This document shows positions 1 to 41,190 of a stretch of 41,190 nt of DNA, in pieces. The notes beneath the pieces were generated by a model, which saw nothing but the letters and a program-made list of their open reading frames with translations, was not told the DNA's origin and did no database searches. The position numbers were made by a program, and so were the translations under genes. Origin of the DNA: Nitrososphaerota archaeon. Lineage in GTDB: Archaea > Thermoproteota > Nitrososphaeria > Nitrososphaerales > Nitrosopumilaceae. The DNA is taken from positions 1 through 41,190 of the forward strand of contig DAHUYT010000017.1 of the NCBI GenBank assembly GCA_027315065.1. The letters run 5' to 3'. Each line of letters opens with the position of its first letter. Positions within the stretch are counted from its first letter, which is position 1.

Positions 1-62
1 AAGATCCACTCTGCAGTATAGCTTGAGACATCATAACTAGATCCGAGTCTTAATGTCATTAT

Positions 63-79
63 ATTAAACTTTTGTCAAA
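63..79. repeat. Outer direct repeat, left copy (17 nt)
   Basis: These 17 bases recur identically at 1263-1279, exactly 1200 nt downstream and in the same orientation. The pair encloses the inner repeat pair, hicBA and the small membrane-protein ORF. No integrase is nearby, so an attachment-site role is only a guess. Confidence 0.6.
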
Positions 80-120
80 ATAGAGAAAACACGATCCATG
101 TGCTTCTTTGAAAAATACCT

Positions 121-180
121 TACCGTGGTAATCTACGCCAGTTTTTTAAAGTTTGAAGATTGAATGATAGCATATTTTGT
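121..180. repeat. Inner direct repeat, left copy (60 nt)
   Basis: About 51 of 60 bases match 931-990 without gaps, and 137-164 is identical to 947-974 (28 nt). The identical core contains a TTTTTTAAAG element that looks like an archaeal TATA box. In this copy no recognisable ORF follows. The pair brackets hicBA. Confidence 0.75.
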
Positions 181-310
181 AAACTCTGTGTCTTTCATTG
201 TATTTTTAAAGCATGAAACCAAACGAAGTAAAAAGACATGAAGGAAATTAAAACCGTCATAAGTTTTTACCTATGCGATACACAGTTTATCGTATTTTGA
301 TGTCTTATTC

Positions 311-319
311 TTTTTATAG
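311..319 (+). promoter_or_regulatory. Putative TATA box of hicBA
   Basis: The T-rich TTTTTATAG element lies about 27 nt upstream of the hicB ATG at 343, the spacing expected for a leaderless archaeal transcript. The call rests on sequence and spacing only. Confidence 0.4.
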
Positions 320-342
320 ATCGTACTAACATTATACCATGT

Positions 343-570
343 ATGCAACATTCAACCTCCACAGTATCTAAAAAGACATATCAAGTAATTTTAGATAAAG
401 ATGAAGATGGCATGATATTTGCAAGATGTAACGAACTTCATGCTAATGCGGAGGGAAAGACCGAAGCCGAAGCAAAAAACAGCATCAAAGAAGTAATCGA
501 ATTGATGGTAGAGGATCTAGGCAAAGACAAAGGTTATAGTCTTAAATTTATTCGCAAATATAGTGAGTAA
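343..570 (+). CDS. hicB: HicB-family antitoxin
   Basis: Likely antitoxin of a type II HicBA module; HicB proteins bind and neutralise the HicA RNase. The 75-residue product has the partial RNase H-like HicB pattern: an N-terminal strand with DEDGMIFARCNELH (about residues 18-31), then an acidic helix EAEAKNSIKEVIELMVED. It stops after this domain, so the C-terminal helix-turn-helix or ribbon-helix-helix of many HicB proteins is missing. It starts with ATG at 343 and overlaps hicA by 8 nt, which implies translational coupling in the reversed hicB-hicA order. Repeats flanking the pair suggest a mobile or recombinogenic cassette. Family assignment is fairly sure; activity is inferred. Confidence 0.85.
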   Translation: MQHSTSTVSKKTYQVILDKDEDGMIFARCNELHANAEGKTEAEAKNSIKEVIELMVEDLGKDKGYSLKFIRKYSE

Positions 571-808
571 ACTTCCTCGAGTTTCTGGTAATGCCATGAT
601 AAAATATCTTGCCAACAAGAAAGGATTCAGGAAATCACATCAAAAGGGAAGTCATGTTTCATTGCGTAATGATGCTGAAAACAGATTTACCTCGGTGCCA
701 TCCAAAAATGACGAACTAGGAACTGGTTTAACTAAACAAATTCTGGGTGATTGCGGGATAACAAGAGATGAATTTACTTTAGATTATCAGAATGGACTGA
801 TAAAATAA
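563..808 (+). CDS. hicA: HicA-family mRNA interferase toxin
   Basis: Predicted HicA toxin, a small double-stranded-RNA-binding-fold RNase that cleaves mRNA and is blocked by HicB. The 81-residue product begins with the typical LPRVSG motif (residues 4-9) and carries QKGSHVSL, where His31 is the expected catalytic histidine. A GTG start at 563 lies inside the end of hicB, an 8-nt overlap. Length and motif order match intact HicA, so the toxin looks functional. It is somewhat longer at the C-terminus than minimal HicA proteins. Coupled expression with the antitoxin is inferred from the overlap. Confidence 0.88.
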   Translation: MSKLPRVSGNAMIKYLANKKGFRKSHQKGSHVSLRNDAENRFTSVPSKNDELGTGLTKQILGDCGITRDEFTLDYQNGLIK

Positions 809-930
809 AATCATAGATTGGAAAATCCTAACTCTTCATCTATCATTAGTTCTGTTTTAAACCCCAAAAAAGCATACTTTAAAAAGTCTTTATGAAGAAA
901 ATGGCATTTTTGTATTTCTTGGAAGAAAGT

Positions 931-990
931 TACGGTGGGAATCCATGCCAGTTTTTTAAAGTTTGAAGATTGAAAAGTAGCGTATTTTGA
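931..990. repeat. Inner direct repeat, right copy (60 nt)
   Basis: Second copy of the 121-180 repeat. Here the TTTTTTAAAG element (951-960) lies about 27-30 nt upstream of the TTG start at 987, so this copy could serve as a promoter for the small membrane-protein ORF. Its last bases overlap that start codon. Confidence 0.75.
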
Positions 991-1178
991 ACTTGAGATA
1001 TTTTTTGATAATTGTTGCGTTCTGTATATCTACATGTTTTGTCATTCTGCTAATTCACCCATATGGTGAACCTTGCAAGGAAGATGCAACATTAGGACCG
1101 GTTGGCGTTCCTGTCCACTGCCTTTTACTTTGGGATTCTGCTATGCTAATTGATACCATTGTACTCTTATCAGTGTAG
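987..1178 (+). CDS. Putative small membrane protein
   Basis: I do not recognise this 63-residue ORF. It begins with TTG at the edge of the right inner repeat, which supplies a TATA-like element at suitable distance. The product has an N-terminal hydrophobic segment (about residues 5-24), a short polar loop with two cysteines (GEPCKEDATLGPVGVPVHC), and a second hydrophobic segment running to the C-terminus. The second segment ends abruptly at a TAG. In a neighbouring frame the DNA after 1175 reads VGAGTSIFRILKEK and stops at 1217-1219, which would be a natural basic end for the helix. It may therefore be frameshifted, or simply not a gene. Confidence 0.4.
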   Translation: MNLRYFLIIVAFCISTCFVILLIHPYGEPCKEDATLGPVGVPVHCLLLWDSAMLIDTIVLLSV

Positions 1179-1262
1179 GTGCTGGAACTAGTATCTTCAG
1201 AATTCTTAAGGAAAAATAAGAATAAAATCTTAGAAACTTGGTTTAAGAGAGTTTAATACTGC

Positions 1263-1279
1263 ATTAAACTTTTGTCAAA
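1263..1279. repeat. Outer direct repeat, right copy (17 nt)
   Basis: Identical to 63-79. It overlaps the stop codon and last codon of the minus-strand glutamine amidotransferase gene. Location at a gene 3' end resembles integration targets, but no recombinase is present. Confidence 0.6.
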
Positions 1280-1964
1280 GCCTAAACTCTGACTTGAAAT
1301 TTTTATAAAATATTTGCATGTTGTTTTGTATAGTACTGATATTTTGAGTGATCTCTCTTGTTATTTCTTCATGTTTGACGTATGATGTAGAATTTGGATC
1401 GTCTCTGGATTTGTTAAGCCATAATTGGATGGTGGGCACGTCTACCTCCAGATGAAACTGTATCCCTATTGCGCTTCCAACCTTTACTGCTTGATTCTGA
1501 TAGTCTTTTGAATGAGCAAGCCTTATGGCATTATCAGGAAGATCAAACGTGTCCCCATGCCAATGAAATACGGTGGCAGGACTCTGTATGTCTTTGAAGA
1601 GCCTAGATTTTGTAGTGTTGTCAAATTCGATATCACTGTAGAATCCTATTTCTTTTTTCTTGCCTTGGTAGACCTTGGCACCAAACGCCTTGGCAATAAG
1701 CTGAGATCCAAGACATATTCCTAGAACTGGGATCTCATTTTTGACTGCGTTTTGTATTAATACCAATTCATCCTTTATGTAAGGCAAGTCATCGTTAGCA
1801 CTCTCTGGAGCACCAAGTATTACTATGACGCGGGGATCCATTGACGGGATTTTTTCTTTTTTTGCAAGAACCATTGTAATATCAAAACCGTCTTCTTCAA
1901 ATAACTTACCTAGTGTGGCGATTCCTTCATTCCTTGTATTCTGTATTGCCAAGACATCTGTCAT
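1275..1964 (-). CDS. Class I glutamine amidotransferase-like protein
   Basis: A stand-alone class I (triad) glutamine amidotransferase domain of the GMP-synthase-like group, predicted to release ammonia from glutamine or act as a related hydrolase. The nucleophile elbow GICLGSQL places Cys84 as nucleophile, and QFHLEV gives the partner His171 and Glu173. At 229 residues it is one complete domain with no synthase domain attached, so it is not full GuaA. The substrate and partner are unknown; proteins of this group have been annotated as peptide-modifying or GMP-synthase-like. It starts with ATG at 1964, with an AT-rich TATA-like element near 1985-1995. Its 3' end overlaps the right outer repeat. 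Confidence 0.85.
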   Translation of the reverse strand: MTDVLAIQNTRNEGIATLGKLFEEDGFDITMVLAKKEKIPSMDPRVIVILGAPESANDDLPYIKDELVLIQNAVKNEIPVLGICLGSQLIAKAFGAKVYQGKKKEIGFYSDIEFDNTTKSRLFKDIQSPATVFHWHGDTFDLPDNAIRLAHSKDYQNQAVKVGSAIGIQFHLEVDVPTIQLWLNKSRDDPNSTSYVKHEEITREITQNISTIQNNMQIFYKNFKSEFRL

Positions 1965-2311
1965 GGATGATTTTTTGAGAATTGCCTAATATGTATAATT
2001 CTGTTAATCTGTAAATGTTTGGTAAGAGTTACTGTTATCTTCTCTATTGCTGACAAATTTCTAATCATATATCGTGATAATAATCGTGGTAACGATAATA
2101 ACACGCTGGGACGTTTTTACTGGCATCTTATCTCTCCATTTATAACGCATCACTAGAGATCAAACTAGAAATACGGATTAACCCTGGAACCAAAATGAGC
2201 ACTAGGCAGTCATGTAGACGGAGATAATTTCAAAATGACACGCATGGAAACAGTCTTTGACAGTAGGCAAGATAATAGAACAGTAGAACCATATGTTTAA
2301 TTGCAAAGATC
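1965..2311. other. Intergenic region between divergent genes
   Basis: No gene is recognised in these 347 bases. It should hold the promoters of the minus-strand amidotransferase (AT-rich near 1985-1995) and of the plus-strand Toprim gene. Around 2073-2096 the arms TATCGT and ACGATA form a short inverted repeat with a 12-nt AT-rich middle; its meaning is unknown. No tRNA or clear C/D-box RNA was found. Confidence 0.4.
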
Positions 2312-2689
2312 ATGTACCTTAATGACTCTGAGATCTCTGAGATACAACATTTCATAAAATCTCTCAATTCAAAAAAGCACTGTATCGTAGTAGTGGAGGG
2401 AAAGCGAGATGAGGAAGCACTCCGAAAACTCGGCTTTTCTGGCATGATCTGTCAGTTTCACAGCTTCAAGGGTCTGGTAAAGTTTGTAGACTCGATGCCC
2501 AAATACAAGAATCTGATTGTACTCCTTGATTACGACAGAAAAGGAGCATATCTTACTAAGAGGATAATCTTGCAGCTTGAACATCGTATGGCAGTAGATC
2601 TATCGTTTAGAAGAAAACTGGTTACAATAACAAAAGGCAAGGCACGTCATATTGAGGATCTGTCTCTGTATTCAAGAATGAATACTTGA
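2312..2689 (+). CDS. Small Toprim-domain protein
   Basis: A 125-residue protein made almost entirely of a Toprim domain, the metal-binding fold of primases, topoisomerases and RNase M5-type nucleases. The signature residues are present: Glu29 in VVVEGKRDEEAL and the Asp73-x-Asp75 pair in LLDYDRKG. It resembles the small archaeal Toprim proteins annotated as RNase M5-like or UPF0292; the real substrate is not known. The C-terminal stretch (FRRKLVTITKGKARHIEDL) resembles RNase M5-type endings. It lies 63 nt upstream of dnaG in the same direction, so the two may be co-expressed. The ATG at 2312 is the natural start. Confidence 0.8.
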   Translation: MYLNDSEISEIQHFIKSLNSKKHCIVVVEGKRDEEALRKLGFSGMICQFHSFKGLVKFVDSMPKYKNLIVLLDYDRKGAYLTKRIILQLEHRMAVDLSFRRKLVTITKGKARHIEDLSLYSRMNT

Positions 2690-2752
2690 CAATAAGCACT
2701 TATATCTGCCCCTAAAGAATGCTAATTGATAAAAAATTAAGAGGTTAATGAT

Positions 2753-3898
2753 TTGCCATATAGTGGAATTGTCAAGTATCACGTTAAGCTTAGCTTTGAC
2801 GTAGATGGACTCGTCGAAAAAGCTGATATCATAGGCGCGATTTTTGGCCAAACAGAAGGTCTGCTCGGTCCAGAGATGAACCTAAATGAACTTCAGAAAG
2901 TATCGAAGGTAGGGAGAATCGAGGTTAACGCTACGAGCACGACTAATCAAACAAAAGGCGATGCCTTGATTCCCATGAGTACTGATATTAATACTGCTGC
3001 ACTAATTGCAGCTGCAATAGAAAGCATCGATAAAGTGGGTCCATTCCAAGCTAACTTTAAACTGGAAGCAATTGAAGATATCCGTTCTGCCAAAAAGAAA
3101 GAGATTGTCGATAGAGCAAAACAGATTGTTCAGAAATGGTCTACCAAAACAATTAGTGAAGGCGACGAGATGCTAAAAGACGTACAAGAAGTAACCTCAT
3201 CTGGAAAACTTGTTACATTTGGAAAAGAAAAATTAGCCTGCGGTTCGGGAGTTTCTGACTCTCCTTGGGTGATTCTAGTTGAAGGAAGAGCAGATGTGAT
3301 AAATCTCCTAAGAGCGGGATTTGACAACGCACTTGCAATAGAGGGTGCAAGGATTGATGAGTCAATAAAATCGCTTTGTGAATCAAAGCAGAAAGTTGTA
3401 GCGTTTCTTGATGGGGACAGGGCAGGAGGTTTCATCTTGAAAGAATTAAAATCGCTTGTAAATGTAGATGTGATACACCGAGCACCGGATGGTGTCGAGG
3501 TAGAAGAACTTACACCTATCCAGATTGCTGAGATCCTAAAGGATACTGCAGAAGAGATGAAAAAAGAGACTACCAAACCAAAACTTCAGGATCCAAAAGA
3601 CGAACCAATAGCAAACATTGTAAAGAAAGTATACCCCGATCTAAATGAATCTCTAGAGGCGGTAGCACTAGATGAAGGACTAAATAGTGTATTCAAAGTT
3701 CCTGTAAGCGAGATAGTATCGAAACTCTCCCCTGGCTCTGGAATAAAATATCTTGTACTAGACGGGATCATAACACAGAGACTCGTTGATTCAGCAAAAC
3801 AAGCCGGAATAGAGTGCGTTGTAGGGCATAGGGCAGCAAATTTAAAATCAACTGATGGATTAACCCTTAAAACATTTACAGAGCTTGGTATTGCATAA
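2753..3898 (+). CDS. dnaG: Archaeal DnaG primase-like protein
   Basis: Archaeal DnaG homologue. In archaea this protein is known from exosome complexes, where it helps bind poly(A) RNA, and it can show primase activity. The N-terminal part (YSGIVKYHVKLSFDVDGLVEKADIIGAIFGQTEG split over residues 3-36) is the archaeal DnaG signature. The Toprim domain follows, with Glu177 in LVEGRADV and Asp220-Gly-Asp222 in LDGDRAGG. The 381-residue length fits archaeal DnaG. The start is TTG at 2753, preceded by GAGGT at 2741-2745; an ATG at 2748 is out of frame. A charged linker (about 265-290) precedes the C-terminal domain. The riboflavin kinase gene starts 5 nt downstream. Confidence 0.93.
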   Translation: MPYSGIVKYHVKLSFDVDGLVEKADIIGAIFGQTEGLLGPEMNLNELQKVSKVGRIEVNATSTTNQTKGDALIPMSTDINTAALIAAAIESIDKVGPFQANFKLEAIEDIRSAKKKEIVDRAKQIVQKWSTKTISEGDEMLKDVQEVTSSGKLVTFGKEKLACGSGVSDSPWVILVEGRADVINLLRAGFDNALAIEGARIDESIKSLCESKQKVVAFLDGDRAGGFILKELKSLVNVDVIHRAPDGVEVEELTPIQIAEILKDTAEEMKKETTKPKLQDPKDEPIANIVKKVYPDLNESLEAVALDEGLNSVFKVPVSEIVSKLSPGSGIKYLVLDGIITQRLVDSAKQAGIECVVGHRAANLKSTDGLTLKTFTELGIA

Positions 3899-3903
3899 AA
3901 CTA

Positions 3904-4596
3904 ATGCCGGAACTTAAGCTACAACACCTACTCACACTTGCAGAACTCTTTACCAAAGGTGCACGATATAATTACATTCCAATCACAACTTCATCCCTTG
4001 GGCAAAGCATACACAAATCTCAACAAGCAGCATCAAAACATCTCCTTGATCTAGAATCTGATGGGTACATCGAGCGGCTAAGGACTGGGCCCAGAGTCTC
4101 TATTAGAATTACAACCAAGGGACATGTAGAAATGTTGAAGATTTTCTCGGTCTTAAAATCAAGTCTTGAGACCTCACCACCACATGTGGAGTTCAAGGGA
4201 GTTATAATCTCAGGGATGGGAGAGGGAGCATATTATATGTCTATGAAAGGCTACACAAAACAGTTCAAGTCTAAGCTTGGCTATGTTCCATTTCCAGGAA
4301 CACTCAATGTAAAACTCAAGGACAAAGAATTCATTGAGGCTAAACGATCACTTGATGCACACCCTGCAATAATGGTGAACGGATTCTCGGATGGTAAGCG
4401 TACCTATGGGTGGGTAAAGTGTTATCCTGCCAGGATCAACAACAGCGTGGACGCCGCACTGATTTTGCTAGAACGAACACATCATGATGATTCTGTAATA
4501 GAACTTGTTTCAAAGGAGAATATCAAAAAGTTGACGAAACTCTCAACAGGTTCTCAGGTCACAATTCAGGTCAATGTAAAACCCAAGATTTCATAA
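3904..4596 (+). CDS. ribK: CTP-dependent riboflavin kinase with N-terminal HTH (RbkR-like)
   Basis: Predicted archaeal riboflavin kinase (DUF120 fold), converting riboflavin to FMN with CTP. Residues 1 to about 85 form a winged helix-turn-helix (GQSIHKSQQAASKHLLDLE recognition region), and about 95-230 form the kinase domain, including the glycine-rich GMGEGAYYMS and PFPGTLNVKL motifs. This is the architecture of RbkR, a protein known in archaea to act both as kinase and as transcriptional regulator of riboflavin genes. Whether this copy binds DNA is inferred. It follows dnaG after 5 nt and converges on the FAD synthetase gene, which uses its product FMN. Confidence 0.92.
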   Translation: MPELKLQHLLTLAELFTKGARYNYIPITTSSLGQSIHKSQQAASKHLLDLESDGYIERLRTGPRVSIRITTKGHVEMLKIFSVLKSSLETSPPHVEFKGVIISGMGEGAYYMSMKGYTKQFKSKLGYVPFPGTLNVKLKDKEFIEAKRSLDAHPAIMVNGFSDGKRTYGWVKCYPARINNSVDAALILLERTHHDDSVIELVSKENIKKLTKLSTGSQVTIQVNVKPKIS

Positions 4597-4615
4597 TGAT
4601 TGTACTGCGTGAATC

Positions 4616-5230
4616 TTAGATGCCGTATATGGATTTTCCATAATCGCTTTCTATCTTTGAGCTCTTGATATCTGGTATTGGGGATTGGAGCCTTGCAATG
4701 GATACATCTACTCCAATTTTTTTGCATCCATCTATGATGAACTTTTCTTGGTGTATCTGATCATATCCAAGAGCTACGATGTCTGGTTTTATGTGTTCTA
4801 CAGTCTTAAATATGTCACCCTCGCGGCCAACTACGGCATAGTCTACCATTGATAGTGAACTGACAAGATCCCTTCGCAACTCCATGTTGTGCAACGGTAT
4901 GCGTTTTTTCATCTTCTGTGCAGTGGCATCTGTTGCTACCACCACAACCAAGACATTTCCTAATGCTTTTGCACCCCTCAATGTATGTATGTGTCCAGGA
5001 TGTATGATATCAAAGACACCTCCTGCCAGTACGACTCTGACAGAACCTCTTCCAATTTCAGTTAACGTCTTATCTTTTTCAATAAAACCATTTTTTACAA
5101 GAGAATCCAGTCTGCTTGATATGTAATCATGACTGATAGACAATTTTTTCCTTATCATCTCTACCGGATCTTCTCCAGAAAGTGATGAAACATAACATGT
5201 TGAAACTATTTCCTTGTCAAATGCATCCAA
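4616..5230 (-). CDS. ribL: FAD synthetase (RibL-type) with N-terminal wHTH-like extension
   Basis: Nucleotidyltransferase expected to make FAD from FMN and a nucleoside triphosphate. The catalytic domain starts near residue 63 (SVRVVLAGGVFDIIHPGHIHTL); the HPGH motif at 77-80 is the HxGH signature of cytidylyltransferase-like enzymes. Archaeal RibL is usually a single domain of about 150 residues, but this protein has 204. Its first 62 residues look like a winged helix (DYISSRLDSLVKNGFIEKDKTLTEIGRG). The gene converges with the riboflavin kinase, leaving 19 nt between stops. Another nucleotidyl substrate, such as glycerol-3-phosphate, cannot be excluded, but the neighbour supports FMN. Confidence 0.85.
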   Translation of the reverse strand: MDAFDKEIVSTCYVSSLSGEDPVEMIRKKLSISHDYISSRLDSLVKNGFIEKDKTLTEIGRGSVRVVLAGGVFDIIHPGHIHTLRGAKALGNVLVVVVATDATAQKMKKRIPLHNMELRRDLVSSLSMVDYAVVGREGDIFKTVEHIKPDIVALGYDQIHQEKFIIDGCKKIGVDVSIARLQSPIPDIKSSKIESDYGKSIYGI

Positions 5231-5484
5231 CTATATCATCAGATCTGAATCTTTACCACTTGATTAATCTATGTAAGTTCTGTGCCTTCGGGGCGATAAA
5301 GGTATCTTACTAAACTGTAACTTTGAATGTGTATGCTAAGGATTCATGACTGCATGCTATCCACCTCATAGTTTCACATGTATCGTATTTAGAATCAGAG
5401 CCTGAATAGTCCTTGCAGATACTGGGCGCTGTCTTGATAAAACCGCATGATAGACGATTTATGATCACATTTGATATGGAGAAT

Positions 5485-6522
5485 CTATGTCCATGGGTCT
5501 ATCCCCTTGGAGAGGCGCAATGCATCAATTAGACCCTCTGCGTACCCGATGCTAAGTATAGCAAGCTCTTCTTTTCCCTCGCTTTGAAATTTTTCAGCAT
5601 CATCAATATACAAACATGCATTTTCTATGACTGGTTGCACACTCTTGTCGTCCTTGAACATCTTGATAACCTCATCTAGTGCATTTCTTGCCTTTGGAAC
5701 ATACTTTGAAATCATTTGGTCTGATATTTTTCGGATCTTTGATGAATTATCAAATGGTTCATCAAGACACTTGGCAAACACCTTGAGTGCGTCTGTTTCT
5801 GTAAAATGCATCCTTCCTGGAATGATGATGGTATGCGGAGGTTTTCCAAAATTCATCTTGACTAGATCTGAAAGTTTTCCAGCTATTATGCTCTGGGTTC
5901 TTGAACCAATTCTTGAAGCTACTATTGTAAATGTTGATTCATCTATGATGTTTCTTTTCTGTTCATTTTCTGTAGATGAAAGACTTGATATTGCATCTTT
6001 TGGATCTAAAAAGAAATTCTCAATTCCACTGTATTCAAGTATCAAAATACTATGCATTCCTTTTACAAGGTTCTCGTAAATGGTATGGTATACGGTACTC
6101 CAAGACTGTTGTTCTCTCATTATCGTGACAGGGCGCCCAATCTTGTAGTACTGCAGCCCGCACTCGCCCACAAGAGATGGGATTGCAGATGCCGCATGTA
6201 TGGTCTTGGTCTTTATCTTTTCAATCTCTGCTCTAGTTCGTAGCTCGATATGGGTGGTTGCAATGTAAGGATCACCATACACAAGAAGAACAACCGTTCT
6301 CTTCTTTGCCTCGGAAAGAATCATCTTGCCATCCTCTACAATCCATCGTGGAGCCACCCTGAATTTTTTTTTGACAAGTTTTTTTATTTTGGACTGCTCA
6401 CTTTTTGGCATAGGACTTGTAAAGTTTTCAAAGAAAACCAGATCAGCTTTTTTTAAAATCTTTATCGTGTCATTGCTTATTCCATCAATTCCTGATATGC
6501 CAAGACCGATAAACCACAACAT
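5485..6522 (-). CDS. dphB: Diphthine synthase fused to a DUF357 domain
   Basis: DphB (Dph5) methyltransferase, which uses S-adenosylmethionine to methylate the precursor on the elongation factor 2 histidine during diphthamide synthesis. The N-terminal part (LWFIGLGISGIDGIS, later LVYGDPYIATTH and HAASAIPSLVGECGLQYYKIGR in pieces) is classic DphB of about 255 residues. Residues about 260-345 form an extra helical domain with ARNALDEV and CLYIDDAEKF…LAILSIGYAEGLIDALRL, matching archaeal DUF357. Diphthine synthases are normally about 260 residues. An AT-rich element near 6543-6553 lies 27 nt upstream of the ATG, so it may have its own promoter despite following lysK by 42 nt. Confidence 0.92.
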   Translation of the reverse strand: MLWFIGLGISGIDGISNDTIKILKKADLVFFENFTSPMPKSEQSKIKKLVKKKFRVAPRWIVEDGKMILSEAKKRTVVLLVYGDPYIATTHIELRTRAEIEKIKTKTIHAASAIPSLVGECGLQYYKIGRPVTIMREQQSWSTVYHTIYENLVKGMHSILILEYSGIENFFLDPKDAISSLSSTENEQKRNIIDESTFTIVASRIGSRTQSIIAGKLSDLVKMNFGKPPHTIIIPGRMHFTETDALKVFAKCLDEPFDNSSKIRKISDQMISKYVPKARNALDEVIKMFKDDKSVQPVIENACLYIDDAEKFQSEGKEELAILSIGYAEGLIDALRLSKGIDPWT

Positions 6523-6564
6523 AGCAAGAATCTCTTTTTTGTATATTTTGATGTTCGTTTTATG

Positions 6565-7698
6565 TCATTTGTCAGAACTTTGGTTATCATGCAATCTTTT
6601 TAAGTGGTACAGCATTCGTTTGAAAACCTCTATACTTCTAAGATATTCATCGGTTGATACGTGTTCATCTATAGTATGTGATGCATGGGGGTCACCAGGA
6701 CCATATGTTACAACTGGGATATTAAGGGAGTTTCCTATAATGTTCATATCTCCTGTTCCTGTCTTTCTGATAAGTTGCGGCCTTGCCTTTTCAACATCTA
6801 GTATTCCCAATGTCAATGCCCTGACAAGAGGAGAACTATGCGGAGCCTCAAACGGCTCTGTCTCGTCTAGAATGGAATAAAATGCATTTACTCCTTGCTT
6901 TTTGGCAACCTCTTGAACTGTCGTTGCAATTTTTTCTCCAACCATTTTGCAGTTCATGTCTACTGGAATTCTGATGTCCATGATGGCATCGCATTCCACT
7001 GCAGTTACGTTGTGACTTGTACCTCCTTTTATCTCTGTAAGTGCTGCGGTCAACATCATGCTTTTTGGTTTGTCTTCTTGGTTTCCTTCTAGCGTTTCCT
7101 TTATCGCGGTAGTGAAAACATATGATTCCTCAATTGCATTTTTTGCAAGCCATGGAGCACTAGCATGAGCACTATCACCAACGTTTATCTTCAAGTTTAT
7201 GGCGATTCTTCCCTTGTATGCGATGGTGATATTTTTTATGCTGCTAGGTTCGCCAAAAATTGCGTAGTCAATGTCTAATTTCTGTTTGACCAAGCTTTTG
7301 ATTCCTGTTGCATTTCCTTCCTCATCTACTACTGCCGCAAAGACCACCATTCCGCTGTTATTTTGAACAGATGCAGCTGCAAGCAACATTGACATCAATG
7401 GTGCCTTTGCATCAGAAGCCCCTCTGCCATAGATATACCCATTCTCATTTCTTACCTTGATCTTTCCTGGAACCGTATCCATGTGACCGCAAAGAAGTAT
7501 CTTGGGAGAACCTGAGCCCTTTGTTGCAATGAGGTTTCCTACCTCATCCACGCGAATATTCTCAAAACCCAAGTCGTCACACTTATCTGCCAGAAATTCT
7601 GCAAGAGGTTTTTCAGAAAGTGATGGCGTGTAAAGCCTTAGAGCCTTCTCTAGCATCTTTATTGCATATCTTGGTGTAATGGTGATTGAAGAGTCCAA
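6565..7698 (-). CDS. lysK: [LysW]-lysine/ornithine hydrolase
   Basis: M20-family metallopeptidase that releases lysine (or ornithine) from the LysW carrier, the last step of the carrier route. Metal-binding motifs are clear: CGHMDTVPG with His72 and Asp74, RGASDAKAPL with Asp96, and VVDEEGNATG with the catalytic/metal Glu126-Glu127 pair. The C-terminal GPGDPHASHTIDEHVS motif supplies the final metal histidine. The 377-residue length and the position 3 nt after lysX support LysK over other M20 enzymes. One LysK probably serves both lysine and arginine pathways, since no second copy is seen here; that is inferred. Confidence 0.93.
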   Translation of the reverse strand: MDSSITITPRYAIKMLEKALRLYTPSLSEKPLAEFLADKCDDLGFENIRVDEVGNLIATKGSGSPKILLCGHMDTVPGKIKVRNENGYIYGRGASDAKAPLMSMLLAAASVQNNSGMVVFAAVVDEEGNATGIKSLVKQKLDIDYAIFGEPSSIKNITIAYKGRIAINLKINVGDSAHASAPWLAKNAIEESYVFTTAIKETLEGNQEDKPKSMMLTAALTEIKGGTSHNVTAVECDAIMDIRIPVDMNCKMVGEKIATTVQEVAKKQGVNAFYSILDETEPFEAPHSSPLVRALTLGILDVEKARPQLIRKTGTGDMNIIGNSLNIPVVTYGPGDPHASHTIDEHVSTDEYLRSIEVFKRMLYHLKRLHDNQSSDK

Positions 7699-7701
7699 TT
7701 C

Positions 7702-8550
7702 TTATTTTCTCGATTTCATTGCGTAGTCTATCATCAAGGCCGGTATATCTACGCCAGTAACTCTTACGGTATTTTTGTATTCCGTTGTGTTGTTGACCTC
7801 GTGAACCACTAGGCCTTTTTCCTTGCTTTCCATAAGATCTATGCCTACTATCTGTCCCTGCACTACATTTTTTGCCTTTATGCAGATGTCTTCTAATTCC
7901 TTTGTTATCCTCATTGACTCAGCCTTTCCGCCTAGAGCCATGTTTGTCTTCCACTGGCCATCCCCGGAGTAGCGATAGATTGCCGCAATCACTTGGTCAC
8001 CTATCATGATGGCCCTGATGTCACGGGGGGGCCGGTTGACAAATTCTTCCAAATAATACACCTGATAAATTGGATACATAGTTTCTCTTGTCTCCATTAT
8101 TCCTTCTGCAGAATCTCGATCATTTAGTAAAGCAATCATCCTGCCCCAACTTCCGACAGTGGGTTTTAGAACCATGGGATATCCTCTTTTTTCTAAAATC
8201 TCAAGTGCAGCTTCTTCGGAGAATGCTACTGCACTAAATGGCGTAGGAATTCCATTTTTTACCAAGAGCATGTGGGTGAAGAGCTTGTTTCCTGCGAATA
8301 TGCTGGTGTTCAGACTGTTGATTACGTTAACTCCTTTTCCCTCAAGTGCTGCAGTAGAGTGCAGACTACGATAATAACTGACACATCTCTGTATGGCAGT
8401 ACCATGTCTTTCTTCGGTCTTGTCTAAATCAATGGATAAACTCTTGCAATCTACCATCTTTGTATCGACGCCTTTTTTCTTTGCGGCATCAAACAGAGCC
8501 TTTTCTTCCCACCTGATGGTATCGTAGAGTATCGATAGACCTGAACTCAC
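7702..8550 (-). CDS. lysX: 2-aminoadipate-LysW ligase
   Basis: ATP-grasp ligase that joins the amino group of 2-aminoadipate to the C-terminal Glu side chain of LysW. The ATP-grasp core is seen in YPMVLKPTVGSWGRM and GIDLMESKEKGLVVHEVNN. The substrate-recognition loop reads NTTEYKN (254-260), close to the NTTEF-type loop of lysine-side ligases, whereas the paralogue at 13521 reads NTVEFKG. Length, 282 residues, fits the family. The GTG start at 8550 overlaps the lysW1 stop in a GTGA junction, so translation is coupled. Its immediate carrier is the LysW copy that ends in Gln, which is chemically surprising. Confidence 0.92.
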   Translation of the reverse strand: MSSGLSILYDTIRWEEKALFDAAKKKGVDTKMVDCKSLSIDLDKTEERHGTAIQRCVSYYRSLHSTAALEGKGVNVINSLNTSIFAGNKLFTHMLLVKNGIPTPFSAVAFSEEAALEILEKRGYPMVLKPTVGSWGRMIALLNDRDSAEGIMETRETMYPIYQVYYLEEFVNRPPRDIRAIMIGDQVIAAIYRYSGDGQWKTNMALGGKAESMRITKELEDICIKAKNVVQGQIVGIDLMESKEKGLVVHEVNNTTEYKNTVRVTGVDIPALMIDYAMKSRK

Positions 8551-8711
8551 TGGCCCCAGTCCTCACCAACAGTTTGTGCTGGTTTTAACTCAAAGCCTGA
8601 GGATCCTTTGGATAACTCAAAACTTGCACCACAGTCTGGACAAGTCACAATCTCTCCTTCCATGGAGTCTTTTGGAGGATTGATGTTGGCATCACATTCT
8701 AAACATTTCAT
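8547..8711 (-). CDS. lysW: LysW amino-group carrier protein (copy 1, C-terminal Gln)
   Basis: A 54-residue acidic carrier protein with a zinc-ribbon core: CLEC (Cys3, Cys6) and CPDC (Cys24, Cys27). The tail is VGEDWGQ. Known LysW proteins end in EDWGE, and the gamma-carboxyl of that last Glu carries the substrate. Here the last codon is CAG, so the residue is Gln; the second LysW in this window (14379-14546) has the usual Glu. The gene lies 1 nt after homocitrate synthase and overlaps lysX by 4 nt, so context is clearly the lysine operon. A single-base change from GAG would explain the Gln. The frame and length are otherwise perfect. Confidence 0.93.
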   Translation of the reverse strand: MKCLECDANINPPKDSMEGEIVTCPDCGASFELSKGSSGFELKPAQTVGEDWGQ

Positions 8712-8712
8712 A

Positions 8713-9903
8713 TTATTTACCTGTCTTTACCTTAACTTGGGTGTCATTAATTATCTTTCTTTCAAGCTTATCATCAAGAGGTATCTCAAGCAAATCCCCC
8801 ATTCTTAGATTCTTGAGGCCGGCTGCTACCTTCTTTGCATGTTCCTCGTCTTGGTCAAGACCTAGAATGGACATGAGATATGCTGCGCCATTCTTGCCTG
8901 CAAGCTCGCCAAATACAATTTTTCTCCTATTGCCTACCACTTTTGGTTCTATTGGCTCATAGGCTGCGGGGTTTCTAAGTATTGCAGCAAGGTGGGTTCC
9001 TGCCTTGTGCTTGTACGCAGTTGAACCAACAATTGGTTTGGAGTCATACGGGACAATTCCTGTGTACTGCTCAATCAGTCTTGATAGGTCCATCAGCATG
9101 TCAAGTCTAAAATTATTTGGAGACCTGTAAAGATATGTAAGTGCTACTGCAGTCTCTGCAAGAGCAGGTATGCCCGTTCTTTCACCTATGCCGTCGATAG
9201 TAGTGTGAATTTGATCAGCTCCTCCATCGCATCCTGCAAGAGCATTAGATAAAGCAAGTCCAATGTCATTATGACAGTGTACATCAAGTGGGGTCTTTAT
9301 TTTCTCACGAACTGACTTTACTAGGTTGTACATGCCGTTTGGTCTCATTATTCCAACCGTATCCGGTATGCTGATTCTGTCAACGCCGGCATCTGAAATC
9401 TCTTTGCAAATTTTGATGAGAAACTCTGGATCAGCCCTACTACCATCCTCAACCGTGAATCGTATCTTGAATCCATGTGATTTTGCATACTCTACTGTTT
9501 CCACAGCTCTTCGTAATGCTTCCTCTCTTGTTATTCTCAACTTGTCTTTCAGATGAATGTCAGATATACCAAGATAGGTTGCCATCCATGTAGCATTGCA
9601 TTCCAGCGCGATATCTACATCTTCCTTTAGAGCACGCACGTGAGCTACTATGTCTGCCTTTAGTCCCTGCTTGATTATTGTTTTGGTGGCTTCTTTATGA
9701 TCTGGCGAAACTACTGGTGAAATTTCAATCTGGTCAACGCCAAAATAGTCCAGCATCCACGCAATCTGAATTCGTTGCTTGTTGGAAAATGTAACACCTG
9801 GGTGCTGTTCTCCTTCCCTTAGAGTGCTATCTAAGATGCGAATCTTCTTTGGTTTTACCCCTACCTCGTTATATCTGTACGCGTAATAATTCGGATCGTC
9901 CAT
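8713..9903 (-). CDS. hcs: Homocitrate synthase
   Basis: Condenses 2-oxoglutarate and acetyl-CoA to homocitrate, the first committed step of the aminoadipate route to lysine. It has the DRE-TIM family start LDSTLREGEQHPGVTF with Asp25, Arg29 and Glu30, and the metal-binding HCHND motif (His209, His211). The IPALAETAVAL and STAYKHKAGTH stretches match homocitrate synthase better than isopropylmalate or citramalate synthase, and no leucine genes are nearby. At 396 residues it lacks the large regulatory domain of LeuA. It leads an operon with lysW1, lysX and lysK; a TATA element lies about 30 nt upstream of the ATG. Confidence 0.92.
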   Translation of the reverse strand: MDDPNYYAYRYNEVGVKPKKIRILDSTLREGEQHPGVTFSNKQRIQIAWMLDYFGVDQIEISPVVSPDHKEATKTIIKQGLKADIVAHVRALKEDVDIALECNATWMATYLGISDIHLKDKLRITREEALRRAVETVEYAKSHGFKIRFTVEDGSRADPEFLIKICKEISDAGVDRISIPDTVGIMRPNGMYNLVKSVREKIKTPLDVHCHNDIGLALSNALAGCDGGADQIHTTIDGIGERTGIPALAETAVALTYLYRSPNNFRLDMLMDLSRLIEQYTGIVPYDSKPIVGSTAYKHKAGTHLAAILRNPAAYEPIEPKVVGNRRKIVFGELAGKNGAAYLMSILGLDQDEEHAKKVAAGLKNLRMGDLLEIPLDDKLERKIINDTQVKVKTGK

Positions 9904-9929
9904 TACTGATATAGTATCAAAATTTTGGA

Positions 9930-9937
9930 AATATAAA
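9930..9937 (-). promoter_or_regulatory. TATA box of the hcs-lysW-lysX-lysK operon
   Basis: On the minus strand this reads TTTATATT and sits about 30 nt upstream of the hcs ATG at 9903, giving an almost leaderless transcript. The 116-nt gap to the Lrp-type regulator gene is the only gap in the lysine cluster apart from that upstream of lysY. Confidence 0.45.
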
Positions 9938-10019
9938 CATATTCGTACAGATTTCGGCTAGTTTTGTATCTTTTGTAACTGTTTTCGCTAATGATTGTAA
10001 TTTAGAGTCGAATTTCGTT

Positions 10020-10439
10020 TTATGATACGGTTCTCAGTATTATGACAGTATTTGTGTCAAAAACACCTGGCACCTTGCGCAACGTATCTATGCATGCATT
10101 GATCTCTGTGATGTTTGGGGCCCTTATGATTGTAGCAATATCATACTGTCCAGTTATCTCATACACTGTATTGACTCCTTGTAGTTTTGAGAGTCGTGCT
10201 GAAACCTTTGAAGTGTCAGTTGAAGAATCAACCGATATCAGAATTATTGCGCTAGTTGAATTGCCGTCTCCAATCTCTATCGTGAATTTTTTTATTGCAC
10301 CGCCCTCGAGTAGGTTTTTCACTCTTCTCCTAACGGCAGATTCAGAGAGCCCAAGCTCCCCACCTATCTCTACAAAAGATTGTCTGGAATCCTTCTTTAA
10401 CATCTCAATTATTGTTTCATCTGTCTTGTCTCTAGACAT
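10020..10439 (-). CDS. lysM: Lrp/AsnC-family regulator (LysM-like)
   Basis: A 139-residue Lrp/AsnC transcription factor with an N-terminal winged helix (SFVEIGGELGLSESAVRRRVKNLLE, in two pieces around residues 20-45) and a C-terminal ligand-binding RAM domain (VYEITGQYDIATIIRAPN and the PGVFDTNTVIIL strand). Sulfolobus LysM, encoded in its lysine cluster, is a precedent for an Lrp protein controlling lysine genes in response to lysine. Here it overlaps lysJ by 8 nt and lies just upstream of the hcs promoter, so autogenous and cluster control is likely but inferred. Effector specificity cannot be read from sequence. Confidence 0.88.
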   Translation of the reverse strand: MSRDKTDETIIEMLKKDSRQSFVEIGGELGLSESAVRRRVKNLLEGGAIKKFTIEIGDGNSTSAIILISVDSSTDTSKVSARLSKLQGVNTVYEITGQYDIATIIRAPNITEINACIDTLRKVPGVFDTNTVIILRTVS

Positions 10440-11607
10440 TTCTTCTTTGTACCTCTTTTGTTAGTAAAAGGTCAAGAGTTTCTAAAGCTTTGTTTATGTC
10501 ATGCTCTGAAATAACAAGAGGAGGCAATAGTCTAAGTATGTTTTTTCCAGAATAGAGCAACAACAAATTATTTGCAATTCCATCAAGCAGGATGTCTTTT
10601 ACTTCAAACTTCATCTCCACGCCAATCATGAGCCCCTTTCCTCGTATTTCACGAATTATCTTGTGTTTTTCTTTTAGTCTATCAAGTCCTTCACGGAAGA
10701 TCTTGCCCATCTTGGCGGCATTCTCAATTAGCTTATCTTCTGTCAAGGCTTGAATTGCAGCAATTCCTGCAGCACATGAAAGCGGGTTGCCACCAAAGGT
10801 TGAAGATTGTTCGCCTTTTCCAATACATGCTAGAATGTCTGGTTTTACAAGAGTTGCACCCATTGGTACACCTCCTGCAATTCCCTTTGCAAGACACATG
10901 ATGTCAGGTGCTGTTTCCCAATGTTGGCCTGCCCACATCTTACCAGTCCTTCCAAGACCTGATTGGATCTCATCAAATATCAAAACAATCCCTTTTTCAT
11001 TGCATATCTTTCTTACTTCCTGCAAGAACCCATCTGGTGCCACATGAATCCCGCTCTCTCCCTGTATTGGCTCTAGTATGATGAGTGCAGTGTCGGGAGT
11101 TATTGCGGATTTTAATGCCTCAATGTCTCCAAATGGAGTAAATGACACGTTACTTAGTAGTGGCTCAAATGCCTTGCGGTATTTTGGATTAAATGTGACT
11201 GATAGTGAGCCGAACGATTTTCCATGGTAAGAACCATTCATTGCAATCATTCCCTTTTTACTTGTGAACTTGCGAGCAAATTTTATTGCAGCTTCTACTG
11301 CCTCTGTACCGCTATTATTGAGATATACATGACCAAGACCTGGAGGCGAAATCTTGATGAGTTTTTCAAGAAACTCTTCTCGGGTCTTGTTGTAAAGTGA
11401 ACTGTGAACAGTAATTATTTTATCAAGCTGGGTCTTTAGCGCTTTAACTACTCGGGGATTGCAGTGTCCAACAAGGGCGACGCCGTATCCTCCCATACAA
11501 TCTATGTATTCTTTTCCGTCCAGGTCCCAGACATGAGATCCAAGTCCTCGCTCTATTGTTACAGGAAACCTCTGGTAAATATTTCCCATGAATTGATCTT
11601 CTGTCAT
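10432..11607 (-). CDS. lysJ: [LysW]-aminoadipate semialdehyde / glutamate semialdehyde aminotransferase
   Basis: Class III PLP aminotransferase that converts LysW-bound semialdehyde to LysW-lysine, and probably LysW-glutamate semialdehyde to LysW-ornithine. The PLP lysine is Lys241 in LAKGIAGG, the conserved aspartate is Asp212 in IFDEIQSGLGRTG, and NNSGTEAVEAAIKFAR binds cofactor phosphate. Length (391) fits ArgD/LysJ. Start ATG at 11607 overlaps the end of lysZ by 4 nt. Gene context with lysY and lysZ supports LysJ over a free acetylornithine enzyme. It appears to be the only ArgD-type gene here, which suggests dual use. Confidence 0.93.
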   Translation of the reverse strand: MTEDQFMGNIYQRFPVTIERGLGSHVWDLDGKEYIDCMGGYGVALVGHCNPRVVKALKTQLDKIITVHSSLYNKTREEFLEKLIKISPPGLGHVYLNNSGTEAVEAAIKFARKFTSKKGMIAMNGSYHGKSFGSLSVTFNPKYRKAFEPLLSNVSFTPFGDIEALKSAITPDTALIILEPIQGESGIHVAPDGFLQEVRKICNEKGIVLIFDEIQSGLGRTGKMWAGQHWETAPDIMCLAKGIAGGVPMGATLVKPDILACIGKGEQSSTFGGNPLSCAAGIAAIQALTEDKLIENAAKMGKIFREGLDRLKEKHKIIREIRGKGLMIGVEMKFEVKDILLDGIANNLLLLYSGKNILRLLPPLVISEHDINKALETLDLLLTKEVQRRNV

Positions 11608-12404
11608 TTTGATATCACCGTACAGTTGTCATTAGCAATGGCTCTTGATATTGGGTTTTCTCTCTGACCGCTTGCAACTAGTGCCTGCTTTACGCCCATC
11701 TCTATTGCTTCTGTAGCGGCTAGTATCTTCTTTTCCATTCCAAATCCTATCTTCGGAAGCATCGCCTTGGCTTCATCAAGTGATAATCTTGCTACTAATT
11801 TGCCATCCATCAAGAGGCCATCTACATTGGTGAGGAATAGGATTTTATCTGACTGCATCTTGCCTGCAACATACGCTGCTGCCCTATCGCCATCAACGTT
11901 TAGAAAATCAAACTCCTCGCTTGTGGCAATAGGTGAGATTACCGGTACATATCCATGGTCTAGGATTATTTTGATAAGGCTAGAGTTGATCTCGCGTATC
12001 TTACCAGTATATCCGCCGTCAATTATCATCTTTCTTCCCTTTTCATTCATGACAATTAGTTTCTTTTTTCTCTCTGCTTGAATTATCTTGCCATCAATAC
12101 CTGAAAGGCCCACTGCATTGATTCCATTCTTCTGCAGCATTCCAACTATTATTTTATTTATCTTTCCTGACATCACCATAGTGAAAATTTCTGCAGTCTC
12201 CTTGTCAGTATACCTGCTTTTGATGCCTCCTGGTGATACTATGAATTTTTGTTCTTTGCCCAGAGCTTCTGAAATCCTTGTCACCTCCTTACCTCCTCCA
12301 TGGACAAGAATTACCTTCTCATGCTCTGAGACTTTTTTCAAGTCTGATATCGTGGAGGGATGTAGACCATCAACCACACTTCCTCCTATTTTTATTGTAA
12401 TCAT
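11604..12404 (-). CDS. lysZ: [LysW]-aminoadipate / [LysW]-glutamate kinase
   Basis: Amino-acid kinase of the N-acetylglutamate-kinase family, phosphorylating the LysW-bound side-chain carboxylate with ATP. Visible motifs are IKIGGSVVDG (residues 3-12), the glycine turn LVHGGGKEV, and NVDGDRAAAYVAGKM near the nucleotide site. The 266-residue length fits LysZ. It starts 4 nt after the lysY stop and overlaps lysJ by 4 nt, so the lysY-lysZ-lysJ genes form one tightly coupled unit. Carrier-bound rather than acetylated substrate is inferred from LysW genes close by and the lack of an acetyltransferase. Confidence 0.93.
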   Translation of the reverse strand: MITIKIGGSVVDGLHPSTISDLKKVSEHEKVILVHGGGKEVTRISEALGKEQKFIVSPGGIKSRYTDKETAEIFTMVMSGKINKIIVGMLQKNGINAVGLSGIDGKIIQAERKKKLIVMNEKGRKMIIDGGYTGKIREINSSLIKIILDHGYVPVISPIATSEEFDFLNVDGDRAAAYVAGKMQSDKILFLTNVDGLLMDGKLVARLSLDEAKAMLPKIGFGMEKKILAATEAIEMGVKQALVASGQRENPISRAIANDNCTVISK

Positions 12405-12408
12405 CTTT

Positions 12409-13461
12409 TCACACAGGAGTTAGTGGAGAATACGCCAAACCTTCCATCTCATTGAATCCTGACATCACGTTCAGGTTTTGTATGGCAGAACCCGCTGCAC
12501 CTTTCATTAGATTGTCTGATGCTGATAATACTACTAGTCTATTGTTGTCTTCATCGATGTCAAATCCTACATCGCAAAAGTTAGAGCCCACCACAAATTT
12601 CGGATCAGGAAACTTGTAGAATCCTTTCTTGTCGCGGATTAGCCTTATGAATCTCTCATTTTGATATTGCTCACGGTATATCTTCCATATGTCCATCTCT
12701 GTTACTTCTTTTGTGAGAAACGTGTGGTTTGTACATAAAATTCCTCTTACAATATCTACTGCATGTGGACTCATTGATACCTTGATCTTCTTTCCAGCTG
12801 CTTGGCTTAACTCCTGTTCGATCTCACCTGTGTGTCTATGTTTTGTTGGCTTGTACGGTCTAACAACACCAGATCTCATTGCATGATGAGTTCCTGCCTC
12901 AGAACCGGCTCCAGCCCCGGAAGAACCTATCTTGGAATCTACTATGATGTGCTCTGTATCTATGATCCCTTTTTTTACTAGTGGGTATAGTGCCAAAATT
13001 GATGTAACTGCCATGCATCCTGGGCATGACACAATCTGTGCTTTTTTGATCTCTTCTCTGTGAAGTTCTGGGACTCCAAATACTGACTTTGAAAGATAGT
13101 CTGGGTGTGTATGTTGCCACCCATACCATTTGTCATAGTCTGAAGCATTGTGTAATCTATAATCTGCACTCAAATCAATTACTTTCATTCCTCTATCGTA
13201 CAGCTCTTTTACAATATCTACTGCAGTACCATGTGGTACAGAAGTAAATACCAAGTCACACTTGTCTGACAACTTGTCATAATTTAATTCTGAAAAAGTT
13301 AGATCAGTGAATCCCTTGAGACTTGGTTGAACTCTGGAAATGTATTCTCCAACATGCTGTCTTGAAGTGACTGTTGTAATCTCAACTTTTGGATGGCTGA
13401 TAAGCAGCCTGAGAATCTCACCGCCGACATATCCTGATGCTCCTATTACTCCTATTCTCAT
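12409..13461 (-). CDS. lysY: [LysW]-aminoadipyl/glutamyl phosphate reductase
   Basis: NADPH-dependent reductase of the ArgC family, turning the acyl-phosphate on LysW into the semialdehyde. The Rossmann motif GVIGASGYVGGEILRLL opens the protein, and the catalytic cysteine is Cys149 in the SCPGC motif (family NPGC). DSKIGSSGAGAG and HRHTGEIEQEL contribute to the active site. Length, 350 residues, is typical. A TATA-like TTTAAATTA around 13489-13497 lies 27 nt or more upstream of the ATG, and AGGAG precedes the start, so a new transcript probably begins here even though argX lies only 59 nt upstream. Confidence 0.93.
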   Translation of the reverse strand: MRIGVIGASGYVGGEILRLLISHPKVEITTVTSRQHVGEYISRVQPSLKGFTDLTFSELNYDKLSDKCDLVFTSVPHGTAVDIVKELYDRGMKVIDLSADYRLHNASDYDKWYGWQHTHPDYLSKSVFGVPELHREEIKKAQIVSCPGCMAVTSILALYPLVKKGIIDTEHIIVDSKIGSSGAGAGSEAGTHHAMRSGVVRPYKPTKHRHTGEIEQELSQAAGKKIKVSMSPHAVDIVRGILCTNHTFLTKEVTEMDIWKIYREQYQNERFIRLIRDKKGFYKFPDPKFVVGSNFCDVGFDIDEDNNRLVVLSASDNLMKGAAGSAIQNLNVMSGFNEMEGLAYSPLTPV

Positions 13462-13485
13462 AAGTGATCTCCTAGCATAACATGG

Positions 13486-13498
13486 TATAATTTAAACT
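13486..13498 (-). promoter_or_regulatory. Putative TATA element of lysY-lysZ-lysJ-lysM
   Basis: The minus strand reads GTTTAAATTATAC within this interval, about 27-35 nt upstream of the lysY ATG at 13461. It would separate the lys unit from the argG-lysW-argX unit. Sequence and spacing evidence only. Confidence 0.35.
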
Positions 13499-13520
13499 CT
13501 AAAATTTTCTAAACTTTATT

Positions 13521-14378
13521 TTATCTGACAGCTAAATTAACTGCATACTCTACAATTTCTTTTGGAATGTTACGTTTAGCAACCTTTGCTAGCCCCTTAA
13601 ACTCTACAGTGTTGTTGACCTCGTGAACCACAAATCCTCTTTTTTCATCTTCCATTATGTCAATTCCAAGAATTCCTCCACCTACGGCTTTTGATGCTTT
13701 CATGCAAACATCTTCTAGTTCCTTGGTTATCTCACAAGGCACAGGTTCTGCACCCAACGCAATGTTTGTCTTAAATCCGCCAGTTGAAGTCCTGTACATT
13801 GCGGCTATCACCTGATCTCCAACGGAAATTACGCGTATATCTCTGGGTGGTCTCTTTACTGCTTCTTGCAGATAAAATATTCTGTCAAGTGGGCCGTCAG
13901 TTATCTCTCTTACCTCTAAAATGGCATCAGCTGTCTCTCTGTCCTTTAGTAGTATTACTCCTCTTCCCCAACTTCCTATGATTGGTTTTATGACTAGTGG
14001 ATATCCTTGCCTGTCAAGTGTTTCTACTGCAGACTCGGACGAAAACGAAAAGTAAGTCTTTGGGGTGGGAACATTATGTTTCTTTAACAGGAGGGATGTA
14101 AACATTTTATTTCCGCAATTATTTGCAACCTCTAACCTATTGAATACTGGAACATCAAGAAATTCTAGACATGCTGTAAAATGCAAGCCACGGAAATAAC
14201 TGACGCATCTTTCTAGTACTACGTCACCAAAATCAAAATCGCTTTTCTTGCTTTCTGTACTGATGTTTGTTGTCTTTGCATCTATCATCTTTGTATCATG
14301 TCCGAGCTCTATTGCTTTTTCCTCTAGCATTTTTTCCTCTAGTCTTACTCTATCGAACACGATACGGAATTTGGGCAT
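13521..14378 (-). CDS. argX: Glutamate-LysW ligase
   Basis: Second ATP-grasp LysX-type ligase, predicted to attach glutamate to LysW for arginine synthesis. It shares the fold with LysX (YPLVIKPIIGSWGRGV, GIDIMEDEKRGFVVHEVNN). The specificity loop differs: NTVEFKG (256-262) instead of NTTEYKN. Its neighbours are argG and its own LysW (stop directly abutting the argX ATG), which points to arginine. Bifunctional ligases exist in some archaea, so overlap in substrate use with LysX is possible. Length 285 residues, start ATG at 14378. Confidence 0.88.
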   Translation of the reverse strand: MPKFRIVFDRVRLEEKMLEEKAIELGHDTKMIDAKTTNISTESKKSDFDFGDVVLERCVSYFRGLHFTACLEFLDVPVFNRLEVANNCGNKMFTSLLLKKHNVPTPKTYFSFSSESAVETLDRQGYPLVIKPIIGSWGRGVILLKDRETADAILEVREITDGPLDRIFYLQEAVKRPPRDIRVISVGDQVIAAMYRTSTGGFKTNIALGAEPVPCEITKELEDVCMKASKAVGGGILGIDIMEDEKRGFVVHEVNNTVEFKGLAKVAKRNIPKEIVEYAVNLAVR

Positions 14379-14546
14379 TTACTCTCCCCAATCTTCGCCT
14401 ACTTTTTCAGCATGCTTTAGTTCGCACACACTACCGTTCTTTGAAGCAATCTCGAAATCTGCCCCGCAATCAGGACAAGATATTATTTCTCCAACACTTG
14501 CATCGTCTGGAATTTTTAAATTTGCATCACATTCTGGGCATTTCAT
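14379..14546 (-). CDS. lysW: LysW amino-group carrier protein (copy 2)
   Basis: A 55-residue carrier protein with zinc-ribbon cysteines CPEC (Cys3, Cys6) and CPDC (Cys24, Cys27) and the canonical VGEDWGE tail whose last Glu is the attachment site. I chose the ATG at 14546 because known LysW proteins start M-x-C-x-x-C. An in-frame GTG at 14561 would add five residues and overlap the argG stop as GTGA, which is also possible. It is flanked by argG and argX without gaps, so it is the likely arginine-side carrier. Because copy 1 ends in Gln, this copy might serve both pathways. Confidence 0.93.
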   Translation of the reverse strand: MKCPECDANLKIPDDASVGEIISCPDCGADFEIASKNGSVCELKHAEKVGEDWGE

Positions 14547-14557
14547 TCTTTGATTTT

Positions 14558-15745
14558 TCACCTCTTTTTTAGTAATTTATTAGCTTCTGTTGATTGAAGT
14601 CCCCACAATTCTACAAATCCCTTTGCAAGGGTCTGGTCAAAAGTGGAACCTGAACCATACGTTGCCAAATCATGACTGTACAATGAATAATCTGATTTTC
14701 TCCCAACAACTCTAAGACTTCCTTTGAACATTTTTAGTTTTACAGTTCCGTTAACCCTTTTTTGGGACGCATTGATAAACATATCTAAATCTGTTTTTAG
14801 AGGATCTTGCCAGAGTCCAGAATATACCAGCCATGACCATTCTGAATCAACCATTGCTTTGAACTTTAATTCGTGTTTTGTGAGAACCATTTTTTCTAGA
14901 TCGGTATGCGCCTCAATTAGGCACAGAGCTGCAGGCGTCTCATACACCTCACGAGATTTTATTCCAACAACTCTATCTTCGATATGATCCACTATTCCGA
15001 TTCCTGATGCTCCCGCCTTTTTGTTAATGTACTCGATTAATTCAATTGGTTTTAGGCTTTTGCCGTCTACTGCCGCAGGTACTCCTTGGCTGAACTTGAT
15101 TTCCAAGTATTGTGGTCTATCTGGCAGGTTCTTGGTCTTGACCCAGATGAATGCATCGTCTGGGGGTTCTGTATATGCGTCTTCCAACTCTCCGCCCTCG
15201 ATTGCCCGTCCCCATATGTTTTGGTCTATGCTGAATCTTTTTGCTGTAGTATCGATCTGTATTCCATGTTTTTTTGCAAATTCTAATTCTACATCGCGAG
15301 TAAGATTGAGATCTCTGATGGGAGCTATGATCGGAAGAACAGAACCTGATCGCATAGTGACATCAAATCGCACTTGGTCGTTTCCTTTTCCAGTACAGCC
15401 ATGAGCCAACGCCTCGGCATTTTCTTTTTTGGAGATCTCTACAACTTTTTGCGCAATGAGTGGTCGTGCAAGAGCAGTTGCAAGACAATATTTCTTTTGG
15501 TATAATGCATTTGCTTTGATTGATGGTAAAATGAAATCAGTTACAAATTCATTTCTTGCATCAATATTATAATGTCTTATCACTCCAAGTTTTTTTGCCT
15601 TGGCTGTAATCTTTTTCAGATCGTCACCTTGTCCGACATCAACTGTAATGGTAATGACATCTAAGTTGTGTTTTTCTTGTAGGTATTTTACGACGACGGA
15701 TGTATCCAATCCGCCAGAGAAAGCTAAAACTGCCTTTCCTTTCAT
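14558..15745 (-). CDS. argG: Argininosuccinate synthase
   Basis: Joins citrulline and aspartate with ATP to give argininosuccinate. The PP-loop AFSGGLDTSV (residues 8-17) and the downstream HGCTGKGNDQVRFD and DRVVGIKSREVYETP motifs are diagnostic. Length, 395 residues, is normal. It heads an argG-lysW-argX unit, placing arginine synthesis next to the lysine genes that share the LysW system. The partner argH is not in the window. The ATG at 15745 is preceded by an A/T-rich element around 15775-15785 on the minus strand that could be the TATA box. Confidence 0.96.
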   Translation of the reverse strand: MKGKAVLAFSGGLDTSVVVKYLQEKHNLDVITITVDVGQGDDLKKITAKAKKLGVIRHYNIDARNEFVTDFILPSIKANALYQKKYCLATALARPLIAQKVVEISKKENAEALAHGCTGKGNDQVRFDVTMRSGSVLPIIAPIRDLNLTRDVELEFAKKHGIQIDTTAKRFSIDQNIWGRAIEGGELEDAYTEPPDDAFIWVKTKNLPDRPQYLEIKFSQGVPAAVDGKSLKPIELIEYINKKAGASGIGIVDHIEDRVVGIKSREVYETPAALCLIEAHTDLEKMVLTKHELKFKAMVDSEWSWLVYSGLWQDPLKTDLDMFINASQKRVNGTVKLKMFKGSLRVVGRKSDYSLYSHDLATYGSGSTFDQTLAKGFVELWGLQSTEANKLLKKR

Positions 15746-15899
15746 TGAGGTTTTCTGTGATCAGATTTTAGCATTTATCTTTTATGATCCTCCGTTTTGC
15801 TTGCTTTATCTTGGTAAAAATTACAAATTATTTTTTTAATCGATAAGATATGTCTAATTAGTCCAAGCTAAAATTCGAACACTATTTAACCATAATATT

Positions 15900-15912
15900 A
15901 TAACGCTGTTAT
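15900..15912. promoter_or_regulatory. Short dyad in the argG/ABC-transporter intergenic region
   Basis: ATAAC-GCT-GTTAT is a perfect 5-3-5 inverted repeat about 75 nt upstream of the ABC ATPase start. It lies in the 240-nt divergent gap that should hold both promoters. It could be an operator; nothing more can be said. Confidence 0.25.
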
Positions 15913-15985
15913 GTGAAAATAACTCGGTTTGTGTATGTCTATAACAACATATGGTATGGCAAATACTGGTAGAGGATTATAAATA

Positions 15986-16759
15986 ATGACCAAACTTCAG
16001 GCAAAAAACATTGTAAAGCACTTTGATCATAATGGTACTTCTGTACTTGCTCTGGATGGAATAAACTTGGATGTACAAGAAGGCGATTTTGTATGTATCG
16101 TGGGCCCATCTGGTTGTGGCAAGTCAACTTTTTTGAATATTTTAGCTGGACTTGAAAAACCTGATGATGGCGAAATCCTGCTCAATGGAAAACCGATCTC
16201 CATGCCGGGGCCTGATAGAACGATGGTATTCCAAGAAGGTGCGCTCTTTCCATGGCTTAATGTAATAGATAATGTAGAATTTGGGTTGAAAATAGCAGGA
16301 ATTCCAAAGGACGAACGAAGGCAAATTTCACAACGATATCTTGACATGATGCAATTGACAAAATTTGCAGATTCATACATTTATCAACTCTCAACCGGAA
16401 TGAAACAAAGAGTTGCAATAGCAAGAGCTATTGCTTTGGATCCGGAAATTTTACTTATGGATGAACCATTTGCTGCTCTTGATTCGCAAACAAGAGATTT
16501 GTTATTGGTGGAACTACAACTAATTTGGGAAAGAACAAAAAAAACTATCCTTTTTGTAACGCATAACATAGCAGAGTCAGTCGTATTGGGAAATCGAGTT
16601 GAGATATTCAAACACAGGCCATCTAAAATAAAAAAAGAAATCATAATAGATTACAGAAGACCACGATTGGCTGAGGACGAAAATCTCCGTAAGTATCAAC
16701 ATGAAATTATTCAAGAGCTAAAGAGCGAAATTATTGAACAAAAGAAGGCCGGTGACTAG
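15986..16759 (+). CDS. ABC transporter ATP-binding protein (nitrate/sulfonate/taurine type)
   Basis: ATPase subunit of an importer of the SsuB/TauB/NrtD group. Motifs in order: Walker A GPSGCGKST (40-48), Q-loop VFQEGALFPW with Gln83, signature LSTGMKQR (135-142), Walker B ILLMDE with Glu160, and the H-loop in FVTHNIAESV. The signature has Thr where the second position is normally Gly (LSGGMKQR). The C-terminal RRPRLAEDENL resembles SsuB-type endings. The permease gene starts 32 nt downstream. No periplasmic-type binding protein gene is adjacent, so the substrate cannot be assigned. Confidence 0.9.
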   Translation: MTKLQAKNIVKHFDHNGTSVLALDGINLDVQEGDFVCIVGPSGCGKSTFLNILAGLEKPDDGEILLNGKPISMPGPDRTMVFQEGALFPWLNVIDNVEFGLKIAGIPKDERRQISQRYLDMMQLTKFADSYIYQLSTGMKQRVAIARAIALDPEILLMDEPFAALDSQTRDLLLVELQLIWERTKKTILFVTHNIAESVVLGNRVEIFKHRPSKIKKEIIIDYRRPRLAEDENLRKYQHEIIQELKSEIIEQKKAGD

Positions 16760-16791
16760 TTCTGACAAAAGGAATCACAGTAAAAAGAATC

Positions 16792-17520
16792 ATGTTCTAT
16801 GTTGGACTTGTTATAGTCTGGCAACTAGTATCTTCATCTCATTTTCTTTCTGAGCAAGTGATCCCATCTCCATTTGAGGTTGGTAAAGCATTGATCATGG
16901 GTGTGAAAGACGGAAGCTTGGTGTACGGTATTGCAACTAGCATGTGGAGGTTAATTGTAGGACTTGCAATTGCTATAGCAGGTGGTACAGTACTTGGTAT
17001 ATTTATTGCCAGATATGAAACTGTTAATCAGACAATAGGATCATTACTTCTTGGTTTACAATCAATACCATCTGTAGCGTGGGTGCCATTGGCATTTCTG
17101 TGGTTTGGTAAAACCGATGGGGGCGTAATATTTGTAACATCCATTGGAGCTCTGTTTGCTGTAGCCATAACTACTCATTCTGGAATAAAAAGTGTACCTC
17201 TTGAATTTATAGCAGCTGGCAAGAACATGGGAGCTAGTGGACTGCAACTTATAACAAGTGTAATTCTACCTGCATCATTCCCACATTTAATTTCTGGTTT
17301 CAAACAAGGGTGGTCATATGCATGGAGGGGGGTCATATCTGCAGAAGTCATTTTTTCTGTGTTGGGATTAGGTTCTTTGCTCAACTTGGGTACTAAAGAA
17401 AACAACATATCTCAAGTGATCGCCATTTTGATTGTAATAATGTTCATAGGAATTCTGGTAGATGCGTTTGTATTCAAAAGACTTGAAAGAAGTATTATGT
17501 CAAAGTGGGGTCCCCGGTAA
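16792..17520 (+). CDS. ABC transporter permease (SsuC/TauC-like)
   Basis: Inner-membrane permease partner of the preceding ATPase, of the binding-protein-dependent transport family. It has about six hydrophobic segments, starting with FYVGLVIVWQLV near the N-terminus. The cytoplasmic coupling loop GKNMGASGLQLITSVILPASFP (split here as residues about 143-164) matches the EAA motif of nitrate/sulfonate permeases. The ATG at 16792 gives a 242-residue protein, normal for the family. No other start is compelling; a CTG at 16762 is in frame. It converges with the MetF-like gene, with 29 nt between stops. Confidence 0.9.
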   Translation: MFYVGLVIVWQLVSSSHFLSEQVIPSPFEVGKALIMGVKDGSLVYGIATSMWRLIVGLAIAIAGGTVLGIFIARYETVNQTIGSLLLGLQSIPSVAWVPLAFLWFGKTDGGVIFVTSIGALFAVAITTHSGIKSVPLEFIAAGKNMGASGLQLITSVILPASFPHLISGFKQGWSYAWRGVISAEVIFSVLGLGSLLNLGTKENNISQVIAILIVIMFIGILVDAFVFKRLERSIMSKWGPR

Positions 17521-17549
17521 CGATAATCTATTTGTTTGATTATTTCTTG

Positions 17550-18302
17550 CTAAAGGTTACGTAGTACTCCAAGTGCAACCTTGAAATCATTTGGAGAGCT
17601 TAAAAGCACATCACCTGCAATTTTATGAACCTCTTTTACAAATTTTACCATGTCCTTGTTGTACTCTGACCAGTCGAGGTTAAGCATCTGTGCTGATTTT
17701 TGGTTAAGATCTGATGCTAACAGTATGCATGGTATTATCCTAAACCCTTGCGGTTTTAGCTTGTCAACTATGGTTGTTACCTGATCAATGGAACTTATGA
17801 CCTGGGTGAAAAACCCCTTTGGTTGGGCCTCTATTTTTTTATGAATCTTGTCAAAGTCAGGGTTACTTGAAATTGAGAGATAAAGATCAATCTTTTCTCC
17901 AAATCCCTGCTCGTTGAATTGCTTTACAACCTCACTTGGAATTAGCTTGGAATCCTTGGGGCCTGTAGGTGGTGGGTCTCCCTTGACTATCAGAACACCA
18001 TTCAAGTCCAAAAGTATTGCATCACAGATGGTTTGTGTAATCGAAGTATGGTTTCTGTCTCTCACTCGAACACTTGCAGTGATCTTTATCTTGTTATTGG
18101 AATTTTTAATGAAAAATCCTGCCGTTATGGGAGATATCCTTGGAATCCCAAGAACAGAATCAGTCACATGCATGCCATCACATATCTTTCCTACCTCAAC
18201 TGATTTTGATTTGAACCTATTAACAGATTCTTGTAACTCCCTGTGTGAAAGTATTCTATTCTGTATTACCTTGGGTGGATTTAGTTCATAAATTATCGTC
18301 AT
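17550..18302 (-). CDS. metF: Methylenetetrahydrofolate reductase-like protein
   Basis: Short MetF-family TIM-barrel protein predicted to reduce methylene-folate to methyl-folate. Motifs: IYELNPPK at the N-terminus, SVRVRDRNHTSI (equivalent of the MetF DRN segment), DLNGVLIVKGDPPPTG (the GDPP loop), and SSNPDF. At 250 residues it is shorter than bacterial MetF, which is about 290. It is divergent from the two methionine synthase genes with 98 nt between starts, so methyl-folate supply and use are encoded together. The flavin or electron donor is unknown. A TATA-like GTTATAATC lies about 27 nt upstream of its ATG. Confidence 0.82.
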   Translation of the reverse strand: MTIIYELNPPKVIQNRILSHRELQESVNRFKSKSVEVGKICDGMHVTDSVLGIPRISPITAGFFIKNSNNKIKITASVRVRDRNHTSITQTICDAILLDLNGVLIVKGDPPPTGPKDSKLIPSEVVKQFNEQGFGEKIDLYLSISSNPDFDKIHKKIEAQPKGFFTQVISSIDQVTTIVDKLKPQGFRIIPCILLASDLNQKSAQMLNLDWSEYNKDMVKFVKEVHKIAGDVLLSSPNDFKVALGVLRNL

Positions 18303-18400
18303 AAAAGAGTGTCACGACTACTTGATTATAACCTTTGAAGGAAGTTAACATATGACAATGCAAAAGAAAATTAATAGATTAAAAACTACCCCACTTACTG

Positions 18401-19363
18401 TTGGTAACGAAGATCCCGCTTGTAGATCTAATGAAGCAAAAGATAGTGCTCCTTGATGGTGCCATGGGAACCGAGATTCAAAAATTAAATCCCCAGTCGG
18501 GAGATTTTCCAGACGGCAAGGACGGCTTCAATGACGGTCTGTCTTTTACAAGACCTGAATGGATCAAAAACATACACAGAAACTATCTCAAGGCAGGTGC
18601 AGATTGTATCGAGACTAATACATTTGGTTCAAACAAGCTCAAGCTTGAGGAATATGGTTATGGCAATAAAACATTAGAGTTTAATAAAAAAATTGCAGAG
18701 CTTGCAGTTGATGTCATAAAAGAGTTTTCTGACACCCCAAGATATGTAGTAGGTTCCATGGGTCCAACTGGGTTTTTACCAAGCTCAAATGATCCGTCGC
18801 TTGGACAAATACCACCTGAAAAGATAAGGGAAGCATTTGAGATCCAGGCAGAGGGTCTTATCTTGGGTGGCGTGGACGCATTGCTAATTGAGACAAGTCA
18901 AGACATCTTGGAGGTAAAGATGGCAATAGAAGCATGTCATGATGCCATGAAAAAGACAGGAAAAAAAATTCCAATCATTGCAAATGTGACACTAGACAAG
19001 TATGGCAAGATGTTACTTGGGACAAATATTCAGGCAGCATATACAACCGTGTCAGATATGGGAATAAGCGCATTTGGGCTCAATTGTTCCACAGGTCCTG
19101 TTGAGATGACCCCGAGCATACAATGGTTAAATGAACAAAATGATCTACCGCTACTTGTTGTACCAAATGCGGGAATGCCAGAAAACCAAGGAGGGAAAGC
19201 AGTTTACAAGATGACACCTGAAGATATGTCCAAAGTAATGAGGGATTTTCTGTCTCGATATGGAAAAGTCAGAATAATAGGCGGCTGCTGCGGCACCAGT
19301 ACTGAACATATAGCACTCTTAAGAAAAATAATTGATGAAATGCAATCAGAAAATAAGCGCTAG
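18401..19363 (+). CDS. metH: Methionine synthase, homocysteine-binding module (MetH N-terminal part)
   Basis: Homocysteine S-methyltransferase barrel equivalent to the first module of MetH. It opens with LLDGAMGTEIQKL and carries the zinc ligands Cys229 (GLNCSTGP) and Cys296-Cys297 (IIGGCCGTS). The protein ends at residue 320, right after this module, and the remaining MetH modules are encoded by the next gene 23 nt downstream. So the enzyme is split in two. The start is TTG at 18401 with an AT-rich TATA-like element about 25 nt upstream; an ATG at 18431 would also keep the domain intact. Confidence 0.92.
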   Translation: MVTKIPLVDLMKQKIVLLDGAMGTEIQKLNPQSGDFPDGKDGFNDGLSFTRPEWIKNIHRNYLKAGADCIETNTFGSNKLKLEEYGYGNKTLEFNKKIAELAVDVIKEFSDTPRYVVGSMGPTGFLPSSNDPSLGQIPPEKIREAFEIQAEGLILGGVDALLIETSQDILEVKMAIEACHDAMKKTGKKIPIIANVTLDKYGKMLLGTNIQAAYTTVSDMGISAFGLNCSTGPVEMTPSIQWLNEQNDLPLLVVPNAGMPENQGGKAVYKMTPEDMSKVMRDFLSRYGKVRIIGGCCGTSTEHIALLRKIIDEMQSENKR

Positions 19364-19386
19364 GTATTTAGAAAAAGCAATTTAGA

Positions 19387-21897
19387 ATGACTAGTATGAA
19401 AGATCCTAGAGTAAGTTCTGCACTAAAAGCAGTGGAACTAAGACAAGATCCACCTCCTCTGATTATAGGGGAGAGACTTAATGCGCAAGGATCAAAAAAG
19501 GCCAAGGAATGTGTTCTAAATGATAATTTTGAAGAATTGGTAAAAATTGCCAGAGATCAAGTAGATGATGGGGCCCACTGTCTTGATGTATGTGTTGCCA
19601 CAACAGAACGTTCAGATGAACTTGAGTTTATGAAAAAACTTGTAAAGTTACTTAGCCTCGAAATCGAGGCGCCACTTGTGATTGATTCTACCGAGCCCAA
19701 AGTCATTGCATCTGTACTAGAACAGATTCCTGGAAAACCAATCATTAATTCGATTAATCTGGAAGGAGACGGGAGCAGGTTTCATTCATTAGCTCCTCTT
19801 ATGGTGCAATATGGTGTTCCAGCGATTGCCATGTGCATTGGACCAAAAGGGATGGCAAAGACTCCACAGGAAAAGCTTGAAACAGCAGAACTTCTTGTTG
19901 AAACAGGAAAAAATTATGGGCTACAAGAACAACACTTTATTTTTGACGTTCTTACTTTTACGCTAGCCACCGGTGAGGCTGAATTTCTTGATGCCGGAAA
20001 AAACACTCTGGAAGGAATCAGCCTGATTAAGAAGAGATTTCCAGGCTCGTTTACAACACTTGGACTAAGTAACATAAGCTTTGGTCTAGCTCCAAGGGCA
20101 AGAAAGATACTAAATGCTGTATTTCTATATCATGCAGTAAAAGCAGGCCTTGACACTGTAATAATAAACCCAAAAGATGTGATTCCGTATGCGGAAATAG
20201 GTGAGAAGGAAAGGCATGTTGCAGAGGATCTAATATTTAACAAGCATCCAAATGCTCTTGCAGAGTTTATCGCGTACTTTGAGACAACAAAAGGCGTGGC
20301 TCAGATTGTAGCAAAGAAGGCAGAGGTAGATCCATCATGGCCCGCGGGTAAACGCTCCAACTTTAGAATAGTGAACCGGATTCGTGATGGCATAGAAAAT
20401 GACGTTGTAAGTGCGATATCGGAAAAGATTCCAGGTGCATATGACATCTCTGAGAAAGAAGGAATAATGGTAATTGATGCACCAAAAGAGGTCACGCATC
20501 CAGCTGCAATTAAGACATTAAATGATGATCTATTGCCTGCAATGAAGGAGGTAGGTGACAAGTTTGGTGCAGGAGAACTCATTTTGCCGTTTGTATTAAA
20601 ATCTGCAGAATGCATGAAGGTTGCAGTTGCAGAACTTGAAAAATATCTTCTAAAGGAGAAAGGCAGCACCAAAGGAAAACTTGTCCTAGGTACAGTTTAC
20701 GGTGACGTTCATGATATTGGAAAGAACCTGGTCAAGACGATTTTTGAGAACAACGGATACACCGTATTTGATCTAGGAAAACAGGTTCCACTGCAAAAGT
20801 TTCTTGAAAAGATTGAAGAGGTAAAGGCAGATGCGTTAGGGCTATCGGCACTCTTGGTATCAACATCAAAGCAGATGCAGTTATTCGTAGAGCATGCAAG
20901 AAAAAACAACATGCAAATTCCAGTACTGTGTGGAGGGGCCGCAATTAACAGTAACTACATAAATCGTGTCGCAAAAGACGGTGGCATATACAAGCCAGGT
21001 GTGTTTTATTGCAAAACAATGTTTGACGGTCTCAAGACAATGGACAATCTCGTGTCACCAGAAAAGCTAAAGTTTGTCGAGCAATGGCAGCAAAGAATTG
21101 AGAAATGGACTGAAACCATAGTTGAAAAACCAGAAGGACAGGAAATAGAGCATAGCAAGATAAAACCAGTCACCCCCCCAACCCCGCCTCATCTAAATAA
21201 AAAGATAAGATTCGAGCCCGGGGATATTGACCTAAATGAAGTGTGGGAATTCCTTGACAAGAAATCCCTTTTTGTCCTATCATGGGGTCTGAGAGGCAAG
21301 TCTGCTAAAGAATCGGAGGCAGAACATGAAATACTTCTTGAAGAATGGAAGAAAAAAATTCTTGCAGAAAAATTATTTGAACCAAGAGCTGTTTATGGAT
21401 ATTTCAAGTGTCACGGGGAAGATGGACGTCTAACTGTGGATCATCCAAATGGAGAAAAACTTGTGTTTGAGTTTCCGCGTTCGTCTAGGACAAAACATCT
21501 GTGTCTTGCTGATTATTTTGGGAAAGACGATGTAGTGGCTTTTCAAGCAGTAACAGTGGGAAACAAGGCCTCTGAGATAATCGAACAATGGAACAAAGAA
21601 GACAAGTATACTGACGCATATTATCTACACGGTCTTGCTGTTGAAACAGCAGAAGCAATGGCTGCATGGATAAACCAAAAAATAAAAGACGAGCTAAAGA
21701 TTGGAGGAAAGTGTGGATTACGATATAGCTGGGGATATCCAAGCTGCCCTGATGTATCACAACACTATATTGTTTGGAAACTGCTGGAGCCGGAAAAATC
21801 TGGTATGACACTGACAGAATCAGGACAGATAATACCAGAACAATCTACTGCTGCCATGGTTGTACATCATCCTGAAGCTGAATATTTTGCACTTTGA
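19387..21897 (+). CDS. metH: Methionine synthase, folate/cobalamin/activation modules (MetH C-terminal part)
   Basis: Contains the rest of cobalamin-dependent methionine synthase. Residues about 20-290 are the pterin-binding domain (PPPLIIGERLNAQGSKK, later VIDSTEP). About 350-420 form the helical cap. The cobalamin domain follows with Gly439-Asp-Val-His442-Asp-Ile-Gly445, where His442 is the lower cobalt ligand, plus LSALLVST and CGGAAI. The C-terminal part has the AdoMet reactivation domain (YSWGYPSCPDVSQH). Length is 836 residues. With the upstream gene it makes a full four-module MetH as two polypeptides. ATG at 19387; a second ATG five codons in is possible. Confidence 0.95.
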   Translation: MTSMKDPRVSSALKAVELRQDPPPLIIGERLNAQGSKKAKECVLNDNFEELVKIARDQVDDGAHCLDVCVATTERSDELEFMKKLVKLLSLEIEAPLVIDSTEPKVIASVLEQIPGKPIINSINLEGDGSRFHSLAPLMVQYGVPAIAMCIGPKGMAKTPQEKLETAELLVETGKNYGLQEQHFIFDVLTFTLATGEAEFLDAGKNTLEGISLIKKRFPGSFTTLGLSNISFGLAPRARKILNAVFLYHAVKAGLDTVIINPKDVIPYAEIGEKERHVAEDLIFNKHPNALAEFIAYFETTKGVAQIVAKKAEVDPSWPAGKRSNFRIVNRIRDGIENDVVSAISEKIPGAYDISEKEGIMVIDAPKEVTHPAAIKTLNDDLLPAMKEVGDKFGAGELILPFVLKSAECMKVAVAELEKYLLKEKGSTKGKLVLGTVYGDVHDIGKNLVKTIFENNGYTVFDLGKQVPLQKFLEKIEEVKADALGLSALLVSTSKQMQLFVEHARKNNMQIPVLCGGAAINSNYINRVAKDGGIYKPGVFYCKTMFDGLKTMDNLVSPEKLKFVEQWQQRIEKWTETIVEKPEGQEIEHSKIKPVTPPTPPHLNKKIRFEPGDIDLNEVWEFLDKKSLFVLSWGLRGKSAKESEAEHEILLEEWKKKILAEKLFEPRAVYGYFKCHGEDGRLTVDHPNGEKLVFEFPRSSRTKHLCLADYFGKDDVVAFQAVTVGNKASEIIEQWNKEDKYTDAYYLHGLAVETAEAMAAWINQKIKDELKIGGKCGLRYSWGYPSCPDVSQHYIVWKLLEPEKSGMTLTESGQIIPEQSTAAMVVHHPEAEYFAL

Positions 21898-21936
21898 TCA
21901 CAACAGAAAATAACAAACCGTAACATTAGTACCATA

Positions 21937-22497
21937 TTGAAACTGGAAAAAATAAAGAACGCACTGTCAGGCTCTATGTCGGCACAAGTTCGAGACAACA
22001 AGGAAACCAAACTTGCTGCAGTACTCATTATAATTTATGGTCCAGAGCCCCATGTAATCATGACCAAGAGACCAAAAACCATGGACTATCATGCAGGAGA
22101 GATATCGTTTCCTGGCGGGAGGTGGGAAAAAGATGATGTCAACCTCCTTGCTACTGCCATACGGGAGGCTCGGGAGGAAATAGGAGTCGAAATACCCCAT
22201 AATCAAGTCATAGGACAGCTCAGACCAGTTACAACGCTAAATTCAGGCTTCACGATTACGCCATTTATTACAATCCAAGAAAAAATCCCACTGTTAAGAC
22301 ACACCTCTGAAATAGAATCTATCTTGCAAATCCCATTGATCCAGCTTTTAAAAACCATGGATGAAGATAATGATCCATCACACAAATCTATTCAGGAGAT
22401 GTACATCTTCAAATTTCAAAACCATCTGATATGGGGGGCTTCTGCTAGAATGCTAAATCAGATTGCCAATACATTATTGGCAAATGGTTTGTTGTAA
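21937..22497 (+). CDS. Nudix hydrolase (CoA diphosphatase-like)
   Basis: Nudix-family pyrophosphohydrolase of 186 residues. The Nudix helix is REAREEIG (76-83), preceded by GEISFPGGRWEKDD. The segment MTKRPKTMDYHAGE-SFPGG matches the extra motif of CoA pyrophosphatases (NudL type), which cleave CoA to 3',5'-ADP and phosphopantetheine. The start is TTG at 21937, 39 nt after the metH stop, so it may be co-transcribed. Whether it truly acts on CoA is inferred from the motif; other nucleotide diphosphates are possible. Confidence 0.85.
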   Translation: MKLEKIKNALSGSMSAQVRDNKETKLAAVLIIIYGPEPHVIMTKRPKTMDYHAGEISFPGGRWEKDDVNLLATAIREAREEIGVEIPHNQVIGQLRPVTTLNSGFTITPFITIQEKIPLLRHTSEIESILQIPLIQLLKTMDEDNDPSHKSIQEMYIFKFQNHLIWGASARMLNQIANTLLANGLL

Positions 22498-22512
22498 TAT
22501 TCTCGAGATTCA

Positions 22513-22521
22513 TTTAAAAAG
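22513..22521 (+). promoter_or_regulatory. TATA box of rpl39e-rpl31e
   Basis: TTTAAAAAG lies about 25-30 nt upstream of the L39e ATG at 22544, which supports that start and a leaderless mRNA. Confidence 0.45.
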
Positions 22522-22543
22522 AGGTCCGGATTGTCAAACGTTC

Positions 22544-22702
22544 ATGGGTGCCAACAAGTCAACTCCAAGGAAGATAAGATTAATGAGCAAACTAAAGCAA
22601 AATGCGGCAGTTCCAGCTTGGATTATCGTAAAGACAAAACGTAAAGTGCGAACAAATCCAAAGAGGAGACAATGGCGCAGAACTGATGTGGGGGTAGGTT
22701 AG
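22544..22702 (+). CDS. rpl39e: Ribosomal protein L39e
   Basis: Small basic 50S protein lining the exit tunnel region of archaeal and eukaryotic ribosomes. From ATG 22544 the 52-residue product starts MGANKSTPRKIRLMSKLKQN and ends RRQWRRTDVGVG, typical L39e. An in-frame upstream start at 22463 would add 27 non-conserved residues and lies inside the Nudix gene, so I reject it. The AT-rich TTTAAAAAG at 22513-22521 is placed correctly for a leaderless transcript. The L31e gene follows after 2 nt. Confidence 0.95.
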   Translation: MGANKSTPRKIRLMSKLKQNAAVPAWIIVKTKRKVRTNPKRRQWRRTDVGVG

Positions 22703-22704
22703 TC

Positions 22705-23202
22705 TTGTCCGAGGAAGCATTAGAGAGAATTTATACAATTAATTTAGGAAAGGTGTTGCTTTCTCCAAACAATCAGAGAGCAAAGCGAGCAATAAACATG
22801 ATACGATCATTTGCCGTAAAACACATGAAATCAGAAAACGTGAAAATTGAGGAAGATGTCAGTCACTTGGTGTGGGAGCGAGGTATTAGACATCCACCAA
22901 GGAAAATTAGAGTCAAGCTATCAAAAGATGATGACGGTAATATCATAGTTTCAAAATATCAAGAAGAAAAGAAGGCAGGCGAAGAAAAACCGAAGAAGGA
23001 AGAAAAGAAAGTAGAAGAAAAACCGAAGAAAGTAGAAGAAAAGTCAAAAGAAAAGAAATCTGAAGAAAAGAAAGTAGAAGAACAACCCAAGATGGATGAA
23101 TCAAAGGAAGAAAAGATAGTCGAGGACAAACCAAAGACAAAGGGAGATAAAAAAAGTAGTGGAAAAACCACAGAAGGAAGAAAAGAAATCTTTAGAAACT
23201 AA
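22705..23202 (+). CDS. rpl31e: Ribosomal protein L31e with charged C-terminal extension, probably frameshifted
   Basis: Large-subunit ribosomal protein. Residues 1-85 are normal L31e (ERIYTINLGKVLLSP, VSHLVWERGIRHPPRKIRV). From about residue 86 a Lys/Glu/Pro-rich tail follows with repeated EKPKKVEEK-like units. The start is TTG at 22705, 2 nt after rpl39e. At an A7 run (23149-23155) the annotated frame changes character, to SSGKTTEGRKEIFRN, and stops at 23202. If one A is skipped, the K/E/P pattern continues as VVEKPQKEEKKSLETKPEKK and stops at 23225-23227. So the tail was probably built in that other frame, and this is an indel, a sequencing error or slippage. Confidence 0.9.
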   Translation: MSEEALERIYTINLGKVLLSPNNQRAKRAINMIRSFAVKHMKSENVKIEEDVSHLVWERGIRHPPRKIRVKLSKDDDGNIIVSKYQEEKKAGEEKPKKEEKKVEEKPKKVEEKSKEKKSEEKKVEEQPKMDESKEEKIVEDKPKTKGDKKSSGKTTEGRKEIFRN

Positions 23203-23227
23203 ACCTGAAAAGAAACCAAAAGAGTAA
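23156..23227 (+). other. Out-of-frame continuation of the L31e tail
   Basis: Read from GTA at 23156 this stretch encodes 23 residues of the same Lys/Glu/Pro-rich composition as the L31e tail, then TAA at 23225-23227. It is joined to the upstream frame only if one A of the A7 tract is skipped. It ends 2 nt before the stop codon of the convergent FtsZ-like gene. Confidence 0.7.
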
Positions 23228-23229
23228 AT

Positions 23230-24183
23230 CTATTCTATCTGATCTAATTCCAAGTTAATCTTTACACTGACCTCTGGTTCGTCCCAATCAAGAATGCTTT
23301 CTTTTGGAATCATTCCAAGTGGGTCATACTTGTCAAAACGCGTCTCTCCATCTATTGAAGTCAGCAACACGACCTTTGATTTTTCTCCATTTGAGACAGA
23401 CAAGCTCACCCGTGTACTGTCATTACTAAATATGCCGCTGACAGTGCTTACCATTGAATTTAAAACACCTATTGGCACTTTATTGCCGCCTACTACATAG
23501 AGTAATGCACTCTTGATATTGTTTGGAGACGCATCTTCATAAAGCATCTTAATCGAGTCTCTAAGTGACGTTTCAATATCTGGTATGTCTTTGCTTGTAG
23601 ATAGTATGTTAGTCTTAAGGGGTAAAGATGAATTTCTCAGGGTGGAGACAATATGCAACAAGGCCCCATTTGTGATTACATTGCAAGAATCAGGCGTCAT
23701 ATCGGGGTTGCTGTCAAGCAAAGCGTCATTATCGATGATTATTGTACAATCTGAATTTGCCTTTAGTCTCTTCAATGAAACCCCCGCAAAGAAGATCCTG
23801 TCTTTTTCAAACTTGAAGGGCATTATTCCAAAGGAAAGCACGCTTTTGCCTAATTCTTTGCCAATCTGGGATACAACTGGGGCCAAAGCGGAGCCAGATT
23901 TTCCTGCCAAGTTGGCTATAATCATGATAGTGGAATGGGACTCTAGTTTCTGGGCAATTGAACTCCTTGCTCCAAATGACATGCCTCTGATAAGATATGC
24001 TGAAGGATTGAGAACAGGACTAGTATTTATCAAAATCTTGGAAGAGTCGTAGTTTAGGTCTTTTGGGTCATGACTTATTAAAAGACAATCGCAGCCAAGT
24101 CTTTCCTTTATGCTTGTAGCTAATCTGCAGCCTGCTCCGCCTAATCCAACAACTAGAATTGGATCTTGCATTTGAAATTCCAT
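23230..24183 (-). CDS. Divergent FtsZ/tubulin-like protein
   Basis: A 317-residue protein with FtsZ-like layout. The N-terminal ILVVGLGGAGCRLA (9-22) matches the first glycine-rich nucleotide loop. IIANLAGKSGSALAPVVSQIGKELGK (in pieces, 88-113) aligns with the tubulin signature region, but the GGGTGTG loop is replaced by AGKSGSA (93-99). SDCTIIIDNDALLDSN resembles the FtsZ segment before helix H7. Thaumarchaeota divide with Cdv proteins and carry a divergent FtsZ of unclear role; this is probably that family or a relative. GTP binding and polymerisation are doubtful. A TATA-like element at 24207-24216 is 27 nt from the ATG at 24183. Confidence 0.75.
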   Translation of the reverse strand: MEFQMQDPILVVGLGGAGCRLATSIKERLGCDCLLISHDPKDLNYDSSKILINTSPVLNPSAYLIRGMSFGARSSIAQKLESHSTIMIIANLAGKSGSALAPVVSQIGKELGKSVLSFGIMPFKFEKDRIFFAGVSLKRLKANSDCTIIIDNDALLDSNPDMTPDSCNVITNGALLHIVSTLRNSSLPLKTNILSTSKDIPDIETSLRDSIKMLYEDASPNNIKSALLYVVGGNKVPIGVLNSMVSTVSGIFSNDSTRVSLSVSNGEKSKVVLLTSIDGETRFDKYDPLGMIPKESILDWDEPEVSVKINLELDQIE

Positions 24184-24257
24184 GACCCTTTCTTGCTTGC
24201 AAAAATGATTAAAAAACTCTATTGCTTAGTTTTGATCTAAAATTCAATCTAAAAAAT

Positions 24258-25526
24258 TTAGCTTATAATATGGCCATAAAGCCCATGTTTTGTGGCCCTT
24301 GTTATCTCTACTTTTTTCCTATGGCCAAGCTTGACCTTTTCTTGTACAATGACAGGCTTGTACGCATAATTGCGACCCTTTATGGTATCGCCTGAGATTT
24401 CATCAAACAAGACCTCACCTTTCCAACCCACCCATTCCTGATTTCTCTCATAAGATATCTTACTTGCTATCTCAAAAACTGTCTTACTACGTTTCATTAT
24501 ATCTAAGACATTTATCTGATCCATAAAAGCGGCTTTTGTTCCAAGCCTTGCACTATATCTTGAGAGGTTGATGATATCAGGTCTAGTTTCTTGTATCATG
24601 TCCAGTGTCTGTCCAAAGTCTTCCTCAGTCTCTGTTGGAAATCCAACGATGATATCGGTAGAAACTGTAAATCTCTCGAATTTTTTCCTAAATATGTCGC
24701 TGGACTTTCTAAATACATCTGCAGTGTGACCACGCTTCATATCTTTTAGGACCTGATTGCTTCCACTCTGAACAGGGATGTGAAGGAACTTGAAGAGTTT
24801 GGGGTTTTCAAATGATTCTAGCAAGTCTTTACGTATTCTTGGCATGTACATTGGATTCATCATGCCTACACGAATCATGAAGTCATGCTCTATCTCTGAT
24901 ACATTATCTATTAGACTTGGAAGATCTGTTCCGATGTCAAGACCATAACAACCATTGTCAGTAGATGTCAGCCATATCTCGCTGCATCCATCGTCAATCT
25001 CCTGTCTTACCTGCCTTACAATATCTCCAACTCTAAAACTGCGAATCTCGCCTTTTGATATCTTTGTCTGGCAAAAAGTGCACTCGCTCATACACCCGCT
25101 AGCTATCTCTACTATTCCAACAGCCGGGTTTAGGCGTACCTTTGGCAGTCCAACTTTTGATATGTCTGAATCTTCAAGTTCAATTTTTTTGTGTCCCCTG
25201 AGGGTAGACTCGATTATTTCTAGGGTTTTTCCAAGAGAATTCGGTCCTAGGAGACTTGCCTTCGGACTAAATTTGTCTACAGTTGCGGTCTCTGCCTTGG
25301 GAAGGCAACCTGCAACAACTAGTGGTTTGTTTTTTAATCGTTTTATTCTGTAGATCATCTTGTCTGCAGTTGCATCCTTGACCGAACATGTCACTATGAC
25401 ATTGAGGTCAGCATCTGAAGGATCGTCTGCTAATGTATGCCCGCCATTTACTACAAGCCCAGTAATCATTTCAGAGTCTGCAAAACTTGCCGAACAGCCG
25501 TATGCCTCAACCCAGATCTTTGCCAT
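24258..25526 (-). CDS. tRNA N6-threonylcarbamoyladenosine methylthiotransferase (e-MtaB-like)
   Basis: Radical-SAM methylthiotransferase predicted to convert t6A37 to ms2t6A37 in tRNAs reading ANN codons. The N-terminal UPF0004 domain has the first cluster cysteines Cys11, Cys47 and Cys74. The radical SAM cluster is Cys145, Cys149 and Cys152 in CMSECTFC. The C-terminal 60 residues form the RNA-binding TRAM domain (EVLFDEISGDTIKGRNYAYKP in pieces). Length, 422 residues, fits archaeal/eukaryal CDKAL1-type enzymes better than MiaB, and archaea lack i6A. It begins 1 nt after the fumarase gene ends, so both probably share a transcript. Confidence 0.92.
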   Translation of the reverse strand: MAKIWVEAYGCSASFADSEMITGLVVNGGHTLADDPSDADLNVIVTCSVKDATADKMIYRIKRLKNKPLVVAGCLPKAETATVDKFSPKASLLGPNSLGKTLEIIESTLRGHKKIELEDSDISKVGLPKVRLNPAVGIVEIASGCMSECTFCQTKISKGEIRSFRVGDIVRQVRQEIDDGCSEIWLTSTDNGCYGLDIGTDLPSLIDNVSEIEHDFMIRVGMMNPMYMPRIRKDLLESFENPKLFKFLHIPVQSGSNQVLKDMKRGHTADVFRKSSDIFRKKFERFTVSTDIIVGFPTETEEDFGQTLDMIQETRPDIINLSRYSARLGTKAAFMDQINVLDIMKRSKTVFEIASKISYERNQEWVGWKGEVLFDEISGDTIKGRNYAYKPVIVQEKVKLGHRKKVEITRATKHGLYGHIIS

Positions 25527-25527
25527 G

Positions 25528-26928
25528 TTACCCCAATAGCATGCTGACTTCTTTTTCGCTCATCAGTCCCTTTGAGATTACGAGTTGTCGTATGGTCTTT
25601 CCAGTCTTGAGAGATTCCTTGTACAGGTCAGCAGAGACAAGATAACCAAGCTTTGGTGCAAGTAATGTAACTATCACAGGACTGTTTTCAATATATTGTT
25701 TAAGTTTCTGTTTGTTTGCACCAAGTCCTGCAACTAGGTTGCGTGAAAATATTGGTACGAAATTCTTTAACATATCTGTTGACTCCAAAACAGCCTTTAA
25801 CATTACAGGCAGCATGACATTGAGTTCAAACTGGCCTGACTGTACTGCAAGGGCGACAGTTGTATCATTACCTACTATGTTAAAGCATATCATGTTCATG
25901 CATTCTGCAAGCGATGGATTGACTTTTCCTGGCATGATGGAAGAACCTGCGTGAACAGCAGGTATGTTCAACTCTGATAGGCCAGCAACAGGACCAGAAG
26001 CCATTAGTCTGATATCATTTGAAAATCTTCCCATCTCAAGGGCCAAATTTCTCAGAGTGGATGAAATATTTGCTACTGCAAATCTGCTCTGCAAACCGTA
26101 CTGCATATCAGACTGCGGTCTAAGATGCAGTTTTGAAATCTTTGCAAGCTCTGATATTGCAATAGCCTTGTATCCTTTTGGCGTATTTGCGCCTGTACCA
26201 ACAGCAGTTCCACCTAATGCCACATGTTCTAATTCTTTTTTTGCAGCAAAAATTGCATCGCGAGCTTTTGTAATGGCAGTTCCATATGCTACAAACTCTC
26301 CTCCTAGAGTTACAGGAAGCGCATCCATCAGATGTGTCCTGCCTATTTTTTGATAGCCAGAAAATTCTCTTGCTTTTTTTGTTATTATTTTTATAAGATC
26401 ATCTAGTGCAAGGATTACTTGTTTTATATTGAGAAGTATAGCTACATGCATGGCAGTTGGGAATGTGTCATTGCTTGATTGTGACATGTTAACGTGATCG
26501 TTAGGATGCAAAACTTTGTTATTTCCTTTCTTTTCTCCAAGAATTTCTAAAGCCACATTTGAAATTACCTCGTTTGTATTCATGTTAAATGCTGTGCCTG
26601 CCCCCGAGTTGAGTGGTTCTACAAGAAATTGGTCAAGAAACTCTCCTGCTAATATTTTGTCACATGCCTTGATTATGGCATTACCGAGTTTTGTATTCAT
26701 TGCTCCCGTCTTCATGTTGGCAACTGCCGCTGATCTTTTTATCATCACAAAGGCCATTATCAAATTGATGTGTGGCTTGAGGCCAGTTACATGGTACTGG
26801 TTTATTGCTCTTGATGTAAAGGCACCATAATACGCATCTGAGGGAACCTTTACCTCTCCTAGCGAGTCACTGTCTACTCTATATTTCACATGCATCATGC
26901 AATCAAAATTCCTAATATTCATTCGCAT
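25528..26928 (-). CDS. fumC: Class II fumarase (fumarase/aspartase superfamily)
   Basis: Member of the fumarase/aspartate ammonia-lyase superfamily; interconverts fumarate and malate, or releases ammonia from aspartate. The signature loop GSSIMPGKVNP (328-338) bears the catalytic Ser330. MSQSSNDTFPTAMHV and KIGRTHLMDALPVTLGGE look more like FumC than AspA, while the C-terminal KTIRQLVISKGLMSEKEV is shared by both. Fumarase is needed for the 3-hydroxypropionate/4-hydroxybutyrate cycle and TCA reactions, so FumC is preferred. The ATG at 26928 gives 466 residues; internal Mets at 26898 and 26895 would give a more typical N-terminus. Confidence 0.85.
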   Translation of the reverse strand: MRMNIRNFDCMMHVKYRVDSDSLGEVKVPSDAYYGAFTSRAINQYHVTGLKPHINLIMAFVMIKRSAAVANMKTGAMNTKLGNAIIKACDKILAGEFLDQFLVEPLNSGAGTAFNMNTNEVISNVALEILGEKKGNNKVLHPNDHVNMSQSSNDTFPTAMHVAILLNIKQVILALDDLIKIITKKAREFSGYQKIGRTHLMDALPVTLGGEFVAYGTAITKARDAIFAAKKELEHVALGGTAVGTGANTPKGYKAIAISELAKISKLHLRPQSDMQYGLQSRFAVANISSTLRNLALEMGRFSNDIRLMASGPVAGLSELNIPAVHAGSSIMPGKVNPSLAECMNMICFNIVGNDTTVALAVQSGQFELNVMLPVMLKAVLESTDMLKNFVPIFSRNLVAGLGANKQKLKQYIENSPVIVTLLAPKLGYLVSADLYKESLKTGKTIRQLVISKGLMSEKEVSMLLG

Positions 26929-26996
26929 TTGAAAAATTACAAAAATATCTCAGTAACGATCATAAGTTTCACCTTTTTTAGAGCAAAAACCCAATA

Positions 26997-27015
26997 GGTT
27001 AATATACTTATAAAC
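26997..27015 (+). promoter_or_regulatory. Promoter of the NirK-like gene
   Basis: The AT-rich stretch includes TAATATA and TTATAAA just upstream of the ATG at 27026; the first element is at the distance expected for a leaderless transcript. Confidence 0.35.
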
Positions 27016-27025
27016 AAAATTTGAA

Positions 27026-28339
27026 ATGATGAATAAGCGATACAGTGTACTGTCCATTGTTGCAGTAGTAGCAGTGGCCAGCATTCTGTTCGGTAGCACG
27101 TATTCAAACACACAGGCAGTATCTGGTAGCGCACAAAGCGTATCACCAGCTACAATTGACAAAGTCACACCACAGACAATTGATTCTGTCACTCCAAAAG
27201 ATGTACAGAGTACTGGCGGTCTGGTATTCAATATGGTAGGGGCGGACGCAATTCCGCTAGATCAGGTTGCAGCAGAACAAGCAGCTGGTCGAACCGTTCA
27301 TCAGATTACCCTGACAGCACAAAGCGTTGATCTGCCAATTCCTGGCGGAAAGATGTATCATGCAATGACTTTTGACGGTCAAGTTCCTGGTCCGACAATT
27401 AGAGTAACACAAGGCGATGTAATCGAGGTTACGCTAAACGTACCATCAACTGAGATGACAGGTCACAGTCTTGATATGCACGCTGCTCAAATTTCTGCGG
27501 TACCAAACTTTGGTCCTGTGATGCCAGGGCATTCGAACACATATGCATTCATTGCAAACTATCCGGGAGCCTTCAAGTATCACTGTGAAGGTGTCGGTGT
27601 TATTGGAATGGACCAACATGTTCTTTCCGGCATGTACGGAATGGTTATAGTTGATCCACTCAATGGATATCACAAACTCCTGATAACGAGAACTGCGACA
27701 CAAAACGGTCACGTCGTACTAAATCAAACTTTAGTTGACCCAGCCGCATACGAGTTCACTTTGCAATTCAGCCAACTATACCTCAATCCAGACGGATCTT
27801 ACAACCAAGCATACATGTTCTTACATAATACAACTTGGACTGTAATCAACGGCAAGCCATTTGGCTATGATCCTGTTATAACAAAGGTATGGAAAGGTGC
27901 TGGCGGTCAAAATGAAGCTGCCCCGTTAATTCTACCAGTTGGTCAACATATACGATACTTCGTATTGAACCAGGGTAACATGCCATTATTCTTCCACATC
28001 GTGGGAGGACAAATGGACAGAGTTACACAAGGTAACATGGTACAAGCAATGGGCACTCAATCGTGGCTTATTGGTGGTTCGCAAGATGCAATCGTAGATG
28101 TAGTCTATGATCAACCAGGGGCATATGTAATAGTCAATCATGACTATGCTGCAATCTTCAGTGGTGCAGCTGCAGTTCAGCTAGCTCAGGCAAATCCAGC
28201 TCCGAACCCATCGGATGCGGTGCCTCCAGTCTCGAGCTTACCTGACACAAGTATACCACAGCAGACATTTGTCCACTGTGAATGTACAAACGAACGTGCC
28301 GCCCAACTAGAAAACATGACCAGTACGTCTGGACCCTAA
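27026..28339 (+). CDS. nirK: NirK-type copper nitrite reductase-like two-domain cupredoxin
   Basis: Secreted multicopper protein with a signal peptide or anchor at residues about 6-26 and two cupredoxin domains. Type 1 copper ligands are His147, Cys187, His198 and Met203. Type 2 ligands are His152, His186 and His324, with Asp150 matching the catalytic Asp of NirK. The HxxxxH spacing in GHSLDMHAA and YHCE rather than HCH argue for NirK and against laccase. A Pro-rich linker leads to a C-terminal tail with HCEC (417-420), not part of the usual copper sites. Archaeal NirK is highly expressed in ammonia oxidisers; its exact reaction is debated. ATG at 27026 or 27029. Confidence 0.85.
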   Translation: MMNKRYSVLSIVAVVAVASILFGSTYSNTQAVSGSAQSVSPATIDKVTPQTIDSVTPKDVQSTGGLVFNMVGADAIPLDQVAAEQAAGRTVHQITLTAQSVDLPIPGGKMYHAMTFDGQVPGPTIRVTQGDVIEVTLNVPSTEMTGHSLDMHAAQISAVPNFGPVMPGHSNTYAFIANYPGAFKYHCEGVGVIGMDQHVLSGMYGMVIVDPLNGYHKLLITRTATQNGHVVLNQTLVDPAAYEFTLQFSQLYLNPDGSYNQAYMFLHNTTWTVINGKPFGYDPVITKVWKGAGGQNEAAPLILPVGQHIRYFVLNQGNMPLFFHIVGGQMDRVTQGNMVQAMGTQSWLIGGSQDAIVDVVYDQPGAYVIVNHDYAAIFSGAAAVQLAQANPAPNPSDAVPPVSSLPDTSIPQQTFVHCECTNERAAQLENMTSTSGP

Positions 28340-28417
28340 GTCCATCAATCCCAACTTTTTCCTTTTTTATTCCTACACCACACAATGATTATATTCTGTA
28401 CATAGTGGTTTTCTTAC

Positions 28418-29350
28418 ATGGACATGAACCAAACAGTTCTCATCTGTGATCAAGTTGATAAAATATTAAATGAAATTTTGCAAAAAAACGGCTTAAAAGT
28501 TACATATGAGCCAGAGATAACCGCAGAGCAGATAAAGGAAAAAATTGTCAACTATGAAATTGTTATAGTGAGAAGCAGGACAAAACTGACACGAGACATG
28601 ATTGAAAAAGCAGACAAGTGCAAAATAATTGCACGAGTGGGAGTAGGCCTTGACAATATCGATGTTGACGCTGCAAAGGCAAAGGGCATACGGGTAATAA
28701 ACGCAGTAGAAGGTGCAATGAATGCAGTAGCAGAGCTTGTCTTGGGACTGATGTTCTCACTTGCAAGAGAAATACCGCGAGCAGACAGAGAAATACGAAA
28801 TGGCAAATGGTTAAAGAAGGAATTATTGGGCAACGAACTTTCTGGCAAATATCTCGGAATAGTAGGACTAGGTAATATTGGGAAGAAACTTGCAAGACAT
28901 GCAAAGGCTCTTAACATGAATATCATAGGATACGATGTAATTTCTATATCTGATGAATTCTCAAAAGAGGTTGGGTTAATCAAGACAGATCTTGACACCT
29001 TGCTATCAAGCGCAGATTACATCTCATTTCATGTTCCATTTACTCCAGAAACACACCATCTTGTAAATGAACAAAGGTTGTCCAAGATGAAAAAGACAGC
29101 TTGTATCATCAATACATCCAGAGGAGAGATAATTGACGAAGAGGCCCTTTACACCGCAATAAAGGAAGGAAAGATTGGGGGTGCAGCTTTGGATGTATTT
29201 GAGAAAGAGCCTGTTGTTGGAAACAAGCTTGCCACTCTTCCAAACATAATCTGTACGCCTCATATAGGAGCTCAGACAAGAGAAGCTCAGGCTTTAGCCG
29301 CAAATGTTATAGCAGAAAAGATAATAATGATTCTTCGTGGCGTAATCTAG
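28418..29350 (+). CDS. serA: D-3-phosphoglycerate dehydrogenase (short form)
   Basis: NAD-dependent 2-hydroxyacid dehydrogenase, expected to oxidise 3-phosphoglycerate as the first step to serine. The Rossmann motif is GIVGLGNIGKKLARHA, with the catalytic region NTSRGEIIDEEAL and His in TPHIGAQTREAQ. At 310 residues it has no ACT or ASB domain, so it is the short form without the usual serine-feedback domain. Other 2-hydroxyacid substrates are possible. The next gene starts 2 nt downstream with TTG, suggesting co-transcription, though the product is a surface protein. Confidence 0.9.
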   Translation: MDMNQTVLICDQVDKILNEILQKNGLKVTYEPEITAEQIKEKIVNYEIVIVRSRTKLTRDMIEKADKCKIIARVGVGLDNIDVDAAKAKGIRVINAVEGAMNAVAELVLGLMFSLAREIPRADREIRNGKWLKKELLGNELSGKYLGIVGLGNIGKKLARHAKALNMNIIGYDVISISDEFSKEVGLIKTDLDTLLSSADYISFHVPFTPETHHLVNEQRLSKMKKTACIINTSRGEIIDEEALYTAIKEGKIGGAALDVFEKEPVVGNKLATLPNIICTPHIGAQTREAQALAANVIAEKIIMILRGVI

Positions 29351-29352
29351 AC

Positions 29353-30138
29353 TTGGTACGTCTAGTACTCGCAGTACCTGTATTATTCTTGGTAGCCTTT
29401 TTACTAGCTCCTGTCTTTGCTGATACGAGCTCATTTCCAGTTATTTTTGGCAACGTGTATCAAATAAACTATAACGCAAATGGAGTTAAGATACAGGACA
29501 TTGAACCAAATCCAACATATGACGAACTTGTGATAACAGTTCAGGTGTCAAGTCCAACCGCATCTCTTGACCTGACAATACCTCGTGCACTACTTGATTC
29601 CAAGCAAAACAATAGTGACATACCATTTATTGCAGTAGTTGATGGTACACTGGCAAATGTGGAAGAAAAGACTCCGACTTCAACCACAAGAACTGTATCA
29701 CTGCAACTCACTCCTGGCAATAAACAAATTGAGATAATTGGGACCTATCTTGTTGTACCTGGACCAAACGGTGGCATGACCAAAAATCAATCTCAATCTA
29801 CTGGCACCATACAACCAATTGTACCTGCACTTCAGACGTATAACAATACCACATCCAAACCGCAGGTATCTAATCCTGCCTCCGTCCAGAACCAGATAAC
29901 GTCATCGCCTACTACCTCTCAAGCTTCATCTCAAACACAGCCAGGTGGGATGCCAGTAAATATGACATCTCAAGCAAGTACGGGAGGGAGCATTGTTTTC
30001 ACTATACCGTATATTGGCAATGTAACCCTCAATCTGAGTCCAATCGACTGGGCAGTGATTGGGGCAATTTCTACTGTTATAATAATTGTAATTGCAAGCA
30101 CTGCAAGAAAAAAGCCAAGCAAGATTGCAAAGATCTAG
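29353..30138 (+). CDS. Membrane-anchored surface protein, function unknown
   Basis: I do not know the function. The 261-residue product has a signal peptide (RLVLAVPVLFLVAFLLAPVFA, residues about 3-23), a beta-rich ectodomain (about 24-140), a Ser/Thr/Gln-rich low-complexity linker (about 145-215), and a C-terminal transmembrane helix (about 232-252) with a basic cytoplasmic tail KKPSKIAK. Several NxS/T sequons suggest glycosylation. This is a common layout for archaeal surface proteins. The start is TTG at 29353, 2 nt after serA. Its stop overlaps that of the convergent gene by 4 nt (CTAG). Confidence 0.8.
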   Translation: MVRLVLAVPVLFLVAFLLAPVFADTSSFPVIFGNVYQINYNANGVKIQDIEPNPTYDELVITVQVSSPTASLDLTIPRALLDSKQNNSDIPFIAVVDGTLANVEEKTPTSTTRTVSLQLTPGNKQIEIIGTYLVVPGPNGGMTKNQSQSTGTIQPIVPALQTYNNTTSKPQVSNPASVQNQITSSPTTSQASSQTQPGGMPVNMTSQASTGGSIVFTIPYIGNVTLNLSPIDWAVIGAISTVIIIVIASTARKKPSKIAKI

Positions 30139-30758
30139 ACTATCATTATTTTGTATTCCAAAATATATTTTACAGCATGTCCGAAATCATTGTCTGAAAT
30201 AGAACCGTTTGACCACCAATGAGCATCATTTTTGAACCATGATGGAATGGATGTCATGTTCTGGTCATGGTAGTTGTTTACCTTGATGATTCCGGAATTG
30301 ACAAGCTCCATTATGTGCTCACCGAATAACCTATTCGATGTTTGACCTTGATACCATGAACCAGCTACTATCTTGAACTGTGGTGGAATTGCAATGTTTT
30401 GTGTATCGACTAGTTGAAAACTTGTTGTTGCACTGGAACCAGAATATTGAATTTTGATAAAATATGTGCCAGGTGCAAAAGTTGTTTTATAAAATGGAAC
30501 AGGGGCAGTGATGTTTGAAATAGGCTTTGTAATTATCATGTCAATTGGTGATGATGATCGGTTTGACTGGTCTACAATCTCTAAAACAGCCATGTCTCCT
30601 GTAACATTAGAGACTGTAACTGAAAAAGAAAGATTATCGCCATACTGATATGCCGGCTTGCTCGTAACTACTGAGACCTGAGGTAACGCATATGATGTAT
30701 CAATTAAACCTAGAAATGTTACCGCCATTATGATTACTAATATAACTGAAAACCTCAT
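30135..30758 (-). CDS. Secreted protein with a thaumarchaeal WW-type C-terminal motif
   Basis: A 207-residue exported protein of unknown function. An N-terminal signal peptide (residues about 4-24) is followed by an Ig-like beta domain (VVTSKPAYQYGDNLSFSVTV…). The C-terminal segment IPSWFKNDAHWWSNGSI and DFGHAVKYILEYKIM matches a short module that I associate with many exported proteins of ammonia-oxidising archaea (pattern P-W-x-K-N-x-A-x-W-W-x-x-G-x-I-x-D-x-x-F). The role of this module is unclear. The gene is convergent with the preceding surface protein; stop codons share CTAG at 30135-30138. Confidence 0.8.
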   Translation of the reverse strand: MRFSVILVIIMAVTFLGLIDTSYALPQVSVVTSKPAYQYGDNLSFSVTVSNVTGDMAVLEIVDQSNRSSSPIDMIITKPISNITAPVPFYKTTFAPGTYFIKIQYSGSSATTSFQLVDTQNIAIPPQFKIVAGSWYQGQTSNRLFGEHIMELVNSGIIKVNNYHDQNMTSIPSWFKNDAHWWSNGSISDNDFGHAVKYILEYKIMIV

Positions 30759-30932
30759 AGCATTTGCAACAATTTAATTTCATAATAATAGGGTTTTGAA
30801 GCTTGTGGGATTTTACCTAAATTCCTTTAAATAAACGGTCTAGTTCTGAGTCGATCTGAAGTTTTCTTAATGAACTGGTATTCTGATAACCTGCGTAAAT
30901 GCAAGTATGACATGCACATGATATGCTAAATG

Positions 30933-30948
30933 GGATAGTCAACTATCC
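30933..30948. repeat. Perfect short hairpin
   Basis: GGATAG-TCAA-CTATCC forms a 6-bp stem with a 4-nt loop in the non-coding region upstream of rpl15e. No T-run follows directly, so it is not an obvious terminator. Confidence 0.4.
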
Positions 30949-31064
30949 TGTAACACTCTGAATCTTTTCAGTCTAGATCTAATTGTCATTTTTGTATTGC
31001 CTATGGAATCTATACCTTGGTTATTCTTATTGGGAGGAGGGTATGCTACATATCGACAAGCTGA

Positions 31065-31112
31065 TGCTGTCAAGTCACGTGGTGGTATTTACTTTTAGAT
31101 ATCTTGACAGCA
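31065..31112. promoter_or_regulatory. 10-bp inverted repeat upstream of rpl15e
   Basis: TGCTGTCAAG at 31065-31074 is the exact reverse complement of CTTGACAGCA at 31103-31112, separated by 28 nt. The right arm ends about 8 nt before a TATA-like element and 42 nt before the L15e start. It could be a regulator site or part of a structured RNA. Confidence 0.35.
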
Positions 31113-31153
31113 CTCAACAGAATATTAAGGGGGAATTTAGTAATGCGGGGTAT

Positions 31154-31612
31154 ATGGTTGGTCATCAAGAACAGATATGGCTTAAGATGTGGAAAGAAAA
31201 TTCGCCACATCTTAGGGCAAAGGCGGTGGAGTGGAGAAAGCAACACGCCCTGGAAAGAATTGACAGGCCAAGCAGGCTACAAAAGGCAAGACAGCTGGGG
31301 TACAAGGCAAAACAGGGCATTGCAGTAGTAAGGATGCGTGTAGGCAGGGGAAACATGCGCAAAAAGAGACCTGTCGCAGGAAGAAGACCAAAACATCTTG
31401 GCGTACTGAGAATAAAGCCTGCACTTAGCATGCAACGAGTAGCAGAACGTCGAGTTCTGGAAAGGTTTCCCAATATGGAGCTTCTTGGTTCGTACTATCT
31501 TTATCAAGACGGTATTTACCTATGGTATGAAATCATACTGGCTGATCCATCGCATCCTAGAATATCTACCGACAAAGAAATGCGTGGCAAAATAGCCGGT
31601 TTGAAGAATTGA
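31154..31612 (+). CDS. rpl15e: Ribosomal protein L15e
   Basis: Large-subunit ribosomal protein of archaea and eukaryotes. Diagnostic stretches are RIDRPSRLQKARQLGYKAKQG and RVGRGNMRKKRPVAGRRPKHLG, then NMELLGSYYLYQDGIYLWYEI. I set the start at ATG 31154 (152 residues, MVGHQEQIWLKMWK). The frame is open upstream to 30983, but those 57 residues are not L15e-like, and AATATTAA at 31121-31128 lies 27-30 nt before 31154, fitting a leaderless start. The protein is shorter than the roughly 190-residue L15e of Crenarchaeota. The next gene overlaps its stop codon as TTGA. Confidence 0.93.
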   Translation: MVGHQEQIWLKMWKENSPHLRAKAVEWRKQHALERIDRPSRLQKARQLGYKAKQGIAVVRMRVGRGNMRKKRPVAGRRPKHLGVLRIKPALSMQRVAERRVLERFPNMELLGSYYLYQDGIYLWYEIILADPSHPRISTDKEMRGKIAGLKN

Positions 31613-32115
31613 AGGCCATCTCCTTAATATTTGTGATTGCTATGTGTATGTCGTCTGTATTATTCTCGACGCAGGCCTTCGGTCAAGTACTGCATTTCAA
31701 GAACCTAAACCATCCAGGAATAAAATGGGACTGGCCAATAAAGGCAAATCAATATACCTTTACAGTAAGCACTACCACAAACTATGATATGCAAAATGTA
31801 ACGTTTAACAATAATACCAAGACATTGACATTTCTTGGCAATAGTTCCCACACTGGAAACATTGCTGAAATAGAGATACCAACTAACCTCATTGGGGGGA
31901 ACTATACTGTTTATCAGAACGGAACACTACTTTCTCCAATCGTATTGAAAAATGCTAACCTTACTACTGTGATCTTGAAATTTAATCAAAGCGGGAATGT
32001 AAAAACTGACATAACAGGAACGACGTATCTGCCAGAGTTTTCCGGGATTGTTCCGCTGATTATGACCGTATCTTTTGGAATCTTGTTTCTTACTATAAGA
32101 TACAAAAAAATCTAG
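31609..32115 (+). CDS. Secreted protein with PEFG-CTERM-like sorting tail
   Basis: A 168-residue exported protein of unknown function. It has a signal peptide (residues about 1-25, ending near STQAFGQ), a beta-rich domain with several NxT/S sequons, and a C-terminal tripartite tail: LPEFSG (141-146), a hydrophobic helix (147-163), and basic RYKK. This matches the PEFG-CTERM sorting signal known from ammonia-oxidising archaea, here with Ser in place of the Gly after PEF. Such tails are thought to be processed by an archaeosortase. The TTG start overlaps the L15e stop by 4 nt; its own stop shares CTAG with the convergent gene. Confidence 0.82.
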   Translation: MKAISLIFVIAMCMSSVLFSTQAFGQVLHFKNLNHPGIKWDWPIKANQYTFTVSTTTNYDMQNVTFNNNTKTLTFLGNSSHTGNIAEIEIPTNLIGGNYTVYQNGTLLSPIVLKNANLTTVILKFNQSGNVKTDITGTTYLPEFSGIVPLIMTVSFGILFLTIRYKKI

Positions 32116-32828
32116 TATCCATTGGCATAATCTTCCCACATGTTTGAGCGCGTGGTAAACTTGTTAACCTGATAAAATATTCCACCGATTATTCCTGCTT
32201 GATAGCATGCGTACAAGTATACTTGAGAATGAGTGGGGTCGCTATGTGTTAAACTTAGGGCAATCATTGTAAAGAAAATATATGTTCCAACAAATGTAAA
32301 AATTTTACTTAGAACACCATCTATTCCAACTATTCGTTTAGTTGCAGCTGCCATCATGGTTATGCTTGACACTATTAGAAATGTCAGTCCTCCATTTGCT
32401 TGGACGAACTCGTTTATCCATTTCACAACTCCTTCTTTTAAGATGGAATTCTGGGGGGGATGAGCCCCACCATGAAGTGCAAATGAAACCGATGTGAATA
32501 TTGAGCCCATCATGAATATGAACAAAAATATCTTGATTATCCCTCTTCTTATTGGACTTCGAGGTGATGCAGGGGACATTACACGTTCTGCCATCTTGAT
32601 TCCGTAAAGCAGGCCAATGAGAAAAGATGGAATGAACATCAAGTCTACAATGATTGGTGACTCTCTGATAGCTTTGTCAATATCAGCACCGTATACCATG
32701 GAAATCAGTATAGAAAGTACTGCCGCTCCTACAAAGATACTGATGTCAAACCAGCTTCTTTTGTGTCTAAGCTCAAATAAGTCCGGTCCCCACTCGTCCA
32801 ATTCTATGTTTGCTTTGTGAAAATGCAT
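32112..32828 (-). CDS. Polytopic membrane protein, function unknown
   Basis: I do not recognise this 238-residue protein. It has a hydrophilic N-terminus (about 1-27) with a His-x-His (MHFHK), then about six hydrophobic segments near residues 29-47, 60-78, 100-120, 145-163, 173-192 and 203-219. A loop ALHGGAHPP lies between segments 3 and 4, and THSDPTHSQ between 5 and 6; these His/Asp clusters on one side of the membrane could bind metal, but this is speculation. It is probably a lineage-specific thaumarchaeal protein. It converges with the PEFG-type gene with a 4-nt stop overlap. Confidence 0.78.
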   Translation of the reverse strand: MHFHKANIELDEWGPDLFELRHKRSWFDISIFVGAAVLSILISMVYGADIDKAIRESPIIVDLMFIPSFLIGLLYGIKMAERVMSPASPRSPIRRGIIKIFLFIFMMGSIFTSVSFALHGGAHPPQNSILKEGVVKWINEFVQANGGLTFLIVSSITMMAAATKRIVGIDGVLSKIFTFVGTYIFFTMIALSLTHSDPTHSQVYLYACYQAGIIGGIFYQVNKFTTRSNMWEDYANGY

Positions 32829-32906
32829 TAAAGAAAGAAATCCAAATGATTTTGCCTATTTTATCAACTCATTTTGCCTTTTATTGCTAGCGTACTGTAT
32901 CATATC

Positions 32907-33119
32907 ATGAGAGTAGGAATTCTATTGACGGGAATAGGTGTAATCGTTGCAGCCTTCGGCATACTGTTCTTTTTACAGGGAAATTCGATTGTAGGACCAC
33001 ACGCGTCTTTTATGTACTCTAATCCAAAATGGATCGTAAACGGTGAAATAATATCTGTCGCAGGCGTGGGTATTACTGCATTTGGAATTGGAATTAGCTT
33101 ACGACGCCCAAGGTCATAG
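32907..33119 (+). CDS. Small two-helix membrane protein
   Basis: A 70-residue hypothetical membrane protein. Two hydrophobic segments (VGILLTGIGVIVAAFGILFFL and IISVAGVGITAFGIGISL, about 3-23 and 46-63) flank a short polar loop with NPKWIVNGE; the end is basic (RRPRS). I chose ATG 32907 because CTTTTATT at 32876-32883 lies about 27 nt upstream and would act as TATA box; a TTG at 32874 would add 11 residues but coincide with that element. Its 3' end overlaps the convergent regulator-domain gene by 26 nt. Function unknown. Confidence 0.65.
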   Translation: MRVGILLTGIGVIVAAFGILFFLQGNSIVGPHASFMYSNPKWIVNGEIISVAGVGITAFGIGISLRRPRS

Positions 33120-33324
33120 TAGACCTAACCTTTTCCAACTTTCTAATCTTTTTTGTAATTAGGTTATCCAACTGGACATCCGTACCTGCTTCTGCTTCAA
33201 CAACGATGTCATAATCTCCATAGACAACCCTTGCATCCTTGACTTTGTCCATGTGTTTTATCTTCTCTACTATTTCGCCTTCTGCGCCAAGCTCACAGCC
33301 AATTAGGATGTATGCTTTTTCCAT
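33094..33324 (-). CDS. Stand-alone Lrp/AsnC effector (RAM) domain protein
   Basis: A 76-residue protein consisting of one RAM (AsnC_trans_reg) domain without a DNA-binding domain. The pattern AYILIGCELGAEGEIVEKI, then VKDARVVYGDYDIVVEAEA and ITKKIRKLEKVRSTMTL fits the alpha-beta ligand-binding fold. Such single-domain proteins are known in archaea and may sense amino acids or assemble with full-length Lrp proteins. The partner here is unknown; the full-length Lrp at 10020 is a possible one. It overlaps the plus-strand membrane-protein gene tail to tail. Confidence 0.85.
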   Translation of the reverse strand: MEKAYILIGCELGAEGEIVEKIKHMDKVKDARVVYGDYDIVVEAEAGTDVQLDNLITKKIRKLEKVRSTMTLGVVS

Positions 33325-33520
33325 AATATGATAACAAACTACAGCTTTAAATTCTTACTTGAAATGGCATGGATCTTGATTTTTATGCATTTATTGACTT
33401 GACGCGCAATAAAGTATAATAAATGATCGTCTTCCAAATTTTTCGCTAGAGATGATTCTTTACGAATGGTTTCAGATATGAAGTTAGATTACGAAATAAC
33501 GCATATGCCAATAATTCAGA

Positions 33521-33531
33521 GTTTTTAAATG
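33521..33531 (+). promoter_or_regulatory. TATA box deciding the start of the 33553 gene
   Basis: GTTTTTAAATG covers 33521-33531. An ATG at 33529 falls inside this element, while the in-frame ATG at 33553 lies at the spacing expected for a leaderless start, so the latter is preferred. Confidence 0.45.
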
Positions 33532-33552
33532 ACCGTCTATCTAACAAGTCAT

Positions 33553-33819
33553 ATGGGATTTTTTGGTAAAGCAAAACAAAAAGACGCTAATATAGAAAAG
33601 ATGAGGGCCATATTTGACAGGTTTGAATATCCGCATCTTGAGAAATTATGTGCAGATGTCATAAAAAAATCGCCAAAATCTTCAGGCGGTGATCATCCTG
33701 AAAGGATACAATATCTAGAGTTTATCTGGGAGCAATACAAAAAAGGAGTAGTAACTTTTCAACAAGTTGAAGATTTTGCAGTAAATCAACAAATAATATC
33801 AAAAGATTTCTTTGATTAG
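33553..33819 (+). CDS. Small soluble protein, function unknown
   Basis: An 88-residue protein beginning MGFFGKAKQKDANIEKM; I recognise no domain. It appears all-helical and charged (EYPHLEKLCADVIKKSP, RIQYLEFIWEQYKKGVVTFQQVEDFA), perhaps a small protein-interaction module. The single cysteine is near residue 34. An ATG 24 nt upstream would lie within the TATA-like element, so I start at 33553. It converges with the thioredoxin-NHL gene, leaving 12 nt. The family is probably confined to Thaumarchaeota, but this cannot be checked here. Confidence 0.7.
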   Translation: MGFFGKAKQKDANIEKMRAIFDRFEYPHLEKLCADVIKKSPKSSGGDHPERIQYLEFIWEQYKKGVVTFQQVEDFAVNQQIISKDFFD

Positions 33820-33831
33820 TCTTTGTTTGGT

Positions 33832-35322
33832 CTAGTGGGTAATTTCTAGATTTTTAAGAATATTTGTTTTGAGATCATAAACCCGTATCAAATGATTATT
33901 GGTATCTGAAATGTATAACATGTTCTGGTAAAACTTGACATCACTTGGCTCATAGAGGCCAAGAGAATCACAACTTGGATCATCAAACCCACATATTCCT
34001 AGCGTGACTTGTTTTCCAATTATTGTTGCTACCCTTCTGTATCTCAAATCTATTACTCTTAACGCAGAGTTGTATGTACCTGCAACAAAAACTTGGTTTG
34101 ATATTGTACACAATCCAAGCGGATGTTGAAAGAGTGCATCATCAAGGTATCCATCTTTGTGTCCAAAGGAAAAAAGTCCTTGTCCTACAATCGTGTTAAC
34201 GTAACCTGACTTGAGGTCTATCACTCGAATTGATGGAGTCTCACTGTATGCAAAATATATTTTATTGCCCGAGATTGAAAGGCTACTTGGCTGAGCTAAC
34301 TGTGCCTTCATACTTTCTCCATCTGTAATATTTTCATAACCGTTTCCTGCAAAAGGGTATATCGTATCTGTCTTGGTATCGTATGACCATATCTGATGGT
34401 TTCCCGCCATGGCGATGAAAACTAGATTGTCTTTTACATCTACATCCCAAGGTGAAGAAAGTGATGTCTCTTTTCCTCTTCCTCCTTTTGACATCCAAGG
34501 CCCTTGTTTTCCAGTGCCGGCAATTGTGATTACTTTGCTTGCAGTCAAGTCTATCTTTCGTATGGCGTGATTTTCAGTATCGGCAACAAATATTGTGTCA
34601 TCTTTGAAAACTACTCCCTGTGGCCTGAAAAATGAGGCATCTGAAAATTTTCCATCTCTTAGACCTGTCTTTCCACTTCCTATGATATACTCAATCTTGC
34701 CTGTCATGTCTACTATGATAATTCTGTTGTGGTTTGAATCAGCGATTGCTATCTTGTCGTTTGATATGGATAATTTACCAGGGTATGAAAGAATTGTCTT
34801 ATCTTGAGAAACATTGGGAGTAATTTTGATTGGCGCTTTGGTAAAAGTTTTACTTTTGTCGTATTTTCCCAACAGCACATCTATGGTATCTTCTATCACT
34901 TCCTTCTGGCCCTCGCCTGATTGTTTGTATGCTATTGCTCCACTTGGGTCAATGATTACAATTGTAGGCCATCCACTGACGTCATATTTTTGCCAGACTG
35001 TCATCTGTCTATCTACTAAAACGGGGTGTGAAATCTCATATCGTCTAACTGCATGCTCTATGTTTCTTCTGTCTTGTTTGTTGAAAAATTTTGCAGAATG
35101 AATCCCGATGAACACCACTGGCTTTCCCTCATATTTTCTTTCAAGCTGAGCAAGAACAGGTAATGTATGCATGCAGTTTATGCAGCAATACGTCCAAAAA
35201 TCTAGTACAATTATATGTCCTCTAAGTTTCTCAAGCGACAAAGGCTCGTCTGAGTTGATCCAGTCAAAATTAGGAGGAAATTCTGGGGCCTTTGTAACTT
35301 TGGTGTAAAATTTATCGAACAT
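33832..35322 (-). CDS. Thioredoxin-NHL repeat protein (NHLRC2-like)
   Basis: A 496-residue cytoplasmic protein without signal peptide. Residues about 10-155 are a thioredoxin-like domain with WTYCCINCMH, where Cys47-Ile-Asn-Cys50 is the redox pair and Cys46 an extra cysteine. About 175-490 form an NHL beta-propeller (repeated GxxxxDGxxxxAxFxxPxGv and vaDTxNHxIR patterns, e.g. IFVADTENHAIRKID). This layout matches NHLRC2 of animals and its bacterial homologues, whose function is poorly understood. A dyad ACAAT-AAAA-ATTGT at 35343-35356 overlaps its TATA-like element, 27 nt from the ATG. Confidence 0.9.
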   Translation of the reverse strand: MFDKFYTKVTKAPEFPPNFDWINSDEPLSLEKLRGHIIVLDFWTYCCINCMHTLPVLAQLERKYEGKPVVFIGIHSAKFFNKQDRRNIEHAVRRYEISHPVLVDRQMTVWQKYDVSGWPTIVIIDPSGAIAYKQSGEGQKEVIEDTIDVLLGKYDKSKTFTKAPIKITPNVSQDKTILSYPGKLSISNDKIAIADSNHNRIIIVDMTGKIEYIIGSGKTGLRDGKFSDASFFRPQGVVFKDDTIFVADTENHAIRKIDLTASKVITIAGTGKQGPWMSKGGRGKETSLSSPWDVDVKDNLVFIAMAGNHQIWSYDTKTDTIYPFAGNGYENITDGESMKAQLAQPSSLSISGNKIYFAYSETPSIRVIDLKSGYVNTIVGQGLFSFGHKDGYLDDALFQHPLGLCTISNQVFVAGTYNSALRVIDLRYRRVATIIGKQVTLGICGFDDPSCDSLGLYEPSDVKFYQNMLYISDTNNHLIRVYDLKTNILKNLEITH

Positions 35323-35342
35323 TAATGTATGCTAGGGAAATG

Positions 35343-35356
35343 ACAATAAAAATTGT
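35343..35356 (-). promoter_or_regulatory. TATA element within a dyad, upstream of the thioredoxin-NHL gene
   Basis: The minus strand reads ACAATTTTTATTGT, an inverted repeat with 5-nt arms enclosing a TATA-like TTTTTATT about 27 nt upstream of the ATG at 35322. A factor bound here would compete with TBP. Confidence 0.35.
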
Positions 35357-35478
35357 TACTGGAAAATTTTTTTAACTAATATTAAACACGCGCCCTGTGG
35401 TACTATTTTTGGATATTATCTGCCAGATGATATGTCTTGGAAAGTTCGTGTTTGATGGTAAACTGGCCTATTGAAATC

Positions 35479-35901
35479 CTATGCTGGTAGAGGTATGATG
35501 TTATTACTCGTGTTACTCAACACGGAACGGTATTTGTACTCGTTTGTGATGCTTACAATTTTCTTGGCCAATGATATGGGGCTAACGTTCTTGTTTGTTG
35601 TAACCATAATCACATGATCGTCGATTGGGAAAGTAAGCATAGTAATATTTGCCCTTTCAGACATGTGATAGTTAATGGGACCATATTGATCGTCAAAATC
35701 TCTACCCATGGATATTTCAAGAACGCACTGCATAAACAGTATTTCATTTTTGTCAGTAAACTGTTTGGCGTATCTTGGTCTGGCGGATCTATCTGCTAGT
35801 CTTCCCGACTTGTTAATGACTACAACAGATTGTATGTTGTTGTTAACCTCTAGAATGCTGTCACATAATCGATCAAACCTCGGGCCGTGTTGAAGTGTCA
35901 T
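35479..35901 (-). CDS. DUF6659-like thaumarchaeal protein
   Basis: A 140-residue soluble protein resembling a family abundant in ammonia-oxidising archaea that I recall as DUF6659. Typical features are FDRLCDSILEVNNNIQSVVVIN, KSGRLADRS, then EILFMQCVLEISMGRDFDDQYGPINYHM and DHVIMVTTNKNVSP. The alternation resembles roadblock/LC7-like folds, but this is a guess. I chose the ATG at 35901 because a TATA-like TTTTTATAG lies near 35931-35939; an ATG at 35925 is too close to it. The family name is from memory and should be checked. Function unknown. Confidence 0.72.
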   Translation of the reverse strand: MTLQHGPRFDRLCDSILEVNNNIQSVVVINKSGRLADRSARPRYAKQFTDKNEILFMQCVLEISMGRDFDDQYGPINYHMSERANITMLTFPIDDHVIMVTTNKNVSPISLAKKIVSITNEYKYRSVLSNTSNNIIPLPA

Positions 35902-35975
35902 TTTATCCTCTGTTATTAATGGCAAACTTGCTATAAAAATTTTTTTGAAATAAAATCCATATTTGTATGTTTAGC

Positions 35976-36003
35976 AATCATAAAACTCATACCAGTTATG
36001 ATT
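35976..36003. repeat. Hairpin downstream of truD
   Basis: AATCATAA at 35976-35983 and TTATGATT at 35996-36003 form an 8-bp perfect stem with a 12-nt loop in the 207-nt gap downstream of truD on the minus strand. It might end the truD transcript, though T-rich sequence on that strand comes only some 30-40 nt later. Confidence 0.35.
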
Positions 36004-36107
36004 TTTAAACTATTGTCGGGTCTGAAAAAAGCAAAAAATCTCTACTTTAGACGATCATATTTCGTTTCTTGATCTGGTAAATCCTATTTCTAGAACTAGT
36101 CATCCAT

Positions 36108-37307
36108 TCAAAATCCAGCTGTAATCGGATCAGATGGTTTGATTATCTCCCTTAGTAATATGGTGGCATATGAGCCCCTTGAAAGTGTAAAACTTACGTG
36201 TGGTGGGCTTGACGCAAAATCACTGCAAAGCATAACCGCGTGCCTGAATCCACCTTCTTCACTTACTTCTTGCATCTCTTTTACAAAGAAATTTTTTGGA
36301 CTCATCTGTTCTTCGTCAAGTATTTTTGATATCTGATAGTCAAACCTATTTCTTTTTGAATATGAATAACCAACAAGCGGTATGGCCATCTTTTGATCTG
36401 GGTCGTTCTGATATCTGCCAAGATTATTGTCCTTATCATAACACACATCATCTGTTTGTGACTGAAACATATTCTCACCCATTTCGTATGCCATGCTAAC
36501 AGTACGATTGAAGATAAATGATTGATACGCCTCGACAAAAAATCTTCTAAGGGAGATCGGTATGGCACGCAATGCCTTTAGGGCGTCATCATGATCTATC
36601 ATTTCCTTTATGACCAATCTCTCAATGTCCATCTGTGGAGGTACGTCATGGAAGACCTTTGGATAGTTTGCTTTGTCCTTGAGTGACTCTCTGATCTTGT
36701 TGTTTTCAGCAAAGTCATATTCTGAGGTTGATGCAAGCAGGATTTCAACGGCTAACTTGAAATCTCTCTGCAGTATTGCTTTTCCTATTAGGTGTGAGAC
36801 CGCCCTTCTACTCCCAAATCTTTGATACCCATAAAAGTTTAGGATCTTATCGTACTGATCAAAACCTGAAATCTTTGTAAAATCGGCATTCTCTATCTTG
36901 ATCTTGAAATGATTTCCGATCATGTCCTTTTTTGTAAGAGGTTTTTGAACAAAGCCAATTCTTTCAAGCATATACCTGTTTGTTGTTATGTTCTCATGCG
37001 TGGATGATCTATTCATGTCGCAAACAAATTGCTCAGTTCTGGCATTTGCGTCCTTTAGTCCAAGTGCTTTCAATCGTAGGCCATATTTTTTTAGTATGTC
37101 TGATAGAGCATGGTTGGTATCAATTCCAGATTTTTTTAACCTAAAAACCGCATAATCTCCAGACTGTGAAATCTTTGCAAGTGTCTTTTCGCGCAAGACT
37201 TCGGAGACAAGAAATTGGTCTTGACTGTTCCGTATCTTTCCTCCAATACCCTCTATATTGGTACAATAGATGGAAATCCCAATCAGATTATCTAGTTTTG
37301 GAATCAC
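36108..37307 (-). CDS. truD: tRNA pseudouridine synthase TruD
   Basis: Pseudouridine synthase of the TruD/Pus7 family, modifying position 13 (and in archaea possibly 35) of tRNA. The catalytic motif ALGLKDANARTEQ gives Asp86 as nucleophile; FYGYQRFGSRRAVSH matches the second conserved motif. About residues 200-330 form the TRUD insertion domain. Length, 399 residues, is normal. It starts with ATG 4 nt after the end of the propeller gene at 37312, so both are likely in one transcript, though no functional link is obvious. Confidence 0.94.
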   Translation of the reverse strand: MIPKLDNLIGISIYCTNIEGIGGKIRNSQDQFLVSEVLREKTLAKISQSGDYAVFRLKKSGIDTNHALSDILKKYGLRLKALGLKDANARTEQFVCDMNRSSTHENITTNRYMLERIGFVQKPLTKKDMIGNHFKIKIENADFTKISGFDQYDKILNFYGYQRFGSRRAVSHLIGKAILQRDFKLAVEILLASTSEYDFAENNKIRESLKDKANYPKVFHDVPPQMDIERLVIKEMIDHDDALKALRAIPISLRRFFVEAYQSFIFNRTVSMAYEMGENMFQSQTDDVCYDKDNNLGRYQNDPDQKMAIPLVGYSYSKRNRFDYQISKILDEEQMSPKNFFVKEMQEVSEEGGFRHAVMLCSDFASSPPHVSFTLSRGSYATILLREIIKPSDPITAGF

Positions 37308-37311
37308 TTCT

Positions 37312-38862
37312 TTACTGTATGGTAACTGTAATGAATTGTGATATTGTCACATCATGATATCTTGCAGCAACCGATATCTTGTAGGTGCCTGCAAGTGCAA
37401 AATCGTCAGCGGACAGATTCACTGGTATAGTTTTTTGCTTGTCTAGCGTAATAGTCTGATCAGTTGGTGTGACTCTAAGGTCTTGTGTATTTGCTGTCTG
37501 CTGTGTCAATATCTCAACTGTACCGGTTAGTTGCTCGCTTGGACTAAGCGTAACATTCACTGTTTCCTTCTGACCTCTATGTATGATAATATCTGAGGTA
37601 GATGCATTAATGGCAAGTGGTAGTGGAACAGTTGGATCTAACACGCCTATGTTATTTTCAACCCATTCTGGAAACCATATCTTGTTGTGTGCAACTGTAA
37701 AGTCAAGCACTTGGGCTACTCCACAATCAGTCTGATTGCCACAATCTGACCAGTTGGGATTCTTTGTTGGTACTAGGTACTCTACAAGAGATTGTTTTGC
37801 AGGGTCAAACACTGCTAGTGAATTCGCTACTTGTTCGTTGAACCAAAGCCTTCCTTGGTCGTCGAATTGGTTCCAATATGGTCTTGTAATTGGGGTCTTT
37901 ATCAATCCTGAAGCATTGCCATACGTCGATATTTGTGGTGGCGGAGTGATATACTTTGTAAATTGTTGAGATTGTGGATCAAAACTGAAAAATATACTAC
38001 TTGCAGTATCTGTTAACCATATTTTACCATTGGGTCCAATTGAGAGTCCATTTGGTGCCAGCACTCCAGAAGGAAGCGTATAATTTGAGAATTGCGATGT
38101 CTGGGGGTTATAGCTTACAAGAAGACCGCCAAGTTGGTAGTTCCATACTGTATACCAAATTTTGTTTGTAGAGTCAACCGCCATGTCACTTGTAAAGTTA
38201 TAATTTCCAGGAAAGATGATGTTGGCAGTCTTCAAATCATTACCTGTTTGGTTTGTACTGAAAACGGCAATTTTTCTTCCAGTAAAGTCATTTGCCATTA
38301 TATAGGAACCGTCGGGCTTTAACATCTGAGGAAACGACTCTGATTGGTTTGAAGTCTTTGGAAATATGAAACTTGAATAGTTATTCATTTGCGTATTAAA
38401 TTCCCATATCAAGTTGTGTTGTGAATCACTAAACCAAATGTTTCCGTTAGGGGCATAGTAGATTCCCCACATCATTGATTTTTCTCCTTTTTGCCATAAC
38501 GGGTTGTCAAATTCGTGAAATGAATCTGTAGCAGGATCAAACTTTGCAATATTCCCTGTATTGGTTTCGACAAACCACACATTTCCAGAAGGATCGGTGG
38601 TAATGGCAAGAGGCTGTGTGCATAGGGTTGGGATCTTAAACTCGGTGATGTATTTTGTTGATTCGGTGTTATTTTGACTTTGACAAAAAGTTGTTCTCTT
38701 ATCAGGAGGATAATTATCTTCAGGAGTTCCAGTTAAGGTAACTGGTGGAGATGTTTGTTGATTGTTAAATCTAAAATAACCTGCGCCTACTACCGTGACA
38801 GTTGAAATTATGAAAACTGCCATAAAACCAATTGCTAAAAGCTTTTTTGTATTCTTCTTCAT
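37312..38862 (-). CDS. Exported Vgb-like beta-propeller protein
   Basis: A 516-residue protein with an N-terminal membrane anchor (LLAIGFMAVFIISTVTVVGAG pieces, about 9-29) and a streptogramin-lyase (Vgb)-like propeller (about 65-420). Repeats of the type DPSGNVWFVETNTGNIAKFDP, APNGNIWFSDSQHNLIWEF and GPNGKIWLTDTASSIFFSFDP are clear. The last 90 residues form an Ig-like beta domain (ETVNVTLSPSEQLTGTVEIL). Family members in archaea are of unknown function; antibiotic lyase activity is not implied. It probably faces outward. It is followed by truD after 4 nt. Confidence 0.85.
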   Translation of the reverse strand: MKKNTKKLLAIGFMAVFIISTVTVVGAGYFRFNNQQTSPPVTLTGTPEDNYPPDKRTTFCQSQNNTESTKYITEFKIPTLCTQPLAITTDPSGNVWFVETNTGNIAKFDPATDSFHEFDNPLWQKGEKSMMWGIYYAPNGNIWFSDSQHNLIWEFNTQMNNYSSFIFPKTSNQSESFPQMLKPDGSYIMANDFTGRKIAVFSTNQTGNDLKTANIIFPGNYNFTSDMAVDSTNKIWYTVWNYQLGGLLVSYNPQTSQFSNYTLPSGVLAPNGLSIGPNGKIWLTDTASSIFFSFDPQSQQFTKYITPPPQISTYGNASGLIKTPITRPYWNQFDDQGRLWFNEQVANSLAVFDPAKQSLVEYLVPTKNPNWSDCGNQTDCGVAQVLDFTVAHNKIWFPEWVENNIGVLDPTVPLPLAINASTSDIIIHRGQKETVNVTLSPSEQLTGTVEILTQQTANTQDLRVTPTDQTITLDKQKTIPVNLSADDFALAGTYKISVAARYHDVTISQFITVTIQ

Positions 38863-38910
38863 AGGAAGGGGCAGTTTTTACCTTGTTATATTTTATACGC
38901 AGGTTCTTGG

Positions 38911-39132
38911 TCAATCTATCTGTCTTGTCACTTTGATGATTTTGTTCCTTGATTTTTCACCTGAAACGATCATGACATTGGAACGAGGAACATCAAAATA
39001 CTTGGCAATTCTTTTAATGATTTCAGAATTAGCTTTGCCCTTGTGCGGCCTTGACATTATTCCTATCTCGATCTTGTCGCCATTGGCCTCTATATAGTCC
39101 GCATGAAAGTAGACTGTTACATTGTAGAACAA
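38911..39132 (-). CDS. DUF167/UPF0235 (YggU-family) protein
   Basis: A 73-residue member of the YggU/DUF167 family, small alpha-beta proteins of unknown function. The signature RPHKGKANSEIIKRIAKYFDV followed by VMIVSGEKSRNKIIKV is diagnostic (family pattern P-x-x-G-K-A-N … G-x-x-S-R-x-K). The start is TTG at 39132. The AT-rich TAAATATTAA around 39155-39164 lies 27 nt upstream and the same distance from the ATG of the divergent gene at 39186, so both may share it. No operon partner is evident downstream. Confidence 0.88.
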   Translation of the reverse strand: MFYNVTVYFHADYIEANGDKIEIGIMSRPHKGKANSEIIKRIAKYFDVPRSNVMIVSGEKSRNKIIKVTRQID

Positions 39133-39153
39133 CTGTGAACCTTATTCTACAAG

Positions 39154-39166
39154 ATAAATATTAAAC
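39154..39166. promoter_or_regulatory. Shared, nearly palindromic TATA element of a divergent gene pair
   Basis: The only strongly TATA-like sequence in the 53-nt divergent gap is ATAAATATTAAAC. Its AATATT centre (39157-39162) is 26-28 nt from both start codons (39132 on minus, 39186 on plus). Two leaderless transcripts could start from opposite reading of this one element. Confidence 0.5.
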
Positions 39167-39185
39167 AAATAGGCTGCTATTTCAC

Positions 39186-39413
39186 ATGTCAAACGACGAT
39201 CTTGAAAGAGTAACACTTTTGGAAGCGGTAATGAGTAGGGGAATTCAAGCGCTCTCAATGGTTGAGCTTGAACGTCTTCACACTCTTTTAGAACAAAAAG
39301 ATTATGGCAATGATGTCAAAGCACAAAAATCAAAGAAAAAACTTCTCAAAAAAATTTCAATTGCAATTTATGATAAGGACGAAAAATATGGCAATTCATT
39401 TAAAATGAGCTAG
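39186..39413 (+). CDS. Small charged protein, function unknown
   Basis: A 75-residue soluble protein that I do not recognise. The first 40 residues are amphipathic helices (LERVTLLEAVMSRGIQALSMVELERLHTLLEQ in parts) and the rest is Lys-rich (KAQKSKKKLLKKIS). The helical half could mediate dimerisation or binding to another protein; this is speculative. It starts with ATG at 39186, 27 nt after the shared TATA element, and lies 15 nt upstream of the VTT-domain gene, so the two may be co-transcribed. Confidence 0.65.
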   Translation: MSNDDLERVTLLEAVMSRGIQALSMVELERLHTLLEQKDYGNDVKAQKSKKKLLKKISIAIYDKDEKYGNSFKMS

Positions 39414-39428
39414 TGAAAAAGTGAGGCG

Positions 39429-39923
39429 ATGATATGGGATACCATACACACAATATTTCATAATCCTCTGTTCGTAAAGTATGGTCTTGTCGGCCTTTTC
39501 TTCAACGGGATGTTTTCATCGTTTATACCAATTCCAACTGAGATTACTACCTCTACCTTGCTTTTGGGAGGAGCAAGACCATTTTACGTCTTTTTGGCTT
39601 TAACTATTGGTTCCATAATTGGCGGTTACATTGCGTACTATCTTGGATATAATGGAAGACTGATAGGAAAATTTAGAAAGTCTACTCCGAAATATGAACA
39701 AAAAAGCGTAAGCATGATGACCAAATATGGTTGGTACACAATAATTTTCTTTTCTCCATGGATTCCGATAATTGGTGATATAGCATCAATAATAGCTGGT
39801 ACAAAAAAATATGACATTATAAAATATTCTATAGCGATGACTACTGGCAAGACAGTAAAATCCATTGCGATAGTATTCTTTAGCGTACATTTCGTGCATT
39901 GGTTATTTCGTATTCTACATTAG
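39429..39923 (+). CDS. VTT/DedA-type membrane protein (YqaA-like)
   Basis: A 164-residue polytopic membrane protein of the VTT (SNARE-associated/DedA) superfamily, closest in pattern to YqaA. It has a re-entrant-type start FSSFIPIPTEITTSTLLLGGAR, a Gly-rich helix GSIIGGYIAYYLGYNGR, and the second hairpin FFSPWIPIIGDIASIIAGTKK with the conserved Pro and Gly positions, then a final helix ending in His-rich VHFVHWLF. DedA members are linked to lipid scrambling or membrane homeostasis; the role here is unknown. It probably shares a transcript with the small gene upstream. Confidence 0.85.
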   Translation: MIWDTIHTIFHNPLFVKYGLVGLFFNGMFSSFIPIPTEITTSTLLLGGARPFYVFLALTIGSIIGGYIAYYLGYNGRLIGKFRKSTPKYEQKSVSMMTKYGWYTIIFFSPWIPIIGDIASIIAGTKKYDIIKYSIAMTTGKTVKSIAIVFFSVHFVHWLFRILH

Positions 39924-39957
39924 AAAGTATATTACTTGTATCTTAGAACCAAGCACT

Positions 39958-41190
39958 GTGAAAGCGATTTTACCAATCAACTATGATCTGGAATTTGAGC
40001 CAGACTTTAACAGATTCAAGTTTAGAGGAAAAGAGAAAATACTCATAAATGTATTAAGACCGACACGACAGATAATCATACACTCAGCAGAACTTGATAT
40101 TCAGGACTGCATGGTAATCTGGAATGAAAAAAAGATAAAGGCCAAAGTAAAACTTGACAAGAAAAATGAAAAATTGATCTTACATCTGTCAGAAAAAATA
40201 TCTAACAAGGCCATGGTTTTGATTAATTTTACAGGTATACTAAATGACAAACTGGTGGGTTTTTACAGGAGCAAATATGAGTACAAGGGAACTGAAAAAT
40301 ACCTTGCAACTACTCAGTTTGAGGCAGCAGATGCAAGACGTGCATTTCCATGCTGGGACGAACCAGAAGCCAAGGCGACATTTGACATATCACTTGTAGT
40401 AGACAATAATCTAACTGCTATATCGAACATGCCTGCCGTATCTAAGAAGAAACTTGGCAAGAAGACGTTATTCAGGTTTGGTACAACCCCTGTAATGTCT
40501 ACGTATCTTCTATATCTTGCAGTGGGAGAGTTTGAGTTCTTACAAGGTAAACTGGGCAAAATCCTTGTTAGAATTGTCACAACTCGAGGAAAGAAAGAAC
40601 AAGGCAAGATGGCTATGGTATTTACAAAACAATTTTTGTCATATTTCCAAAAATATTTCAAGATTCCATATCCACTACCAAAGCTTGACATGATAGCAAT
40701 TCCAGATTTTGCTTCTGGCGCAATGGAAAATTGGGGGGCAATCACATTTCGGGAGACTGTACTGCTATATGATCCAAAGACATCGTCTACTGATACAATG
40801 CAACACATTGCAGAAGTGATAGCACACGAGCTTGCACATCAATGGTTTGGTAATCTTGTCACAATGAAATGGTGGAATGATCTCTGGCTTAACGAAAGTT
40901 TTGCTACTTTCATGGCAACAAAAGCAGTTGATAAGATTTATCCAGAATGGGATTTCTGGGATCAGTTCCTAATATCTGAGATGACAGGAGGGCTAAGCCT
41001 TGACTCGTTAAAATCTTCTCATCCAATAAATGTAAATGTAAAAAGTCCAGAAGATGTCAGGCAGATATTTGATGAAATCAGCTACAATAAAGGCGGGAGT
41101 GTACTCATGATGCTGGAAAATTTCATTGGGCAAGAAAAGTTCCAAAATGGAATGCATGATTATCTCAAAAAACATGAATACTCTAATGCT
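39958..41190 (+). CDS. M1-family zinc aminopeptidase (3' end outside window)
   Basis: N-terminal 411 residues of an M1 metallo-aminopeptidase, similar to tricorn-interacting factors F2/F3 and aminopeptidase N. Substrate-binding GAMENWG is at 254-260, and the zinc site HELAHQW gives His290, Glu291 and His294, with the third ligand Glu313 in WLNESFAT (HExxHx18E). These enzymes trim oligopeptides from the N-terminus in the cytoplasm. The GTG at 39958 is the first plausible start (VKAILPINYDLEFEP); no in-frame ATG lies upstream. The open frame runs off the window, so the C-terminal helical domain is not seen. No frameshift in the visible part. Confidence 0.93.
   Translation, partial: MKAILPINYDLEFEPDFNRFKFRGKEKILINVLRPTRQIIIHSAELDIQDCMVIWNEKKIKAKVKLDKKNEKLILHLSEKISNKAMVLINFTGILNDKLVGFYRSKYEYKGTEKYLATTQFEAADARRAFPCWDEPEAKATFDISLVVDNNLTAISNMPAVSKKKLGKKTLFRFGTTPVMSTYLLYLAVGEFEFLQGKLGKILVRIVTTRGKKEQGKMAMVFTKQFLSYFQKYFKIPYPLPKLDMIAIPDFASGAMENWGAITFRETVLLYDPKTSSTDTMQHIAEVIAHELAHQWFGNLVTMKWWNDLWLNESFATFMATKAVDKIYPEWDFWDQFLISEMTGGLSLDSLKSSHPINVNVKSPEDVRQIFDEISYNKGGSVLMMLENFIGQEKFQNGMHDYLKKHEYSNA

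Follow-up and report, generated by a model that had tools for sequence, protein, structure and literature searches.

In the known LysW/ArgW systems of Thermus, Sulfolobus, and Thermococcus (models NF041070 and TIGR01206), 2-aminoadipate or glutamate is held on the γ-carboxyl of the C-terminal Glu of a small carrier protein. This Glu defines the carrier mechanism, and papers and annotation treat it as invariant. The GSWGR motif recognizes the EDWGE tail of the carrier, and in the haloarchaeon Natrinema the E54A exchange abolishes arginine synthesis (PMC10433800). The solved LysW chains 3vpb, 3wwl, and 5k2m end in Glu, as do five plasmid-borne bacterial LysW proteins from Deinococcus, Pseudalkalibacillus, and Streptomyces. 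Pup, a protein with no sequence relation to LysW, is encoded with a C-terminal Gln in some species and a C-terminal Glu in others; PafA ligates it through the γ-carboxyl, and Dop both deamidates and depupylates, two reactions that have been called chemically equivalent (PMC8599861, PMC8223512).

A LysW gene with a terminal Gln codon

The window analyzed here is the whole 41,190-nucleotide stretch of contig DAHUYT010000017.1 from a Nitrososphaerota archaeon. Its minus strand carries every gene from 15745 to 5485, in the order argG, argW-E, argX, lysY, lysZ, lysJ, an Lrp-type gene, a homocitrate synthase-like gene, lysW-Q, lysX, lysK, and a TP-methylase/DUF357 gene. Sequence matches identified argininosuccinate synthase (argG, 14558 to 15745), the argX-type ATP-grasp ligase (13521 to 14378, also placed by the ligase tree), the lysY/argC reductase (12409 to 13461), the lysJ/argD aminotransferase (10432 to 11607), the Lrp/AsnC-type regulator (10020 to 10439), and a homocitrate synthase-like enzyme immediately upstream of lysW (8713 to 9903). 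The lysZ/argB kinase (11604 to 12404) was assigned with NF010662. The cluster has two carriers and two ligases versus a single set of LysZ, LysY, LysJ, and LysK; the reductase, kinase, and aminotransferase are common to both carriers. The window genome holds two carriers, LysW and ArgW, and no more, and one LysK. The TP-methylase and DUF357 gene that follows lysK (5485 to 6522, sequence match) is also found 3' of lysK in Nitrosopumilaceae, Nitrososphaera-like, and Nitrosocosmicus-like genomes.

The lysW-Q gene (8711 to 8547) translates to MKCLECDANINPPKDSMEGEIVTCPDCGASFELSKGSSGFELKPAQTVGEDWGQ followed by a stop, a 54-residue amino-group carrier protein with an EDWGQ tail. It scores 83.0 bits against NF041070 (carrier_LysW_Arch, cutoff 75), is above the cutoff of PF21344, and has the two Cys pairs of the zinc ribbon, CLEC and CPDC. 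The second carrier, argW-E (14546 to 14379, 55 residues), ends in VGEDWGE before its stop and is likewise above the cutoff of the NCBIfam archaeal LysW/ArgW carrier model. The original prediction of one Gln end and one Glu end thus agrees with both translations. It had placed the deciding base at 8550, whereas Gln versus Glu is settled at 8552: the last LysW codon, CAG for Gln54, is the complement of 8552 to 8550, and 8552 reads G on the plus strand. Position 8550 serves both as the third base of this codon and as the opening base of the lysX start codon GTG, with GTGA as the overlap. LysW-Q shares with the known carriers its length, its Cys pairs, the EDWG tail, a place in an operon with LysX, and the common LysZ, LysY, LysJ, and LysK, but its last encoded residue differs, being Gln both here and in every close relative except one. 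The adjacent LysX (7702 to 8550; TIGR02144, 336.7 bits) has an intact GSWGR motif and a conserved active site; it also matches TIGR00768, the RimK-family α-L-glutamate ligase model.

Conservation of the Gln codon in relatives

We compared the 80 nearest loci, drawn from named genomes in a set that represents each GTDB species once (Nitrosotalea, Nitrosopumilus, Nitrosopelagicus, Nitrosarchaeum, and others), and all 80 lysW genes encode a terminal Gln. Judged by these named relatives, the window belongs within Candidatus Nitrosotalea or beside it. Among 103 distinct lysX-linked tails, from Nitrosopumilaceae and, for four of them, the f2 group, the last codon is CAG in every case, while the third base of the preceding Gly codon varies (A in 44, C in 40, G in 14, and T in 5), as does that of the Asp codon (T in 63 and C in 40). 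Because CAG is kept throughout with free synonymous change alongside, the Gln codon of the lysX-linked LysW is, by this measure, under purifying selection. Such conservation across the 80 loci and 103 tails rules out sequencing error, private mutation, and decay; it also bears out the earlier view that the gene is intact and simple decay unlikely. Overlap with lysX does not force CAG, as GTGA fixes only the last G and not the C, and GAGTGA, which overlaps equally, is present in one relative.

In the 63 genomes of the window's family, Nitrosopumilaceae, a Gln-ended carrier is present in 62 and a Glu-ended one in 61; the lysX-linked copy ends in Gln in 62 of 63, with Glu on the other copy. The exceptions are G296 (both carriers Glu), G118 (both Gln), and G419 (Gln only, on short contigs). 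The search of relatives for GAG that the original prediction called for thus returned CAG with the single exception of G296, and this GAG makes Gln a strong rule of the family, though one with an exception. In that Nitrosopumilus-like genome (locus L189, carriers at 5936 to 6112 and 11728 to 11913), the lysX-linked copy is back to GAG.

One explanation that leaves the codon without a function is that CAG is misread as Glu often enough for a small Glu-ended fraction to do the carrying. Archaea are not known to have GlnRS and form Gln-tRNA indirectly, by amidating Glu-tRNA(Gln), and this route would offer an opening for misreading. Gln would then be a pure cost and its conservation would be left unexplained, which makes this explanation barely credible.

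Distribution of Gln-ended carriers in Thermoproteota

A pattern search of 398 Thermoproteota genomes found EDWGQ followed by a stop in 87, a few of these matches being due to chance, and EDWGE followed by a stop in 246; the reversed control pattern gave 3 matches. Chance EDWGQ matches were recognized in G068, where the frame is closed, and once in G248, where TGG stands in place of a stop. EDWGQ was found in at least seven family-level groups. Much of the archaea encodes Gln at this position, and this applies to almost every marine and soil ammonia oxidizer sampled.

The loci of other groups were read after a profile search of their genomes. The f2 group has Gln beside lysX and Glu beside argX, G260 and G415 have two Gln-ended carriers, and G315 has one of each. 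Elsewhere the sole carrier ends in Gln: in G248, G357, and G383 (L179, L180, and L181), where argW is lost and the cluster holds both ArgX and LysX; in G053, with a lysY-Z-W-X-J-K cluster; and in G045, G061, G157, and further f12 genomes. Sister species of one genus can differ, as G172 (Gln) and G130 (Glu) do with their single carriers, and as G163 and G187 (Gln) do from G100 and G139 (Glu). In G144 (L199 and L200) the assignment is reversed: the carrier linked to ArgG ends in Gln, and its second carrier ends in Glu; this genome, together with the two-Gln genomes G260 and G415, rules out that Gln is bound to the lysine pathway.

Five of these genomes (G053, G172, G248, G357, and G383) are closed and have a single LysW-family gene, which is Gln-ended. 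Since Gln-only genomes have complete carrier operons, a Gln-ended LysW must, on gene content, be able to work as a carrier, and the same genomes lend indirect support to covalent carriage of 2-aminoadipate or glutamate by LysW-Q. No match to dihydrodipicolinate synthase (DHDPS, DapA) was found in the window genome, G172, G248, G415, or G045, while the enzyme is present in 14 of 14 control genomes. Without DapA the usual diaminopimelate (DAP) route to lysine is absent from the window genome, and the LysW route is therefore expected to be needed. Several aconitase-family matches were found in the window genome, and one DHDPS-family gene was found in G053 (C1:536166-537014).

Another explanation denies LysW-Q a carrier function in the window organism: ArgW-E would take both cargos, and LysW-Q would have another role or be on its way to being lost. 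In its favor, the window genome encodes an intact copy that ends in Glu, and a single carrier serves both pathways in Sulfolobus, as cited in PMC10433800. Against this stand the purifying selection on Gln, the complete operons of Gln-only genomes, which indicate that Gln-ended proteins carry, and the Gln-only lineages in which one such carrier supplies both LysX and ArgX. We regard this explanation as very unlikely. The original prediction had listed decay, no charging, use of copy 2 for both pathways, deamidation, and other chemistry. The Gln that it had read is real, and deamidation and other charging are live candidates, but a carrier that cannot be charged, with copy 2 serving both pathways, fails as a general answer, since closed genomes have a Gln-ended sole carrier, some with both LysX and ArgX.

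Ligases of Gln- and Glu-ended carriers

On a tree of 78 ligases, the partner changed between Glu and Gln at least 9 times when only adjacent pairs were counted and 12 times with shared carriers included; it is a quick tree with long branches, so the counts are approximate, and the sister pairs within genera are independent of it. The last residue is therefore interchanged between species with the same ligase (9 to 12 tree changes). Because there are at least nine changes of state, some between sister species of one genus, the last step, as judged from these comparisons, cannot depend strongly on Gln or Glu. We also looked for LysX residues that follow the partner. None of 932 column-residue tests gave a column that tracks Gln versus Glu or a compensating residue; the best column reached a net 4 of 9 independent pairs, and with about 9 usable pairs a subtle effect could escape. 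The ATP-grasp, catalytic, and GSWGR residues are identical in the two sets. As no LysX residue tracks the partner, the partner changes along the tree, and GSWGR is the same in both sets, the simplest reading is that the ligase would always meet the same residue, Gln being first turned to Glu.

The main rival keeps Gln54 as it is and puts the cargo on its α-carboxyl, in an ordinary peptide bond (-Trp-Gly-Gln-2-aminoadipate), with LysK then acting as a carboxypeptidase. Gln54 offers only its α-carboxyl in free form, and the strict retention of Gln in Nitrosopumilaceae suggests a role of its own for this residue. The chemistry is within the range of the family: LysX matches TIGR00768, and RimK, CofF, and MptN, of the same ATP-grasp family as LysX, make α-peptide bonds, other RimK-family members forming α-glutamyl bonds, whereas the known LysX makes a γ bond. 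However, in five active sites the cargo would sit some two carbons away from its usual place, although one LysZ, LysY, LysJ, and LysK set handles Gln- and Glu-ended carriers side by side in one cell; in addition, no LysX residue tracks the terminal residue, and Gln and Glu interchange between sister species. We consider this rival unlikely, though not to be neglected. It would imply that Gln-ended carriers hold precursors of lysine, and in some lineages of arginine, on an ordinary peptide bond at the C terminus, so that a second type of linkage would be used alongside the γ linkage of the same cell, which is no likelier.

A candidate deamidation step

The reading we favor, giving it about an even chance, is that LysW-Q is a pro-form whose Gln54 is deamidated to Glu and then charged on the γ-carboxyl in the known way, with LysK the likely deamidase. 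LysW-Q would be made with Gln54, which would be hydrolyzed to Glu after translation. LysX would then attach 2-aminoadipate by its amino group to the γ-carboxyl, as in known systems, the cargo would be processed by LysZ, LysY, and LysJ, and lysine would be released by LysK, leaving a reusable Glu-ended carrier. A single deamidation per LysW molecule would suffice, as later cycles regenerate Glu.

We propose LysK as the most likely enzyme for the hydrolysis of Gln54 because the γ-carboxamide of this residue corresponds to the bond cut in LysW-γ-lysine, with ammonia in the place of lysine. The gene (6565 to 7698), the second after lysW in the window, encodes an M20-family [LysW]-lysine/ornithine hydrolase that matches Thermus thermophilus LysK (5xoy) with an E value of 2.4e-45. 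LysK was above the cutoff in 26 of 26 genomes searched, including those with Gln-ended carriers, and a comparison of 35 LysK sequences showed the metal ligands and the catalytic Glu to be conserved. No dedicated deamidase gene common to the Gln-type operons was found when their loci were compared. Both the deamidation step itself and the part of LysK in it are what we infer from these data.

The Pup system offers the closest parallel. Like LysW, Pup is a small carrier with Gln or Glu as its last residue depending on the species and with ligation through the γ-carboxyl, and Dop cuts both the γ-isopeptide and the γ-amide. By analogy, LysK takes the place of Dop, cutting the γ-amide between Glu54 and lysine or ornithine. 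Unlike LysW, Pup is a tag that directs proteins to degradation; its enzymes PafA and Dop are glutamine synthetase-like, whereas LysX is an ATP-grasp enzyme and LysK an M20 enzyme, and deamidation of LysW is a proposal. The M20 membership of LysK, outside the Dop/glutamine synthetase family, speaks against it as the deamidase, and cleavage of a primary amide by LysK is putative. Deamidation as a whole faces a further objection: if Gln and Glu were fully equivalent after maturation, Gln should drift to Glu, but Nitrosopumilaceae keep the two apart strictly, and this strict assignment of Gln to one copy and Glu to the other is unaccounted for by deamidation.

A direct amide swap would also explain the interchange of Gln and Glu. 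Here LysX, or LysK in reverse, would convert Gln54 and 2-aminoadipate to LysW-γ-2-aminoadipate and ammonia with no free Glu, comparable to the side reaction in which glutamine synthetase and PafA act as transferases. Pup work discusses ATP activation of the C-terminal side-chain amide, but to our knowledge no amide-swap activity has been described for ATP-grasp ligases of the LysX family. As the carrier would be Glu-ended after the first LysK cycle, the swap, which we consider quite improbable in itself, reduces to the deamidation reading. What Gln at this position implies is either a hidden maturation step, in which the Pup/Dop logic would have arisen a second time independently, or a different linkage chemistry; LysK becomes a candidate two-function enzyme.

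Previous records of the EDWGQ tail

Taken by its sequence, the EDWGQ LysW is a real, conserved, and repeatedly evolved variant of the known carrier family, unrecorded as far as could be searched. A metabolic model of Nitrosopumilus maritimus, in the part available to us, names one LysW beside argX, with the lysine branch gap-filled and the terminal residue uncommented. We found no open-access paper that deals with LysX in connection with both deamidation and a glutamine at the C terminus, and 5.4 million open-access papers contained no mention of EDWGQ; an earlier mention in subscription papers may exist. The EDWGE motif occurs in the open-access literature in papers on haloarchaeal LysW and in unrelated papers, mostly on soybean peptides.
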